From: an uncultured Gellertiella sp.
GTDB lineage: Bacteria; Pseudomonadota; Alphaproteobacteria; Rhizobiales; Rhizobiaceae
Length of the DNA: 64,000 nt
Direction: 5' to 3'
Assembly: GCF_963457605.1 (NCBI RefSeq)
Contig: NZ_OY735139.1
Coordinates: 682,001 to 746,000, forward strand
Position 1 is the stretch's first letter; each line of letters opens with the position of its first letter. This document shows positions 1-64,000 of this stretch, piece by piece. The notes under the pieces were generated by a model that saw only the letters and a list, made by a program, of their open reading frames with translations, was not told where the DNA came from and searched no databases. The translations under genes and the position numbers were made by a program.

Positions 1-1261
1 CGGCCATGGTCGGACCGATCACCACCTCCATCCAGCGGTGATAGCTATCCATTTGCCGCCCGGCGATCTCCTTCGGCCAGTCCCATTCCGCCGGGAAGGG
101 AAAGACCTGCTGGGAGGGCAGGATCAGGAAATCATGGTGCCGGAACAGTTCCAGCATTGCCCGGTACCAGTCGCTGCGGATGACGGAGGCCGCATGCACC
201 TCCTCCGCCGACAGCGCCAGACCATGTTCCACCTCGAAGCAAAGCTCCGGCTTCATCTTCGCCCGCCGCGCGGGATCGGCATGATCGGCGCGATGGCCGC
301 CCATCACCAGGAAATGCCGCAGCACCTTCCAGCCCTGCCAGAGCCGCTCCATCGGATAGAAATCCCCGACCGAGCTGACCGCTGCCCCGAGCCTGCGGAA
401 CACCGGGAGCGTGGACTGGCAGAGATCGAGCACCCCGCTTTCGAAGGGCAGATAGCCATTGTAATCGCCGAGCCAGCCGATCCGCGCACCGCTGAAATCC
501 GGACGGTCGCCGTGCGAAAACGGCCCCTCCGCGCGCGACAGCGGATCGCGCCGGTCATAGCCCGCCTGGGTCTCGATGAGCCGGGCGACATCGCCGACGG
601 AACGGCCCATCGGCCCCAGCACCGAGAGCTGGTCGAGAAACAGATCCGGCCCCGGCGCGGGGATCACCCCCGGTGACGGGCGGAAGCCCACGACATTGTT
701 GAAGCCTGCGGGATTGCGCAGCGAGCCCATCATGTCGCTGCCATCGGCAAGTGCCACGAGCCGGGCGGCAAGCGCTGCCCCTGCCCCGCCGCTCGATCCG
801 CCGGCACTTTTCGAAGGGTCCCACGGATTGCGGGTGACGCCGAAGACGGGATTGTAGGAATGGCTGCCGAGGCCCATTTCAGGCGTGTTGGTCTTGCCGA
901 TGAAGATCGCGCCCGCCGCCCGCATCCGCGCCACCTGGATTTCATCCGCCTCCGGCATGGTGCCCTGATAGAGCGGCGAGCCGTAGCTCGACGGAATGCC
1001 CCTGACATCGGCCAGATCCTTGACCGCCATCGGCACGCCATGCAGCCAGCCGTGATCTTCGCCTGCCGAAAGCGCCCGGTCCGCCGCCTCCGCCTGCCCG
1101 ATCAGCTGGTCCTCGTCGCCAAGGCTGATGATGGCATTGAGGGTGGGATTGATCCGGGCGATGCGCTGAAGCGTGGCCTCCATCACCTGCCGCGCCGTCA
1201 GCCTGCGCTGGTGAATGGCGGCGGAAAGCTCCTGCGCCGTCAGCTTCGCGATATCCGTCAT
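1..1261 (-). CDS. Amidase signature family hydrolase (3' end cut by window edge)
   Basis: The frame is open from an ATG at 1261 to the window edge, giving 420 residues without a stop. The amidase-signature Ser-cisSer-Lys triad is visible: Lys in MAVKDL (about residue 80), the Gly/Ser-rich SAGGSSGGAG loop (about 155) and the nucleophile region GSDMMGSLRNPA (about 180). The usual GGS before the nucleophile is MGS here. Such enzymes hydrolyse carboxylic amides; the substrate cannot be read from sequence, and nothing points to GatA because gatB and gatC are not adjacent. It is divergent from pncA, itself an amidohydrolase, with 145 bp between them. Family assignment is secure, substrate unknown. 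Confidence 0.9.
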   Translation of the reverse strand, partial: MTDIAKLTAQELSAAIHQRRLTARQVMEATLQRIARINPTLNAIISLGDEDQLIGQAEAADRALSAGEDHGWLHGVPMAVKDLADVRGIPSSYGSPLYQGTMPEADEIQVARMRAAGAIFIGKTNTPEMGLGSHSYNPVFGVTRNPWDPSKSAGGSSGGAGAALAARLVALADGSDMMGSLRNPAGFNNVVGFRPSPGVIPAPGPDLFLDQLSVLGPMGRSVGDVARLIETQAGYDRRDPLSRAEGPFSHGDRPDFSGARIGWLGDYNGYLPFESGVLDLCQSTLPVFRRLGAAVSSVGDFYPMERLWQGWKVLRHFLVMGGHRADHADPARRAKMKPELCFEVEHGLALSAEEVHAASVIRSDWYRAMLELFRHHDFLILPSQQVFPFPAEWDWPKEIAGRQMDSYHRWMEVVIGPTMA

Positions 1262-1406
1262 GCCTGTCCTCTCCCCCCGCACGACCTTCCTTTTAGCAGA
1301 GCGGCCACACACCTTTAAACCCGTTGGCAACTGCTTATTTCTGTCATCGACGACTTGCGGGCGATGGCAACAACGCTCATGTTGCAGCGCGAAGAGAGGA
1401 TGGACC

Positions 1407-2036
1407 ATGCGCGCCTTGCTGCTTGTGGATTTGCAGAATGGTTTTTGCACCGGCGGTCAGCTGCCCGTTCCCGGCGGCGATGAGGTGATTGCGGTTGCCA
1501 ACCGGCTGATGCGGGACGGCGGCTACGATCTGATCGTCGCCTCGCAGGACTGGCATCCCGAAAACCATGGCAGCTTTGCCTCGCAGCATCCCGGCAAGGC
1601 CCCGTTCGACATGGGCGAGTTGAAGGGCGCGCCCCAGATGCTCTGGCCGGACCATTGCGTGGAGGGCACCGACGATGCCGCCTTTCATCCATCGCTTGAG
1701 CAGGAGCGGATTCAGTTTGTCCAGAGAAAGGGACAAGACGTTGAAGTCGATAGCTATTCGGCCTTCCGCGACAATGACCGTTCCGCCTTTACCGGGCTTG
1801 CCCAGGTGCTGAAGGAGAAAGGTGTCACCGCGCTCGACATCGGCGGGCTCGCCACCGATTACTGCGTGCTCTACTCAGCTCTTGACGCCCGGGAGCTGCT
1901 TCCCGGCACAACGATCCGCTTCGTTTCGGATCTCTCGCGTGGTATTACGGCGGAGGGAACGGCAGCGGCGCTTGACGCGATGAAGAAGGCCGTGATTGCG
2001 GTCGTCACCAGCGACGGGATCATTTCGCGCGGCTGA
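1407..2036 (+). CDS. pncA: Nicotinamidase (pyrazinamidase)
   Basis: The 209-residue isochorismatase-fold hydrolase deamidates nicotinamide to nicotinate in NAD salvage. The catalytic triad is visible: Asp in LLVDLQNG (about 8), Lys in VQRKGQDVE and the nucleophile Cys in GLATDYCVLYSA. The metal-binding Asp-His-His is in SQDWHPENHGSF. The same frame stays open further upstream, but the ATG at 1407 follows an AGAGAGGA ribosome binding site and begins exactly at the conserved hydrophobic first strand, so it is chosen. It is divergent from the amidase and followed by the pantothenate genes; both serve coenzyme supply. Confidence 0.95.
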   Translation: MRALLLVDLQNGFCTGGQLPVPGGDEVIAVANRLMRDGGYDLIVASQDWHPENHGSFASQHPGKAPFDMGELKGAPQMLWPDHCVEGTDDAAFHPSLEQERIQFVQRKGQDVEVDSYSAFRDNDRSAFTGLAQVLKEKGVTALDIGGLATDYCVLYSALDARELLPGTTIRFVSDLSRGITAEGTAAALDAMKKAVIAVVTSDGIISRG

Positions 2037-2071
2037 CCCGGGCAAGCCCCGCAAGCCACATCCCGGGTTTT
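2036..2071 (+). terminator. Possible pncA terminator
   Basis: A 7-bp stem ACCCGGG (2036-2042) / CCCGGGT (2062-2068) with a 19-nt loop is followed by TTTT and, slightly later, a six-T run at 2082-2087. The stem overlaps the pncA stop codon. The long loop makes it a moderate candidate. Confidence 0.45.
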
Positions 2072-2125
2072 GCGGATTTGCTTTTTTGCACTGCACAGTT
2101 TACCACGTCAAACCGTGATACGAGC

Positions 2126-2139
2126 GGGTCCCGGGACCC
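2126..2139. promoter_or_regulatory. 14-bp perfect palindrome upstream of panC
   Basis: GGGTCCCGGGACCC is a perfect palindrome lying 30 bp before the panC start, between it and the pncA terminator. It could be an operator or a small hairpin in the panC leader. Only the symmetry is observed; function is unknown. Confidence 0.35.
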
Positions 2140-2169
2140 ATCCTGATCCGGCAGAGGGAGTGTCTGGAG

Positions 2170-3045
2170 TTGGAAACCGTCAAGACAATTGCCCGGCTGC
2201 GTGACATCCTGACGGCCCACCGCAAGGCCGGACGGACCATCGGCTTCGTCCCCACCATGGGCTATCTCCACGACGGCCACATGACACTCGTCGCCCGCGC
2301 CCGCGCGGAAAATGACGTGACCGTCGTGTCGATCTTCGTCAATCCCCTGCAATTTGCCGCCAATGAGGATCTCGCCCGCTATCCCCGCGATCTCGCCCGC
2401 GACAGCGCGATGCTGGAAAAAGGCGGCGTCGACATCCTGTTTGCCCCTGAAGTCTCCGAGATGTATCCCGAACCGATGCAGACCACGGTCGATGTGCCAG
2501 CCCTCGGGGCCGAGCTTGAAGGGGCGGTCCGGCCAGGTCATTTCGCAGGCGTCGCGACTGTCGTCACCAAGCTCTTCAACATCGTCCAGCCGGATGCCGC
2601 CTATTTCGGCGAGAAGGATTTCCAGCAGGTGACGATCATTGCCAGGATGGTGCGCGATCTCGCGCTGCCGGTCAGGGTGGTGCCGGTGGAAACCGTGCGG
2701 GAGGCGGATGGCCTCGCCTTTTCGTCGCGCAATGTTTACCTTTCGCCCGAAGAGCGGCAGGCCGCCGCCATCATCCCCCGGGCGCTCGACGAGGCCGAAC
2801 GGCTGTGCCGGGCGGGCGAAACCGACATCGCACGGCTGGAAGCGGCCATCGCTGCGTTCATTGCCCGCGAACCGCTGGCCCGGCCCGAGGTCGTGGCGCT
2901 GCGCGATCCCCTGACGCTGCAGCCGCTTGCCGGGATCGACGGGCCGGTGCTGCTCTTGCTTTTCGTCCGTTTCGGCCAGACAAGGCTGCTTGATAACCGC
3001 GTCATCGGTCGCACCGCCGATGCCGCCAGCACAAGGGCTGCATGA
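2170..3045 (+). CDS. panC: Pantothenate synthetase
   Basis: The 291-residue enzyme condenses pantoate with beta-alanine using ATP, the last step of vitamin B5 synthesis. The HIGH-type nucleotide motif is in [13 protein letters not shown] (about 30-42) and the KMSKS-like loop is [12 protein letters not shown] (about 180). The start is TTG at 2170, preceded by GAGGGAG with a 9-nt spacer; no ATG lies before the conserved N-terminal KTIARLRD. The stop is one base away from panB, so the two genes are almost certainly cotranscribed. Confidence 0.95.
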
Positions 3046-3046
3046 G

Positions 3047-3877
3047 ATGAGCATGGCTGTGGCAAAGAAACGGCTCACCCCCGCCGACATCACCGCGCTG
3101 AAGACCGGGCGTCCCATCGTGTCCCTGACCGCCTATACGACGCCGATGGCAAAGCTGCTCGATCCGCATTGCGACCTGCTGCTGGTCGGCGACAGTCTCG
3201 GCATGGTGCTCTACGGGCTGAAGACCACCATCGGCGTGACGATGGAGATGATGATCGGCCATGGGCAGGCGGTGATGCGCGGCACCGAAAAGGCCTGCGT
3301 CATCGTCGACATGCCCTTCGGCTCCTACCAGGAATCGAAGGAACAGGCGTTCCGCAACGCCGCGCGCATCATGATGGAAACCGGCTGCGACGGGGTGAAG
3401 CTCGAAGGCGGCGCGGAAATGGCCGAAACCGTCGCGTTTCTTACCAGTCGCGGCATTGCGGTGATGGGCCATATCGGGCTGATGCCGCAGCAGGTCAATG
3501 CATCCGGCGGCTACCGCTCGCTTGGCCGCACCAATGCGGAAGCCGACAAGATCCGCCGCGATGCGCTGGCCATAAGTCAGGCGGGGGCCTTCTCCATGGT
3601 GGTCGAGGGCACTATCGAACCGCTCGCCCGCGACATCACCCTGTCCTCGTCCATCCCGACCATCGGCATCGGCGCATCGCCCGCCTGTGACGGCCAGGTG
3701 CTCGTCATCGACGACATGCTCGGCGTCTTCACCGAATTCAAGCCGCGCTTCGTCAAGCATTTCGCCAACCTCGCCCCGATCATCTCCGGCGCGGCAGAGG
3801 CCTATGCCGCAGAGGTGAAGGCCAGAACCTTCCCCGGCCCCGAACATACGTTCCAGATGAAGAAGCAGCCAATCTGA
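3047..3877 (+). CDS. panB: 3-methyl-2-oxobutanoate hydroxymethyltransferase
   Basis: The 276-residue TIM-barrel enzyme makes ketopantoate from alpha-ketoisovalerate and methylene-tetrahydrofolate, the first committed step toward pantothenate. Family motifs are [13 protein letters not shown] (metal-binding Asp), [23 protein letters not shown] and [10 protein letters not shown] (catalytic Glu region). The start codon at 3047 sits one base past the panC stop; a second ATG at 3053 is possible. It is the second gene of the panC-panB pair and is followed convergently by the DUF2164 genes. Confidence 0.95.
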
Positions 3878-3904
3878 CTGGCCGGGTCGCCGCGCGTCCT
3901 GCCC

Positions 3905-4159
3905 TCACCGCTTCAGATCGACCGGCTTTTCCAGCTGATAGACGACATCGGCCAGCTCCTCCATCTGCGCCTGCAGCGCCAGATGGGCATCGCGAAGCCC
4001 ATGATTGTAATAGAAACTGCCGATCTCGCCCGCGATGAAGTCGAGCAGCATCTCGGCAGGCAGACTGCCGAGCTGCTGATCCAGCTCCCGGTCGAAATAG
4101 CGCTGGATACGCCCGGCCAGAACCTGCTTTTCAGCGCGGCTGAACTCGATCTTCTTCAT
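3905..4159 (-). CDS. DUF2164 family protein (copy A)
   Basis: An 84-residue soluble protein begins MKKIEFSRAEKQ and contains the DUF2164 core RIQRYFDRELDQ, LLDFIAGEIGSFYYNHGLRDA. No enzymatic motif, signal peptide or membrane segment is visible; it is predicted all-helical and charged. Its closest relative here is the next gene upstream (4233-4496), so this is a tandem duplication separated by 73 bp. DUF2164 is a family of unknown function. Confidence 0.85.
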   Translation of the reverse strand: MKKIEFSRAEKQVLAGRIQRYFDRELDQQLGSLPAEMLLDFIAGEIGSFYYNHGLRDAHLALQAQMEELADVVYQLEKPVDLKR

Positions 4160-4232
4160 GAAGCCCCATCCCTTTTGTCACTGATCAATCTAGATCGGCG
4201 ACGGGGATGTGGCCAGAGCCGGTTCAGCAGGA

Positions 4233-4496
4233 TCAGGCGTTGTGGCGCACCGGCGTGGTCTGCATTTCGAGCTTCCAGACTTCGTCGAAGACATCGTCGA
4301 GGCGGGCGCTCATGGCTTCGTGGGCGTCGATCAGACCGCGATTGTAGAAATGGCTGCCGATTTCGTCGGCGAAGAAATCGAGGAGGAAGATGGCGGATAC
4401 TGTGCCGATTTCCGCATCCAGCTGTTCGACGAAATAGCGCTGGACCCGGCGGGCAATGGCGGTTTTCTGCTCTTTGGTGAACTCGACCTTTTTCAT
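4233..4496 (-). CDS. DUF2164 family protein (copy B)
   Basis: This 87-residue paralog of the downstream gene has the same blocks: MKKVEFTKEQK, RVQRYFVEQLD, LLDFFADEIGSHFYNRGLIDAHEA. The start at 4496 (MKKVEF) aligns with the paralog; an in-frame ATG at 4511 would add MSRSI. Copies A and B share roughly half of their residues by eye, so the duplication is old. The products may form a homo- or heteromeric pair; function is unknown. Confidence 0.85.
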   Translation of the reverse strand: MKKVEFTKEQKTAIARRVQRYFVEQLDAEIGTVSAIFLLDFFADEIGSHFYNRGLIDAHEAMSARLDDVFDEVWKLEMQTTPVRHNA

Positions 4497-4746
4497 GATA
4501 CTCCGAGACATCGCTCATGAAGGTCACGAAGGCTTTCGGCCCGTCAATCGATCATGATTGCGTGTCTTCAAGGGGCGGGGCTGGACTCATTGCCCCTTGG
4601 TGATGATCATTGAGGCCCTGGCTTGCGCGGGCATGGTGGCAGACGTGCGCCATGCATCAGGGGAATGCATGGCACCATCAGGCAAAGGCGATTGCGCGGT
4701 GCCGCCAGTCCCGCTACACACCGGATTTTGCGGGCGAGGACTGTCG

Positions 4747-5463
4747 ATGAACGGAACCAGATTTCGCGAAGGGGTCAAGGCGGGCCTGCCCATCGTGGTA
4801 TCGGCAGCGCCATTTGGAGCGCTGTTCGGGGCGGTCGCGGTCAAGAATGGCCAGACCGTGCTGGAGGCCACACTGATGAGCGCCACGCTGTTTGCCGGGG
4901 CGAGCCAGCTGGTCGGGCTCGAGCTCTTCGGCCATCATGTCGCGGCATGGCTGATCGTGCTGTCGATCTTTGCCGTCAACTTCCGCCATATCCTCTATTC
5001 GGCAGCGCTCGCCCGCTATTTCGAGCCCTATACGGCGGTGCAGAAATTCTTCGCCTTCTTCCTGCTCACCGATCCGCAATTTGCCGAATCCCTCAAGCGC
5101 GGCGAACGGACCGGATCCGTCGACTCCTCCTGGTATTTCGGCCTCGGCGTGACGATCTACATTCCCTGGCTGGTGGTAACAGTGCTCGGCGCGGCGCTGG
5201 GCAATCTCATCCATGATCCCAAGGTGATCGGTCTCGACGTGCTGCTGCCGATCTATTTCCTCGGCCTGGTTTTCGGCTTCCGCAAGCGCGACAATTTCAT
5301 TCCTGTCGCGCTTGCCGCCGCCATCGGCTCGATCCTTGCCTATGCCACCATCGGCTCGCCCTGGCATGTCACCTGCGGGGCGCTCGCGGGCGTCGCGGTT
5401 GCCGCCCTGCTGCCGCCTCGCCTGCAGACAACCGAAGCGGCATCCGCCGAGGGAGGGCGTTGA
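4747..5463 (+). CDS. azlC: AzlC-family branched-chain amino acid exporter, large subunit
   Basis: The 238-residue inner-membrane protein carries the AzlC hallmarks FREGVKAGLPIVVSAAPFG near the N terminus, AGASQLVGLELF and VNFRHILYSAALARYF, and has several hydrophobic segments. With AzlD it exports branched-chain amino acids or analogues. The same frame is open further upstream, but the ATG at 4747 follows GCGAGGA and matches the family N terminus. It abuts azlD. Confidence 0.92.
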   Translation: MNGTRFREGVKAGLPIVVSAAPFGALFGAVAVKNGQTVLEATLMSATLFAGASQLVGLELFGHHVAAWLIVLSIFAVNFRHILYSAALARYFEPYTAVQKFFAFFLLTDPQFAESLKRGERTGSVDSSWYFGLGVTIYIPWLVVTVLGAALGNLIHDPKVIGLDVLLPIYFLGLVFGFRKRDNFIPVALAAAIGSILAYATIGSPWHVTCGALAGVAVAALLPPRLQTTEAASAEGGR

Positions 5464-5465
5464 CC

Positions 5466-5780
5466 ATGGACGGCATCGCCCATCCCGACATGTTGCTGCT
5501 GATCGCCGTTGCCGCAGTCGCGACCTTTGCCACGCGGATCGGCGGCTACCTGCTGATCACGCGGCTCAGGACCATTCCGCCGCGCCTCGACGCCGCGCTG
5601 AATGCCGTCCCCGCCGCCGTGCTCACCACCCTGGTCGCGCCGAATATCTATGCGGGCGGGCCGGAGGTAAAGATCGCCATGGCCATCGCCTTCCTCCTCG
5701 GCCTGCGCTTCCGCGTGCTGACCATGCTCGCCGGCGGGTGGGTGGTGGTGATGGCGCTCAGGCATGTCTGGGGGTGGTAA
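5466..5780 (+). CDS. azlD: AzlD-family branched-chain amino acid exporter, small subunit
   Basis: The 104-residue membrane protein has the AzlD features ATFATRIGGYLLITR near the N terminus and LNAVPAAVLTTLVAPNIY in the middle, and pairs with AzlC. The ATG at 5466 lies two bases past the azlC stop, with the ribosome site GGAGGG inside the azlC end. A TTG at 5460 overlapping the azlC stop is a less likely alternative. The gene is convergent with the aminopeptidase, only 10 bp away. Confidence 0.92.
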   Translation: MDGIAHPDMLLLIAVAAVATFATRIGGYLLITRLRTIPPRLDAALNAVPAAVLTTLVAPNIYAGGPEVKIAMAIAFLLGLRFRVLTMLAGGWVVVMALRHVWGW

Positions 5781-5790
5781 GCCCCCCCCT

Positions 5791-7629
5791 TCAATGCCCC
5801 CGCAGCGGGGCCGTGACCTCGGTCAGCCAGTCGCGCACCGCCTGATCCGCAATCAGCGGCATCAGCCGTTCGCGGGTCTGGTGGTGGTAAGCGTCGAGCC
5901 AGACGAGTTCGTCGCGGGTGAGAAGCGCCGTCAGGATCAGCGAGCGGTCGATGGGGCAGAAGGTCAGCGTCTCGAAGCCGAGCATGGCGATATCGCCCCC
6001 CTCGATCTCCTCGGCCTCGCGGATATAAAGCAGGTTCTCGATGCGAATGCCGAAGGCACCGGGGCGGTAATAGCCGGGTTCGTTGGAGACAATCATGCCG
6101 GGCAACAATTCCTGCGTGCCGCGCCGCGAAATCCCCTGCGGCCCCTCATGCACCGACAGATATGAGCCGACCCCGTGGCCGGTGCCATGCGCATAATCCG
6201 CGCCCGCGCGCCAGAGCGCGATGCGTGCCAGCGGATCGAGATCCTGGCCGCGGGTGCCCTTCGGAAAGCGGGCGGTGGAAATGGCGATCATCCCCTTCAG
6301 CACCAGCGTGAAGAGGCGCTTCTGCTCCTCCGGCACGTCGCCAATCGCGATGGTGCGGGTAATGTCGGTGGTGCCGTTGACATATTGGCCACCGGAATCG
6401 ACGAGCAGCATTTCCCCCGGCGCAATGGTCCGGTCCGTGTCGTTCGTCACCCGGTAATGCATGATCGCCGCATGCTCGCCCGCGCCTGAAATCGTATCGA
6501 AGGAGATGTCGCGCAGCAGATTCTGCATGCGCTGGCCGACCCTTGCGCGCGCCGCTTCCAGCGCCTTGACCGCATCGATTTCGGTGATCGAGCCGGGTTT
6601 CGCGGTGCTCAGCCAGTGGAGAAATTCCACCATGGCGGCTCCATCCTGCAGATGCGCGGCGGCCGAGCCGTTGATTTCGGCGGCATTCTTGCAGGCGCGC
6701 GGCAGCCGCGCGGGGTCTGTGCCTTCGACCACCTCGCCGCCGGCATCCCGGATGATCTGCATCAGCGCATGGGGGGCAAGATCGGGATCGGCAAGCAGCT
6801 TCGCCTTGTCGCGACCGAGCCCTGCCAGTTCGCCTGCCAGATCCTGCGGCGGCAATTGCCGGGCGATCTGGCCGAGATAGGCTTCGACCTCGATGCCGGT
6901 CTTGTCCCGGTCGAGAAACAGATCCGGGCGGCGGGTGGCGTGGATGATGGCGCGGGCCAGCGGATGCGGGGTACGCGGCACGTCCCGGCCCCGCAGGTTG
7001 AAAATCCAGGCAATCGACGAGGGATCGGTAATCAGCGCCGCATCCTGCCCGCGCTCCTTGAGTTCGGCCATGATCCGGGCGATCTTGGCGGTCGCAAGCT
7101 CCCCGGCCTGCGGCAGGTCCTGAATGGCAACCGGCCCCATCGGCGCGGCGGGGCGGTCGGTCCAGATGCGGTCGACCGGGTTGTGGTCGAGCAGCACCAG
7201 CGTGCCGCCAATCCCGGCAAGCGCCTTTTCCAGCCGGCCGATATCCGCGCCGGTATGCATCCAGGGATCGAGCCCGAGCCGGAAGCCGCGCGGCCCCTTG
7301 CGGCCGAGCCAGACATGCGGCGGTTCATGGACGAGATCGCCGCCGGCAAACACCGTCTGGTCCACCTGCTGGGCAAGCTGGGTGACATAGCGCCCGTCGA
7401 CGAACACCAGAGCCTCGTTGCGGGTGACAAGCAGGATGCCGGCCGAGCCGGTAAAGCCGGTGACATAGGCAAGCCGTTCGGCACAGGCAGGCACATATTC
7501 GCCCTGAAACTCGTCGGCACGCGGCACGAGGATGCCATCGACCCCGGCAGCATCGAAACCGGCCCGGAGCGCCTCGACGCGGGCCTTGCCGAATTCCGGC
7601 GTGGCGGTGGTAGCAAAACTTTGGAACAT
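5791..7629 (-). CDS. Xaa-Pro aminopeptidase (M24 family, long three-domain form)
   Basis: The 612-residue cytosolic metallopeptidase removes N-terminal residues preceding proline. Two creatinase-type N-terminal domains (about 1-310) precede the M24 pita-bread domain. The metal ligands are seen in LLVDSGGQYVNGTTDITRT, AHGTGHGVGSYLSVHEGP, IVSNEPGYY and IRIENLLYI. The length fits the eukaryote-like long form, not the 440-residue PepP. The frame is open up to 7881, but the ATG at 7629 (MFQSF) starts the conserved region and is chosen. Confidence 0.93.
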   Translation of the reverse strand: MFQSFATTATPEFGKARVEALRAGFDAAGVDGILVPRADEFQGEYVPACAERLAYVTGFTGSAGILLVTRNEALVFVDGRYVTQLAQQVDQTVFAGGDLVHEPPHVWLGRKGPRGFRLGLDPWMHTGADIGRLEKALAGIGGTLVLLDHNPVDRIWTDRPAAPMGPVAIQDLPQAGELATAKIARIMAELKERGQDAALITDPSSIAWIFNLRGRDVPRTPHPLARAIIHATRRPDLFLDRDKTGIEVEAYLGQIARQLPPQDLAGELAGLGRDKAKLLADPDLAPHALMQIIRDAGGEVVEGTDPARLPRACKNAAEINGSAAAHLQDGAAMVEFLHWLSTAKPGSITEIDAVKALEAARARVGQRMQNLLRDISFDTISGAGEHAAIMHYRVTNDTDRTIAPGEMLLVDSGGQYVNGTTDITRTIAIGDVPEEQKRLFTLVLKGMIAISTARFPKGTRGQDLDPLARIALWRAGADYAHGTGHGVGSYLSVHEGPQGISRRGTQELLPGMIVSNEPGYYRPGAFGIRIENLLYIREAEEIEGGDIAMLGFETLTFCPIDRSLILTALLTRDELVWLDAYHHQTRERLMPLIADQAVRDWLTEVTAPLRGH

Positions 7630-7879
7630 GGGATGATCAACCTCGGGCGATTCACGACCCCCGGACCATAGTACGGAATTGCCCGGGCCGGAATGGCGGG
7701 CCAGCGGCCCGGCGGCCGCAATTTGCGAGCATATGACAACAATGATGTGATATGCATAATACGCATGGCTCCCATGTCGCATTGTCGGTTTTTTACCGGA
7801 TTGAAAATGGTAGAACGCCGCCATCGAAGCGCGGGCGGCAACGACCCGCTTCGGTAGCAATTCATAAGAACCCGGTGTC

Positions 7880-8030
7880 ACCGGTTTCCTGTCGATCTCC
7901 TCCTCCCTCCTCCGACAGGAAGCAAGACATCAGGTGCCCGTTCGAGCCACCCTCCTCCTCCCATGGGCTCGCGGGCAGATCAGGTCAGACTGATCGAGGC
8001 GGTGCTTTGCGGCACCGCCTTTTTGCTTTT
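7880..8030 (+). ncRNA. Small RNA with two CCUCCUCCC hairpin loops (alpha-r14/NfeR1-like)
   Basis: Three consecutive hairpins fill the gap before the flavoprotein gene. Hairpin 1 is TTCCTGTCG (7886-7894) / CGACAGGAA (7913-7921) and displays CCTCCTCCC (7899-7907) in its loop. Hairpin 2 is CGAGCC (7943-7948) / GGCTCG (7966-7971), extended by GCCCG/CGGGC, and displays a second CCTCCTCCC (7954-7962). Hairpin 3 is a Rho-independent terminator. Unpaired anti-Shine-Dalgarno CCUCCUCCC loops are the signature of the rhizobial alpha-r14 sRNAs (NfeR1 in Sinorhizobium) and of the CcsR RNAs of Rhodobacter. The 5' end is a guess; no promoter was identified with certainty. It probably represses translation of many mRNAs by pairing near their ribosome sites. 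Confidence 0.82.
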
Positions 8031-8031
8031 T
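7997..8031 (+). terminator. Rho-independent terminator of the CCUCCUCCC sRNA
   Basis: A 9-bp perfect stem AGGCGGTGC (7997-8005) / GCACCGCCT (8012-8020) with a 6-nt loop is followed by a T-rich run interrupted by GC. It lies 105 bp before the next start codon, so it ends the sRNA and not an mRNA. Confidence 0.88.
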
Positions 8032-8136
8032 GCACGCCCGCCCGCATCCGCGCCCGGCTTTACATCCATATCAGGGCCACCTAATCTAATCGTGCCGCCA
8101 CGCAGTCGGGTGCGCCAAGCAACGGGATCGGGTCTG

Positions 8137-10008
8137 ATGCACAAGAAACTGCCCCTGCCGGGAATCACCCGCCGTGATTTTTTAAGCGGCACGGCGCTTG
8201 CCATCGGGGCGGGGCTGACGCCCCTGACGCAGCTTTTTGCCGCCGAAAATGGTGCCCCCTATCCACCGGCACTGACCGGCTTGCGCGGTTCGGCCCCCGG
8301 CAGTTTCGAGACCGCCCATGCGCTGGCGCGCGAGGGCAGGACCTTCAATCTCGCGGGCGCCGCCATCGAGGAGAGCCATGATCTGGTCGTGGTCGGTGCG
8401 GGGATCAGCGGCCTGTCGGCGGCCTGGTTCTATCGCCGCAAGCATGGCGACAAGGCCCGCATCCTGATTCTCGACAATCACGACGATTTCGGCGGCCACG
8501 CCCGGCGCAACGAGTTTACCGTCGATGGCAAGCGGCTTTTGATCGGCTATGGAGGCAGCGAATCGCTGGAAGCACCGACGGAAAATTTCAGCCCGGAAGT
8601 CTGGGGCCTGCTTGACGAACTCGGCCTCGACGTGGCGAAATTTGCCGATGCCTTTGACGATAACCTCTACGAAGGCCTTGGGCTTGGCCCGGGCGTGTTT
8701 TTCGGCAAGGAAGCATTTGGAACCGACCGTCTGGTACAGGGCGACCCGACCGACTGGTCGACGCGCGATGGCTCTCCCAAAGGGCGGCAATCGGGATCAA
8801 GGAAAGATGTCATTTCCGCCTTTCCGATGTCTGAAAAGGCGCGCGCCGAGCTTCTCGCGCTGTTCGAGGACCCCGGCGACTACCTGAAGGGGATGAGTTC
8901 CGCCGAAAGGAAGGCGTTTCTGTCGAAAACCAGCTATCGCGACTACCTGTTGACAAAGGCGGGCCTCAGCGAGGAAGCGGTCAGCTATTTCGATGGCGCG
9001 ACCCACGACTATTTCGCCGTCGGTCCGGATGCGATCCCGGCCTCCTGGGCGCTTGAGGCGGATTATCCCGGCTTTGCCGGGCTTGAAGATGGCGAACTCG
9101 GCGGCAAGGACACGGACGAGCCCTATATCTACCATTTCCCCGATGGCAATGCCGGGCTTGCCCGCATGCTGCTGCGCGGGCTGGTGCCAGGCGCGGTGGC
9201 AGGCCACACGATGGACGATATCGTGCTTTCCAACACCGATTACGCGAAGCTCGATCTTGCGGAAAACGCGGTGCGGCTGCGGCTGAACAGCACCGTCATC
9301 AATGTCCAGAATGCCGAAGGTGGCGTCAATCTCGCCTATGTCAGGGACGGCAAGATCCATCGCGTCTCGGCCGGGGCCACGGTTCTCGCCTGCTACAACA
9401 TGATCATCCCCTATCTGATGCCGGAACTCCCCGCCGACCAGAAGGCGGCCTTGTCGGCCAATGTGAAGGCGCCGCTGGTCTATGCCTCCGTCGCCATCCG
9501 CAACTGGAAAGCCTTTGCAGCACTCGGGGTTGACGAGATCTATTGCCCGCGCTCCTATTTTCCGCTGGTTCGGCTGGATTTTCCGGTGTCGATGGGTGGT
9601 TACAAGTGCCCCCGCTCGCCCGAGGAGCCCATCGTCGTGCATATGGTGCATGTGCCGGTGACCCCGGGCCTCTCGCAGAACGACCAGTTTCGCGCCGGAC
9701 GGCAGGCGCTGCTCGACACCAGCTTTCTGCAATATGAACTGGCCATCATCGACCAGCTCGACCGGATGCTCGGCACCGGCGGCTTTTCCGCAGCACGTGA
9801 TATCGGGGCAATTACCGTCAATCGCTGGCCGCATGGCTATGCCGGCTCCTTCAACCCGCTCTATGATCCGCCGGGAGCCGACGAGATGCAGAAGCTGGCC
9901 CGCAAGCCGAAAGGCCGGGTGGCGATTGCCAATGCCGATGCCGGCTGGAACGCCTTTGCCCACGAGGCCATCGACCAGGCGTTTCGCGCCGTCAGCGAAC
10001 TCGGATAG
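8137..10008 (+). CDS. Tat-exported FAD amine oxidoreductase, spermidine dehydrogenase-like
   Basis: The 623-residue flavoprotein has a twin-arginine signal at its N terminus (TRRDFLSGTALAIGAG, about 10-26) and an FAD-binding Rossmann motif DLVVVGAGISGLSAAW (about 85). ILDNHDDFGGHARRNEF is typical of the NAD(P)-binding Rossmann-like family that includes Pseudomonas SpdH. Export folded to the periplasm is likely. The ATG at 8137 is chosen because the signal peptide follows directly; the frame is open back to 7963 over the sRNA. It is not part of an operon: prmA follows convergently 8 bp away. Substrate is inferred from family resemblance only. Confidence 0.8.
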   Translation: MHKKLPLPGITRRDFLSGTALAIGAGLTPLTQLFAAENGAPYPPALTGLRGSAPGSFETAHALAREGRTFNLAGAAIEESHDLVVVGAGISGLSAAWFYRRKHGDKARILILDNHDDFGGHARRNEFTVDGKRLLIGYGGSESLEAPTENFSPEVWGLLDELGLDVAKFADAFDDNLYEGLGLGPGVFFGKEAFGTDRLVQGDPTDWSTRDGSPKGRQSGSRKDVISAFPMSEKARAELLALFEDPGDYLKGMSSAERKAFLSKTSYRDYLLTKAGLSEEAVSYFDGATHDYFAVGPDAIPASWALEADYPGFAGLEDGELGGKDTDEPYIYHFPDGNAGLARMLLRGLVPGAVAGHTMDDIVLSNTDYAKLDLAENAVRLRLNSTVINVQNAEGGVNLAYVRDGKIHRVSAGATVLACYNMIIPYLMPELPADQKAALSANVKAPLVYASVAIRNWKAFAALGVDEIYCPRSYFPLVRLDFPVSMGGYKCPRSPEEPIVVHMVHVPVTPGLSQNDQFRAGRQALLDTSFLQYELAIIDQLDRMLGTGGFSAARDIGAITVNRWPHGYAGSFNPLYDPPGADEMQKLARKPKGRVAIANADAGWNAFAHEAIDQAFRAVSELG

Positions 10009-10016
10009 CCGCCCGC

Positions 10017-10901
10017 TCACACCGCCGGGCGGTCGAGATGGATGGTCACCCAGCCATTGCGCCAGATGGTTTTGACATGGCGGAGCCTGACGCCATTATA
10101 GGCTGCAAGCACCCGCCAGCGCTGGCTTGCCAGAATGCCCGACAGGATCACCGAGCCGCCGGGGGCGAGATGGCGGGCGAGATCCGGGGCCATCTTCATC
10201 AGCGGCCGCGCCAGGATATTGGCGATGATCAGGTCGAACGGTCCATGGCGGGAAAAGGCGGTCGAGTGAAAGCCGGTGGCGGTTTCGAGCGACAGGCCGG
10301 TTGCAATACCGTTCGCCCGCACATTTCCCTTCGCCACCGCTGTCGCCACCGGATCGATATCGGTCGCGAGCACCGGGATATTGGCGAGCTTGCGCACCGC
10401 GATTGCCAGCACGCCGCTGCCGGTGCCGAGATCGAGAGCGTTTTTCGGGCGGCGAGCCTGCATCACCCGGTCGATCACCTCAAGGCATCCCGCCGTCGTG
10501 CCATGATGGCCGGTACCGAAGGCCTGCCCGGCCTCGATCTCGATGGCGATATCGCCGGTCTGCACCTTGTCGCGGTCATGCGAGCCATGGACGATGAACC
10601 GCCCGGCGCGCACCGGCTTCAGACCGTCAAGCGATTTGGCCACCCAGTCGACATCCGGCAAGTCCTCGCGCGCGATCACGGCATCCGGATAGGCCCCGGC
10701 AAGGGCCGCCCTGATGCGCGGCAGCACATCCGCCTCTTCCTCGCGCAGCAGATAGACCGAGACCTCCCAGATATCCTTCTTCTCGTCGACCTCGGTCGTG
10801 CCGATTGCCAGATCCTCCTCGCCGAAGGCCTCTGTCAGAATGTCGAGAATGCGCTCGGAATGCGCCTCGGTGGTGGAGATGTAGAAACGGATTTCACTCA
10901 C
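10017..10901 (-). CDS. prmA: Ribosomal protein L11 methyltransferase
   Basis: The 294-residue SAM-dependent enzyme trimethylates L11. The N-terminal L11-recognition domain (about 1-110) is followed by the class I methyltransferase domain, with AFGTGHHGTT, ALDLGTGSGVLAIAV (motif I) and the PrmA-specific IIANILARPL. The start ATG at 10901 leads directly into the family N terminus. The next gene upstream in the same direction ends at 10966... its coding direction is also minus, so PrmA may be read with or independently of the Sco gene. Confidence 0.95.
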   Translation of the reverse strand: MSEIRFYISTTEAHSERILDILTEAFGEEDLAIGTTEVDEKKDIWEVSVYLLREEEADVLPRIRAALAGAYPDAVIAREDLPDVDWVAKSLDGLKPVRAGRFIVHGSHDRDKVQTGDIAIEIEAGQAFGTGHHGTTAGCLEVIDRVMQARRPKNALDLGTGSGVLAIAVRKLANIPVLATDIDPVATAVAKGNVRANGIATGLSLETATGFHSTAFSRHGPFDLIIANILARPLMKMAPDLARHLAPGGSVILSGILASQRWRVLAAYNGVRLRHVKTIWRNGWVTIHLDRPAV

Positions 10902-10965
10902 GATGGGTCCAACTGTGTCTTGAAGCGCAATAGTCTTGCGAAAGGGCGGTCGCGGGGCCGGATCT

Positions 10966-11571
10966 TTACAGGCCGCGCGTCATCAGGTTGCGCAATTTCG
11001 TCTCGGCCACGGCCTTGTCTTCCTGATAGGCAATCGTGCCGGCAAAGCGGCCCTTTGCGTCGAGCAGGAACACCGAGGCGGTGTGGTCCATCTCGTAATC
11101 GCCATTCGGCTTGCTCTCGTCGACCGGCACCTTCCTGGCATAGACGCGGAAGCCCTTGACCATCTCCATCACCTTTGCCGGATCGCCGGAAATGCCGTTG
11201 ATCCGTTTGGACACGTTGGAGACATAGTCCTTCATGATAGCGGGCGTATCGCGCTCGGGATCGACGGTGACGAAATAGGCCTGCAAGCGGCTGCCATCGG
11301 GATCGACATCCTTCAGCCAGGCATCCATCTCGAACAGGGTCGTCGGGCAGACGTCAGGGCAATGGGTAAAGCCGAAGAACAGCGCGGTCGGCTTGCCCTG
11401 AAAGGCCTTTTCGGTAACCGGCTCGCCCGATTGCGCCACCAGCGTGAAGGGAACCCCGAAGGGTGCTTCCGCCTCTGCGGTACCGGGCCTGACATATATG
11501 AATGCCGCCCACGCGATGAGAACAGCCAGAACGGCTGTCGCGGCCCAGAGCATTATCCGTGCGGATCGCAT
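10966..11571 (-). CDS. SCO1/SenC copper chaperone
   Basis: The 201-residue protein has an N-terminal membrane anchor (about 7-25) and a periplasmic thioredoxin-fold domain. The Cu-binding CxxxC is in THCPDVCPTTLFEMD and the distal His in DYEMDHTASVFLLD. Members deliver copper to the Cu(A) site of cytochrome c oxidase. The ATG at 11571 has AAGGAG upstream and is preferred to in-frame ATG 11646, which would add 25 residues before the membrane anchor. No oxidase subunit genes are adjacent. Confidence 0.9.
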   Translation of the reverse strand: MRSARIMLWAATAVLAVLIAWAAFIYVRPGTAEAEAPFGVPFTLVAQSGEPVTEKAFQGKPTALFFGFTHCPDVCPTTLFEMDAWLKDVDPDGSRLQAYFVTVDPERDTPAIMKDYVSNVSKRINGISGDPAKVMEMVKGFRVYARKVPVDESKPNGDYEMDHTASVFLLDAKGRFAGTIAYQEDKAVAETKLRNLMTRGL

Positions 11572-11724
11572 CGTCCACTCCTTGAAATCCTGCGGCGGGA
11601 ATGCCGAAATCGCAAGCCTGATAGCCCCTGTCGCGCAGGGATGCAAATCAACAGGCCCGTGAATTGCGCAAACTGCCGGATTTGCCGCATCCCCGGCGGA
11701 TGACCGGCCGCAACGGTACGGCGC

Positions 11725-11907
11725 TCAGAGACACCAGGACAGCCCCGCCTGCCCGAGCGCCAGGATGATATCCGTCGTGTGACGCACCCACCCGGAAAAC
11801 CCTGCGGCCAGCACCAGTGCCGCCGCGACAAGCAGCAGGGTGGCAAGAGCGGTGGTTTTGAGATCCAGCGACATCGCCTGACCATAGTCCAGAATGGCTT
11901 TTGCCAC
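11725..11907 (-). CDS. Small single-pass membrane protein, unknown function
   Basis: A 60-residue frame starts with GTG at 11907 (MAKAILDYGQ). It has one clear hydrophobic helix (about 21-40, ALATLLLVAAALVLAAGF), a short basic turn, and ends AGLSWCL. It precedes the Sco gene on the same strand with about 150 bp between them. I recognise no named family. Coding potential rests on the coherent helix and a GGGA upstream, so it is likely but not certain. Confidence 0.55.
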   Translation of the reverse strand: MAKAILDYGQAMSLDLKTTALATLLLVAAALVLAAGFSGWVRHTTDIILALGQAGLSWCL

Positions 11908-12011
11908 AAATCATTCCCGGATCAGGCTGATCTGACAATGGTTCTTGATAAAACTCAAAGACGAACGCACGAATCGCAGGAACATTGTGTTGTCTTCGGG
12001 AGGGACGACAG

Positions 12012-12806
12012 ATGGAACCAGACACGATTGCCAACCGGCCTTCAGGCCAGCCCCGCATCCGGATCAAACCGGTGCGACTGTCCGACATTCGCACCGCACT
12101 GGGCAAGGGATGGGCCGATTTTGCCGCCACGCCGCGCTACGGCCTGTTTTTTGGTGCCATCTACGCGCTGGGCGGCCTGTTCATTGTTGCCACCCTCAGG
12201 CTCATTCACATTCCCTGGATGATCATTCCCGTTGTCATCGGTTTTCCGCTGATTGGCCCCTTCATCGCCGTCGGCCTGTACGAGATCAGTCGCAGGCGTG
12301 AAGCGGGAATTGGCATCACCTGGAAGGCCATTCTGTCGGAAGTCTTTCGCCAGCGCGAGCGCCAGCTGTCGTGGATGGCCTTTGTCGTGCTTTTTGTCTT
12401 CTGGATCTGGGTCTATCAGGTGCGCCTGCTGTTTGCGCTGTTTCTCGGCTACAAGGCTCCTGCCGAACTCGACCAGCTGGTCGCCATGATCCTCTCCACC
12501 ACGCAAGGTGCGCTGTTTCTTGGCGTCGGCACCCTTGTCGGCGCGGTAATTGCCACCGTGCTGTTTTCCCTGACCGTCATCGCCATGCCGCTGCTGCTCG
12601 ATCACGATTTCGATTTCGTCACCGCGATGATCACCAGCATCCGCGCCGTGGTGGAAAACCCCGTGGCCCTGCTCACCTTCGGCTTCGTGGTCGGGCTGTT
12701 GGCCCTGCTGGCCATGCTGCCCCTGTTCCTCGGGCTGCTCATCGTGCTGCCGGTGCTCGGCCACGCGACCTGGCATCTCTACCGGGCGACAATTGTGCTC
12801 GGCTGA
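12012..12806 (+). CDS. DUF2189 multi-pass membrane protein
   Basis: The 264-residue integral membrane protein has about six hydrophobic segments; the DUF2189 pattern is IRTALGKGWADFAATPRYGL, then GLYEISRRREAG. The start ATG at 12012 follows GGGAGGGACGACAG. Function of the family is unknown. It is divergent from the small membrane protein and upstream of cheW on the same strand, with a 219-bp gap, so not obviously cotranscribed. Confidence 0.85.
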   Translation: MEPDTIANRPSGQPRIRIKPVRLSDIRTALGKGWADFAATPRYGLFFGAIYALGGLFIVATLRLIHIPWMIIPVVIGFPLIGPFIAVGLYEISRRREAGIGITWKAILSEVFRQRERQLSWMAFVVLFVFWIWVYQVRLLFALFLGYKAPAELDQLVAMILSTTQGALFLGVGTLVGAVIATVLFSLTVIAMPLLLDHDFDFVTAMITSIRAVVENPVALLTFGFVVGLLALLAMLPLFLGLLIVLPVLGHATWHLYRATIVLG

Positions 12807-13025
12807 TCCCGGCAACCCCCTGGGCCTTATTCCAGGGATCACGGATGGGAACCTTGGTCTTAAGCTCCGGGAAAGAAATAGCGCATATACTAAAGCTAAA
12901 TCGTCATGACTCCGCCCGAAGACAGTGTCCGGGGTGGCGGAAGGACGGAGCGGGTGTAATCGATCAAAACAGCGCTGCGGACCGGGCATTTCCCCGCGCG
13001 GCGACAACCGGGAAGTGTTCTGACC

Positions 13026-13490
13026 ATGTCCAACGCCATCAAGCAGTCCGGCGCCTATCTGGAAATCGTGTCCTTCCACCTCGCCGACCAGGAATTCTGC
13101 ATCGACATCATGGCGATCCGGGAAATTCGCGGCTGGGCACCGGTGACCCCGATGCCCCACACCCCGCCCTATGTTCTCGGCCTCATCAACCTGCGCGGCG
13201 CAGTGATCCCGGTCATCGACATGGCTTCGCGGCTCGGCATGAACCAGACGGAGCCCTCCGAGCGCTCGGCCATCATCGTTACCGATATCGCCGGCAAGCT
13301 GGTCGGCCTGCTGGTCGAGCAGGTCTCGGACATGATGACCATTCGCGGCGAAGACCTGCAGCCGCCGCCGGAAATCATCCCGGAAGCCCAGCGCGCCTTC
13401 TGCCGCGGCATCGTGGCTCTGGAAAAATCGATGGTCTGCTTCCTCAACCTCGATACGGTCATTGCCGACGAGCTCGCACAGGCCGCCTGA
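13026..13490 (+). CDS. cheW: CheW-type chemotaxis coupling protein
   Basis: A 154-residue single-domain CheW couples methyl-accepting receptors to the CheA kinase. Family motifs are FHLADQEFCIDIMAIREI, VLGLINLRGAVIPVIDMASRLG and GKLVGLLVEQVSDMMTI. No other chemotaxis gene is nearby, so this is an orphan coupling protein outside the main che operon. It ends in a strong terminator at 13516. Confidence 0.92.
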   Translation: MSNAIKQSGAYLEIVSFHLADQEFCIDIMAIREIRGWAPVTPMPHTPPYVLGLINLRGAVIPVIDMASRLGMNQTEPSERSAIIVTDIAGKLVGLLVEQVSDMMTIRGEDLQPPPEIIPEAQRAFCRGIVALEKSMVCFLNLDTVIADELAQAA

Positions 13491-13515
13491 ACCAGTCCAG
13501 GCAAGACAAGCCCGG

Positions 13516-13543
13516 CCGCGCCCTCAAAAGGCGCGGTCTTTTT
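13516..13543 (+). terminator. Rho-independent terminator of cheW
   Basis: A 7-bp GC stem CCGCGCC (13516-13522) / GGCGCGG (13530-13536) is followed by TCTTTTTG. It begins 25 bp after the cheW stop. Confidence 0.9.
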
Positions 13544-13584
13544 GTGCCCCGATTGTTGATCGCACCTGCAACCGGCAAAAATAG

Positions 13585-13617
13585 AAAGCCTCGAACCCTT
13601 CCGGGATCGAGGCTTTT
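13585..13617. terminator. Second hairpin, probable bidirectional terminator
   Basis: A 10-bp perfect stem AAAGCCTCGA (13585-13594) / TCGAGGCTTT (13607-13616) has TTTT on the plus side and A-rich sequence before it. It could stop transcription in both directions between cheW and creA, which converge. The rest of 13544-13919 holds no gene that I can support, only the palindrome at 13821. Confidence 0.5.
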
Positions 13618-13820
13618 ATGGGGGCCTTGTCTGATTGGGGTTTGACCAGCAAGTCCTCTCCGGGGGGTCTGGATGCTTCTGGCCGACGGTTGCATTCATT
13701 CTGCGCATCGCCGACATCACACGCAAACGTTGGCACGAAACGTCACGGCAAGGAAGCGGCAACACGCCAATATCTGGCCCCTCGCCGGTCAGAAAATCGA
13801 CCTTTTTTGGGTCCATTTTA

Positions 13821-13836
13821 AGTTAAACGTTTAACT
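13821..13836. promoter_or_regulatory. LacI-type operator-like palindrome
   Basis: AGTTAAACGTTTAACT is a perfect 16-bp palindrome centred on CG, the layout of LacI/GalR-family operators. It sits about 80 bp beyond the 3' end of creA and 330 bp after cheW, far from any start codon, and no LacI regulator is in the window. Confidence 0.35.
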
Positions 13837-13919
13837 CACACCTTCATCGTCACCCACCCAACCGGGGCAAGCGAAGCTCCGTTGCGGCGGGCGCTCCGCG
13901 CCATCAAGCCCAGAGGCCG

Positions 13920-14408
13920 CTATTTCGGTGCACCATTCTTCCAGATGACGGTCTGGCCGTAGAGCGGCACCGTCGATATCGCCATCTTGGCCGATCCGTC
14001 GATCACCTGCCGGCTATGGATGACATAGACCAGCGTATCGTTGGCCTTGTCATAGATCCGGTTGACGACGAGCTTCTTGAAGATCAGCGACCGCCCCGCC
14101 CTGAACACTTCCTCGCCGCCCTTGCCAAGCGCGATGTCGCCAATGGTGATCGGCCCGGTCTGGCGGCAAGCGATGGAGTTGTTGGAGGGGTCTTCGAACC
14201 AGTTGCCGTTCTTCAGGCGGTCGATGACACTCCGGTCGAAATAGGTGACATGGCAGGTCACGCCCTCGACGCCGGGATCGGCAATGGATTCGACGATGAT
14301 GTCATTGCCGATCCAGTCGACCCCGATCTGGCCGACCACCTCGGCACGGGCGGAAAGGGGGGACATCAACAGGGCTGCGACAACAGGCAGGAGGTGGCGG
14401 ATCGACAT
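13920..14408 (-). CDS. creA: CreA family periplasmic protein
   Basis: The 162-residue protein starts with a cleavable signal peptide (residues 1-22, ending SARAEV) and carries the CreA signature EVVGQIGVDWIGND, DPGVEGVTCHVTYFDR and SNNSIACRQTGPI. CreA proteins are widespread in proteobacteria and have no established function. It is a single gene upstream of nothing in the same direction until the exonuclease. Confidence 0.92.
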   Translation of the reverse strand: MSIRHLLPVVAALLMSPLSARAEVVGQIGVDWIGNDIIVESIADPGVEGVTCHVTYFDRSVIDRLKNGNWFEDPSNNSIACRQTGPITIGDIALGKGGEEVFRAGRSLIFKKLVVNRIYDKANDTLVYVIHSRQVIDGSAKMAISTVPLYGQTVIWKNGAPK

Positions 14409-14490
14409 GGGGCTGTTCCTTGCGGGGGTGATTCACTCCCAGAGATGGGAAGAAAATGGCACGGGACAAGGCGCATGGCTCTGAAACCCG

Positions 14491-17279
<2,789 letters not shown>

Positions 17280-17519
17280 TTATCCGATTGGCACGGAATG
17301 GAAAGCCGTGCGGGCACCTTGCCAGCCGGAAAATCCGGGGAAAGAGCCCTGCATTTTCATTTTTTAGCGATTTCTAATTTCATGTGGTGCACCCCCGATC
17401 CGGCTGCTAATTTCGACCCGTCGATGGGCAGAAGCAGCCTGCGTGTCAGGTAACGCAATCGGGGGGACAGGCTTTCCCGACTGAGGCATCAGCCTTGCCG
17501 GTCGATATGGAGGTGAACC

Positions 17520-17609
17520 ATGCGGATAATTCCGGTGGCCGTCACGCTTATCCTACGGAAAACCCGCACGACCTGGTCACTGACCGTGCGGGTAACATTC
17601 CGAAAGTGA
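17520..17609 (+). CDS. Short cationic peptide ORF, array unit 1 (29 aa)
   Basis: ATG at 17520 follows GGAGGTGAACC, an excellent ribosome site. The peptide begins MRIIPVAVTLILRKTRTTWS and ends TVRVTFRK: a hydrophobic N-terminal stretch of about 10 residues and a strongly basic C-terminal half. Its last 17 codons are antisense to the unit-1 sRNA. The frame is kept in all four units despite different 3' ends, and substitutions are silent or mostly conservative. It may be a type I toxin-like or leader peptide; translation is not proven. Confidence 0.5.
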   Translation: MRIIPVAVTLILRKTRTTWSLTVRVTFRK

Positions 17610-17643
17610 GTAACTTCGGACAGGCGCTCCAACGCCCGTCCGA
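17558..17643 (-). ncRNA. Predicted sRNA, array unit 1
   Basis: Transcript of about 86 nt predicted from the promoter at 17650-17678. It opens with a 12-bp hairpin (17633-17644 / 17615-17626), then a single-stranded linker of about 21 nt (GTTACTCACTTTCGGAATGTT, the unit-specific part abbreviated here as 17594-17614), and ends with a 9-bp terminator stem (17585-17593 / 17562-17570) plus UUUU. The one non-Watson-Crick pair inside hairpin 1 (17622/17637) is G-U on this strand but A-C on the other, supporting the minus strand. It is antisense to the end of the peptide ORF. Confidence 0.7.
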
Positions 17644-17649
17644 GGCTCC

Positions 17650-17678
17650 ATTATAAGCACTTTCCGATGGATGGCAAG
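17650..17678 (-). promoter_or_regulatory. sigma70 promoter of array sRNA 1
   Basis: Minus strand CTTGCC (17678-17673), 17-bp spacer, TATAAT (17655-17650). This is close to the rhizobial housekeeping consensus CTTGAC-N17-CTATAT and is identical in all four units. Transcription should start near 17643, at the base of hairpin 1. Confidence 0.75.
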
Positions 17679-17886
17679 ACAGGCGCAGCCACGATCAAAG
17701 TGACCCGTCAACTCCAATTCGCCGAACATATTCAATATTGCTAATTTTGAGTGGCGAACCTTTAAGCCGACTGCTATTTTCGACAGGTCGAACGGCAGAA
17801 GCAGCCTGCGTGTCAGGTGACGCAATCGGGAGGACAGGCTTTCCCGACTGAGGCATCAGCCTTGCCGGTCGATATGGAGGTGAACC

Positions 17887-17973
17887 ATGCGGATAATTCC
17901 GGTGGCCGTCACGCTTATCCTACGGAAAACCCGCACGACCTGGTCACTGACCGTGCGGGTTTCATTCCGTTAA
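17887..17973 (+). CDS. Short cationic peptide ORF, array unit 2 (28 aa)
   Basis: Same ribosome site and same first 25 residues as unit 1, then SFR and stop TAA. The nucleotide sequence from the leader through the terminator stem is identical to unit 1; divergence starts in the last four codons, which are also the sRNA linker. Leader hairpins TGCGT/ACGCA (from 17807) and CGGGA/TCCCG (from 17826) lie upstream. A TGCTATTTT extended -10-like element at 17772-17780 is a weak promoter candidate. Confidence 0.5.
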   Translation: MRIIPVAVTLILRKTRTTWSLTVRVSFR

Positions 17974-18011
17974 ATATAGAACCTCGGACAGGCGCGCCAA
18001 CGCCTGCCCGA
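17925..18011 (-). ncRNA. Predicted sRNA, array unit 2
   Basis: Same architecture as unit 1: hairpin 1 (18001-18012 / 17983-17994), linker at 17961-17982 that is A/U-rich and unlike unit 1, terminator stem (17952-17960 / 17929-17937) and UUUU. Compared with unit 3, three hairpin-1 base pairs change on both sides (C-G to T-A, G-C to A-T, A-T to G-C), so the structure, not the sequence, is conserved. Confidence 0.7.
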
Positions 18012-18017
18012 GGCTCC

Positions 18018-18046
18018 ATTATAAGCACTTTCCGATGGATGGCAAG
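18018..18046 (-). promoter_or_regulatory. sigma70 promoter of array sRNA 2
   Basis: CTTGCC (18046-18041) and TATAAT (18023-18018) with 17 bp between them on the minus strand, identical to the other units. Confidence 0.75.
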
Positions 18047-18254
18047 ACAGGCGCAGCCACGATCAAAGTGACCCGTCAACTCCAATTCGCCGAACACATT
18101 CAATGTTGCTAATTTTGAGTGGCGAACCTTTAAACCGACTGCTATTTTCGACAGGTCGAACGGCAGAAGCAGCCTGCGTGTCAGGTGACGCAATCGGGAG
18201 GACAGGCTTTCCCGACTGAGGCATCAGCCTTGCCGGTCGATATGGAGGTGAACC

Positions 18255-18344
18255 ATGCGGATAATTCCGGTGGCCGTCACACTTATCCTACGGAAAACCC
18301 GCACGACCTGGTCACTGACCGTGCGGGTTATATTCAAAAGATAA
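18255..18344 (+). CDS. Short cationic peptide ORF, array unit 3 (29 aa)
   Basis: Same ribosome site; the first 25 residues equal units 1 and 2, then IFKR and stop TAA. The single change inside the shared block (ACG to ACA, Thr) is silent in this frame but changes Ala to Thr in the other open plus-strand frame, which favours this frame. The tail has a different nucleotide sequence but keeps the pattern V-x-F-basic. Confidence 0.5.
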   Translation: MRIIPVAVTLILRKTRTTWSLTVRVIFKR

Positions 18345-18378
18345 GCAAACTCGGGCGGATGCAGCAACATCCGTCCGA
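18293..18378 (-). ncRNA. Predicted sRNA, array unit 3
   Basis: Hairpin 1 (18368-18379 / 18350-18361) has a different sequence in its upper half but still pairs, with compensatory changes against unit 2. The linker (18329-18349) is the most divergent of the four. Terminator stem 18320-18328 / 18297-18305 and UUUU are unchanged. One position (18355/18374) is G-T on the plus strand and C-A on the minus strand, the only point against the minus-strand fold. Confidence 0.7.
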
Positions 18379-18384
18379 GGCTCC

Positions 18385-18413
18385 ATTATAAGCACTTTCC
18401 GATGGATGGCAAG
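18385..18413 (-). promoter_or_regulatory. sigma70 promoter of array sRNA 3
   Basis: CTTGCC (18413-18408) and TATAAT (18390-18385), 17-bp spacer, minus strand. Confidence 0.75.
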
Positions 18414-18618
18414 ACAGGCGCAACCACGATCAAAGTGACCCGCCAATTCCAAATCACCAAACATCAATGTTGCTAATTTTGAGTGGCGAGCCGTTGAGCC
18501 GACTGCTATTTTCGACCCGTCGATGGGCAGAAGCAGCCTGCGTGTCAGGTAACGCAATCGGGGGGACAGGCTTTCCCGACTGAGGCATCAGCCTTGCCGG
18601 TCGATATGGAGGTGAACC

Positions 18619-18705
18619 ATGCGGATAATTCCGGTGGCCGTCACGCTTATCATACGGAAAACCCGCACGACCTGTTCAATCACCGTGCGGGTCACATTCC
18701 GTTAA
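18619..18705 (+). CDS. Short cationic peptide ORF, array unit 4 (28 aa)
   Basis: Same ribosome site and start. This is the most diverged copy: Leu12 to Ile, Trp19 to Cys and Leu21 to Ile, ending TVRVTFR. Two of the three replacements are conservative and no frameshift or early stop has arisen, consistent with selection on the reading frame. Confidence 0.48.
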   Translation: MRIIPVAVTLIIRKTRTTCSITVRVTFR

Positions 18706-18742
18706 TAAAGAACCTCGGACAGGCGCTCCAACGCCTGCCCGA
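18657..18742 (-). ncRNA. Predicted sRNA, array unit 4
   Basis: Hairpin 1 is as in unit 2 but with a loop change; the linker (18693-18713) resembles but differs from unit 2. The terminator stem (18684-18692 / 18661-18669) is intact while its loop carries four changes, as expected if only pairing matters. This is the unit nearest recN, read in the same direction as recN. Confidence 0.68.
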
Positions 18743-18748
18743 GGCTCC

Positions 18749-18777
18749 ATTATAAGCACTTTCCGATGGATGGCAAG
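18749..18777 (-). promoter_or_regulatory. sigma70 promoter of array sRNA 4
   Basis: CTTGCC (18777-18772) and TATAAT (18754-18749), 17-bp spacer, minus strand. The array similarity fades about 20 bp beyond the -35, just before the recN stop codon. Confidence 0.75.
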
Positions 18778-18818
18778 ATCCAGGCTCGGCACGATCAGGC
18801 GGATGGCGACAGCGGGCC

Positions 18819-20492
18819 TCAGCCGTTTCCGGATATCAGCCGGGCGGCGGCGGCGCGGGCCTCTTCGGTGATCGAGGCCCCGGCCAGCATGCGGGCGATT
18901 TCCTCCGTGCGGTCTTCCGGTGCCATCTGCGCGACGCGGGTGGCGATCTTGCCGGCATCCCCCGTGGCCGGGCCCTTGGAGATGAGGAAATGGGTGCCAG
19001 CTCTCGCCGCCACCTGCGGAGCATGGGTGACCGACAGGACCTGGACCGTGTTCGAAAGCCGCTTCAGGCGCTGGCCGATGGCATCGGCTACCGCGCCGCC
19101 GACGCCCGTATCGATTTCGTCGAACACCAGCGTCGGGGCCGAACCGCGGTCGGCAAGCGCGACCTTCAGCGCCAGCAGGAAGCGCGACAGTTCGCCGCCG
19201 GAGGCAACCTTCATGATCGGTCCCGGGCGGGTGCCCGGATTGGTCTGGACATGGAATTCGGCAATGTCGATGCCGCCTGCCCCCGCATTGTCGCGGCGGC
19301 TGTCGAGCTCGACCATGAAGCGGGCCCGCTCCAGCTTCAGCGCCGGCAATTCCGCCATCACCGCTTCGGCAAGTGCCTTTGCCGCCGCGCTCCGTTTGGC
19401 GGAAAGGGCTTCGGCTGCCGAAAAATAGCCTGTCTCGGCGGCAAGGAGCGCCTTCTCCAGCTGCCTCAGCTTTTCCTCGCCCGCATCGAGTTCGGCGAGA
19501 TCCGCCGTCATCCTGACGGCCAGCGCCGGGAGATCGGTGACCGGGACCGCAAATTTGCGCGAGGCGGCGCGCAGGGCAAACAGCCGCTCTTCGACCCGCT
19601 CCAGTTCCTTCGGGTCATATTCGGTCTTGCGCAGCGCCGCTTCCACTTCCATTTGCGCATTGGAGAGCTGGTCAAGGGCCGCATCGAGCAGGGCGACGGT
19701 TTCCTCGAGCAGGCCCGGTGCCTCGTGGCTCTTGCGCTCCAGCCGCCGGACCAGCGAGGCGATATGGGGAACAGGCGACGCATTGCCGTTCAGGAATTCC
19801 GACGCCTCGGCGATATCACCGGCAATGCGCTCGGCCTTCATCATCCTGCCGCGACGCTCGGCCAGATCATCCTCCTCGCCATCGCGTGGCGACAGGGTGG
19901 TCAATTCGTCGACGGCGGCACGCAGATAGTCGGCTTCGCGGGCGGCGGCCTCCACCCGGTCGCGATGCTTCTTCAACTGGCGCTCCGCATCCTTCCAGAG
20001 CCGAAAATGACCGCCAGCGGACTGGGTCTCTTCCGACAAGCCGCCAAAGGCATCGAGCAGCGTGCGGTGTGCATCCGTATCGACCAGTGCCCGGTCATCG
20101 TGCTGGCCGTGGATCTCGACCAGCAATTGCCCGGCCTGGCGCATCAGCTGCACGCTGACGGGCTGGTCGTTGACAAAGGCCTTGGTGCGTCCATCGGCGG
20201 ATTGCATGCGGCGGAAGATCAGGTCGCCATCGTCATCGATGCCGTTTTCACGCAGCAAAAGCCGCGCCGGGTGCTGCATGGCGACGTCGAAGACGGCGGT
20301 GATCTGGCCCTTGTCCTCGCCATGGCGCACGAGATCACCATCGCCCCGCCCACCCAGCGCCAAAGACAGGCTGTCAAGCAGGATGGACTTGCCCGCACCG
20401 GTCTCGCCGGTCAGCACCGACAGGCCGGAATCGAAGGCGAGATCCAACCGTTCGATCAGTACGATGTCGCGGATCGAAAGCTGAACGAGCAT
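18819..20492 (-). CDS. recN: DNA repair protein RecN
   Basis: The 557-residue SMC-like ATPase acts in double-strand-break repair. Walker A GETGAGKS is at about 30-37, followed by LLDSLSLALGGRGD; a coiled-coil-rich middle follows; the signature SGGELSRFLLALK and Walker B LVFDEIDTGVGG are near 420-460. Start MLVQLSIRDIVLIE fits the family. It follows bamD on the same strand (73-bp gap) and runs into the tandem array. No LexA box was identified by eye. Confidence 0.96.
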   Translation of the reverse strand: MLVQLSIRDIVLIERLDLAFDSGLSVLTGETGAGKSILLDSLSLALGGRGDGDLVRHGEDKGQITAVFDVAMQHPARLLLRENGIDDDGDLIFRRMQSADGRTKAFVNDQPVSVQLMRQAGQLLVEIHGQHDDRALVDTDAHRTLLDAFGGLSEETQSAGGHFRLWKDAERQLKKHRDRVEAAAREADYLRAAVDELTTLSPRDGEEDDLAERRGRMMKAERIAGDIAEASEFLNGNASPVPHIASLVRRLERKSHEAPGLLEETVALLDAALDQLSNAQMEVEAALRKTEYDPKELERVEERLFALRAASRKFAVPVTDLPALAVRMTADLAELDAGEEKLRQLEKALLAAETGYFSAAEALSAKRSAAAKALAEAVMAELPALKLERARFMVELDSRRDNAGAGGIDIAEFHVQTNPGTRPGPIMKVASGGELSRFLLALKVALADRGSAPTLVFDEIDTGVGGAVADAIGQRLKRLSNTVQVLSVTHAPQVAARAGTHFLISKGPATGDAGKIATRVAQMAPEDRTEEIARMLAGASITEEARAAAARLISGNG

Positions 20493-20565
20493 GATTTCTC
20501 AGTTCTTGTTACAAAGAGCACCGACAAAAACCCAGGGGATGGCTTCCTGTCAGTGATCTCCGGTA

Positions 20566-21411
20566 TTATCCACCAATGCCAATCGACTTCGCGGCGCGGG
20601 TGATCCATGAACCCTCGTTTTCACGCGGTTCAAGGCCACCCGTCTTCAGCAGCTTGTAACTGTCGGCATACCACTGGCTGTCGGGATAGTTATGCCCGAG
20701 TACAGCGGCAGCGGCCTGCGCCTCCTGCACGATGCCAAGGCCGTAATAGGCCTCCACCAGACGGGCAAGCGCCTCTTCGACCTGATTGGTATTGGAATAA
20801 TGCTCCACGACATTGCGGAACCGCTGGATCGAGGCAAGATATTCCTTGCGCTCCAGATAGTAGCGGCCAACCTGCATTTCCTTGCCGGCCAGCTGGTCGC
20901 GGGCAAAGCGGATCTTGTTCTGGGCATCATCGACATATTCCGACTTCGGATAGTTGTCGACGACCTTCTGCATGGCTTCGATGGTCTGGGCAGAGGCCCG
21001 CTGGTCCTGTGTCACGTCAGGGATCTGCTTGGAATAGGCAAGCCCGATCAGATACTGGACATAGGCGGAATCGGCGGTATTCGGATATTGATTGACGTAG
21101 CGTGTGCCGGTGGTCACGGCTTCCTGATAGTCACCGCCGCGATATTTCAGGAAGGTGCTCATCACCAGCGCCTTGCGGGCCCAGTCGGAGAACGGATGCT
21201 CGCGGTCGATGGCGTCGAACTTGCGCTGGGCTTCCTTGGCATTGCCCGCCTTGAAATTGGCAAGCCCCTGATTGTAGAGCACATCCGGCGGATCAGTCTC
21301 AAGGCCGATCTTGGTGATGTCGAGATCCGGATCCGATTGGCAGCTGGCGAGAAATGTGCCCGTACTGGCAAGGAGCATCGACACCAGCAGAAAACGCGCA
21401 GTCTTTTTCAT
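20566..21411 (-). CDS. bamD: Outer-membrane assembly lipoprotein BamD
   Basis: The 281-residue lipoprotein has a signal peptide ending in the lipobox LASC (Cys about 23), followed by five TPR-like helical repeats (e.g. LYNQGLANFKAGNAKEAQ, WARKALVMSTFLKYRGGDYQEA). It is the conserved non-BamA component of the Bam complex that inserts beta-barrels. The start MKKTARFLL at 21411 is preferred because the signal peptide follows; in-frame ATGs at 21435 and 21444 exist. It lies between lpxC and recN. Confidence 0.94.
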   Translation of the reverse strand: MKKTARFLLVSMLLASTGTFLASCQSDPDLDITKIGLETDPPDVLYNQGLANFKAGNAKEAQRKFDAIDREHPFSDWARKALVMSTFLKYRGGDYQEAVTTGTRYVNQYPNTADSAYVQYLIGLAYSKQIPDVTQDQRASAQTIEAMQKVVDNYPKSEYVDDAQNKIRFARDQLAGKEMQVGRYYLERKEYLASIQRFRNVVEHYSNTNQVEEALARLVEAYYGLGIVQEAQAAAAVLGHNYPDSQWYADSYKLLKTGGLEPRENEGSWITRAAKSIGIGG

Positions 21412-21590
21412 AGGAACAAACCTTGCAGTACCCATTCGAACCAAAATTCAGGGCCCCTTCACGCAGCAGACCCGACTGGCGTTTCTAGAGCAAAGGCGGC
21501 CCGAGAACAACGCATTGATGTTTCTTTAACGCATTTTTGTGGCAAGCTGCCGCAATTGTTGCAGAGCCCGCCCAATCCGGTGAGATCCCA

Positions 21591-21626
21591 CAAAAAAGGC
21601 CGCCACGCAGAAGCGGGGCGGCCTTT
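21591..21626 (-). terminator. Rho-independent terminator of lpxC
   Basis: On the minus strand AAAGGCCGCC (21626-21617) pairs with GGCGGCCTTT (21604-21595) and is followed by TTTT. It lies directly after the lpxC stop and separates lpxC from bamD. Confidence 0.88.
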
Positions 21627-21644
21627 CGCAAACGCATTGATTGA

Positions 21645-22601
21645 TCATGCCGACCAGGGCGCAAATTCCGGTGCATTGACGGCCACGAAGTCGCGGGCCC
21701 CTGCCCGCGGGCGCGCAAGTGCGCTTTCCACGACCTCATAGGCGTCGCGGTCGTTCAGCAGCGCCTTCAGCGCGGTGGCATTGAGCTTGTGGCCACCGCG
21801 ATAGGAGCGATAGCAGCCGATGAACTGGGCACCGGCCATCGCCAGGTCACCCACCGCATCCAGCGTCTTGTGACGCACGAATTCATCATGACCGTAGCGC
21901 AGGCCCTCGACATTGATGACGGTATGATCGTCGGAAATGACAACGGAATTTTCAAGCGACGAGCCAAGGGCGAAGCCCGCCGCCCACAGCCGCTCGACAT
22001 CGCGCATGAAACCGAAGGTGCGCGCCCGCGCCAGCTCGTCGCGGAAACGGTCAAGCGTCAGGTCGCCCGCCCAGGCCTGGCGGCCGATCAGCGGCGTGTC
22101 GAAATCGATTTCGACCTCGAAGCGCGTCCCGTCATAGGGCTGGAATTCCGCCCAGGACGAGCCGGACTCGATACGCACCGGCTTGACCACGCGGATATAG
22201 CGGCGCTTGGCACCAAGCGTCTTGATGCCGGTCTGTTCGATGGCTTCGATGAAGACGGCAGAACTGCCGTCCATGATCGGCATTTCCGCCCCTTGCGTCT
22301 CCACGATGACATTGTCGATGCCCGACGCGTAGAGCGCAGCCATCACATGCTCGACCGTCGCGATCATCCGGGCCGGGTGATTGCCGAGCACCGTGCAGAG
22401 GTCCGTATTGCCGACTTCCGAAGATACCGCCCGGTATTCCCCCAGCAGTTCCTCACCATGGAAACGCTGGAACACGATGCCGGTTCCCGATTCTGCCGGG
22501 TGGAAGGTGATCGATACCGGTGACCCGGAATGAACCCCGACACCCGAAAGCGTCACACGTCCCGCAATTGTGGTCTGAAATCCGAGCAGCCCCGCCGCCA
22601 T
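21645..22601 (-). CDS. lpxC: UDP-3-O-acyl-N-acetylglucosamine deacetylase
   Basis: The 318-residue zinc enzyme performs the committed step of lipid A synthesis. Zinc ligands are seen in TVEHVMAAL (His, about 80) and RHKTLDAVGDL (His and Asp, about 240); catalytic His in YRGGHKLN. The ATG at 22601 (MAAGLLGFQTT) gives the usual length; the frame is open to 22694, which would add an unusual 31-residue tail. It follows ftsZ in the rhizobial dcw order but with its own terminator and a RIME-like repeat in between. Confidence 0.95.
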   Translation of the reverse strand: MAAGLLGFQTTIAGRVTLSGVGVHSGSPVSITFHPAESGTGIVFQRFHGEELLGEYRAVSSEVGNTDLCTVLGNHPARMIATVEHVMAALYASGIDNVIVETQGAEMPIMDGSSAVFIEAIEQTGIKTLGAKRRYIRVVKPVRIESGSSWAEFQPYDGTRFEVEIDFDTPLIGRQAWAGDLTLDRFRDELARARTFGFMRDVERLWAAGFALGSSLENSVVISDDHTVINVEGLRYGHDEFVRHKTLDAVGDLAMAGAQFIGCYRSYRGGHKLNATALKALLNDRDAYEVVESALARPRAGARDFVAVNAPEFAPWSA

Positions 22602-22796
22602 GAATTGTCCTGCCTTATCCTTTTCCGGGACAATCGCCTGGCGATTCCCGGCCTGTTCTTCCTGTGTCGCAAGGGCGGACACTTTTTCCACCAAATCAGC
22701 GACACCGCTGTTGTCCTTTACTTAAAGGAAAGGATAGCCATATTCCAAATCACTGTTTCTTTCCAAATGTTACGCTCGCAACAAATTGAATTCATT

Positions 22797-22898
22797 AGAG
22801 TTTGTCAGGGAAAAGTGGAATCCGGTTTTCCCGAAAGGACAAACGAAAACAAAGGGCTCTAGAGTCTGTCTGGTTCAATATGAACCTGACAGACTCTA
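22797..22898 (+). repeat. RIME-like intergenic repeat, copy 1
   Basis: A two-part element: AGAGTTTGTCAGGGAAAAG to GGACAAACG..., then a long palindrome AGAGTCTGTCTGGTTCA/TGAACCTGACAGACTCT. The same modules recur at 30678, 30829, 32879 and 63503. The structure fits the Rhizobium-specific intergenic mosaic elements. It sits between lpxC and ftsZ; the other bases of 22602-22980 hold only the lpxC upstream region and the ftsZ terminator. Confidence 0.85.
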
Positions 22899-22920
22899 AA
22901 TAAAAATATGCCTTTAAAGG

Positions 22921-22949
22921 AAAAACCCGGGCTTTGCAAAAAGCCCGGG
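22921..22949 (-). terminator. Rho-independent terminator of ftsZ
   Basis: Minus-strand stem CCCGGGCTTT (22949-22940) / AAAGCCCGGG (22935-22926), 4-nt loop, then TTTTT. It begins 31 bp after the ftsZ stop. Confidence 0.92.
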
Positions 22950-22980
22950 CTTGATGTCGATTCGGTTTGCGCGTGACCGC

Positions 22981-24834
22981 TCAGTTATTCTGGCGGCGCA
23001 GGAAAGCCGGGATTTCCAGCTGGTCGTCCTCGCTGGAACGGGCCTGCGGGATCTGGCGGCCCTGGTCGTCGAGCGCACCACGGCGCGGTGCGTAGAGGCT
23101 TGCTTCCGGCGACAGCGGACGGCGCTGCTGCGAGGCGGCAGCCGGGGCCTGCGAGGTCATGTCGGCGTTGACGGCCTCTTCCTCGTCACGGCGGCCAAGC
23201 GAGTTGGTGATCCGCTTCAGGAGACCCATCGGGCCGCGATCTTCCTGCGGGGCTGCGACCGGGTGGGATCGGTGGTCCATCTCGGCCTTCACCACCGGCG
23301 GGAAATCTTCCACGCGCGGCATGCGGGGCTGCTCGGCCACGGTGCGGATCTCGGGTGCTGCCGGGGCCTGGCGCTGAACCGGCTGCGGCTGGATCGGCTG
23401 TGCCATGACCGGCGGCTGCGGCTGGGCATACATTGCCGGTGCCGGCTGGGCATACATTGCCGGTGCCGGCTGGGTATAGACCGGCTGCACGGGCTGATGC
23501 ATCACCGGCTGCGGGGCAACGGGGGCCTGCATGACAGGCGCATGCAGAACCGGTGCCGGGGCAACCGGAACGGCAACAGGCGCTTCCAGCGGCGCGGCCC
23601 CGCTGAAGAGGCGGCTCTGCGGACGGAAACCGTCATCCTGCATCGGCTGCGGGGCAACGGGGGCCTGGCGGATCTGGATTTCCAGCTCGCGTTCCATGTC
23701 GGCTTCTGCCTGGCGGATGGTCTGCGCGATGGGGTCGATGGCTTTGGGTGCCTGCATGACATGCGCAGGCTGAACTGCGGCCGAAGCGGGAGCAACGGCC
23801 GCGGAGGGACGGATAAGCGGCTTTGCCGGGGCGCGGTAATCGACAGCCTGGCCCGAGGCATCGTTCAGCATGCGGTCGATGCCGGTGGCGACGACGGACA
23901 CGCGGATGATGCCTTCCAGCGCTTCGTCGAAGGTGGCGCCGAGGATGATGTTGGCATCCGGATCCACTTCCTCGCGGATGCGGGTCGCGGCTTCGTCGAC
24001 TTCGAACAGGGTCATGTCACGGCCACCGGTGATCGAGATCAGCAGGCCCTGGGCACCCTTCATCGAGGTTTCGTCGAGCAGCGGGTTGGCGATTGCCGCT
24101 TCGGCGGCCTGCATGGCGCGGCCCGAACCGGAGGCTTCGCCGGTGCCCATCATTGCCCGGCCCATTTCGCGCATGACCGAACGGACGTCGGCGAAATCGA
24201 GGTTGATCAGGCCTTCCTTGACCATCAGGTCGGTGATGCAGGCGACACCGGAATAGAGAACCTGGTCAGCCATCGCAAAGGCGTCGGCAAAGGTGGTCTT
24301 GTCGTTGGCGATACGGAAAAGGTTCTGGTTCGGGATGACGATCAGCGTGTCGACCGACTTCTGCAGTTCCTGGATACCCTGTTCGGCCAGCCGCATGCGG
24401 CGACCGCCTTCGAAGTGGAAGGGCTTGGTGACGACGCCGACGGTGAGGATGCCCTTGTTGCGGGCAGCCTGGGCAACGACGGGGGCAGCACCGGTACCGG
24501 TTCCGCCGCCCATGCCGGCGGTGACGAAGCACATGTGGGTGCCGTTCAGGTGATCGACGATTTCATCGATGCATTCTTCGGCAGCCGCACGGCCGACTTC
24601 CGGCTGCGAGCCGGCACCGAGACCTTCGGTGACATTGACACCGAGCTGGATGATGCGCTCGGCCTTGGTCATGGTCAGCGCCTGGGCATCCGTGTTGGCG
24701 ACGACGAAATCGACGCCCTGGAGGCCTGCGGTGATCATGTTGTTGACGGCGTTGCCGCCGCCGCCACCGACACCGAACACGGTGATGCGAGGCTTCAGCT
24801 CGGTAATGTCTGGCTTCTGCAGCTTGATGGTCAT
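22981..24834 (-). CDS. ftsZ: Cell division GTPase FtsZ
   Basis: The 617-residue tubulin homolog forms the Z ring. The GTP-binding signature is [14 protein letters not shown] (about 105-118); the T7 loop region is [10 protein letters not shown]. After the GTPase core (about 320) comes a long Pro/Gln/Met-rich linker with a near-perfect repeat of PAPAMYAQ, then the conserved C-terminal peptide [12 protein letters not shown] that binds FtsA. The long linker is typical of alphaproteobacteria. The ATG at 24834 has AAGGA 9 bp upstream; ATG 24843 has no spacing. It lies 57 bp after ftsA. Confidence 0.97.
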
Positions 24835-24891
24835 GGTACCCATTCCTTCTCTTTATGGCCGCATCGCCATGCTGGCCAATTCAAGCAATTA

Positions 24892-26223
24892 TCAAAAACT
24901 TTCCTTCAGCCACTGGCCCATGCGGGCAATGCGGCTGTTGTTTCCGCCAAGCGCCAGGAGCAGACCGCCCTGTGACGCATGTGTCTCGAGTTCCGCAACC
25001 TGCGGATAAATCATCAGGCCCACCGCCGTGGAGAAGGCCGGACCCTTGGCTGCCGCGGGCAAGCCGGAAACGCCCATCGGGCGGCCGATGCGGACATTGC
25101 GCGCCAGAATGCGGCGGGCTGCTTCCGGCAGGCCGGTCAGCTGGCTGGCACCACCGGTCAGCACGACGCGCTTGCCGACGATCGGGCTGAAGCCGGAGCG
25201 CTGGATGCGGTCGCGGATCAGTTCGAGCGTTTCCTCGATCCGGGCGCGCACGATGCGCGACACCAGCGCGCGCGGCACCTGGATCGGCTGGTCACGGTCA
25301 TCCTCGCCAATCGGCGGAATGGAAATCAGGTCCCGCTCGTCACCGGCATTCGGCATGGCGGAGGCATGCACCACCTTCAGCCGCTCGGCATCCTCGATCC
25401 GGGTCGAAAGACCACGGGCAAGGTCGGTGGTGACATGATGGCCGCCAAGGCTGACGGCGTCGGTATGAACCAGACGGCCTTCGGCAAAGACGGAAATGGT
25501 GGTGGTGCCGCCGCCCATGTCGATGGCCGCACAGCCAAGCTCCACCTCGTCATCGACGAGAGCGGCAAGACCGCTGGCATAGGGCGTTGCCACCATGCCC
25601 TCGACCGAAAGATGGGCGCGGTTGATGCAGAGTTCGAGATTCTTCAGCGCCGTGCGCTCCGCCGTCACCACATGCATGTCGACGCCAAGCGCCTCGCCAA
25701 ACATCGACAGCGGATCGCGGATGCCGCGCTCGCCATCGAGCGAATAGCCGGTCGGCAGCGAATGCAGCACCGCCCGGTCATTCTGCAGCGACTGCTGGCA
25801 GGCGGCGGACAGAACCTTCCTGAGATCGCTCGATTCGACTTCCTGGCCGCCGAGATCGATGGTGGCGGTGTAGATGTCGGAGCCGAGACGTCCGGCGGTG
25901 ACATTGACGATCAGGCTGTCGACGGTAAGCCCCGCCATCCGCTCCGCCGCATCGACGGCAAGGCGCACGACGCTTTCCGCCGTCTCGAGATCGGAGATCA
26001 CCCCGGCCTTGATGCCGCGCGAACGCTGGTGGCCGATGCCGATGACTTCGACGTGATGGGTGCGGCCCGGCAGGATTTCGCTTTCCTCGCGCGGCGTCAG
26101 CCGGCCGATCATGCAGACGGTCTTGGTCGAGCCGATGTCGAGCACCGAAACGATGTGCGAGCGCCGCGACGACAGCGGCTTCAGGCGGGGCAGACCAAAG
26201 TGTGAGGAGCCGAAGATACTCAT
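24892..26223 (-). CDS. ftsA: Cell division protein FtsA
   Basis: The 443-residue actin-like ATPase anchors FtsZ to the membrane. Phosphate-binding loops VLDIGSTKTVCMIG (about 28) and AAIDMGGGTTTISVF (about 245), and VVLTGGASQLTGL (about 365) are present. The C terminus ARMGQWLKESF is the amphipathic membrane-targeting helix. The ATG overlaps the ftsQ stop by four bases (ATGA), indicating translational coupling. Confidence 0.97.
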   Translation of the reverse strand: MSIFGSSHFGLPRLKPLSSRRSHIVSVLDIGSTKTVCMIGRLTPREESEILPGRTHHVEVIGIGHQRSRGIKAGVISDLETAESVVRLAVDAAERMAGLTVDSLIVNVTAGRLGSDIYTATIDLGGQEVESSDLRKVLSAACQQSLQNDRAVLHSLPTGYSLDGERGIRDPLSMFGEALGVDMHVVTAERTALKNLELCINRAHLSVEGMVATPYASGLAALVDDEVELGCAAIDMGGGTTTISVFAEGRLVHTDAVSLGGHHVTTDLARGLSTRIEDAERLKVVHASAMPNAGDERDLISIPPIGEDDRDQPIQVPRALVSRIVRARIEETLELIRDRIQRSGFSPIVGKRVVLTGGASQLTGLPEAARRILARNVRIGRPMGVSGLPAAAKGPAFSTAVGLMIYPQVAELETHASQGGLLLALGGNNSRIARMGQWLKESF

Positions 26224-27167
26224 GTCGGTTTCCCTGATTTCTTGAGCGCCTTGGTGCGGGCATCGAGAGCGACCTGGCGGCGCACGACAGCCCCGGGGCT
26301 CAGCTGGATCGCGGTGCGGTCGGCAAGCCGGAGATCGACGCCGACAATGTCGCGCTCCATCAGCCGCTGCTCGCGGTCGAGCCGGGTCAGCAGCGCCAGC
26401 GCCGTGTCGACACCCGTTTCCGGCAGCTTGACGACAATGCCGTTCTTCATGTGCAGGTCCCAGCGGCGGCTGGCGATGCGCACATAGGCCTTCACCTGGC
26501 TGCGGATATCCGGCCAGGCGTTGAAATCCTTCTCGAATGTCGCCGCCGCCGTCTCGGCGTCCCGTCCGACAAACAGCGGCAATTCGGCAAACTTGTTGTC
26601 GCGCAACGGCGCAATCACGCTGCCGCTCTTTTCGATCAGCGACAGGTCCTGGCCATGCTGCCAGATCGCATAGGCCACGCGCTCCTTCAGCTTCACCTCG
26701 ATGGTCTTCGGATAGACCTTGCGAACCTCGACCTCTTCCACCCAGGGCAATTGCGACAGTTTTTCGCGGGCGGCATTGACGTCGAGCGCCACCAGCGAGG
26801 TGGTGCCGTCGAGACCAAGCTTTTCGAGAATGTCGATTTCCGAGGTTTCGTTGTTGCCGGACACCTTGACATCCTCGATCGCAAAGCCTGCGGCCGAGGT
26901 TGTCGCCTGCGCCACCATCTGCGAATGGCCGCCGAGCGACATGCCGTAAAGGCCGGTTGCCGCAAGGAAGGCGACAGCGGAAACGGTGCCTGTATGCGCC
27001 GGAATGGCAATGCGGCCCGTGGCCAGGCTGACGAGGAAGCGGACAACACGGCGCAGCGGACGCGGCAGAACGAACAGGTCATCATGGGCCGACGTGCCGC
27101 GCCCATGGGCTGCGGAACCGTAATGACCGTGGGATGCCTTCCTGTTTTTGCCCCTCAACGCAAGCAC
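26220..27167 (-). CDS. ftsQ: Cell division protein FtsQ
   Basis: The 315-residue bitopic divisome protein has a basic cytoplasmic N terminus, a membrane segment (about 60-80), the POTRA domain ([19 protein letters not shown], about 95) and the FtsQ beta domain ([19 protein letters not shown]). The start is GTG at 27167, overlapping the end of ddl by 13 bp; internal ATG starts would remove the N-terminal tail. It couples ddl and ftsA in one transcript. Confidence 0.93.
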
Positions 27168-28081
27168 GATGCGTCCTCCACCAGCAGCCGGAGAAATTCA
27201 CCAAAGGAGTGGCCAGCATGCGCGGCCATTTCCGGAACCAGCGATGTGGGAGTCATGCCGGGCTGGGTGTTGATCTCCAGCCAGATAAGCTCGCCCTCAT
27301 CGGAAAGGCGATCATCAAACCGGAAGTCCGAGCGCGACACGCCACGGCAGCCAATCGCTTGATGCGCCTTGACCGCCAGTGTTTGAATTTTTTGGTAAAT
27401 TTTCGGTGAAATTTCTGCCGGAATGACGTGCTTTGAGCCGCCAGCGGCATATTTTGCATCATAATCGTAAAAATTGTGACCGACCGGCACAATTTCCGTA
27501 ACGGCAAGCGCGGTATCGCCCATCACCCCGCAGGTCAGTTCGCGACCATGCACATAGCGCTCGACCATGACCGTATCGCCATAAAGCCAATCGGCAGAGC
27601 CGATTACCTGCGGCGGATGCGACTGGTCTTCGCGAACAATGACGACACCGAAGGACGAGCCCTCGTTGACCGGCTTGACCACATAGGGCGTCTGCATCGG
27701 ATGGACCGAACCAATGGCATGGCGATCCATCACCACGGCCTCGGCCACCGGCACGCCGGCGGCCTTCACCACATGCTTTGCCTGCTGCTTGTTCATGGCA
27801 AGTGCAGAGGCGAGAACGCCGGAATGGGTATAGGGGATCTCAAGATATTCGAGGATGCCCTGGATCGTTCCGTCTTCACCGAACGGCCCGTGCAGCGCAT
27901 TGAACACCACGTCGGGCTTCAGGCTGGACAGAACGGCGGCGATATCACGAGCGACGTCCACGCGCGTGACGCGGAAACCTTCCGCCTCCAGCGCGGCAGC
28001 GCAGGCATTCCCCGAGGACAGGCTGACCGGCCTTTCCGAGGAGAACCCACCCATCAGGACCGCCACATGCGTCGCACTCAT
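27155..28081 (-). CDS. ddl: D-alanine-D-alanine ligase
   Basis: The 308-residue ATP-grasp enzyme joins two D-alanines for the peptidoglycan stem. Motifs are [20 protein letters not shown] at the N terminus, [30 protein letters not shown] and the metal site [19 protein letters not shown]. In the usual rhizobial order it follows murB; here 5.9 kb of RTX genes lie in between, so it needs its own promoter in 28082-28430. Confidence 0.96.
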
Positions 28082-28191
28082 TCACCAACCCCCGAGAACC
28101 GATCAACCGGTTTACGTCCCTGCTCTTGCGCCAGCCTGTTTGAAACGACAGACTCGGCCCGATTTCAAATCCCACTTAAGCGGCATTAAGG

Positions 28192-28206
28192 TTAATGAAG
28201 CGTTTA
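28192..28206 (+). promoter_or_regulatory. CtrA-box-like element upstream of ddl
   Basis: TTAA-N7-TTTA, one mismatch from the CtrA consensus TTAA-N7-TTAA, lies about 110 bp before ddl; further TTAA tetrads flank it (28177, 28186, 28213). CtrA controls division genes in alphaproteobacteria. AT-rich upstream DNA produces such matches easily. Confidence 0.3.
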
Positions 28207-28429
28207 CTTTCGTTAACCACGGCCACCAGGCGCGCAATTTTTTCATCGGATCGAATCAGGAGACTGGACGATTCCCGTCTTAGAATCAGAGAGTTGTCGA
28301 GGATACAAGGAAAACCCGAAACCGGGCTGTGGCGACAGCAGGGTGAGGTCTGCGCAAACCGGAGAGGTGACGCCTTGCGCCCCTGATGCCGGTTTGTCCG
28401 AGCGGAGAACGGGACATCCCGCCCCATCA

Positions 28430-28501
28430 GAAAACCCGCCCTCGCTGCCCTGCCCCCGATGTCATGTCGAACATTCGGGGATCAGGCCAGCAAGGGCGGG
28501 T
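28430..28501 (-). terminator. Large hairpin terminator of the first RTX gene
   Basis: On the minus strand ACCCGCCCTTGCTGG (28501-28487) pairs imperfectly with CAGCGAGGGCGGGT (28447-28434); an inner CCCCGAATG/CATCGGGGG stem follows, then TTTTC. It ends transcription coming from the RTX gene, isolating ddl. The rest of 28082-28430 has no supportable gene. Confidence 0.75.
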
Positions 28502-28539
28502 CGAGGATACCTGTGGGCAATGGCGACCGCGCCTGGCGC

Positions 28540-30474
28540 TCAGGCCACCATGAAATCGTGGTAGCTGACAGCCAGGCTCTTGCCGATATCGGCGAATTTC
28601 ACCGCAGCCCCTGCCCCGCTGCCATCCGCATCATAATAGAGCGACCCCGTCGACGAATTGTAGATGATCCGGTCGGTCGTGTGCGTGGCGAGCCCGGTCA
28701 GATTGCTGACAAAGGCCGATGCAGCCAATTCGCCTTTCGCCCCGAGGGCGGTAAAGATCGATTTTGCAAGGCTGATCGTATCGTCAACGACAGAGAAGTC
28801 GGTGATCTTGTCGACATTGGTCGTGGCATTCAGGGCGGTGTCGAAGACGAAGACGTCCTTGCCTGCACCACCGGTGAGGGTATCGTTGCCGCCTCCGCCG
28901 TAGAGAATGTTGTTGCCGGAATTGCCGATGATGGTGTTGGCCAGCGCATTGCCGGCACCGTTGATATTGGCTGTCCCGGTCAGGGTGAGATTTTCGACAA
29001 CACCCTTGACCACCGCCCAGCCAAGGTTCAAGTGGATGCTGGAATAGATCGTGTCGATGCCCGCGCCGCCATCCGAAAGCTCATCGACGATATCGGCGGC
29101 ATTGTCCACATAATAGCTGTCATTGCCGGCGCCGCCGGTCATCAGGTCCACACCCGAACCACCGTCCAGCACGTCATTGCCAAGCCCGCCGGAAAGCGTG
29201 TCATTGCCCGCATTGCCAAAGAGATGGTTATTGCCGCTATTGCCGAAAATGACATTGGCAAGCGTGTTGCCGGTGCCGTCGAGGTCGGCCGTGCCGGTCA
29301 GGGTGAGATTTTCGACACTGCCAAGAAGAGTTGCCGAGCCAAGGCTGAGGGTAATCGACGAAAACACCGTGTCGATCCCGGCTCCGCCATCGTTGAGCTC
29401 ATCGACCACGTCGGCGGCATTGTCGACAAGATAGCTGTCGTCACCTGACCCGCCCCGCATCGTGTCAGCCCCGAGTCCGCCATCCAGCAGGTCGTCGCCG
29501 AGCCCGCCGGCGAGCGTATCGTTGCCGTCATCGCCATAGATCGCGTCATTGCCACCGTAGCCATAGAGGACGTCGTTGCCGGCATTGCCGTGCATGGTAT
29601 TGGCGGCCTCGTTGCCATGGATCGTGTCGCTGAAACTGGTGCCGAACACCCGCTCGATGACCGTATCCGCCGTGATCGCCACATTGCCGGTCTTGCCATT
29701 GATGTCGGAAAAGGACCCGGGCCTGAGATCAATCATGCTGCCACGGGTGGCATTGGACAGGTCGAACGTATCGTCGCCTGACGTGTCATGGATGGTGAAA
29801 GCGGATCCGGAATAGCGTCCGAAATCGGTGACCCCTTCCATCGCCAGGGAGCCCTTGCCAAAGACGGTATTGCCCGCATTGACCGCCAATGTGCCATACA
29901 TGCCCTGAATGGCGGCAATATCGGCAATCATCGGCCCGTTCAGAAAGGCAAAGGATGCAGCATTGGGCTTGTAATTGGTCTGGTCATAATAGGACATGAC
30001 CGAATATTGCCAGGTATCGATATCGAAAAGCCGGTCCGTCGCATATTGGCCTGTGCCATTGTAGGGGCCGCCATGGCTGAGGCCGAGGGCATGGCCGATT
30101 TCATGCACGAAGGTCTGCAACCCGTAGGAACCGGTGCCCCATTGCTGATTGACCGGCCATCCCGCCATCCAGCCCTGCGCCACATCGATTTTTGCCCCGC
30201 CACCGGACCAGGTCGTATAGGCCGCATCGGGATTGTCATTGTTGAACGTGATCTTGGCGGCCGTGTTTCCGGTCACCTGGGTAAAGGTCAGCCCGGTCGT
30301 CGCCGACCACAGCGCCAGCGCCTCCTTGGCCGAATTATACTGGGCCAAATTGTCTTTGAGACCATCGAGATTGACGGTGATATTGGTGGTCTTCAGCGCC
30401 AGCTGTCCACCGGCCAGACCCGTCTTCAGATAGTTGACATAGCTTGTAAACGCGGGGTTCAGTACATTCACCAT
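28540..30474 (-). CDS. Secreted serralysin-like M10 metalloprotease with RTX repeats (copy 1)
   Basis: The 644-residue protein has a zinc-protease domain with HEIGHALGLSH (about 124-134) and Met-turn SVMSYY (about 162), then several blocks of RTX nonapeptides (e.g. GNAGNDVLYGYGGNDAIYG) that bind calcium. The C-terminal block ends HDFMVA, the acidic-hydrophobic signal of type I secretion. There is no Sec signal peptide and no propeptide. The ATG at 30474 follows GGGAGCCCGGC, identical in the paralog. No prtDEF-type exporter is nearby. It has two VENLTLTGTA repeat blocks, one more than copy 2. Confidence 0.88.
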   Translation of the reverse strand: MVNVLNPAFTSYVNYLKTGLAGGQLALKTTNITVNLDGLKDNLAQYNSAKEALALWSATTGLTFTQVTGNTAAKITFNNDNPDAAYTTWSGGGAKIDVAQGWMAGWPVNQQWGTGSYGLQTFVHEIGHALGLSHGGPYNGTGQYATDRLFDIDTWQYSVMSYYDQTNYKPNAASFAFLNGPMIADIAAIQGMYGTLAVNAGNTVFGKGSLAMEGVTDFGRYSGSAFTIHDTSGDDTFDLSNATRGSMIDLRPGSFSDINGKTGNVAITADTVIERVFGTSFSDTIHGNEAANTMHGNAGNDVLYGYGGNDAIYGDDGNDTLAGGLGDDLLDGGLGADTMRGGSGDDSYLVDNAADVVDELNDGGAGIDTVFSSITLSLGSATLLGSVENLTLTGTADLDGTGNTLANVIFGNSGNNHLFGNAGNDTLSGGLGNDVLDGGSGVDLMTGGAGNDSYYVDNAADIVDELSDGGAGIDTIYSSIHLNLGWAVVKGVVENLTLTGTANINGAGNALANTIIGNSGNNILYGGGGNDTLTGGAGKDVFVFDTALNATTNVDKITDFSVVDDTISLAKSIFTALGAKGELAASAFVSNLTGLATHTTDRIIYNSSTGSLYYDADGSGAGAAVKFADIGKSLAVSYHDFMVA

Positions 30475-30677
30475 GCCGGGCTCCCTGTGCCACTGTTCAA
30501 GTGGTTCCGTGGACATCTCGGCATCAAGCAATAAGGCAAATTGTTTTAAGTCAGACTACATCAGTCACTAAATTTTTAGTCACTGATATTTATTTCATAT
30601 TATATATATGCCGACCCTGAATGCGGCCGGGGAAAATCGCGCGGGGTGAGATCGGCGCTAAAACAAGTTTGAGCGCT

Positions 30678-30778
30678 AGAGTCTGTCTGGTTCACATTGA
30701 ACCAGACAGACTCTAATTCCCTTTGTTTTCGTTTGTCTTTTCGGGAAAACCGGATTCCACTTTTCCCTGACAAACTCT
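30678..30778 (-). repeat. RIME-like intergenic repeat, copy 2
   Basis: Nearly the exact reverse complement of the copy at 22797: first the AGAGTCTGTC palindrome (30678-30714), then the arm ending TTCCCTGACAAACTCT. AAACAAGTTTGAGCG, another module of the family, flanks it on both sides (from 30661 and 30780). The remaining 30475-30660 is AT-rich and likely holds the promoter of the first RTX gene; repeated AGTCACT motifs occur near 30555-30580. Confidence 0.85.
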
Positions 30779-30828
30779 AAAACAAGTTTGAGCGGGCGTA
30801 TCTGTTCGCGCGCAATGGCAAACGAAAA

Positions 30829-30877
30829 CAAGGCGCGCTGGAGTCTGTCTGGCTCACATTGAACCTGGCAGACTCCA
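30829..30877 (+). repeat. RIME-like intergenic repeat, copy 3 (partial)
   Basis: Only the end of the left arm (AAACGAAAACAAGG) and the right palindrome (TGGAGTCTGTC / GGCAGACTCCA) are kept. It lies 44 bp downstream of the second RTX gene stop and could also act as a transcript-end hairpin. Confidence 0.75.
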
Positions 30878-30920
30878 GCAGCGCCCCGGCCTGGCTGCAG
30901 TCGGTGAAGGACGACCCGAA

Positions 30921-32537
30921 TTAAATAATGTAGAAATTGTGATCTGTTACCGCCAGATGGGTGCCAATTTCGGCAAATTTCACCGCTGCTCCCGCACCAT
31001 TGCCATCGGCGTCATAGTAAAGCGACCCGTCATTGGAATTGTAGATGATACGGTCGGCCGCATGGGTGGCAAGCCCGGTCAGATTGCTGAGAAACGCTGA
31101 TGCGGCCAGAAATCCCTTGGCCCCCAGGGCAGTATATATGCTGCCTGTCAGGTAGATCATGTCGTCAATGACTGTGAAATCGGTAATCCTGTCAACATTC
31201 GAAACCGAATTGGGCGTCGTATCAAACACGAAGGCATCCCGCGCCGCGCCGCCTGTCAGGATATCGTTTCCACCCTCACCATACAGCACATTGCTGCCTG
31301 CATTGCCAATGATCGTGTTTGCGAGCCCATTGCCGGCGCCGTTGATATTGGAGGTCCCGATCAGGGTGAGGTTTTCCACCACGCCCTTGACGGCCGCCCA
31401 GCTCACGTTGAGATGAACAGACGAGTAGACCGTGTCGATCCCCGCCCCGCCATCGGCAAGTTCATCGACAACGTCCTGGCTACTATCCATGTAGTAGCTG
31501 TCGTCGCCAGCGCCCCCCCGCATCAGATCCGCGCCGAGCGCCCCCTGCAGGATATCGTTTCCGATACCGCCATACAGCGTATCATTACCGGCCCCGGCAT
31601 GAATGACATCATTACCGTCAAAGCCATAAATGGTATCGTCACCGGCATTGGCCAACAGGGTATTGTCCGCCGAATTGCCAATAATCAGATCATTATAGCT
31701 GGTGCCGATGACCCTCTCGATGATTGTATCGGCGGCAATGGCGACGTTGCCAACATAGCCGTTGATATTGGAGAAAAATCCGGGGCGAAGGTCAATCTGA
31801 CTGCCATGCGTCGCATCAGAAAAATCGAGCGTGTCATATCCACCGGTATCCCGGATGGTAAAGGCCGTGTTTGGAAAACGGGCGATATCCGTGACGCCTT
31901 GCATGACGGTAGACCCATGGCCATAAACCGTGTCTGTCGCATTGACAGCAAGATCGCCATACATCGACTTGATCGCAGCGATGTCGGCAATCATCGGACC
32001 GTTCAAGAACAATGTACTCGCACCATTGACCGAATAATTTTCCTGCTCGAAATAGGACATGACCGAATATTGCCAGGTATCGATATCGAAAATCCTGTCG
32101 GTCGCATAAGTTGCAGAGCCATTGTAGGGACCGCCATGGCTGAGCCCCAGCGCATGACCGATTTCGTGAATGAAGGTCTGCAGCCCGTAGGAGCCTGTTC
32201 CCCATTGCAGATTGACCGGCCAGGTCGACATCCAGTCCTGGGCAACGTCAATATTCGCATGGGTTCCTGTCCAGCTGGTATAGGCCTCACCGGAACTGTC
32301 ATTGCTGAAGCTGATGTTCGAGGCCGCTGCCCCGGTCACCGTTACAAAGCGCAGGCCCGTTGTTGCGGCCCACAGAGCGAGCGCGGCATTGGCTGAATTG
32401 AATTGCGCGAGATTGTCCTTGAGACCATCCAGATTGACCGTAATCGTCGACGTTCCAAGTGCCAGTTGCCCACCAGCCATGTTGGTGGCGAGATAATTCA
32501 CATAGTTGGTGTAGGCTGTATTGAAGACATTCGCCAT
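30921..32537 (-). CDS. Secreted serralysin-like M10 metalloprotease with RTX repeats (copy 2)
   Basis: The 538-residue paralog of copy 1 has the same zinc motif HEIGHALGLSH and Met-turn SVMSYF, and the same calcium-binding repeat design with one VENLTLIGTS block fewer. The C terminus ends DHNFYII. The ribosome site and start context match copy 1. Base composition appears lower in GC than the surrounding dcw genes, which with the RIME elements suggests acquisition. The substrate is unknown; likely an extracellular protease. Confidence 0.87.
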   Translation of the reverse strand: MANVFNTAYTNYVNYLATNMAGGQLALGTSTITVNLDGLKDNLAQFNSANAALALWAATTGLRFVTVTGAAASNISFSNDSSGEAYTSWTGTHANIDVAQDWMSTWPVNLQWGTGSYGLQTFIHEIGHALGLSHGGPYNGSATYATDRIFDIDTWQYSVMSYFEQENYSVNGASTLFLNGPMIADIAAIKSMYGDLAVNATDTVYGHGSTVMQGVTDIARFPNTAFTIRDTGGYDTLDFSDATHGSQIDLRPGFFSNINGYVGNVAIAADTIIERVIGTSYNDLIIGNSADNTLLANAGDDTIYGFDGNDVIHAGAGNDTLYGGIGNDILQGALGADLMRGGAGDDSYYMDSSQDVVDELADGGAGIDTVYSSVHLNVSWAAVKGVVENLTLIGTSNINGAGNGLANTIIGNAGSNVLYGEGGNDILTGGAARDAFVFDTTPNSVSNVDRITDFTVIDDMIYLTGSIYTALGAKGFLAASAFLSNLTGLATHAADRIIYNSNDGSLYYDADGNGAGAAVKFAEIGTHLAVTDHNFYII

Positions 32538-32878
32538 GCCGGGCTCCGAAACAAGATTTCAGGTGACCACGCGAGCCACCGAGCCGGACTTTACCACCAT
32601 CACAGGTTTAATTTAAGCCAGCAAATCAAATTTTATTTAAATATGAAATCCCAAAACGTACCGCGCCTGTCAGTCTCGCCTGCCACGTCCTGTACCAGAG
32701 ATCACGAATAGGAACCCATTCGGCAGGATCAATTTTGGCTTGCGGCCAGGAGAAAACCGCAGTCGGACCTGCCCGCCCGGCGAGGAACCTCGACGCCGTC
32801 CGCAAGCCAAAAGCGACCGGCCCTCCGGGTGGCGCGGAAATCGGCCACGGGAGAGCATCGATACCCTCGGCCGATAAT

Positions 32879-32917
32879 TGGAGTCTGTCAGGTTCAGATA
32901 GAACCTCACAGACTCCA
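32879..32917. repeat. RIME-like intergenic repeat, copy 4 (palindrome only)
   Basis: TGGAGTCTGTCAGGTTC / GAACCTCACAGACTCCA palindrome directly at the 3' end of the third RTX gene (stop at 32921). The rest of 32538-32878 holds no gene I can support; it should include the promoter of the second RTX gene. Confidence 0.75.
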
Positions 32918-32920
32918 GGC

Positions 32921-33838
32921 TCAAAAAACCATGAAATCCGACAGATGCAGCGTCGGGTGCCCGGAAATCGTGGCAATCAGTACCATTCCACCATGTGCCG
33001 ACCCATTGCTGTCATAATAGAGTTTGCCGGTATTGGTCTGGTAAATGATGTAATCGTTGCTGTCATGCGCAACGGCATTTTTACCGATCACGATATTGGC
33101 TTTGTGAATCTGCCCGAAATATTTCAGCTTGGTGAAAACCGACCTTGCAAGGTCAATCGTATCATCGACAGACCTGAAATCCTGAATGCTATCCGTGCTC
33201 GACTTGCTGTTTGCAGTGGTGTCAAACACGAAATCATCTTTCCCGGCCCCCCCATAAAGCTTGTCATTTCCGGAACCGCCATGGATGCGGTCATCGCCAT
33301 CGCCTCCATAGATGGTGTCTTTGCCCGAATCGCCATAGAGCTTGTCATTGCCCGCATAGCCGTTGATGACGTCGTTACCGCCATAGCCATGCATCACGTC
33401 ATTGCCCGGGGAAAGATCAAACGTATCGCTGCCACCGAGAGCCGTGGCCAAAAGGCGATAGTCGTCGGCCGTGTCGGCTGACTTCATCGCGAGCGACAGA
33501 TCCGAAGCGTTGATTTTGACGCCCTGAACATACCATTGGTCATCGTAGGTCGTGCTTGCTCCCGATCCATTTTCCTGGGCCAAAAAAAGGCCTTCCACTG
33601 TGCCGCTGGCGAATTGGCTATGATCCAGGGTTTGCGTAATATTCGTGCCGGCGGCTGAGAAATCGGAATGCGTGGTATTCGCAGAATCATGAAAGCGGAA
33701 ATAATACGCGTCCGGATAATTGTGACTATGCAAACTCTGACTATGGCCAATCAAGCCCGACTGGTCCCCGTTCAGGATGGGCGCGCTCAGATTGAAAGCA
33801 TCGACATCAAACGCGACAACTGCTCTAAAATATGCCAT
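32921..33838 (-). CDS. RTX calcium-binding protein without protease domain
   Basis: The 305-residue protein starts MAYFRAVVAFDVDAF and has about 140 residues of unrecognised N-terminal domain. Six RTX nonapeptide repeats follow (GNDVMHGYGG, GNDVINGYAG, GNDKLYGDSG and so on, about 145-205) and then a serralysin-type C-terminal domain ending LSDFMVF, a type I secretion signal. No HExxH is present. The C-terminal 130 residues match those of the two proteases, so it probably uses the same exporter. The N-terminal domain could be a lectin-like or adhesion module, but I do not recognise it. Confidence 0.8.
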   Translation of the reverse strand: MAYFRAVVAFDVDAFNLSAPILNGDQSGLIGHSQSLHSHNYPDAYYFRFHDSANTTHSDFSAAGTNITQTLDHSQFASGTVEGLFLAQENGSGASTTYDDQWYVQGVKINASDLSLAMKSADTADDYRLLATALGGSDTFDLSPGNDVMHGYGGNDVINGYAGNDKLYGDSGKDTIYGGDGDDRIHGGSGNDKLYGGAGKDDFVFDTTANSKSSTDSIQDFRSVDDTIDLARSVFTKLKYFGQIHKANIVIGKNAVAHDSNDYIIYQTNTGKLYYDSNGSAHGGMVLIATISGHPTLHLSDFMVF

Positions 33839-33990
33839 GGCGGGGCACCTCCGGAAAAGGATATCCGGGAAAAACAGATGACCCGGCTTGCTTCAAGCCT
33901 ATACGAAACCGCAGGTTTTGCAAGAGCTATCTAATTTAGATATGTTGACAGTGTGCATTCGGGTCCGGCGTTATCAATCGCCTTTATGAA

Positions 33991-34953
33991 TCATACGGAA
34001 AATCCCGTGACCGCGCGGCCCTCGACGAATTTGCCGAGTCGTTTAATCTCCCATTCGAGCAGGATGCCCGCGCTTTCATGCACCCGTCGCCGCACGGTTT
34101 CGCCAAGATCTTCAAGATCATAGGCGGTGGCGTTGCCGGTATTGATCATGAAGTTGCAATGCAGCGACGACATCTGGGCGCCGCCGATCATCAGGCCCCG
34201 GCATCCCGCATTGTCGATCAGCCGCCAGGCGGAATGGCCGTCCGGGTTCTTGAAGGTCGAGCCGCCGGTCTTTTCGCGCACCGGCTGGACCGTTTCGCGA
34301 TGGTTGCGCACCGCGTCCATTTCGGCGCGAATTTTTGCCCTGTCTTCGCTATAGCCCTCGAAGGTCGCGTGGGTGAAGATCAGATCGCTGGAAGCCCCGG
34401 AATGGCGATAGGTATAGCCCATGTCCGAATTGCTGAGCACATGCCGCCTGCCCTGCCGGTCGATGGCCTCGACCTCGACCACCCGGTCGCGGGTCTCCGA
34501 CCCGTTGGCCCCGGCATTCATCCTCAGCGCGCCGCCGATGGAGCCCGGAATGCCATAGTAGAAGTGGAAGCCCCCCAGCCCCTGGTCCATGGCAAAGGCC
34601 GCGACATTCTTGTCCGGGCAGATTGCCCCGACGCGGATGCGGTTTTCGCCCGCCTCCTCGATGCTGCCGAAGCCCTTGGCCGACAGCCGGATCACCACGC
34701 CCGCAATGCCGCCGTCGCGCACCAGCAGGTTGGACCCGACGCCGACCACGGTCAGCGGCACGTCGTCCGGCAGCATCTGCAGGAAGGTCGAGAGATCCTC
34801 CACATCCTGCGGCTGGAACAGCAGTTCCGCCGGACCGCCGGCCTGAAACCAGGTCATCCGGTCCATGCCCGCATCCGGCGTCAGCCGACCGCGCAGCAAT
34901 GCCACACCCGAGCCGAGCCGGGCCAGAAGTTTTTCCCCGTCGACCTGTCTCAT
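33991..34953 (-). CDS. murB: UDP-N-acetylenolpyruvoylglucosamine reductase
   Basis: The 320-residue FAD enzyme makes UDP-MurNAc. Motifs are [30 protein letters not shown] (FAD binding), the type I catalytic block [20 protein letters not shown] and the conserved C-terminal Glu region. It overlaps murC by four bases (ATGA). Downstream the operon is broken by the RTX genes. Confidence 0.96.
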
Positions 34954-36365
34954 GCCTGTGGTCCTGCCTTTGCCGCCAGGTCCTTCGGCAGCGCCGCAGC
35001 CCAGGCGGTGATGTTGCCAGCCCCGAGCAGCACGACGAAATCGCCCGGCTGGGCGAGACCGGCGACGATATCGGCCAGACCATCCGGCGACGGCAGGAAA
35101 CGGGCGTCGCGGTGACCGCCCGCCTTGATCCGCGAGACCAGCACCTCGGAATTCGCGTCCTCGATCGGGTCTTCGCCGGCCGAATAGACCGGCGCGATCA
35201 TGATGCTGTCGGCATCGTTGAAGCAGGCGGCAAACTCTTCCATCAGGCTGGCCAGACGCGTGTAGCGGTGCGGCTGATGGACGGCGATGATCCTGCCCTT
35301 GCAGGCATCGCGCGCCGCCTTCAGCACGGCGCGGATTTCCACCGGGTGATGGCCGTAGTCGTCAAACACCTGCACCCCGTTCCATTCCCCGGTCAGCGTG
35401 AAGCGCCGCTTGACGCCGCCGAAGCTTGCCAGCCCCTTCTTGATGTCCTCGTCCGACATGCCGAGCCGGTTGGCCACCGCAATCGCCGCCGTGGCATTGG
35501 AAACATTGTGACGGCCCGGCATCGGCAGGGCGAGATCGGAGAGCAGGAAGGTCTTGCCGGTGCGGCGGCGACGAATTTCGACATCGAACAGCGAGCGGGT
35601 GCCCTCGGTGCGGACATTCAGGAAGCGCACGTCGGCCTGCGGATTTTCGCCATAGGTGATGACCTTGCGGTCCTCGATGCGCGCCACCAGCGCCTGCACT
35701 TCCGGATGGTCGAGGCACATCACGCCGAAGCCGTAGAAGGGCACATTCTCGACGAACTGCCGGAAGGCGGCGCGTACCGCATCGAAATTGCCGTAATGGT
35801 CGAGATGTTCGGGGTCGATATTGGTGACGACAGCGACATCGGCGGGCAGTTTCAGGAAGGTGCCGTCGCTTTCGTCGGCTTCGACAACCATCCACTCGCC
35901 CTCTCCCATCCGGGCGTTGGTGCCGTAGGCATTGATGATGCCGCCGTTGATGACGGTCGGATCCAGCCCGCCCGCTTCGAGCAGGGTGGCGACCATCGAG
36001 GTGGTGGTGGTCTTGCCATGGGTGCCGCCGATGGCAATGGCATTGCGGAAGCGCATGAGTTCGGCGAGCATTTCCGCCCGGCGGACCACAGGCAGCAGCT
36101 TTTCGCGGGCGGCCACGAGTTCCGGGTTGTCCTTGCGGATGGCGGTGGAGACCACCACCACTTCGGCATCGCCGAGATTTTCCGCCCTGTGCCCGACAGT
36201 GACCGGAATGCCCTTGGCGCGCAGCCGCAGCACATTGGCGCCGTCGGCCTGGTCGGACCCCTGCACCCGGTGGCCGAGATTGTGCAGCACCTCGGCAATC
36301 CCGCTCATGCCGATGCCGCCGATACCGATGAAATGGACGAGGCCAATGGCTGTCGGCATCTTCAT
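34950..36365 (-). CDS. murC: UDP-N-acetylmuramate-L-alanine ligase
   Basis: The 471-residue Mur ligase adds L-Ala to UDP-MurNAc. N-terminal [17 protein letters not shown] binds the UDP substrate; the P-loop is [12 protein letters not shown] (about 113); HQPHRYTR lies near 295. It overlaps murG upstream and murB downstream by four bases each. Confidence 0.97.
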
Positions 36366-37483
36366 GTTCGTGTCCTCTTGAATTCCGCGACTGATTTTCC
36401 TGCCGCAATAACCCCGGTGAGCCTGGCAAGCAAGCCTGTGGCGTCGGGTTTGCCGGACGCCTTTGCCGCCGCCGCCATGGATGCCATCCGGTCCGGCTCG
36501 TTCATCGCGCCATGGATGAGGGCGGACAGGATTTCCGTGGTCAGTTGCCCCTGGGCAATCACCCTCGCACCACCCTTGCCCGCCAGTGTCGCTGCATTGG
36601 CGGCCTGGTCATGATCGAGCGCATGCGGATAGGGCACCAGGATCGACGGGCGGCCGATCACCGATATTTCCGAAACGGTTGAAGCCCCGGAGCGGCAGAT
36701 CAGGAAATGCGCCCGGGCAATCCGCGCCGCCATGTCTGAAAAGAAGGGCGAGACCTCCACCGGAATGCCGAGCGCATGGTAGCGCGCGGTCACCCCGGCC
36801 ACATCCTCCGGACGTGCCTGCTGGGTGATCCGGAGCCGCAGCCGCTGGTCCTGGTCGAGAAGGCCCACCGCCTCCGGAATGGCGACGGAAAAGAACTGCG
36901 CGCCCTGGCTGCCGCCAAACACCACCAGATTGAAAAGCTCCGCCCCTTGCGAGGGCTGATAAGGCGTCGCAGCCGCCTCCAGCACCGCAGGGCGGACGGG
37001 ATTGCCGGTGGCCACCGTCTTGTCGGCATAATCGCCGGTCTCGGGCAGGAAGCCGCCGGCAATGCCGGTGACCCGGCCTGCAAGCATCCGGTTGGCCCGG
37101 CCCATCACCGCATTCTGCTCGTGGATCAGCGTCGGCACCTTCAGCCCGGTTGCCGCCATCAGCGGCGGCACGGTCGGATAGCCGCCGAAGCCGACGACGG
37201 CGCGCGGCTTCAGCCGCAGGATCAGCTTGCGGGCGCGGCGATAGCCGGACCACAGCCGCCAGAAGGCTTTCGCGACAGCCACCGGGTTCTTCGAGCCGAT
37301 GGTGGCGGAGGCGACGACATGGATCTCGTCAGCCGGGAATTTTCCGGCAAAGCGCTCGGCGCGGCTGTCGGTCACCAGATGCACCGCATAGCCTTCGGCC
37401 TGCAATTGATGGGCAAGCGCTTCCGCCGGGAACAGATGTCCGCCGGTTCCCCCGGCGGCAAGCAGGATCAAGGGTTTTGCCAT
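36362..37483 (-). CDS. murG: UDP-GlcNAc:lipid I N-acetylglucosaminyltransferase
   Basis: The 373-residue peripheral membrane GT28 enzyme converts lipid I to lipid II. The G-loop [16 protein letters not shown] is at the N terminus; further motifs are [26 protein letters not shown] and the donor site [14 protein letters not shown]. It starts 4 bp past the ftsW stop and overlaps murC. Confidence 0.97.
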
Positions 37484-37487
37484 GCCG

Positions 37488-38642
37488 TTACTCCGCCGGA
37501 ACGCCCTGGTGGACGCGGAACAGGCTGCGCTCCAGCGACCGCTTTTCCGGGCGATGCCGGGTCAGCGCCAGAATGAAGCCCGAGGTCACGCAGATCGCCA
37601 GCATCGAGGAACCGCCATAGGAAATCAGCGGCAGGGTCATGCCCTTGGCGGGCAGCAGTTCGAGATTGACGCCGACATTGATCATCGACTGGATGCCGAA
37701 CTGCAGCACCAGGCCTGCGACCGCAAAACGGTTGAAGTCATTCTGCTCCCGGAAGGCATGCGACAGGCCACGCAGCACCACGAAGGCAAAGATGCCGACG
37801 AGGAACATGCAGAAGACAATGCCGAATTCCTCCGCCGCCACCGAGAAGATGAAGTCGGTATGGGCATCGGGAATGATCCGCTTGACGATCCCCTCGCCCG
37901 GCCCCTGGCCGAACCAGTGGCCGCGAATGATCGCCTCGCGCGCCGTATCCACCTGGAACGTATCGCCTTCGCCGGTGAGGAACCGGTCGACGCGACCCGC
38001 CACGTGGGGAAAGACGTAATAGGCCGTGACGAAACCGCCCGCCCCGAGACCGCCGAGCACGATGATCCACAGCCAGGGCATTCCTGCCATGAAGAACATG
38101 CCGCCCCAGACCGCGCTGGTGAGAATCGTCTGGCCGAGGTCCGGCTGGGCAACCAGCAGCGCGCCGACGATGCCGAACAGGATGATGGCGAAGAGATTGC
38201 CGGGAATTTCCGGCTGGCGGGCATGTTCGGCAAACAGCCAGGCGCAGACCACGACAAAGGCCGGCTTCATGAATTCCGACGGCTGGATCGAGATGCCCGC
38301 CAGCGTGATCCAGCGCCGGGCCCCCTTGACTTCCTGGCCGAAGAACAGCGCCAGCAACATCATCGCCAGCGACACGATCAACAGGATGACGGCAGCGCGG
38401 CGCACCTGGCGCGGCGTCAGGAAGGACAGCGCCACCATGATGCCGAGGCCGGGCAGCAGGAAGGCCGCATGCCGCTTGACGAAGAAGAAGGGCTCCAGAT
38501 TGATGCGGGTCGCCACCGCCGGCGAGGCGGCGAAGGACAGCATGAAGCCGATCCCCATCAGCAGAATGAAGGTCGCCAGAAACAGGCGGTCGATGGTCCA
38601 GAACCAATCGGCGATCGGTCCCCTTTCCGCACGGCTTACCAT
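37488..38642 (-). CDS. ftsW: SEDS glycosyltransferase FtsW
   Basis: The 384-residue protein with about ten membrane helices polymerises septal peptidoglycan with FtsI. Recognisable blocks: [22 protein letters not shown] (about 112-134), [19 protein letters not shown] and [16 protein letters not shown] near the end. It lies between murD (17 bp upstream) and murG. Confidence 0.96.
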
Positions 38643-38658
38643 GGTCGTCTGTCCCCCG

Positions 38659-40074
38659 TCAGCAATCGATCAGCATGGTGATGCCCTGAAGTGCTGCCAC
38701 ATGGGCAACGAAGGCATCGCCTCTGACCTCGAAGTTCTTGTACTGGTCGAAGCTTGCGCAGGCCGGGGAAAGCAGCACCACACTGGCCGCCCCGTTCCCT
38801 CCGCGCCCCTCGCGTCCCGCCGCCGCATCCCTTGCAGCATGCATCACGGCACGCTCGAGCGTGCCGGAAATTTCGTAAGGCACCGCCTCGCCAAGTGTCG
38901 CGGCAAATTCCGGTGCCGCCTCGCCGATCAGATAGGCCTTGGCGATGCGCGGGAAGAAGGGTTGCAGACTGGTGATCCCGCCCGATTTCGGCAGGCCGCC
39001 GGCAATCCAGTAGATCCGCTCGTAGCTCGATAGCGCCGGGGCGGCGGCTTCCGCATTGGTGGCCTTGCTGTCATTGACGAAGGTGGCCGGGCCCAGCAGG
39101 GCAATCGGCTGCATCCGGTGCTTGAGGCCGGGAAAGGACCGGAGCCCCGCCGCGATGTCCGAAACCGTCAGCCCGACCGCCAGACAGGCAGCCATCGCGG
39201 CAGCGGCATTCTGGGCATTGTGGCTGCCGCGCAGCGTCTCGATGCCGTCGAGGTCGGCCAGCACTTCGCTCGTGCCTGCGGCGGAGCGCAGGATCTCGGA
39301 ACCCGCGGCATAAAGCCCGGTATCGAGCGGCTGGCGGCGGGAGATGCGCACGACGTTGCGGCCCGACTTCTCGACCCGGTCGGCAATCAGCGCGCAAAAA
39401 CTGTCGTCGACCCCGACAATCGCGGTATCGCTGCCTGCGACCAGCCGTTCCTTGACATCGGCATAGTGCTGCATGGTGCCATGCCGGTCGAGATGATCAG
39501 GGGTGAGGTTGAGCAGGATGCCCGCCGTCGGGTTCAGGGTGGGCGCAAGATCGATCTGGTAGGACGAGCATTCGATCACGTAGCAGCGGTTTGCCGCCGG
39601 TGGTTCGAGCGTCAGGATCGCCGTGCCGATATTGCCGCCGAGCTGGGTATCGCGGCCCGCCGCGGTCAGGATATGGGCAATCAGCGCCGTGGTGGTGGAT
39701 TTGCCATTGGTGCCGGTGATGGCGATGAACGGGCATTGGGGGGCGAGCGCCCGGCGCTCCCTCACAAACAGCTCGACATCGCCGATGATCTCGACACCGG
39801 CTGCCCGCGCCAGATCCACCGTCCAGTGCGGCTTCGGGTGGGTCAGCGGCACGCCCGGCGACAGCACGAAGGCCGCCTGCGCAGACCAGTCGATCCCCCG
39901 CAGATCCGTCGTCGTTACCCCGGCCTTTCCGGCCTTCTCGACGCTGTCGGGATTGTCGTCCCAGGCGAGCACCTCGGCACCGCCCGCAATCAGTGCCTTC
40001 GCCGTGGCAAGACCGGAGCCACCGAGCCCGAAGAGCGCTACTTTCCTGCCGCTGAAACTCGAGACGGGAATCAT
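38659..40074 (-). CDS. murD: UDP-MurNAc-L-alanine-D-glutamate ligase
   Basis: The 471-residue Mur ligase adds D-Glu. N-terminal [18 protein letters not shown] is a Rossmann-like UDP site; the P-loop is [13 protein letters not shown] (about 118); [10 protein letters not shown] and FVNDSKATN are family motifs. It starts 6 bp after mraY. Confidence 0.97.
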
Positions 40075-40079
40075 GGGGC

Positions 40080-41180
40080 CTACCTGAGCTTCAGCGTCGA
40101 CAGGCCGACCATGGCCAGCACCACGGCTATGATCCAGAAGCGCACCACCACCTGGCTTTCGGTCCAGCCGAGCTTTTCGAAATGGTGGTGGATCGGGGCC
40201 ATCAGGAACACCCGCCGCCCGGTCATCTTGAAGAAGCCGACCTGGATGATAACAGACAGCGTCTCCATCACGAACAGGCCGCCGATGATCACCATCACCA
40301 CCTCATGCTTGGTGGCAACGGCGACCGAACCGATCAGGCCGCCGAGCGCCAGCGAACCGGTATCGCCCATGAAGATGGCGGCGGGCGGTGCATTGAACCA
40401 GAGGAAGCCGAGGCCCGCGCCGATGACGGCACCGACGATCACCGACAGTTCGCCGGTCCCCGGCACGAAATTGATCTGCAGGTAATTGGCAAAGACCGCA
40501 TTGCCGGCGAGATAGGCGATCACGCCGAAGGAGGCGGCAGCAATCATCACCGGCACGATGGCAAGCCCGTCAAGACCGTCGGTGAGGTTGACCGCGTTGC
40601 CCGCCGCCACGATGACGAAGCCACCGAAGACGACGAAGAACAGGCCGAGATGCAGGAACAGGTCCTTGAAGAAGGGAAAGGCGACGGCGGTGGCAAATTC
40701 CGGTCCGCGCGCGCTCGAATAATAGGCCGAATGCATCATGAAATACACGGCAATCGCTGCGATCAGGAACTCGATGCCAAGCCGCGCCTTGCCGGAAAAG
40801 CCCTTGTCGCTCTGCTTGGTGACTTTCAGGTAATCGTCATAGAAGCCGATCGCCCCGAAGCCCAGCGTCACGAGCAGGGTCGTCACCACATAGATATTGG
40901 AGAGATCCGCCCAGAGCAGCGCCGAACAGACGATGCCGGCAAGGATCATCAGCCCGCCCATGGTGGGGGTGCCTGCCTTCTTGAAATGGGTCTGCGGCCC
41001 GTCGGCGCGGATCGGCTGGCCCTTGCCCTGGCGCAGCCGGAGCGAGGCGATGATGCGCGGCCCGAACAGGAAGACGATCAGCGCCGAGGTAAACAGCGCC
41101 CCCCCGGTGCGGAAGGTGATGTATTTGAACAGGTTCAGGATCGCGATATGCGTGTCCAGTTTGACGAGCCAGATCAGCAT
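40080..41180 (-). CDS. mraY: Phospho-MurNAc-pentapeptide translocase
   Basis: The 366-residue ten-helix enzyme forms lipid I on undecaprenyl phosphate. Hallmarks are [16 protein letters not shown] (Asp-Asp), [26 protein letters not shown] and [13 protein letters not shown]. It lies 13 bp after murF. Confidence 0.97.
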
Positions 41181-41192
41181 CCTTGACCTTCC

Positions 41193-42626
41193 TTAAACGG
41201 GTTCGTCCGGCGATGGAACCGCCGGATAGTGTTGAATGAGCGCGTCGACGATGCGTCCGCAGCCCGTGCCCTTCGACGACTTGACCATCAGGACATCGCC
41301 GGGGCGGACCGAGGTCAGCACGAAGGGAACGAGGTCATCGACCTTCAGCCGGTACTCCACATCCGCCTGCGCGCCAAGCTTTTCCTGCAGGGCCGCCATG
41401 TCGGGTCCGGCAAGCCAGATCGTGGTGATCCCAGCTTCCTTCAGCGGCGCGGCGAGATCGGCGTGGAGGCCTGTGGAAAATTCGCCCATTTCCAGCATGT
41501 CGCCGAGCACGGCTATCCGCCGCCCCTCGCCTGTCGGCACCGCGCCTGCGAGAAGCGCAATCGCCGCCCGCATCGAGGAGGGATTGGCATTGTAGCTTTC
41601 GTCGATCAGCGTGAAGGTGCCGCCGGGAAGCGTCAGCCGGTGCTGCTCGCCCCTGCCCTTTTCGGGACGAAGGGTCGCCAGCGCATCCTTGGCAAGCTCG
41701 AGATCCGCGCCCGCCAGCAGGGCGATGCCGAGGGCGGCCACCGCGTTTTCAGCGATGTGGCGACCGGGTGCGCCGACCGAAACCTCGTGGGTCCGCCCGT
41801 CGATCTGCACCCAGAGCGTCGAACCGCTGGCCGTGCCGTCGAATTCCACCAGTTGGAAATCCGCCCTGGCATTGGCTCCGAAGCTCAGGACATGCGATAC
41901 GCCCGCCGCCGCCGCCGCCTGTTCGAGAAGCGGAAATTGCGGGCTGTCGCGGTTGATCAGGCCATAGCCGCCGGGCACGATGCCCTCGAAGATCTCGGCC
42001 TTGGCGGTGGCGATGTCATCGAGGCTCGAAAAATTGCCGAGATGGGCCGCCCCGATATTGGTGATGACGGCGATATCCGGCTGCACCAGGTTCACCAGCG
42101 GGCGGATTTCGTCGAAATGGTTCATGCCGATCTCGAAGACACCGAAATCCGTGTCTTCAGGCATGCGCGCCAGCGTCAGCGGCACGCCCCAGTGATTGTT
42201 GAAGGAGGCGGCGGAGGCGTGCACCCTGCCCGATGGCGACAGCACATGCCGCAGCATTTCCTTGGTCGTGGTCTTGCCGACCGAACCGGTCACCGCGATC
42301 ACCGGACCCGGGATGCGTTCGCGTGCGGCCATGCCGAGACGGCCAAGCGCCACCAGCACGTCGTCAACCACGATCATAGGCACCGTCAGCCGCCCGAGGG
42401 CGGGCAGCTTCGCCTCGCTGACGACAAGCAGCGACGCCCCGTTGGCAATCGCGATGCCCGCGAAATTGTGACCATCCACCCGGTCGCCCCTGATGGCGAA
42501 AAACGCCTCGCCGGGGCTGATCGAACGGCTGTCGATGGAAATGCCGGTGATGCCTTCCGGCAGCACGCCGACCGGACGGCCGCTCATCGCGGCCACCATG
42601 TCCTGCGATGTCCAGAGCAGCGTCAT
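41193..42626 (-). CDS. murF: UDP-MurNAc-tripeptide-D-alanyl-D-alanine ligase
   Basis: The 477-residue Mur ligase adds the D-Ala-D-Ala made by Ddl. The P-loop is [15 protein letters not shown] (about 113); [12 protein letters not shown] and [13 protein letters not shown] are MurF-typical. It overlaps murE by four bases. Confidence 0.97.
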
Positions 42627-44089
42627 GAGGTGCTCCCTTGCAATGCCTTCAGAAGTTCGGCGTGATCGGAGAAGGGCAGCACCGTGGTGCCGACCGTCTG
42701 GCCCTCTTCATGTCCCTTGCCCGCGACAATCAGCGTATCGCCGGATCTCAGCCAGGAAACGGCGGTGCGGATCGCCTCTGCCCGGTCGCCGATTTCGGTC
42801 GCTCCCGGTGAAGCCGCCAGGATTTCGGCGCGGATCTCCGCCGGAACCTCGCTGCGCGGATTGTCGTCGGTGACAACAACCACATCGGCAAGCCGGGTGG
42901 CGATCTCGCCCATGATCGGCCGCTTGCCGCGATCCCGGTCGCCACCGCAGCCGAAGACCACGATGACCCGTCCTGTTGTAAACGGCCGGACGGAGGACAG
43001 CACATTGGCCAGCGCTTCCGGCTTGTGGGCATAATCGACATAGGCCAGCGCGCCCGAGGCGGTCTTGCCGACCAGTTCAAGCCGGCCCGCAGCACCGACA
43101 AGCGTTTCGAGCGCCTTCATCGCGACGGACGCCGGGACACCGGTCGCAATCGCCAGTCCGGCGGAAACCAGCGCGTTGGCGATCTGGAAATCGCCTGCCA
43201 GCGGGATATGCACCTCGAAGATCTCGCCGCCGAAATGCACCTCGGCGACCTGCTTGTGGCGGAAATGCTCGACCCGCTTCAGCGACAGCCAGTTGCCCCT
43301 GCGCCCGACGGTCAGCGCCGGATGGCCGGAGGCTTCCGCAACTGCAATCGCCCTTTCGGACCAGGGGTCATCGGCAAAGATGATCGCAGGCGCCCCCTTC
43401 GGCAGAAGATCGGTGAAGAGCCGCATCTTGGCGGCCATGTAACCATCCATGTCGGGATGATAATCCATGTGGTCGCGCCCGAGATTGGTGAAGGCGCCCG
43501 CCGCAAGCCGGACCCCGTCGAGACGGCACTGGTCGAGCCCGTGGCTGGAAGCCTCCATCGCCGCATGGGTGACACCTTCACCCGCAAGCTCGGACAGAAG
43601 CCGGTGCAGCGACACGGGATCGGGGGTGGTGAGCGAACCATAGTCGTTGCGGCCAGGCGCAATCACGCCCGTCGTGCCGATCTGCGCTGCCGCATGCCCG
43701 GCATGGGCCCAGATCTGGCGGGTGAAGGACGCAACCGAGGTTTTCCCCGCCGTGCCGGTGACGGCAACCATGGTCTCCGGCTGGCGGCCGAAGAAGCGGG
43801 CGGCGGCGAGCGCCAGAAAGCGGCGCGGATTGGCGCAGGCAAGAACCGGAACAGACGCATCGACGGCATTGGCCGCAATCACGGCCACCGCGCCATTTTC
43901 GACAGCCTTTTCGATGAAACGCACGCCATCGGCCTTCACGCCGGAAAGCGCGACAAACACCATGCCTGGCCTGATCTCCCGGCTGTCGGCGCTGATGCCG
44001 GTGACATCAAGGGCACCCGCGGAGCCTGCGAGCGGCGATTGAAGTTCGGGGAAATCGTCCCCGGACAGATCTCTAAGCTTCATCGACAT
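42623..44089 (-). CDS. murE: UDP-MurNAc-L-Ala-D-Glu:meso-DAP ligase
   Basis: The 488-residue Mur ligase adds the third residue. The P-loop is [15 protein letters not shown] (about 113); the motif DDNPRSE (about 405) is the DAP-recognition DNPR signature, so meso-diaminopimelate is expected. It starts 70 bp after ftsI, the largest gap within the mraZ-murB block. Confidence 0.97.
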
Positions 44090-44159
44090 GCACTTTTCTA
44101 TTTTTGATGGCCCGTCCGTCAGCGAAGGGCCGAATCGTTCTCCGGGAATTGTTTACGGT

Positions 44160-45893
44160 TCAATAGGACATCAGCAAGGCATTTCCGTCAGGCCCGAACT
44201 TTGGCTTGACGCCGAGCAGCGCAGCGGAACGGCTGATCACACCGGCAACGGCAGGCGCGGCATTCATCGCGGCGGTGGCAGCGGCACCGGGCTTTTCAGG
44301 CTGCGGATTGTCGACGACGACGAGCACGACATATTCCGGCTTGTCGATCGGGAAGGCCGAGAGGAAGGCATTGAAGCGCTGGTCGGAGCTGTAGCGTCCG
44401 GCCACGACTTTCTCCGCCGTGCCGGTCTTGCCGCCGACATCGAAGCCGGGCACGGCGGCATTCTTGCCGGAACCCATTTCCACATTCATCCGGAACAGGG
44501 TCTTCATGTCCTCGACGGTCGACTGCTTGACCACCGTTGTGGCGAGCGTGTCGGCCTGTTCTTCGGTGCGCGGCAGGAAGGTCGGCGGAATGAGCTTGCC
44601 GCCATTCATCAGCGCGGCAGCGGCAACCGCCGTCTGCAAGGGCGTGGTGGAGACGCCGTGGCCGAAGGAAATGGTGATCGAGTTGATCTTCTTCCAGACC
44701 TTCGGCTGGGTCGGCGTGGCGACCTCCGGCAGTTCGGTCTGCATGCGGGTGAGCAGACCCATCTTGGTCAGGAATTCCCTGTGCGGCTCGACGCCGACGA
44801 GATCAGCCTCGCGCGCCGTGCCGACATTCGAGGAATAGATGAAGATTTCCGGCACCGTCAGGATGCGGTGCTTGGCGTGGAAATCGTGGATGGTGAAGCC
44901 GCCGATATTGATCGAATTGCGGGCGTCGAAACTGTCAGTGAGCTTCACCTTGCCGGAATCCAGCGCCATGGCGGTGGTGAAGGTCTTGAAGGTCGAGCCC
45001 ATCTCGTAGGTACCCGCCGACATGCGGTTGAGATTGTCCTTGTCGAGCGCGCCGACCGGATTGTTGGGGTCGTAATCGGGGATCGACGACATCGCGATGA
45101 CTTCGCCGGTATGGATGTTGAGTACCACGCCGCCAGCGGCAATCGCATGGAACTTGTTCTTGGCCGAAACAAGCTCGTCGCGCAGGATGTTCTGGACGCG
45201 CAGGTCCAGCGACAGGCGGACGGGCTCGAGCGGTGCGTCGCTGGTCATGCCGACCGAGGCGAGATCGGCAAGCCCCTGGCTGTCGATGTATTTCTCCATG
45301 CCGGCAATGCCGCGGTTGTCGATATTGACATGGCCGATGACATGCGAGGCGGTCGGGCCGCCGGGATAGAAGCGGCGCTTTTCCGGACGGAAACCGATGC
45401 CGGGAATGCCGAGGGACAGGATCTGGTTCTGCTGCTTCGGCGTCAGCTGGCGGCGCAGCCACTGGAAATGGGATTTGCCGGCCAGCTTCCGGTAGGTGGC
45501 CCGGCGGTCCATGTCAGGAAGCACGGAGCCGAGCAGCTCGACCGCCTCATCGGCATCGATGATCTTGTTCGGCTCGGCATAGAGCGACACCGTGCGCACA
45601 TCGGTGGCCATCACCTCGCCATTGCGGTCGAGAATGTCGGGACGCGAGGCCATCAGCCGGTCGGCCGGCGGAATGCTCGAAACCTGCTCGGCAAGGGTGG
45701 AGCCATATTGCACCAGTCGCCCGCCGATGATCGAATAGGCAACGGTGAACAGGCCGATCATGATGACCACCCGGCTCTTCGTCTGGTTGGTCTTCTTCTT
45801 GCGCGTCCCCTCGAAGCTGCCGGGCGCACGTGCGCCGCCCGCCGAGAAGTGCGCCTTGCTTTTGCCCACCATGATACGGGAGAGGAAGGACAT
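44160..45893 (-). CDS. ftsI: Septal transpeptidase FtsI (PBP3)
   Basis: The 577-residue class B penicillin-binding protein has one N-terminal membrane helix (about 42-60), a dimerisation domain and the transpeptidase domain. Active-site motifs are MGSTFKTF (SxxK, about 285), YSSNVGTA (SxN) and VGGKTGTAEK (KTG, about 475). Its ATG shares one base with the ftsL stop (TAATG). Confidence 0.96.
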   Translation of the reverse strand: MSFLSRIMVGKSKAHFSAGGARAPGSFEGTRKKKTNQTKSRVVIMIGLFTVAYSIIGGRLVQYGSTLAEQVSSIPPADRLMASRPDILDRNGEVMATDVRTVSLYAEPNKIIDADEAVELLGSVLPDMDRRATYRKLAGKSHFQWLRRQLTPKQQNQILSLGIPGIGFRPEKRRFYPGGPTASHVIGHVNIDNRGIAGMEKYIDSQGLADLASVGMTSDAPLEPVRLSLDLRVQNILRDELVSAKNKFHAIAAGGVVLNIHTGEVIAMSSIPDYDPNNPVGALDKDNLNRMSAGTYEMGSTFKTFTTAMALDSGKVKLTDSFDARNSINIGGFTIHDFHAKHRILTVPEIFIYSSNVGTAREADLVGVEPHREFLTKMGLLTRMQTELPEVATPTQPKVWKKINSITISFGHGVSTTPLQTAVAAAALMNGGKLIPPTFLPRTEEQADTLATTVVKQSTVEDMKTLFRMNVEMGSGKNAAVPGFDVGGKTGTAEKVVAGRYSSDQRFNAFLSAFPIDKPEYVVLVVVDNPQPEKPGAAATAAMNAAPAVAGVISRSAALLGVKPKFGPDGNALLMSY

Positions 45894-46393
45894 TATTGTG
45901 CCACCGATCCGGTTGAGATGCTGTCCATTTCATCTTCGCCTTCGGCGGTTGCCGCAGGCTTGACAGCGGCGACTGGCGCACTGTCCTTGATGATCGCTTC
46001 GACGCTCCTTGCGTCACCGCCGCCCGCTTTCTTGCCGGCATCGGCAATCGGTACGGCTTTGTCCTTGCCCACCTTCTTCGTGTCGACCGGCGGCGGCGGC
46101 ACGTCGGCCTTCAGCATTGGCAGCTCGTTCGGGCGGGCAAGCTGGGTCGAAGCGGTCGGCACCAGCTGCAGCTCGCCCTGATAATTGGCAATCAGCCGGT
46201 CGAGCCGATTTGGCTGGGCAAGCAGCGCCCAGTCGGCCTTCAGCAGGTCGATCGTATCCTTTTCCAGCCTTATGTCGGATTCGATCTTGCGCACTTCAGC
46301 GAGCTTCAGCTCGGCACGATGCTTGATCGTATAGGTAACGCTGGCGGCGACGGTCATGACAACGACCAGGACGAAATCGGTGGTGCGCAGCAT
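45893..46393 (-). CDS. ftsL: Cell division protein FtsL
   Basis: The 166-residue bitopic protein has a membrane helix (about 6-22), a short coiled-coil region (AELKLAEVRKIESDIRLEK) and the FtsL motif LLAQPNRLDRLIANYQGELQ. The C-terminal 75 residues are low-complexity Ala/Pro/Lys. Short size and position between rsmH and ftsI are diagnostic. Confidence 0.92.
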   Translation of the reverse strand: MLRTTDFVLVVVMTVAASVTYTIKHRAELKLAEVRKIESDIRLEKDTIDLLKADWALLAQPNRLDRLIANYQGELQLVPTASTQLARPNELPMLKADVPPPPVDTKKVGKDKAVPIADAGKKAGGGDARSVEAIIKDSAPVAAVKPAATAEGEDEMDSISTGSVAQ

Positions 46394-46396
46394 TCC

Positions 46397-47422
46397 TCAG
46401 CCTCCGAGCTTTTCAAGGACCGCCAGTGATGGCAGGTCGAAAATAGACAGATCCGGCTTCCCGGCGGCAACGGCGGTGCGGGTGGCGGCCCGGAGCTTGG
46501 CCGAGCGGGCACGCGGATTGATGTCGGCTTCCGCCTCGCCTGCCACCACCATGCCCTTGCCGACCGGCTCGAAAAGCGGGGGGCGATCCTCGATCATCGG
46601 CATGTGGCGCGAGCCTGCGGCCCGGCCCGAGCGGTCGGTGAAGAATTTCTTGACCATCCGGTCTTCCAGCGAATGGAAGGTGACGACGACAAGCCGTCCG
46701 CCGGGCTTCAGCACCGATTCCGCCGCGATCAGCGCCTTGCCGAGTTCGCCGAGTTCGTCATTGACATAGACCCGCAGCGCCTGGAACACCCGGGTGGCGG
46801 GATGGATCTTGTCCTTGGCCTTGCGGGGGGTGACGATCTCGATCAGGCCCGCGAGATCGCGGGTGGTGCGGAACGGCTCGCTGGCGCGGCGCTTCTCGAT
46901 GGCGCGCGCGATGCGGCCCGCCTGCTTTTCCTCGCCGAGAAAGCCGAAGATGCGGATGAGATCGGTGACCTTCGCCCGGTTGACCACGTCAGCCGCCGAA
47001 ATGCCGGAGCTTGCCATCCGCATGTCGAGCGGGCCGTTGCGCTGGAAGGAAAAGCCGCGCTCGGCCTCGTCGATCTGCATCGAGGAGACGCCGATATCGA
47101 GCACCACGCCATCAAGCCCTTCGGCGGGCGCATGCTGGGCAAGGCGGGAAAATTCCGACTGGATGAGGCAAAGATGGCCCGAAGCCGCCGCAACCATCGG
47201 CTGGCCCGCCGCAATCGCCGAGGGGTCGCGGTCAAGTGCCGTCACCGAGGCTCCCGCATCGAGCAGCGCCCGCGTGTAGCCGCCTGCCCCGAAAGTCCCG
47301 TCGAGAATGCGCTTTCCTGGTGCCGGTTCGAGTGCATCAAGCACTTCGGCCAGCATGACCGGGATGTGGCGCACAGCCTCATCGCCGGGCCGGGATTGCT
47401 CCCCGTCCGCATTTGCCGCCAT
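46397..47422 (-). CDS. rsmH: 16S rRNA (cytosine-1402-N4) methyltransferase
   Basis: The 341-residue SAM enzyme methylates 16S rRNA C1402. [32 protein letters not shown] (motif I), [19 protein letters not shown] and [13 protein letters not shown] are the family blocks. The frame remains open far upstream to 48061, but the ATG at 47422, 18 bp after the mraZ stop, starts the conserved region and gives the expected length. Confidence 0.96.
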
Positions 47423-47439
47423 TGCATGTCCCCATTCCT

Positions 47440-47880
47440 TCAGGCCTGCGCTTGTCGCCGCTGACGCGCCTGCCTTGCTTCCAACTGGGCATCCTGGAAT
47501 GCCTGCGGTTGCCACATCTGAAAATAGTCCGCCCGGCCGACAAAGGTCACCTCCGAGGTGATGCCGGTGAAGGAACGGATGAAATCCGTCATCATCAGCC
47601 GGCCTTCCTGGTCGAGCTTCATGAAGACGCCGCCGCCATGAATGAGCAGCGACATCTGGTTTGCCTCCGGCGAGAACGCATCGAGAGCCCCCAACTGCCG
47701 CTCGTAGCGCTCCAGCAGATCGGGTCCACCGATGCTGATTGCCGGAAACACGAAATCCTGAAATCCATACAGCTCCTGGATATTGCGCTCCAGCAGCACG
47801 GACCGGAACGGTGCGGGCACGGAGACCCGACCCTTCTGGTCGATGCGATTGGTGGCATGGGACAGGAAGCGGTTCATCAC
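47440..47880 (-). CDS. mraZ: Transcriptional regulator MraZ
   Basis: The 146-residue AbrB-fold DNA-binding protein is the first gene of the dcw cluster and represses its own operon in E. coli. Two SpoVT-AbrB repeats start at [16 protein letters not shown] (about 11) and [16 protein letters not shown] (about 88). ATG codons at 47880 and 47877 are both possible. Four TGGG boxes lie in its promoter. Confidence 0.95.
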
Positions 47881-48050
47881 GCGTTACAACAGGCTCCCCG
47901 GACACAAGATGCCGGGACCGCCCCTCCCGCACCGCAAAATCACGCACAAACACATCCCGCCCGCAGGCCAAAGGCCTGCCGGTTGCCCCCGAAAGGGGTT
48001 CTGACCGAGTGAGCGATGAGCGGGCACCTTGCCCCTTGAATGTGTGCATT

Positions 48051-48085
48051 TGGGATACCATGGGACCACATGGGCGTCAATGGGA
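48051..48085 (-). promoter_or_regulatory. mra promoter with MraZ operator
   Basis: Minus-strand TTGACG (48080-48075), 17-bp spacer, TATCCC (48057-48052) forms the likely promoter. Overlapping it, the plus strand has TGGGA, TGGGA, TGGGC, TGGGA at 48051, 48061, 48071 and 48081, an exact 10-bp period. MraZ is known to bind TGGGN repeats separated by 5 bp. The boxes cover both -10 and -35, so binding should repress. Confidence 0.8.
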
Positions 48086-48136
48086 GCGAGCCGTGGAGGG
48101 ACCCCGGACGCATCGTATATTCATAAGCCGTTAAGA

Positions 48137-48151
48137 TTAACGAAAGGTTAG
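48137..48151 (-). promoter_or_regulatory. CtrA-box-like element upstream of mraZ
   Basis: CTAA-N7-TTAA on the minus strand, one mismatch from the CtrA consensus, about 70 bp upstream of the putative mra -35. Weak evidence by itself. A hairpin GACACGG/CCGTGTC (48176-48195) lies further up. The rest of 47881-48299 has no gene. Confidence 0.3.
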
Positions 48152-48299
48152 GAAATCAGGGTTTTACCGAGGCAGGACACGGCTTTACCCGTGTCTTTCA
48201 GCGCCTGCTGAATTGTCCGTTGTCAATCATTTAAATTAAATTAAAACAAAGCCTTGTGCGGAAATCTCAAAAAAATCGGCCCGCCCCGAAAAGGAGAAA

Positions 48300-48757
48300 T
48301 TGCCAGTTGGCCTGTAAGCCGGGTTTTGTATGGCCTCAAGGCCCCTTTCAGGTCCTTGAAACGTGGCAGCCATTCATCTGGGACCCCGCTTGCGCGTGGC
48401 CTCTCGCAACCCACCCGGATGACGACCCCGGAAAGAGGCCGGACCGCTTGCGCGGCCCTGTGTCATCCCTATTCGGTCTTGCTCCCGGTGGGGTTTGCCA
48501 TGCCGTCCCTGTTGCCAGGTCCGCGGTGGGCTCTTACCCCACCCTTTCACCCTTACCCCCGCTCTGCCGTTCACGCGGAACGGACAGGACCGGAGGCGGT
48601 ATCCTTTCTGTGGCACTTTCCCTGAGGTCACCCCCGCCGGACGTTATCCGGCACCGTTTTTCCGTGGAGCCCGGACTTTCCTCACCCCATCGCCTTTCGG
48701 CATTGATGAAGCGCGGCTGCCCGGCCAACTGGCAGCCGCGTCCATAGCCGGGAATAT
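48300..48757 (-). ncRNA. rnpB: RNase P RNA (class A)
   Basis: The universal 5' block GAGGAAAGTCCGGGCTCC reads on the minus strand at 48683-48666, the conserved ACAGAAAGGATACCGCC at 48612-48596 and the 3' block ACAAAACCCGGCTTACAGG at 48329-48311. End sequences GCCAGTTGGCC (near 48740) and GGCCAACTGGC (near 48305) can pair. The ends are set by eye and may be off by about 10 nt. A T7 run on the minus strand at about 48277-48271 probably terminates it. Confidence 0.95.
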
Positions 48758-48795
48758 CCGGCATGACCAGAACTTTGTGAGGAGCGATCAGGCAA

Positions 48796-50049
48796 TCAGG
48801 CGAAATCGACCGGGAAATCGCTGGCATAGCCTTCGCTGCCAAGCGTTCCCTGCTGCAACAGGATCGCTCCGAGCCTGCCGATTTCATCGGAGCTTTTCGC
48901 CGCCGCCCCGCAGCCGCCGGTCATCACCGCGATCCTCTTGCCCGCCCAGCCGATCATCGGATGCCCGGACCTGGTATAGGTGGTGACGCAGGCGGCGGAG
49001 GATTGCCGCTGCACCTTCAGCCCCGGCATCCGCGCCCGGAGATGTGCCGCCAGATGGTCGATGGCACCTGCCCGGCCCGGCGAGCGGAACCAGTCGCCGA
49101 GATCCTCCGCCTCCAGCCGGAAATCCTCCGGCTCGCCACCGATCTTCAGCCGCACCCCGCCATCGGGATAGCGCACCGGCGGCAGCAGATAGGTCTCGTC
49201 CTCAGGGGCCTTCACCTTGGCAATCAGCGACGGCATGGCGTGAAGGCGGGCTTGCTCTTTTTCGTCTATGTCGAAAAACACCACGGTGCGGCCATAGACA
49301 TCGAGCCGCAGCCGGTCTGGCAGCAGATCCGGCGCAATCGAATAGCCGCCGGTCGCCACCAGCACCCGCTCTGCCGTAAGCGTCGTTGCCTCCCGCAGAG
49401 TCACGCGCACCCCTTGCCCGTCCTCGCGAATGGTGGATACCGTCGAGTCAAGCAGGGTCGCACCCGCCATCGCGGCAAGCTTCGCCTGCGCTGCCACCAG
49501 CCGCCGCGGGCTGACGAGACCCGCCGGTGCCGGCTCATGAACACCGGAGCAGGTTGCGGGAAAGGCGAGGTAGCCGAAGTGCCGGCGCAGCCCGTCGGGA
49601 TCGAGCAGCGTTGCGGTGGCCGCTTCCGCCGATGCCACGGCGAGCACGGCTGCGATGCGGTCGGGATCGGAGGCGACATAGAGACAGCCCCGGCCCTCGT
49701 GAAACCGGATGCCGCTCCGCCTTTCGATCCCGGCATAGCGGGCGATGGAACGGGCGGCAAGCTTTCCCCAGACCGGATCGGGATCGAGCGTCCGGGTGAT
49801 CCGCCCCTCGTCATAATGGCTGGCAAAGACCCCCTGATGGGTGACTTTCTCCGCGGGCTCGCCAGGACCGACCAGCGCGACATCGGCGCCGCCCTCGGCC
49901 AGATGCCGGGCAGCCGCAGACCCGGTCATCCCCCGCCCGACAATGATATGCTCGAAATGCCGTCCCAATGCCTCGCCCCCGCTCGTGATTTGACGCCGGG
50001 TGAAATAAACCAGTTTCAGCGGCGAGGTGCAGCCCGTTTTATCCCGCAT
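48796..50049 (-). CDS. FAD-dependent oxidoreductase, DAO family
   Basis: The protein of up to 417 residues has the dinucleotide motif HIIVGRGMTGSAAARHLA (about 33-50) and a DAO-type fold ending in MTGGCGAAAKSSDEIG. ERVLVATGGYS is the second FAD-family motif. It probably oxidises an amine or amino acid. The start is uncertain: ATG 50049 has little ribosome site and 30 residues before the fold; TTG at 49968 (MGRHFEHI) fits the family better. It is followed by rnpB. Confidence 0.82.
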   Translation of the reverse strand: MRDKTGCTSPLKLVYFTRRQITSGGEALGRHFEHIIVGRGMTGSAAARHLAEGGADVALVGPGEPAEKVTHQGVFASHYDEGRITRTLDPDPVWGKLAARSIARYAGIERRSGIRFHEGRGCLYVASDPDRIAAVLAVASAEAATATLLDPDGLRRHFGYLAFPATCSGVHEPAPAGLVSPRRLVAAQAKLAAMAGATLLDSTVSTIREDGQGVRVTLREATTLTAERVLVATGGYSIAPDLLPDRLRLDVYGRTVVFFDIDEKEQARLHAMPSLIAKVKAPEDETYLLPPVRYPDGGVRLKIGGEPEDFRLEAEDLGDWFRSPGRAGAIDHLAAHLRARMPGLKVQRQSSAACVTTYTRSGHPMIGWAGKRIAVMTGGCGAAAKSSDEIGRLGAILLQQGTLGSEGYASDFPVDFA

Positions 50050-50070
50050 CCTGATGCGGCGATGGGATCG

Positions 50071-50526
50071 TTACGCGACAACGGACTTGCGGGGACGTCC
50101 GCCCCTTGCGCCATTCCGTCTCGACGAGGTCACCTTGGCGTCCGACGTCGCCTTCCCGCCTGCAGCACCCAGCCGCGCGGCCATCCAGCTGTTCGATCCG
50201 AACAGACCGTCCAGCAGGGCGGGCACAAAGAGATCCGCATCGAGATCCGGCCAGTGCATGCCAAGCCCCCCGGCTTCGATGACGACCGTGTTCAATTGCA
50301 ATGCACTGGCCCCTTGCAGACCCTGCAGTTTTTCAACGGGCAGGCCGACAAACGCGCCGCTGTCGAGGACAACAATGATGGCATGATGGTGAGGGTCGTA
50401 ACGGGCAGAGATGGCAGACGGACCATTCCGCGTCGTCAGACCTCGCCGCTTTGCGTCTTCAAAGGCAAGATCAGACATCTCCATGGATGCGTTCACAGGC
50501 TCTGCACAGGACATGTCGGACATCAT
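50071..50526 (-). CDS. DUF2442 domain protein with AT-hook-like tail
   Basis: The 151-residue protein has a DUF2442-like core (ISARYDPHHHAIIVVLDSGAFVGLPVEKLQGL, about 40-70; then a conserved Trp-Pro and DLFVPALLDGLFG). The C terminus is Ala/Arg/Gly-rich and ends GARGGRPRKSVVA, where GRPRK resembles an AT-hook. DUF2442 proteins often partner DUF4160 in toxin-antitoxin-like pairs; no such partner is next to it. It precedes the oxidoreductase by 21 bp. Confidence 0.7.
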   Translation of the reverse strand: MMSDMSCAEPVNASMEMSDLAFEDAKRRGLTTRNGPSAISARYDPHHHAIIVVLDSGAFVGLPVEKLQGLQGASALQLNTVVIEAGGLGMHWPDLDADLFVPALLDGLFGSNSWMAARLGAAGGKATSDAKVTSSRRNGARGGRPRKSVVA

Positions 50527-50662
50527 TCAGTCTCCTTGCGATCCTGCCTCAAGGCCAATTCCTGATTATATCCATATTTGCTTACAAACCGTCAGGATGC
50601 CAGTCCCTTTTTTGGCAAACCTTCGCAAGGTGGATCCGGTGTTTGCCAAAGTCCTGATACCA

Positions 50663-51187
50663 TCACCCCTCGGCCAGAATCATCGTCACCCTGCCGCAAT
50701 AGCGCTTCGAGACCGGGTTCATGTGGCGGGCGGCGTGGCCGGCATTGTATTTCAGCACCGTGGAACAGGTTTCTCCGCCGCCGAGTGTCTGGGCCATGGC
50801 GAGATATTTCATGCCGTAGCGCAGGTTGGTCTCGGGATCGTAGAGGCCCCTGGCGGGGCCGGAATAGCCCATCATCCGGGCGGTGGCGGGTTTGATCTGC
50901 ATCAGCCCGATCTCGCCCGCCGAGCCCCGCATTTTCGGATTGTAGTTGCTTTCGATGCGAATGATGGCATTGGCAAGCTCGGCATCAACGCCATTGGCGG
51001 CAGCATATTTGCCGATCAGCGCGCCATAGGGTGCGGCAAGGCTTGCCTGCCGGCTTTTCTGCGCCCTGATATCGTCAGGCTTCGGTGACAGGAAGGCCGG
51101 CCTGTGCGGGCCTTCGGCCAGAACAGGGGAAAATCCGGACAACAGAAGGCCGATGCATGCCGCAGCAGCTGAAAAACTCTTGATCAT
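50663..51187 (-). CDS. Secreted lytic transglycosylase (SLT domain)
   Basis: The 174-residue protein has a signal peptide (ending PVLAEG, about 25) and a compact SLT domain: catalytic Glu in IIRIESNYNP (about 85), GEIGLMQIKPATARMMGY, ETNLRYGMKYLA and a final YNAGH. It cleaves peptidoglycan glycan strands. The ATG at 51187 starts the signal peptide; ATG 51199 is possible. The upstream frame to 51349 lacks a ribosome site. Region 51200-51474 is otherwise empty. Confidence 0.9.
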   Translation of the reverse strand: MIKSFSAAAACIGLLLSGFSPVLAEGPHRPAFLSPKPDDIRAQKSRQASLAAPYGALIGKYAAANGVDAELANAIIRIESNYNPKMRGSAGEIGLMQIKPATARMMGYSGPARGLYDPETNLRYGMKYLAMAQTLGGGETCSTVLKYNAGHAARHMNPVSKRYCGRVTMILAEG

Positions 51188-51474
51188 CGGGGTAAACATC
51201 TCCGGGTCAGGGATATCGCGCCAAAGCCGCCTTTCGGCCTGGCCCTCGAAACGGCATTTTCTGGCCGGGCGCGCTTTGCCCGGATGCCGTGGGGAGTCCG
51301 ATCCCTCTCGTTTCAGATCACAGCCTTTCGCCAGCCCCTTGCGAGGCACGAAACCGGTTGCGGTTGAGGAGCGCTGTTAGACCAGCGCAATGGGGAAACA
51401 ATAGGGAATTACCGTGGCAGGGCGGTTTTTTCGGGAACCCGGGCCCTCGTCAGCCCGCTTCGCCAGCCCTGACC

Positions 51475-52236
51475 TCAGGCAAAACGCGGCAGCGCGGACA
51501 GCAGCCGGTGCAGGGTGTCGATGGTCGAGGCATCGGCGATGCCATCGACCAGTGCGGGCCGGAAATGCCGCTGGAAAGCCTCGATGTCGCCCGCCAGGCT
51601 GTCGGTAAATTCGCCTGTGATTTCGGTTCGATAGCCATAAAGCGACAGCATGGTCTGCAGTGCCTCGACCGGCTGGCCGCTATCGCCGCGCTGGAAGAAC
51701 CTGCCGCCGGTAATCGGAGCGGGTGCGACCCAGTGGCCGATGCCTGCCCGGCAGAGACTCTCCCACGGGAATTTTTCACCCGGATCGATCTTGCGCACCG
51801 GGGCAATATCGGAATGGGCGAGCACCCTTTCCGGGGCAATTGCCCAGCGGTTGACACAATCCCGACAGAGTTCGATCACCGCACCGATCTGCGCATCGGC
51901 AAAATCCGGCAGGCCGCCGCCATGGCCGGGATTGGTGATCTCGATGCCGATGGAGCGGGAATTGATGTCGGTTTCGCCCTGCCAGAAGCTCTTGCCCGCA
52001 TGCCAGGCCCGCAGGTTTTCCGGCACCAGCTGCACCACATCGCCGTTTTCGCAGACGACGTAATGGCAGGAAACTTCGCTTTCCTCCCGGCAGAGCCAGT
52101 CGATGGCCCCGGCTTCGGTCGGCATGCCGGTATAGTGGAGGATGATCATGTCGGGGCCATCGACATCGCGGCGTGGCCCGTGGTTCGGCGACGGCACCAC
52201 CGACGCGCGGCCAAAATCCGGGGCAAACAGCGTCAT
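51475..52236 (-). CDS. N-acetylmuramoyl-L-alanine amidase with peptidoglycan-binding domain
   Basis: The 253-residue protein has an amidase_2 domain (about 15-160) with zinc ligands in MIILHYTG (His) and LAHSDIAPVRKIDPG (His, Asp), and a C-terminal PG_binding_1 repeat (GDSGQPVEALQTMLSLYGY, about 180). No signal peptide is seen, so it may be cytoplasmic like AmpD and act on recycled muropeptides, or be exported otherwise. It overlaps the djlA-like stop by four bases. Confidence 0.9.
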   Translation of the reverse strand: MTLFAPDFGRASVVPSPNHGPRRDVDGPDMIILHYTGMPTEAGAIDWLCREESEVSCHYVVCENGDVVQLVPENLRAWHAGKSFWQGETDINSRSIGIEITNPGHGGGLPDFADAQIGAVIELCRDCVNRWAIAPERVLAHSDIAPVRKIDPGEKFPWESLCRAGIGHWVAPAPITGGRFFQRGDSGQPVEALQTMLSLYGYRTEITGEFTDSLAGDIEAFQRHFRPALVDGIADASTIDTLHRLLSALPRFA

Positions 52237-52943
52237 GCGGCGCGGCGTTCCCGCTCGATGGCCGCATAGGCGGCGTTGAGCTGCGCCATGCGGTCATTGG
52301 CAATCGCGTGGAACTCGCTCGGGACGCCCCGTGCGATCAGGCGGTCGGGATGATGCTCGGAGACCAGCACGCGGTAATGCTTGCGGATCACGGCGAAATC
52401 GTCCGACGGCGAGACACCCAGCACATGGTAGGGATCGCGGCCCTCGACATAGACATGCCGGGCGGTGATGCGGGCAAAATGCGCCTCGCCGATGCCGAAG
52501 ATCTCGGCAACCCGGTTGAGGAAGGCATATTCCGCCTCGTGGATCACGCCATCGGCCTTGGCGATATGGAACAGCCCGTCGATGACATCTTCCAGCACCG
52601 GGCAATTGTGCCTGCAGGTCGAGCAAAGCCCGGCCAGCCGCTCGGCATAGGCCTCGAACCCCGCCACGTCCTGGCGGGCGAGATTGTAGAGGCGGGCGAC
52701 ATTGCGGGCCTCTTCCGGCGGAAATTCGAAGATCCGGCGGAAGGCATCCACTTCAGCCTCGCTGACCACCCCGTCGGCCTTGGCCATCTTGGCCGACAGC
52801 GCGATGATGGCCACCGAAAACGCCACCTTGCGCCGCGTCTCCGGATCTCCCTCGAACACGGTGCGGATGGCTTCGATCATGGCTGACAAGGCGTTGCTGG
52901 CGGTGTCAGCAACCGCACCCAGCAATTTTTCCCAGGTATTCAT
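52233..52943 (-). CDS. DjlA-like J-domain protein with TerB domain
   Basis: The 236-residue protein has an N-terminal TerB-like helical domain (KVAFSVAIIALSAKMAKADGVVSEAEVDAF, about 40-70) and a C-terminal J domain with DPYHVLGVSP and the HPD motif in SEHHPDRLI (about 205). J domains stimulate DnaK. Unlike E. coli DjlA no N-terminal membrane anchor is visible. Coupled to the amidase (ATGA), a link to cell-wall recycling is inferred only from this. Confidence 0.88.
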   Translation of the reverse strand: MNTWEKLLGAVADTASNALSAMIEAIRTVFEGDPETRRKVAFSVAIIALSAKMAKADGVVSEAEVDAFRRIFEFPPEEARNVARLYNLARQDVAGFEAYAERLAGLCSTCRHNCPVLEDVIDGLFHIAKADGVIHEAEYAFLNRVAEIFGIGEAHFARITARHVYVEGRDPYHVLGVSPSDDFAVIRKHYRVLVSEHHPDRLIARGVPSEFHAIANDRMAQLNAAYAAIERERRAA

Positions 52944-53358
52944 CGGCATCTCAAGCGTTGCAATCGGGGCGTTGAAGCATGATCAAGTTTTCTGCTGCAT
53001 TGCAAGAAAAATTGACCCTGTCAGGCAGCAGCGGACTTCACTTTTGTCTTACCATTCCCTCCAGACGACAACCATTTCATTTTCTTCACGCATGCATCAG
53101 CGCGGCAAATTCAGGCCTTTGCGCCCCGGCGGCGGCAGGATGCCCTCGCCGTTTTCGGCCCCCATTCCATTGCATATCAAAAATGAAACGATTTTATTGA
53201 CAGTTCGGATCGCCACGCTGGTCCTGCCCCGCAGAAAGGCGGGAATTTCGTAAAATCGTCCCTTTACAGCGCTGGATCTCTGTCGCATCCATCTCCCACG
53301 AATTTTGCTGCGTGCGCCCCCGCCCGAGCCGGGTGACCGGGGTGCCAAAGGAGGACGA

Positions 53359-54570
53359 ATGGCCAAACAGAAAGTCGCAATGCTGACCGCCGGTGGACTG
53401 GCACCCTGCCTGTCTTCCGCCGTGGGCGGATTGATCGAGCGCTACAGCGACGTGGCACCCGATATCGAGCTTGTCGCCTACCGTTCCGGCTATCAGGGCT
53501 TGCTTCTGGCCGACCGCATCGAGATCACCGCCGACATGCGCGAAAAGGCCTATCTTCTCCACCGCTACGGCGGCTCGCCGATCGGCAACAGCCGCGTCAA
53601 GCTAACCAATGCCGCCGATTGCGCCAAGCGCGGGCTGGTCAAGGAGGGTGTGAACCCGCTGAAGGCCGCAGCCGAGCAGCTGGCCGCCGACGGCATCACC
53701 ATTCTCCACACCATCGGCGGCGACGACACCAACACCACCGCTGCCGACCTTGCCGCCTATCTCGGTGCCAACGGCTATGACCTGACGGTTGTCGGTCTGC
53801 CGAAGACCGTCGACAATGACGTGGTGCCGATCCGCCAGTCGCTCGGGGCCTGGACCGCCGCCGAAGTCGGTGCCGGTTTCTTCGACCATGTCAGCAACGA
53901 ACAGAGCGCCGCGCCGCGCACCCTCGTCGTGCATGAAGTCATGGGCCGTCATTGCGGCTGGCTGACGGCGGCGACCGCCAAGGCCTATGTCGAGAAGACC
54001 CGCCACAATGCCTATGTGGAAGGGATGATGATGAACACCCAGATGAAGAATATTGACGGGCTCTACCTGCCCGAAATGGCCTTCAACCTGGCCGAAGAGG
54101 CCGAACGGCTGAAGAAGACCATGGATGACGCCGGCTTCGTCACCGTTTTCGTCTCGGAAGGGGCCTGCCTTGATGCCATCGTCAGCGAGCGGGAAGCCGC
54201 CGGCGAAACCGTCAAGCGCGACGCTTTCGGCCATGTGAAGATCGACACGATCAATGTCGGCAACTGGTTTTCGAAGCAATTTGCCGCCCTGCTCGGTGCA
54301 GAGCGTGCAATGGTGCAGAAATCAGGCTATTATGCCCGCTCGGCACCCGCCAATGTCGACGACCTCCGCCTGATCCAGAGCATGGTCGATCTCGCGGTCG
54401 AAAGTGCCCTGAACAAGGTCTCGGGCGTCACCGGCCATGATGAAGGCCAGAATGGCAAGCTGCGCACCATCGAATTCCCGCGCATCAAGGGCGGCAAGCA
54501 TTTCGATCTCCAGACGCCCTGGTTCGGCGAATTGATGGATCACATCGGCCAGGACTTCCGGAAGGCCTGA
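53359..54570 (+). CDS. pfp: Pyrophosphate-dependent 6-phosphofructokinase
   Basis: The 403-residue enzyme interconverts fructose-6-phosphate and fructose-1,6-bisphosphate. HTIGGDDTNTTAAD (about 105) has Asp where ATP enzymes have Gly, and GLPKTVDNDV has the Lys diagnostic for PPi use; EVMGRHCGWL and the N-terminal MLTAGGLAPC are also present. The ribosome site AAAGGAGG is ideal. The 415-bp gap before it (52944-53358) holds no gene; TTGACA at 53197 is a possible -35. Confidence 0.95.
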   Translation: MAKQKVAMLTAGGLAPCLSSAVGGLIERYSDVAPDIELVAYRSGYQGLLLADRIEITADMREKAYLLHRYGGSPIGNSRVKLTNAADCAKRGLVKEGVNPLKAAAEQLAADGITILHTIGGDDTNTTAADLAAYLGANGYDLTVVGLPKTVDNDVVPIRQSLGAWTAAEVGAGFFDHVSNEQSAAPRTLVVHEVMGRHCGWLTAATAKAYVEKTRHNAYVEGMMMNTQMKNIDGLYLPEMAFNLAEEAERLKKTMDDAGFVTVFVSEGACLDAIVSEREAAGETVKRDAFGHVKIDTINVGNWFSKQFAALLGAERAMVQKSGYYARSAPANVDDLRLIQSMVDLAVESALNKVSGVTGHDEGQNGKLRTIEFPRIKGGKHFDLQTPWFGELMDHIGQDFRKA

Positions 54571-54644
54571 TCGACATCGCACGACGCGAGCGCCCGTAAG
54601 CGGGCCTCGCGACATAACGGGATGCAAACAGGAAAGGAGAGGAC

Positions 54645-55277
54645 ATGACGACAGGAATGGGCATTTTCTTTGCCCTGTTTGCATGCCTCGTCCTCGCCTG
54701 GCCCTCCGACCGGGCGCGTCGCCTGAGTGATTTCGGGCTGGGCGGGCCATTTGCCATTGCGGCTGCCCTTGTCGGCTGGGTCCTGTCCAGTCTGGCGCTG
54801 ATGGCGCTGCCGCTGCTGGCCGCCTGGCTGGTGATGAAGCTTGTGCCCGACGGCCTGTTTGTCTGGCGCTGGGCGGGCATTGCCGTGCTGTTCTGGCTGG
54901 CGACATCAGGCAAATTGACCCCCGCCCTTGCCTACCGTCCCATGGCTGCCAATGACAATGCGGCAGTGAAGGGCTTTTTGCGCACCATCCTGCATATGAC
55001 GGTGCAGGGCTACAATGTGCGGCTGGCGCTTGTTGTCGCAGCCCTCGCCCCGCAATTTCTGGATTCCGACGCGGCGGCAGAGCCGCAAATTCTGTTCGCG
55101 GGCCTGTTGTTTTCAGCATTTTCACTGCTTTCAGCCACCTATTTCGGCCTGTTTCCGCTCAATGCGCATCGATTTCTGAATGTTCTCCCGGCGCGGCGCA
55201 AAGCCTTGAAAACCGGGATGAATGCCTTTCACCAGCATGGCCAGACCCGCATCAGCTACCGCCGCCAGGCGGCCTGA
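54645..55277 (+). CDS. Multi-pass membrane protein, unknown function
   Basis: The 210-residue protein has about five hydrophobic segments (about 3-18, 35-60, 70-85, 120-138, 150-170), a cytoplasmic loop with GKLTPALAYRPMAAND, and a basic tail. The ribosome site AAAGGAGAGG is good. It resembles LysE-type exporters in topology only; I do not recognise the family. A hairpin GCGAG...CTCGC (54586-54610) lies between it and pfp, without a T-run, so partial read-through from pfp is possible. Confidence 0.75.
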   Translation: MTTGMGIFFALFACLVLAWPSDRARRLSDFGLGGPFAIAAALVGWVLSSLALMALPLLAAWLVMKLVPDGLFVWRWAGIAVLFWLATSGKLTPALAYRPMAANDNAAVKGFLRTILHMTVQGYNVRLALVVAALAPQFLDSDAAAEPQILFAGLLFSAFSLLSATYFGLFPLNAHRFLNVLPARRKALKTGMNAFHQHGQTRISYRRQAA

Positions 55278-55404
55278 AACCGGGCTGAAAGGGCGCGGCA
55301 GCTTGCGATCAGGGTGCAAATCGGTTAACACGGGCCATCTTTTGAAACGGTTTCTTGCGGTCTGTTAAGGATCGAAGGAGCCCTCATTCGGGGAAAACAA
55401 CTGC

Positions 55405-56583
55405 ATGGCAGTCAATCGATATGCCGGTCTGAAGGGCCCCATCCTGCTCGCGACCGCACTATCCGCCACGCTTGGTGGCTGCGCCAGCGTCGACTATACC
55501 AAGGTCGCCGAACAGAAGCGCCTGCACCAGGTCGTGCCGATGCCGAAGGCCGCGACGGAAACGGCCTATGCCATGCCGGGCGCACCCGTATCGGGTGTTG
55601 CGGTGAAGGGCCTGGCCGCGGCTCCCGTGCAGACTGCGGCCCTTCCTGCCGTTGGCACGGCAGGCGTAGCCCCCCGTGCTCCCGATCCGGCGCTGGTGGC
55701 GCTTGCCGCCGCGACGGCCCCGGGCGGTGTGGCACCTGTCGGCACCCAGCCGATGGTGTCGGGCCAGCCGGTGCTGATGCAGCCGATCATCGGTGCGTCC
55801 GCTTCTGCCAATCCGCTGACGCCGTCCAATACCACTGCGGGACCGGAACTTGCCTATGCCGCACCGGCACTGGTGGCCCTGCCGCAGCCGCGCCCCGACA
55901 TCATCGAAGCCGCCAATACGCTGCCGAATATTCCGACGCCGCTGGAAGAGGCCGCTGCTGCTGCCGCTGCCACCCAGGTAAAGCCGCAAAGCTCCGCCGA
56001 AAAGGATGTGCAACTCCTCGAACAGCGGCTTGCCAGTGCCGAACCCGCACCCGGCGACCTCAACCCGCTGATGACCACGGATATTGCCATTCCGACACCG
56101 CGCCCCGATAACCAGGGCCAGAGCCTTGGACTTGAGGCCTATGCCCAGACGCCGTCCATGCTGGCGCTTGACGGTTTCGACACCAGCGGCCCCAAGCAGC
56201 TTGACCAGCTCGACGAGACAGGCCCGACGCTGGCCCCGAGCGCCAGGCTGCAGGGCCTGATCCACAAATATGCCATGCTCTATCAGGTACCGGAAGCACT
56301 GGTTCAGCGTGTGGTGCGCCGCGAGAGCACCTATAATCCGCGCGCCTATCACAGCGGCAATTACGGCCTGATGCAGATCCGCTACAACACGGCCCGCTCG
56401 CTTGGCTACAATGGCCCGCCCTCCGGCCTGTTCGACGCCGAAACCAACCTGAAATATGCGGTGAAATACCTGCGCGGTGCCTTCATGGTCGCGGAAAACA
56501 ACCATGACAACGCGGTCCGGCTTTATGCCCGCGGCTATTATTACGACGCCAAGCGCAAGGGGTTGCTGGCGCAGATCCAGTAA
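55405..56583 (+). CDS. Lipoprotein lytic transglycosylase (SLT domain)
   Basis: The 392-residue protein has a lipobox LGGC (Cys about 27), a long Ala/Pro-rich linker (about 60-270) and a C-terminal SLT domain: catalytic Glu in VVRRESTYNP (about 302), GNYGLMQIRYNTARSLGY, ETNLKYAVKYLRGA. The linker would let it reach across the periplasm. It is followed by a clear terminator at 56607. Confidence 0.9.
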   Translation: MAVNRYAGLKGPILLATALSATLGGCASVDYTKVAEQKRLHQVVPMPKAATETAYAMPGAPVSGVAVKGLAAAPVQTAALPAVGTAGVAPRAPDPALVALAAATAPGGVAPVGTQPMVSGQPVLMQPIIGASASANPLTPSNTTAGPELAYAAPALVALPQPRPDIIEAANTLPNIPTPLEEAAAAAAATQVKPQSSAEKDVQLLEQRLASAEPAPGDLNPLMTTDIAIPTPRPDNQGQSLGLEAYAQTPSMLALDGFDTSGPKQLDQLDETGPTLAPSARLQGLIHKYAMLYQVPEALVQRVVRRESTYNPRAYHSGNYGLMQIRYNTARSLGYNGPPSGLFDAETNLKYAVKYLRGAFMVAENNHDNAVRLYARGYYYDAKRKGLLAQIQ

Positions 56584-56606
56584 TCAAGCATCGTGCCGAG
56601 ATCTGC

Positions 56607-56631
56607 AAACGGGCCCTTTCGGGCCCGTTTT
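56607..56631 (+). terminator. Rho-independent terminator of the SLT lipoprotein gene
   Basis: Perfect 10-bp stem AAACGGGCCC (56607-56616) / GGGCCCGTTT (56621-56630), TTTC loop, T-rich end. Being symmetric, it may also serve the convergent beta-lactamase-like gene. Confidence 0.92.
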
Positions 56632-56662
56632 CGCGTTGCCGGATCACGATGGCGACCCAGGG

Positions 56663-58024
56663 TTACCGGACCGTATCCACCACGGCCTTGACCAGTTGCT
56701 GCGGGAGATAGCCAAGCTTTTCCGGCGTCAGGCCCATGCGCAGCACCACCAGCTTGCGCGACGGGATGATGGCGATGCTCTGGCCGTCGTGCCCCTGCAT
56801 CCAGATCGTGTCCTGTGGCAGGCTGAACGCAGAATTTGGCTGATCGCCGGGCCCCTCGAACCAGGTTTGCGCCTGGCTGTAGGCGCCGTTGGACGCCCGG
56901 GATGGCGTGTGGATCGCCTTGATGAAATCAGGGCCGAGCAGCGTCTCGCCCTTCCAAACCCCATCCTGCAGCAGCATCTGGGCAAAACGGCCCCAGTCGC
57001 GTGCGGTCGCATAGAGATAGGATCCGCCGACGAAAGTGCCGGCCACATCGGTTTCCAGCGTGGCGCTTGCCATGCCGAGCGGCCCGAACAGCGCCTTCGA
57101 CGGATAGGAAACCGCCATCGCGGGATCGGCGAGCCGGTTCATCCAGATCCGCGCGATCACCACGCTGGTGCCGGTCGAATAGTTGAACTTCGTGCCCGGC
57201 CCGGCATCCTGGGTCTGCCCGGCGGTAAAGCCCGCCATGTCGGGCTGGAGAAACAGCATGCGGGTGACGTCGCTGACATCCCCATAATCCTCGTTGAAGC
57301 GCAACCCGCTTTCCATGCCCGTAAGGTCACGGAGGTGGATTTCCCTGCGGCTGTCGCCGTCCCATTCCGGCAGCAGATGCTGGTCATCAAGTCCAAGCTT
57401 GCCCTCCTGCATCAGCCGGCCCGCAATCGCCGCGTTGACCGTCTTGGTCATCGACCAGCCGAGCAGCGGCGTTTCGCGGTCAAAGCCCGGCCCATAGGTC
57501 TCGCCGATGATCCGGCCGTCGTGCAGCACCAGAATGGCCCGCATCCCCGGTCCCTGAAGGCTGGCATCGCCAAGCGCGGCCTGCAGCGCCGGATCGGTTT
57601 CCGCAGGATCATTGCCGTCAGGCCAGGCACCTGCGCCGGGTCTGGGCAAGGGTGCGGGTCCCCCGGGCAGGGCAGCAAGCGAGGCCGCGTCATAGCCGGC
57701 CGGCAGGCTGGTACAGCCAAGCCCGTCGCGATAGATGGACTGCCCCAGGGCAAAGAAGCCGAACATATGGGCGGTGACCGTCTTTTCGGCCTCATCGACA
57801 TCGACGGTCACAAATTTCAGCAGCGGGTTGCCGGGCGCCTGAACATCGACCGCCAGCACCTGTTTCGGATCGCGTCCGGCAAGGAACCGGTTGGAACAGA
57901 CGATCTTGGCACTGTAGCTGTCGGCAACCAGCAACAGGTCCGGTGGCGCAAGCGCCAGCCAGGCGGCAACACCCGCCACCAGAAGGATCACCAGCAAGAC
58001 CAGGCCGCGGATCAGTTTTCTCAT
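56663..58024 (-). CDS. Serine beta-lactamase-fold hydrolase, membrane-anchored
   Basis: The 453-residue protein has an N-terminal membrane anchor (about 7-27) and a beta-lactamase (class C/PBP4*-like) domain: SxxK in LLGWSMTKTVNAAI (about 215), YST in KFNYSTGTSVV (about 290) and a HDG block (MQGHDGQSIAI, about 420) in the KTG position. Such proteins are often esterases or D-aminopeptidases, not antibiotic lactamases. The ATG at 58024 has GGGGGGAAGG upstream. Confidence 0.88.
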   Translation of the reverse strand: MRKLIRGLVLLVILLVAGVAAWLALAPPDLLLVADSYSAKIVCSNRFLAGRDPKQVLAVDVQAPGNPLLKFVTVDVDEAEKTVTAHMFGFFALGQSIYRDGLGCTSLPAGYDAASLAALPGGPAPLPRPGAGAWPDGNDPAETDPALQAALGDASLQGPGMRAILVLHDGRIIGETYGPGFDRETPLLGWSMTKTVNAAIAGRLMQEGKLGLDDQHLLPEWDGDSRREIHLRDLTGMESGLRFNEDYGDVSDVTRMLFLQPDMAGFTAGQTQDAGPGTKFNYSTGTSVVIARIWMNRLADPAMAVSYPSKALFGPLGMASATLETDVAGTFVGGSYLYATARDWGRFAQMLLQDGVWKGETLLGPDFIKAIHTPSRASNGAYSQAQTWFEGPGDQPNSAFSLPQDTIWMQGHDGQSIAIIPSRKLVVLRMGLTPEKLGYLPQQLVKAVVDTVR

Positions 58025-58148
58025 CGCCTTCCCCCCCGTTTCCGTCCGGGAAATGAAGCAGGAATTCAGCGGAACCGAAAGCGAAAGATGCGCGGAGGCT
58101 GATCGCTGCACAGCTTTGCCGTGCGCAATCGTGCCGGCAGGCTGGCGA

Positions 58149-59714
58149 TCACCGGGCGATCCCAGCCGCCTGCCTGTCCCTTTGCCCGTCGAAAAAGGCC
58201 TGGACCTGATCGGCAGGCATTGGCCGTGCGAACAGGAAGCCCTGCGCTTCGGAAAGACCCAGACCGCGGACGAAATCCATCTGGCCTTCGGTTTCGATAC
58301 CTTCGATGGTGGTCGAGACATTGAAGGTGTCGCCGAGCCGGGCGATCAGGTCGACCAGTTCGCCATCCCGCCGGTCGGCCAGCATGGCGCGGGCAAAGGA
58401 CCGGTCGATCTTCAACTGGTCGAGCGGGAAGTTCTTCAGATGGCTGATCGAGGAAAAGCCGGTGCCGAAATCGTCCAGCGCGATGCGCACGCCGAGGGCC
58501 CGCAGCGCCGCCAGGCTTTCGCTGAGAGATTCGATGTCGATGGTAAACAGCGATTCCGTCACCTCGATGGTCAGCCGTCCCGGTGCCAGCCGCGCCTCGC
58601 GCAGGCAGGTCTGGACGAAATCGACAAAGCTGCGATCCTTGAACTGGTCGCCCGCGACATTGACCGCGACGCCCGTCGGTGACGGCCACTTTGCCGCCTC
58701 CAGACAGGCCGCCCGCATCACCCAGCGGCCAAGCGGCACGATGACGCCGGACCGCTCGGCGAGCGGAATAAAGGTTTGCGGCGGCAGCATGCCCTTTTCA
58801 GGGTGATTCCAGCGCACCAGCGCCTCGAAAGACCGGATGGCCCCCGTCTCCACCCCGACGATTGGCTGGTATTCGAGAAAGAATTCCTCATCCGCCAGCG
58901 CCTTGGCAAGATCGCGCTCCAGCTCGATCTTCAGCAGCGACTGGGCAGCCAGCATTTCGGTAAAGAACACATGGGCAGAGCCTGCGGTCTCCTTGGCCTT
59001 GTAGAGCGCGAGATCGGCGCGCTTCAGCGAATCCGCCAGTCCCTCGTCACCGACCCGGAGAAAGGCGATGCCGATGCTGACCCCGGCCCCCACGCGGCCC
59101 TTGGCGAGATTATAGGGACGCGACACGTCCATCTCCACCCGGAAGCAGAACATGTCGATGTCATAATGGCTGTCGGGATCGTCCATCAGGATGACGAATT
59201 CGTCGCCACCGAGCCGGTAGAGGCGGTCGCCATCGCGCAGCAGCCCTTCCAGCCGGCGGGCAAGCGCCACCAGCAATTCATCACCGGCATCATGGCCCAG
59301 CGTGTCATTGACAAACTTGAACCGGTCGAGATCGAGCAGCAACAGCGCCTGTTGCGGCAGCTCGGGCCGCGCCAGAATCGCCTCGACATCTTCCTTGAGC
59401 GCCAGCCGGTTGTGAAGCCCGGTAAGGGGATCATGCCGCGCCTCGTCCATCAGGGTGGTCTCGCGGACGGCCATCCGTTCGCGCAGGGCCTGAACGCGCA
59501 GTTCGGCCCGCCGCCAGCCGTAGCCGAGGCCGCCGATGGCAAGCGGCATGATCGCGAGGCTCGCGAGGACCGCGCTGCCCGGACCGCATCCGGCAGCGCC
59601 ATTGTTCAAGATCCCGTCCCTCAACGCGAGGGCGGTGGGGACCATCATGGCCAATGCCGAACAGCCAAGGGCAAAACGCCCGGGATTGCCCGGCAGAAAC
59701 GCATTTAACGTCAT
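58149..59714 (-). CDS. Diguanylate cyclase/phosphodiesterase (GGDEF-EAL)
   Basis: The 521-residue protein has two N-terminal membrane helices (about 13-30, 45-62), then a GGDEF domain with intact active site RLGGDEFVIL (about 187) and an EAL domain with FEALVRW (about 300), VNVAGDQF, EVTES, DDFGTGFSS, LKIDRSF and EAQGFLFARPMP. Both catalytic sets look complete, so c-di-GMP synthesis and hydrolysis are both possible. The ATG at 59714 precedes the first helix; the upstream frame to 59753 is less likely. Confidence 0.93.
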   Translation of the reverse strand: MTLNAFLPGNPGRFALGCSALAMMVPTALALRDGILNNGAAGCGPGSAVLASLAIMPLAIGGLGYGWRRAELRVQALRERMAVRETTLMDEARHDPLTGLHNRLALKEDVEAILARPELPQQALLLLDLDRFKFVNDTLGHDAGDELLVALARRLEGLLRDGDRLYRLGGDEFVILMDDPDSHYDIDMFCFRVEMDVSRPYNLAKGRVGAGVSIGIAFLRVGDEGLADSLKRADLALYKAKETAGSAHVFFTEMLAAQSLLKIELERDLAKALADEEFFLEYQPIVGVETGAIRSFEALVRWNHPEKGMLPPQTFIPLAERSGVIVPLGRWVMRAACLEAAKWPSPTGVAVNVAGDQFKDRSFVDFVQTCLREARLAPGRLTIEVTESLFTIDIESLSESLAALRALGVRIALDDFGTGFSSISHLKNFPLDQLKIDRSFARAMLADRRDGELVDLIARLGDTFNVSTTIEGIETEGQMDFVRGLGLSEAQGFLFARPMPADQVQAFFDGQRDRQAAGIAR

Positions 59715-60021
59715 GTTAATCGCTCCTGATTTCCACCGGCAACCAGACCGCAATTTAATTAAACTTCTCTTATTTCACTTAAAATGAAGCCTCCATCCGC
59801 ACCGGCCGCACCGCAGTCACAGCCCGCTTCGCCTGCAATGATCTCTCAAGACACACTCTATTAGTGTGAATTGTCGACGATAAAGATATGTTTTACACCT
59901 GCTGCGCAGGGAACCGCTTGAAAATAACCCAATATTTACGATGATATGATGAAAGTCAGGGGTGTATTCCCGCAAGGGCCAGGGTGAGGCTGCGGGCGAT
60001 GAATTTCTAACTGAAGACGGG

Positions 60022-60807
60022 ATGGACATGCGACGCCTGCTCCTGGGCCTGGTGCCTCTGCTTTTCCTGATCACGGGCTGCACGTCGGCCTCCTATGACC
60101 TTGTCCAGACGGCGTCGATTGCCCCGCAGTTCAAGGATACCGACCCGCAGGATTTCGGCGCGATGAGCCCGCGCCGCCATGCCATCCACGGCATCGACAT
60201 TTCCAAGTGGCAGGGCGACATCGACTGGTGGCGGGTGAAGAAATCAGGCGTTTCCTTCGCCTTCATCAAGGCAACCGAAGGCAAGGACAGCGCCGATCCG
60301 AAGTTCCAGGAGTACTGGCGACAGGCGGATGCCGTCGGCCTGCCGCATGCGCCCTATCACTTCTATTATTTCTGCTCGACCGCCGACCAGCAGGCCGACT
60401 GGTTCATCGCCAATGTGCCGCGCGCCTCGATGACGCTGCCGCCGGTGGTCGACGTGGAATGGAACGGCGAATCCGAGACCTGCACCACCCGGCCGGACCC
60501 CCAGACGGTGCGCAGCGAGATCCAGCATTTCATGGACCGGCTGGAAATTTTCTACGGCAAGCGGCCAATCATCTACACATCGGTGGATTTCCACCGTGAC
60601 AATCTGGTCGGCTATTTCCAGAACTACCATTTCTGGGTCCGCTCGGTGGCCGCCCATCCCACAAAGACCTATGAAGACCGGCGCTGGGCCTTCTGGCAAT
60701 ATACGTCCACCGCCGAAGTTCCCGGCATCAAGGGCCACACGGATATCGATGTTTTCGCCGGCACGCCAAAAGTCTGGCACAATTGGCTGGCATCGCTCTC
60801 CAACTGA
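60022..60807 (+). CDS. GH25 lysozyme-like lipoprotein
   Basis: The 261-residue protein has a lipobox LITGC (Cys about 17) and a glycoside hydrolase family 25 domain: HGIDISKWQGDIDWW (catalytic Asp, about 56), FAFIKATEGKDS, the DxE pair in VVDVEWNGE (about 150) and the C-terminal FWQYTSTAEVPGIKG. It is a probable muramidase anchored to the outer membrane. ATGs at 60022 and 60028 are both possible. The 307-bp gap before it (59715-60021) is AT-rich, without a gene; a small hairpin CACACT/AGTGTG is at 59852. Confidence 0.9.
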   Translation: MDMRRLLLGLVPLLFLITGCTSASYDLVQTASIAPQFKDTDPQDFGAMSPRRHAIHGIDISKWQGDIDWWRVKKSGVSFAFIKATEGKDSADPKFQEYWRQADAVGLPHAPYHFYYFCSTADQQADWFIANVPRASMTLPPVVDVEWNGESETCTTRPDPQTVRSEIQHFMDRLEIFYGKRPIIYTSVDFHRDNLVGYFQNYHFWVRSVAAHPTKTYEDRRWAFWQYTSTAEVPGIKGHTDIDVFAGTPKVWHNWLASLSN

Positions 60808-60945
60808 CCCGAAGCGGGATCAGCAAGGCGATTGCACGGCTGCCCGTGCAATTATCTTGCTTCCGTCAAATTGTTCTGGAAAATTTGCGCCACGCAACAA
60901 TGTAGGCAGAACCTGCCCTGACACAATTTTGAAGGATATGATTTG

Positions 60946-62136
60946 ATGATGCCGTTTTCGCTTCGCCCGGCCCTGATTGGCCTCGGCCTTTCCGCCTCTC
61001 TCCTCTCTCCCGCATGGGCCGAAGGCTGCAATGGCAACCTGAAGGCGTTTCTCGATGGCGTGGCGACGGAAGCCCGTGCGGCCGGCGCGTCCGACGCGGC
61101 GATTGCCAGGGTGCTCGACGGTGCCCGCATCGACCAGAAAGTGCTGTCGATGGACCGGGCACAGGGCGTCTTCAAGCAGACCTTCCTCGAATTTTCCAAG
61201 CGCACCGTCAACCAGGGCCGCCTCGACATTGGCCGGGCCAGGATGAAGCAACTTGCCGATGTCTATGCCCGCGCCGAAAAGGAGTTCGGCGTGCCTCCCG
61301 GTGTCATCACCGCCTTCTGGGCGATGGAGACGGATTTCGGCGCGGTGCAGGGCAATTTCAACACCCGCAACGCGCTGGTGACACTCGCCCATGACTGCCG
61401 CCGACCCGAACTGTTCCGCCCGGAATTGCTGGCGCTGATCAAGCTCACGCAGAATGGCGATGTCGATCCCGACACCAATACCGGCGCATGGGCGGGTGAA
61501 ATCGGCCAGGTGCAGATGCTGCCGAAGGACATTGTCGCTTATGGCGTCGATGGCGACGGCGATGGCCTGGTGAAGCTGAAGGAGAGCGGCCCCGACGTCA
61601 TCATGACGGCGGCAAAGTTCATCCAGAGCCTCGGCTTCCGGCGTGGCGAGCCGTGGATACAGGAAGTCAGCGTACCCGATACGCTCCCCTGGGAGAAATC
61701 CGGCCTTGGCGGCACCATGACGGCGCAGGAATGGTTTGCGCTCGGCGTGACGCCCCGCGACGGCAATACCGGCTCTGGCAAGCTGGTCGCCTCGCTGGTG
61801 CTGCCGCAGGGCCGCAAGGGACCGGCCTTCCTCACCTATCCGAATTTCGACATCTATCTGAAATGGAACCAGTCCTTCATCTACACGACCTCGGCTGCCT
61901 ATTTCGCCACGCGGCTTGCCGGTGCCGAACCCTACCAGAAGGGCAATCCGGAACCGGGCCTCAGCAATGAGGAGATGAAGGAACTCCAGAAGAAGATGGC
62001 GGCCCTCGGCCATGATGTCGGCAAGATCGACGGCATTCTCGGCTCCGGCACCCGCATCGCCATCCAGAAGGAACAGCAGAGCCATGGCCTTCCCGCCGAT
62101 GGCTGGGCGACACGCGCCCTGCTCGACGCTCTCTGA
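60946..62136 (+). CDS. MltB-like lytic transglycosylase with peptidoglycan-binding domain
   Basis: The 396-residue protein has a cleavable signal peptide (ending PAWAEG, about 26), an SLT_2 domain with catalytic Glu in AFWAMETDFGAV (about 125) and GEIGQVQMLPKDI, and a C-terminal PG_binding_1 domain (LQKKMAALGHDVGKIDGILGSGTR, split about 345-370). GAAGG at 60931 precedes ATG 60946; ATG 60949 and TTG 60943 are neighbours. Confidence 0.92.
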   Translation: MMPFSLRPALIGLGLSASLLSPAWAEGCNGNLKAFLDGVATEARAAGASDAAIARVLDGARIDQKVLSMDRAQGVFKQTFLEFSKRTVNQGRLDIGRARMKQLADVYARAEKEFGVPPGVITAFWAMETDFGAVQGNFNTRNALVTLAHDCRRPELFRPELLALIKLTQNGDVDPDTNTGAWAGEIGQVQMLPKDIVAYGVDGDGDGLVKLKESGPDVIMTAAKFIQSLGFRRGEPWIQEVSVPDTLPWEKSGLGGTMTAQEWFALGVTPRDGNTGSGKLVASLVLPQGRKGPAFLTYPNFDIYLKWNQSFIYTTSAAYFATRLAGAEPYQKGNPEPGLSNEEMKELQKKMAALGHDVGKIDGILGSGTRIAIQKEQQSHGLPADGWATRALLDAL

Positions 62137-62237
62137 GCCCATCCCCACACCACCCGAAATGTTGACGACGACACGTTTCGGGTGGCCGTGGTGCCTGCTC
62201 CGGGCCTATACATGCGGCAGGCCAAGGAGCAACTGCC

Positions 62238-63173
62238 ATGACATCACCCCGCCCCTCCCCCCCGATGACACCTCTCGCCTGGGCGCTGCTGGTGCTGCTT
62301 GGCCTGATCTGGGGCGGGTCGTTCTTCTTTGCGCGGATTGCCGTCCAGCACGTGCCGCCCTTCACGCTGGTGCTGCTGAGGTTGTCTATGGCAGCATTTG
62401 CCCTGCATCTTTACATCTTCGGGCGCTATGACCTCTATGCCTCGCTGAAGGCCCACTGGAAATCCTTCCTTTTCCTCGGGCTGATCAACAACGCGCTGCC
62501 GCATTCGCTGCTCTTCCTCGGCCAGATCCACCTCTCCGCCGGGCTCGCCGCGATCCTCAATGCGACCACACCGATCTGGACCGTCATCATCGCCAACAAG
62601 GCGACGAAGGACGAGCGCTTTACCCCGGCCAAGCTCGCGGGCTGCCTGATCGGCCTCACAGGAACCGCGGTTCTGATCGGCCCTGCCGCCTTCGCCCGGA
62701 CCGGCATACCGCTCTGGGCGCTGCTGTTTCCGATCGGCGCATCGATCTCCTATGGCTGTGCGGCGGTGTTCGGCAGGCGTTTTCGCGCCCTGCCCTCGCC
62801 CGTGACGGCGGCCGGGCAGCTCACCGCCTCCTCGCTGATCATGCTGCCGGTTTCGCTGATCACCGACCGGCCCTGGACACTGGCGGTGCCGCCGATGACG
62901 ACGGTGCTCGCCGTGCTCGGCCTCGCGCTGCTCTGCACCGCCTTCGCCTATATCCTGTTCTTCCGCATCATCACGCTGGCAGGCGCCACCAATGTTTCGC
63001 TGGTCACCCTGCTGGTTCCGCCCGGCGCCATCCTGCTCGGCGCTTTGTTCCTCGGCGAGCGGCTTGCCGCAAATGCGATAATCGGCATGGGGCTGATCGC
63101 GCTCGGCCTGCTCGTGCTCGATAACCGGATGGTTAAAATTTTATCAATCAGCCGAAAGACTTCGGCGTCGTGA
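62238..63173 (+). CDS. EamA-family (DMT) transporter
   Basis: The 311-residue inner-membrane protein has two EamA repeats and about ten helices: WALLVLLGLIWGGSFFFAR at the N terminus and LSAGLAAILNATTPIWTVI at the end of repeat 1; LCTAFAYILFF and GAILLGALFLGERL in repeat 2. These export metabolites or amino acids; substrate unknown. The gene stands alone. Confidence 0.9.
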   Translation: MTSPRPSPPMTPLAWALLVLLGLIWGGSFFFARIAVQHVPPFTLVLLRLSMAAFALHLYIFGRYDLYASLKAHWKSFLFLGLINNALPHSLLFLGQIHLSAGLAAILNATTPIWTVIIANKATKDERFTPAKLAGCLIGLTGTAVLIGPAAFARTGIPLWALLFPIGASISYGCAAVFGRRFRALPSPVTAAGQLTASSLIMLPVSLITDRPWTLAVPPMTTVLAVLGLALLCTAFAYILFFRIITLAGATNVSLVTLLVPPGAILLGALFLGERLAANAIIGMGLIALGLLVLDNRMVKILSISRKTSAS

Positions 63174-63426
63174 CGACGGAACGCGGCTCGAATTGATACA
63201 ACCATGAGCTGTTTTGATATGACGCAAACAGAACATCAAATGCCGGAACGGTTTCTGGTTAACCACCCGTCAACCACATGAAAATTTATTCCCCATTATA
63301 ATCAAATGGTTGCAATCTCTTCGTTTCGATTTTTGCCGGGCGTTGCTGCATCGCAGGATAGAAACCCCTTGGCGAAAGCCATGTTTCCGCCATATCATGG
63401 CAAGGTAAACAGCCAGGGAGGCCACC

Positions 63427-63504
63427 ATGGGACTCACCAATTCCTTCAATGCGCTTCTGGTCGGTGCTGCGTTTGTCTTCGTTGCCGCGATGCTGTTCAT
63501 CTAG
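63427..63504 (+). CDS. 25-residue membrane peptide
   Basis: ATG at 63427 follows GGGAGGCCACC, a strong ribosome site. The product starts MGLTNSFNALLVG and is one hydrophobic helix (about 8-25) with no charged residue. The stop TAG overlaps the first base of a RIME-like repeat by sequence AGAG, so the repeat inserted at the very end of the gene or supplies its stop. This type of tiny protein escapes standard annotation. No family is recalled. Confidence 0.6.
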   Translation: MGLTNSFNALLVGAAFVFVAAMLFI

Positions 63505-63641
63505 AGTTTGTCAGGGAAAAGTGGAATCCGGTTTTCCCGCTCAAACTTGTTTGAGCGCTCAAACTTGTTTGAGCGAAAAGACAAACGACAACAAGGGGAG
63601 CCAGAGTCTGGCTGGTTCAATATGAACCTGACAGACTCTGG
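63503..63641 (+). repeat. RIME-like intergenic repeat, copy 5 (expanded)
   Basis: Left arm AGAGTTTGTCAGGG (63503) and right palindrome CCAGAGTCTGGCTGG / CAGACTCTGG (63601-63641) flank an added tandem of GCTCAAACTTGTTTGAGC (63539-63574), itself palindromic. The same CAAACTTG module flanks copies 2 and 3 in reverse. This is the longest copy in the window. Confidence 0.85.
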
Positions 63642-63701
63642 CGTCACAAGGGCGGAAGACACATCCATGGCCTCTGAATTTCAGAGTGCCCGCGAATTTT
63701 G

Positions 63702-63736
63702 AAAAAGGGCACCGGATCGCTTCCGGTGCCCTTTTT
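63702..63736. terminator. Bidirectional terminator after metF
   Basis: Perfect 15-bp stem AAAAAGGGCACCGGA (63702-63716) / TCCGGTGCCCTTTTT (63722-63736), with A- and T-runs in the stem. It lies 10 bp beyond the metF stop and terminates on both strands. Confidence 0.93.
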
Positions 63737-63746
63737 GCGCAGAGTG

Positions 63747-64000
63747 TTATGCGGCGCAGAGATGCAAGGGCAGGATGCGGCGATAGCCGAGGCGTTCCAG
63801 AGTGCCGTTGACGAGGCTGGCGCGGTTCATGGTGTAGAGGTGGAATTCGGTGACGCCCCGCCGGGCGAGATCGGCGATCTGGGCGGCGGCGACATCGCAG
63901 GCAATCGCCTCATGCAGGGCGGCATTGTCCTCGCTGCCCTCAAAACGTGCCTCCAGCCATTGCGGCACGCTCGCGCCGCACAGCCCGGCAAAGCGTTTCA
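63747..64000 (-). CDS. metF: 5,10-methylenetetrahydrofolate reductase, C-terminal part
   Basis: The frame enters from the right edge and ends at 63747, covering about 84 C-terminal residues. KRFAGLCGASVPQWLEARFEG, ACDVAAAQIADLARRGVTEFHLYTMNR and the terminal LGYRR are the end of the MetF TIM barrel (split here for reading). The enzyme makes 5-methyl-THF for methionine synthesis. The 5' part lies outside the window. Confidence 0.9.
   Translation of the reverse strand, partial: KRFAGLCGASVPQWLEARFEGSEDNAALHEAIACDVAAAQIADLARRGVTEFHLYTMNRASLVNGTLERLGYRRILPLHLCAA

What the first reader, a model, noticed from the sequence alone, without database searches (positions are those of the whole stretch)
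17402..18799. Four-copy tandem sRNA/peptide array between recN and ligA: candidate multi-copy type I toxin-antitoxin or sRNA family
Seen: four direct units with periods of 367, 368 and 364 bp. Each has a minus-strand promoter (CTTGCC-N17-TATAAT), two hairpins and a U-tract (predicted sRNA of about 86 nt), and on the plus strand a GGAGGTGAACC ribosome site with a 28-29 codon ORF whose last 16-17 codons are antisense to the sRNA. The leader and ORF are nearly invariant while the spacer between units has diverged, implying constraint. Both ends of the array keep a complete module. Known: the E. coli LDR loci (ldr/rdl) are tandem repeats pairing a short ORF with an antisense RNA. Inference: a type I toxin-antitoxin-like module. 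Against it, the peptide is more cationic and less hydrophobic than Ldr or TisB.
Basis: partly seen in the sequence, partly recalled or inferred. Interest (0 to 1): 0.9.

Follow-up and report, generated by a model that had tools for sequence, protein, structure and literature searches.

The report
Unannotated peptide module with antisense RNA
Four tandem copies of a tiny gene for a positively charged 29-residue peptide, each faced by its own predicted antisense RNA, belong to a family that the databases searched here do not name, found on chromosomes, plasmids and phages of rhizobia and their kin, and it looks like a new RNA-controlled toxin-antitoxin system.

Summary
Each unit has three conserved parts. 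(1) A ~103-nt leader RNA with strong covariation, two pseudoknots and two competing pairings. (2) An ORF of about 28-32 codons with a strong Shine-Dalgarno site, for a cationic peptide of alternating hydrophobic and polar residues, roughly MWxxPxSITLxIRKTRTGWxxTVRV, predicted (on a 32-residue relative) to be a beta-hairpin. (3) A convergent, predicted ~86-nt antisense RNA with a strong promoter, whose terminator hairpin lies inside the ORF.

I collected 131 distinct units. The family is patchy (41 of 199 genomes of the window's family), often tandem, in the genomes sampled confined to the window's order apart from one weak partial hit, and present on plasmids and on Rhizobium and Ochrobactrum phages. 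Four same-genus genomes have one unit between recN and ligA; here there are four. Between tandem copies the antisense RNA's 5' half diverges far faster than leader or ORF.

Best reading: a new type I-like toxin-antitoxin family with a structured, possibly switching leader. Neither transcription nor toxicity is shown. It is not an Ldr homologue: the antisense RNA overlaps the 3' half of the ORF, not the leader.

The parts
17417..17519 (+). structured leader RNA, unit 1
   Evidence: covariance-model hit 63.3 bits, E 6e-11 (this unit was in the training set); structure counted
17520..17609 (+). 29-aa peptide ORF, unit 1 (MRIIPVAVTLILRKTRTTWSLTVRVTFRK)
   Evidence: family; coding test
17557..17643 (-). 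predicted antisense RNA, unit 1 (5' hairpin, linker, terminator hairpin inside the ORF); ends approximate
17650..17677 (-). antisense RNA promoter, unit 1 (TTGCCA-16-TATAAT)
   Evidence: kept in relatives
17784..17886 (+). structured leader RNA, unit 2
   Evidence: 64.2 bits, E 4e-11
17887..17973 (+). 28-aa peptide ORF, unit 2
17925..18011 (-). predicted antisense RNA, unit 2; ends approximate
   Evidence: z -5.67
18018..18045 (-). antisense RNA promoter, unit 2
18152..18254 (+). structured leader RNA, unit 3
   Evidence: 64.2 bits
18255..18344 (+). 29-aa peptide ORF, unit 3
18292..18378 (-). predicted antisense RNA, unit 3 (most diverged 5' half, hairpin kept); ends approximate
18385..18412 (-). 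antisense RNA promoter, unit 3
18516..18618 (+). structured leader RNA, unit 4
   Evidence: 63.3 bits
18619..18705 (+). 28-aa peptide ORF, unit 4 (C at the otherwise nearly invariant W position)
18656..18742 (-). predicted antisense RNA, unit 4; ends approximate
   Evidence: z -6.83
18749..18776 (-). antisense RNA promoter, unit 4

Best explanation
Each unit is a type I-like toxin-antitoxin module. A weak promoter makes an mRNA that starts at the foot of a folded leader and encodes a cationic amphipathic beta-hairpin peptide, inferred to act on membranes. A strong convergent promoter makes a short antisense RNA that pairs with the 3' half of the ORF and the start of the 3' UTR; pairing plus convergent transcription is inferred to keep the peptide silent through duplex cleavage and interference. 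The leader adds a second control, probably by exchanging two competing helices next to the Shine-Dalgarno site. Modules spread on plasmids and phages and amplify in tandem. The 5' half of the antisense RNA drifts between copies, which weakens pairing with neighbouring copies. Shown: the conserved parts, covariation, coding selection, promoter motifs and distribution. Inferred: expression, toxicity, repression, membrane target, switching.
For: Peptide family in 41 of 199 genomes of the window's family, on plasmids and phages, 131 distinct units. Selection on the ORF outside the antisense RNA (pN/pS 0.44; codon-position differences 97/37/142). Antisense promoter score >= 8 of 11 in 87 of 96 declustered units against 7 of 96 shuffled; the mRNA start region reaches that score in 39 of 114 in a wider scan without shuffled control. 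Antisense 5' hairpin: mean z -3.06, helix of 6 bp or more in 77 of 107, 63 distinct stems. Leader: 92.7% of cells paired, 449 cells changed on both sides against 128 shuffled. The antisense 5' part diverges 22% between tandem copies against 6-7% in leader and N-terminal ORF, and its predicted pairing drops from -100 to -109 (own mRNA) to -34 to -96 kcal/mol (other copies). All 119 peptides examined are net positive, mean +5.0, with hydrophobic and polar columns alternating.
Against: No transcript, translation or toxicity data exist here. The peptide lacks the single alpha-helical transmembrane segment common in type I toxins. The antisense RNA does not cover the Shine-Dalgarno site, so repression must work at a distance. 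The whole antisense RNA is still predicted to pair strongly with other copies (-95 to -160 against -185 to -194 kcal/mol). The region of the antisense promoter diverges as much (25%) as the antisense 5' part. 30 of 107 antisense 5' parts lack a 6-bp helix and 28 of 107 do not reach z < -2. No LexA-type box upstream (0-1 of 103) and no plus-strand terminator found from the array's start up to 18830. Single-sequence folding of the window's leader is not more stable than shuffles (z -0.54).
Confidence: 0.62

Rival explanations
1. A ligand- or protein-sensing leader RNA controls a short regulatory, non-toxic peptide, as proposed for the Downstream-peptide RNAs of cyanobacteria; the antisense RNA is a secondary silencer.
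For: The leader has riboswitch-like complexity: near-invariant unpaired AAGCAG and CCAG, two pseudoknots and two supported alternative pairings. Precedent: Downstream-peptide motif (PMC2864571, passages).
Against: In one search the leader hits above 43 bits lie directly before a listed peptide place or a broken one; of the weaker ones six were read and five not. Riboswitches usually sit before several gene types (general knowledge). Spread on phages and plasmids, tandem amplification and patchiness fit a selfish or defence module better than metabolism.
Confidence: 0.17
2. A peptide that acts on other cells or on incoming phages and plasmids (antimicrobial or exclusion peptide), with the antisense RNA as self-protection.
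For: Cationic amphipathic beta-hairpin pattern and presence on mobile elements. One plasmid copy has a Rap1a/Tai family immunity protein about 3 kb away.
Against: No export or immunity gene recurs beside the units in 13 annotated regions read, though most neighbours are hypothetical; no signal-peptide test was run. No PADLOC match for any of 28 members.
Confidence: 0.1
3. The minus-strand RNA is the functional product, a trans-acting regulator, and the peptide is incidental.
For: Strong conserved promoter and fold; tandem trans-acting sRNAs such as AbcR1/AbcR2 are known in Sinorhizobium (abstract PMC3712013, listing).
Against: The ORF is under codon-level selection outside the antisense RNA and has its own conserved leader. 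The antisense 5' half shows little sequence conservation between copies.
Confidence: 0.05
4. A passive repeat family spread by duplication, without function.
For: Tandem copies, decayed copies and recent duplication in the window array.
Against: Covariation, codon bias and promoter conservation across genera.
Confidence: 0.03

Closest known systems
Ldr/Rdl (LDR repeats of E. coli), type I toxin-antitoxin
   Same: tandem repeated units pairing a short ORF with an antisense RNA; long leader before the ORF (PMC4147584, passages)
   Different: Rdl overlaps the 5' UTR of ldr, here the antisense RNA overlaps the 3' half of the ORF; a 35-aa peptide there, about 28-32 aa and predicted beta-hairpin here; no Pfam or NCBIfam match for 3 peptides
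TxpA/RatA and BsrG/SR4 of Bacillus, 3'-overlapping type I systems
   Same: converging transcripts; txpA and ratA overlap by about 75 nt at 3' ends, with repression mainly by RNase III decay (PMC4147584, passages)
   Different: per the same passages RatA does not overlap the txpA coding region, here the antisense terminator lies inside the ORF; the passages describe no such leader; BsrG/SR4 details are recalled
Fst (par of pAD1), plasmid type I system
   Same: plasmid-borne short peptide with convergent RNAs
   Different: Fst RNAs share a terminator outside the coding region and pair through direct repeats
Downstream-peptide RNA motif (RF01704)
   Same: structured leader before a short conserved ORF of no known family (PMC2864571, passages)
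   Different: cyanobacterial; the passages describe no antisense gene; no Rfam match here
Lpt of Lactobacillus rhamnosus plasmids
   Same: 29-aa plasmid type I toxin (abstract PMC6811638, listing)
   Different: predicted alpha-helical with hydrophobic centre (abstract PMC11352940, listing); here predicted beta-hairpin

Membership tests
Type I toxin-antitoxin systems | short translated ORF with its own translation signals | tested here: met
   by sequence: 121 of 131 units start with ATG, SD-like string before most; codon-level selection; translation itself not tested
Type I toxin-antitoxin systems | antisense RNA gene complementary to the toxin mRNA, with its own promoter | tested here: met
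   by sequence only: promoter in 87 of 96 declustered units, hairpins; transcription not tested
Type I toxin-antitoxin systems | peptide toxic on overproduction | not testable with these tools
   needs induction in a laboratory strain
Type I toxin-antitoxin systems | antisense RNA prevents toxicity or toxin synthesis | not testable with these tools
   needs genetics
Type I toxin-antitoxin systems (membrane class) | alpha-helical transmembrane peptide | tested here: not met
   prediction for the 32-aa relative of L009 gives two beta strands, 6-14 and 19-27, mean pLDDT 77; alternating pattern in 119 peptides. A review's figure legend also marks beta-sheet in membrane type I toxins (PMC8309996, passages), so this feature is not absolute
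Ldr/Rdl | antisense RNA overlapping the 5' UTR of the toxin mRNA | tested here: not met
   antisense RNA covers about ORF codons 13-29 and the start of the 3' UTR
Ldr/Rdl | sequence homology of the peptide | tested here: not met
   no Pfam or NCBIfam match at E <= 10 for 3 peptides; that Pfam holds an Ldr model is recalled
Rfam families | covariance-model match | tested here: not met
   whole window at gathering score, nothing in the array; array at E <= 10, two mir-4867 hits far under threshold; 8 related loci, none
Rhizobiales-1 motif of Weinberg 2010 | same sequence and structure | not testable with these tools
   listed without an Rfam number in PMC2864571 (passages); alignment not held
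Riboswitches | conserved junction and alternative pairings next to the expression platform | tested here: inconclusive
   two alternative pairings of one strand both covary; no ligand known, one downstream gene family seen

The most novel reading that the evidence does not exclude
The leader is a bistable RNA sensor: strand 82-85 (column numbers) pairs either with the P1 extension 10-13 or with pseudoknot strand 71-74, and this gates translation of a membrane-active beta-hairpin toxin. The same toxin mRNA is also silenced by an antisense RNA whose terminator is written inside the toxin reading frame. This would be a doubly RNA-controlled, phage- and plasmid-borne toxin class.
Probability: 0.3. 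Interest if true: 0.88.

Novelty: new variant of a known kind. Interest (0 to 1): 0.75.

Why it matters
If true, rhizobia and their relatives, their plasmids and phages carry a widespread unannotated family of RNA-controlled peptide toxins. It would add a beta-hairpin toxin to a class in which alpha-helical ones prevail, and a complex folded leader to a class controlled mainly by antisense pairing. The nested layout (an RNA terminator hairpin that must also spell K-T-R-T-x-W...V-R) is a clear case of overlapping information. Tandem arrays with near-identical peptides but diverged antisense halves give a natural test of how separate antisense pairs evolve. All parts are short and can be tested in laboratory strains.

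Tried and rejected
Rejected: membership in any Rfam family, Pfam or NCBIfam (3 peptides), PADLOC (28 members) or a PDB relative by sequence. PHROGs gave only weak matches (best E 0.015, 4 of 28 members), not used.

Rejected: SOS control. LexA-like boxes GTTC-N7-GTTC, GAAC-N7-GAAC and GAAC-N7-RAAC were found in 1, 0 and 1 of 103 upstream regions; the loose E. coli-type CTG-N10-CAG pattern was in 12 of 103, without a chance control.

Considered and dropped: that copies lacking the 5' half of the ORF are orphan antitoxins. Some sit at contig starts (L045, L048), some have lost or damaged the antisense promoter too (L006, L122, L054), and L123 alone keeps what looks like an intact antisense gene; too few to argue from.

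Considered and dropped: the leader as a free-standing riboswitch. Seven leader hits without an intact peptide beside them were fetched: L175, L176, L177 and L179 look decayed or leader-like without an intact module, L178, L180 and L181 look like chance matches. Five further weak hits (23.9-25.2 bits; in G009, G070, G073, G108, G121) were not read.

Led nowhere: covariance model R2 of the antisense RNA caught only the terminator hairpin, so the 5' hairpin was tested per sequence. Nested single-sequence folding of the window's leader gave no signal (z -0.54); the pseudoknotted structure rests on covariation. A weak class-level hit outside the order (G930, 22.4 bits, half the peptide) was treated as chance. 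One search used a wrong coordinate for its first row and was not used (one search used another wrong one, another the right stretch). In one search nine of 131 units could not be anchored and 26 of the 122 others were dropped by declustering or for N; twenty-four of 131 antisense genes were not parsed by the pattern, though many of them show a promoter by eye in the printed list.
Full report
OBSERVATION. The four units are present as described (periods 367, 368 and 364; alignment). They lie between ligA (15078-17258, minus) and recN (18819-20492, minus), named by NCBIfam equivalog models. Each has a minus-strand TTGCCA-16-TATAAT promoter-like site and a predicted 86-nt RNA folding as two hairpins, z -4.5, -5.7, -5.2 and -6.8, and on the plus strand an ORF of 28-29 codons behind GGAGGTGAACC. 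The terminator scan missed the minus-strand terminators because their U-tract is short. The spacer is not what diverged most; see below.

WHERE IT IS. The window's genome (4.17 Mb, 2 contigs) has seven places with the peptide: the four of the array, two more intact ones and one truncated, plus a decayed leader. A genome of the same genus (G004) has three contig lengths equal to those of Gellertiella hungarica DSM 29853, so the window most likely comes from Gellertiella (Rhizobiaceae). In four same-genus genomes one unit lies between recN and ligA (tblastn of both genes; one nhmmer hit per locus). The array therefore looks like an expansion of one ancestral unit.

FAMILY. Starting from the four units, nhmmer and a peptide profile gave 166 hits in the loci fetched up to then, 131 after removal of identical ones. 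The peptide consensus is about MWxxPxSITLxxRKTRTGWxxxVRVxF, with M1, R16, W19 and R24 invariant in a 46-member alignment that leaves out window unit 4, which has C at the W position. With a profile the family was found in 41 of 199 genomes drawn from the window's family and 28 of 109 genera at E <= 0.01, up to 13 places per genome. At E <= 0.001 it was in 22 of 397 genomes drawn from the order, 2 of 385 from the class (the own genome and one weak half match) and 2 of 299 from the phylum (own genome and a same-family genome). A scan of the species-genome collection with a narrower pattern returned 46 loci from Rhizobium, Xaviernesmea, Ferranicluibacter, Phyllobacterium, Gellertiella, Brucella species and unnamed Rhizobiales. 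Plasmid records: 38 with one peptide query at E <= 10, best 3e-4; 43 with another at E <= 1; 67 with a DNA query at E <= 1e-5; genera include Sinorhizobium, Agrobacterium, Rhizobium, Roseibium, Labrenzia, Microvirga, Ancylobacter and Bosea. Phage records: 14 at E <= 10, best 0.03, including Ochrobactrum phage POI1126 and Rhizobium phages RHEph10 and B1VFA; 8 viral contigs. Many of these peptide E-values are weak one by one. Independent support is that the leader model also hits POI1126 (86.2 bits), RHEph10 (86.1), RHph_Y2_11 (92.4), three plasmid loci (L058, L061, L062) and all 8 viral contigs; B1VFA was not tested with it. No CDS is listed under the peptide in 37 of 38 plasmid rows, 42 of 43 and 13 of 14 phage rows, the remaining one in each list having no annotation; the plasmid gene table is incomplete by its own description. 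Of nine annotated plasmid regions read three have a partition or replication gene within about 2.5 kb: ParB in Roseibium and Ancylobacter, repC in A. tumefaciens CFBP6625.

THE ORF IS CODING. In 58 disjoint close pairs, nine codons upstream of the antisense RNA show pS 0.299 and pN 0.132 (ratio 0.44; the other two frames give 0.80 and 2.53), with differences by codon position of 97, 37 and 142. In the 11 codons that overlap the terminator hairpin the ratio is 0.63, as expected where the RNA also constrains. These units were picked with a peptide profile, which favours a kept frame and conserved residues, so the ratio may be somewhat low; the excess at third positions does not follow from that alone. 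All 119 peptides examined are net positive (mean +5.0), and hydrophobic and polar columns alternate before and after the TRTxW turn. AlphaFold2, run on the 32-aa peptide of the orthologous unit in another genome of the genus (L009) with 24 relatives, gives strands 6-14 and 19-27, mean pLDDT 77, pTM 0.30. The window's own peptide was one of the relatives, not the target.

THE ANTISENSE RNA. With an anchor that does not use the promoter, 122 of 131 units could be placed, 96 after declustering. A CTTGA / TATAAT-type promoter scores 8 or more of 11 in 87 of 96, against 7 of 96 after shuffling. The mRNA start region reaches 8-9 in 39 of 114 in a wider scan without control and shows an A/T-rich stretch about 22 nt before AAGCAG, so the mRNA probably starts at the foot of the leader from a weaker promoter; this is inference. 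The first 46 nt of the antisense RNA fold better than shuffles (107 sequences, mean z -3.06, 79 with z < -2), with 63 different stem sequences among 77 helices of 6 bp or more. The terminator hairpin lies in the codons for K-T-R-T-x-W...V-R. Across 30 distinct tandem pairs (of 43 adjacent pairs; the rest duplicates or incomplete) divergence is 5.9% in the leader, 6.7% in the N-terminal ORF, 9.7% over the terminator, 22.2% in the antisense 5' part and 25% in the region of its promoter. So the antisense 5' part is about as free in sequence as the promoter region, while its fold is kept. In the window the contrast is sharper: units 2 and 3 have 0 of 103 differences in the leader, 0 of 36 in the promoter, 13 of 103 in the spacer, 11 of 22 in the linker and 10 of 30 in the hairpin. 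Predicted pairing of the 5' part with another copy's mRNA is weaker (-34 to -96) than with its own (-100 to -109 kcal/mol), but the full antisense RNA still pairs strongly across copies, so isolation between copies would be partial.

THE LEADER. A model built from 64 leaders finds 125 matches in the window and 95 loci given to it, the 64 among them by construction. The structure read from the alignment has P1, P2, P3, a short hairpin P4 and two pseudoknots (26 pairs): 92.7% of cells paired, 449 cells changed on both sides against 128 in shuffles, covariation score 0.485 against at most 0.139 for slid versions (cells count sequences, not events). P2 (in part), P3 and the pseudoknot 71-74 with 82-85 were in the structure used to fit the alignment, so their counts lean on the fit. 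P1, P4, the P3-loop pseudoknot and the alternative pairing were not. In disjoint pairs of at least 60% identity that differ at the 3' column, the partner compensates for helices in the fit in 29 of 29 (74-82) and 38 of 42 (48-62), and for pairs outside the fit in 40 of 41 (56-80), 31 plus 8 wobble of 52 (9-86) and 25 plus 10 wobble of 40 (68-77). The strand 82-85 has a second supported partner, 10-13 (an extension of P1): 13-82 is compensated in 22 and kept in 2 of 31 (seven control columns against 82: compensated in 0-6 of 31), 10-85 in 20 plus 15 wobble of 53 (control 10-86: 7 plus 6 of 53), 11-84 in 7 plus 3 of 18. The whole alternative structure gives 90.5% paired and 481 double-changed cells. 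Both pairings cannot form together, which suggests a switch just before the Shine-Dalgarno site; that is inference. In 121 genomes of the family the leader model hit 33 at E <= 0.01, 8 of them only by hits under 43 bits. Compared by eye with the peptide places, the hits above 43 bits lie directly before a peptide or a broken one (G020:C13:39134 has an insertion, G091:C35 a broken peptide). Of eleven weaker hits six were read and none is an intact leader with another gene; five were not read.

INTERPRETATION. Shown: a conserved three-part module with opposed promoter motifs, spread on mobile elements and repeated in tandem. Inferred: the weak and strong promoters, cis-antisense layout and cationic amphipathic peptide together fit a type I toxin-antitoxin module best. 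The antisense RNA does not reach the Shine-Dalgarno site, so repression would resemble 3'-overlapping systems such as txpA/RatA, where RNase III decay is the main route (PMC4147584, passages). [quoted passage not shown] its figure legend also marks beta-sheet, so some beta structure may already be known there (PMC8309996, passages). The main rival is a leader that senses something and controls a non-toxic peptide, for which Downstream-peptide RNAs give precedent (PMC2864571, passages).

NOVELTY. Ten searches of the held library of open papers gave no report of this family that I recognised, judging from listings and from passages of six papers (PMC5521070, PMC5082802, PMC4147584, PMC8309996, PMC2864571, PMC3927594). 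Most subscription papers are not held and supplementary files were not readable. PMC5521070 predicted coding sRNAs and type I toxins in a set that includes S. meliloti 1021; its predictions were not compared. The Rhizobiales-1 candidate RNA of Weinberg 2010 has no Rfam number and could not be compared, so the leader alone might have been seen before. Filed as a new variant of a known kind: it is built like a type I system but differs in layout from Ldr and in predicted peptide fold from most.

Noticed in passing
window 63404-63533 (+): Rfam sRNA Atu_C9 (RF02503), 61.1 bits.
   Followed up: no
window 48299-48732 (-): RNase P RNA, bacterial class A, 301.7 bits.
   Followed up: no
L060 4882-4995 (Ochrobactrum phage POI1126 gp29) and L168 2899-3102 (A. 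tumefaciens CFBP6625): Deposited hypothetical CDSs lie over the leader RNA on the same strand, while the peptide ORF beside them is not annotated; they may be spurious genes.
   Followed up: partly
L006, L122, L123, L054, L175, L176, L179: Decayed or truncated copies of the module; L123 keeps what looks like an intact antisense gene but lacks leader and ORF start.
   Followed up: partly
G111:C20:7873-8775 (L171) and G111:C1:99502-100379: Two further arrays of three units each in one genome of the family, with periods of 356-357 and 345-346; one ORF has an internal TAG in the search output.
   Followed up: no
window 18619-18705: Unit 4 carries C where nearly all family members have W after TRT[GTS], a possible sign of a decaying copy at the array end.
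   Followed up: no
L183 7207-7641 (Pararhizobium qamdonense plasmid p5): A Rap1a/Tai family immunity protein is annotated about 3 kb from a unit.
   Followed up: no
5' ends of antisense RNAs, e.g. L106, L103, L104: Many antisense genes carry GGAGTG just after the -10 box, a Shine-Dalgarno-like string; it pairs into the foot of the 5' hairpin in many predicted folds. Meaning unknown.
   Followed up: partly
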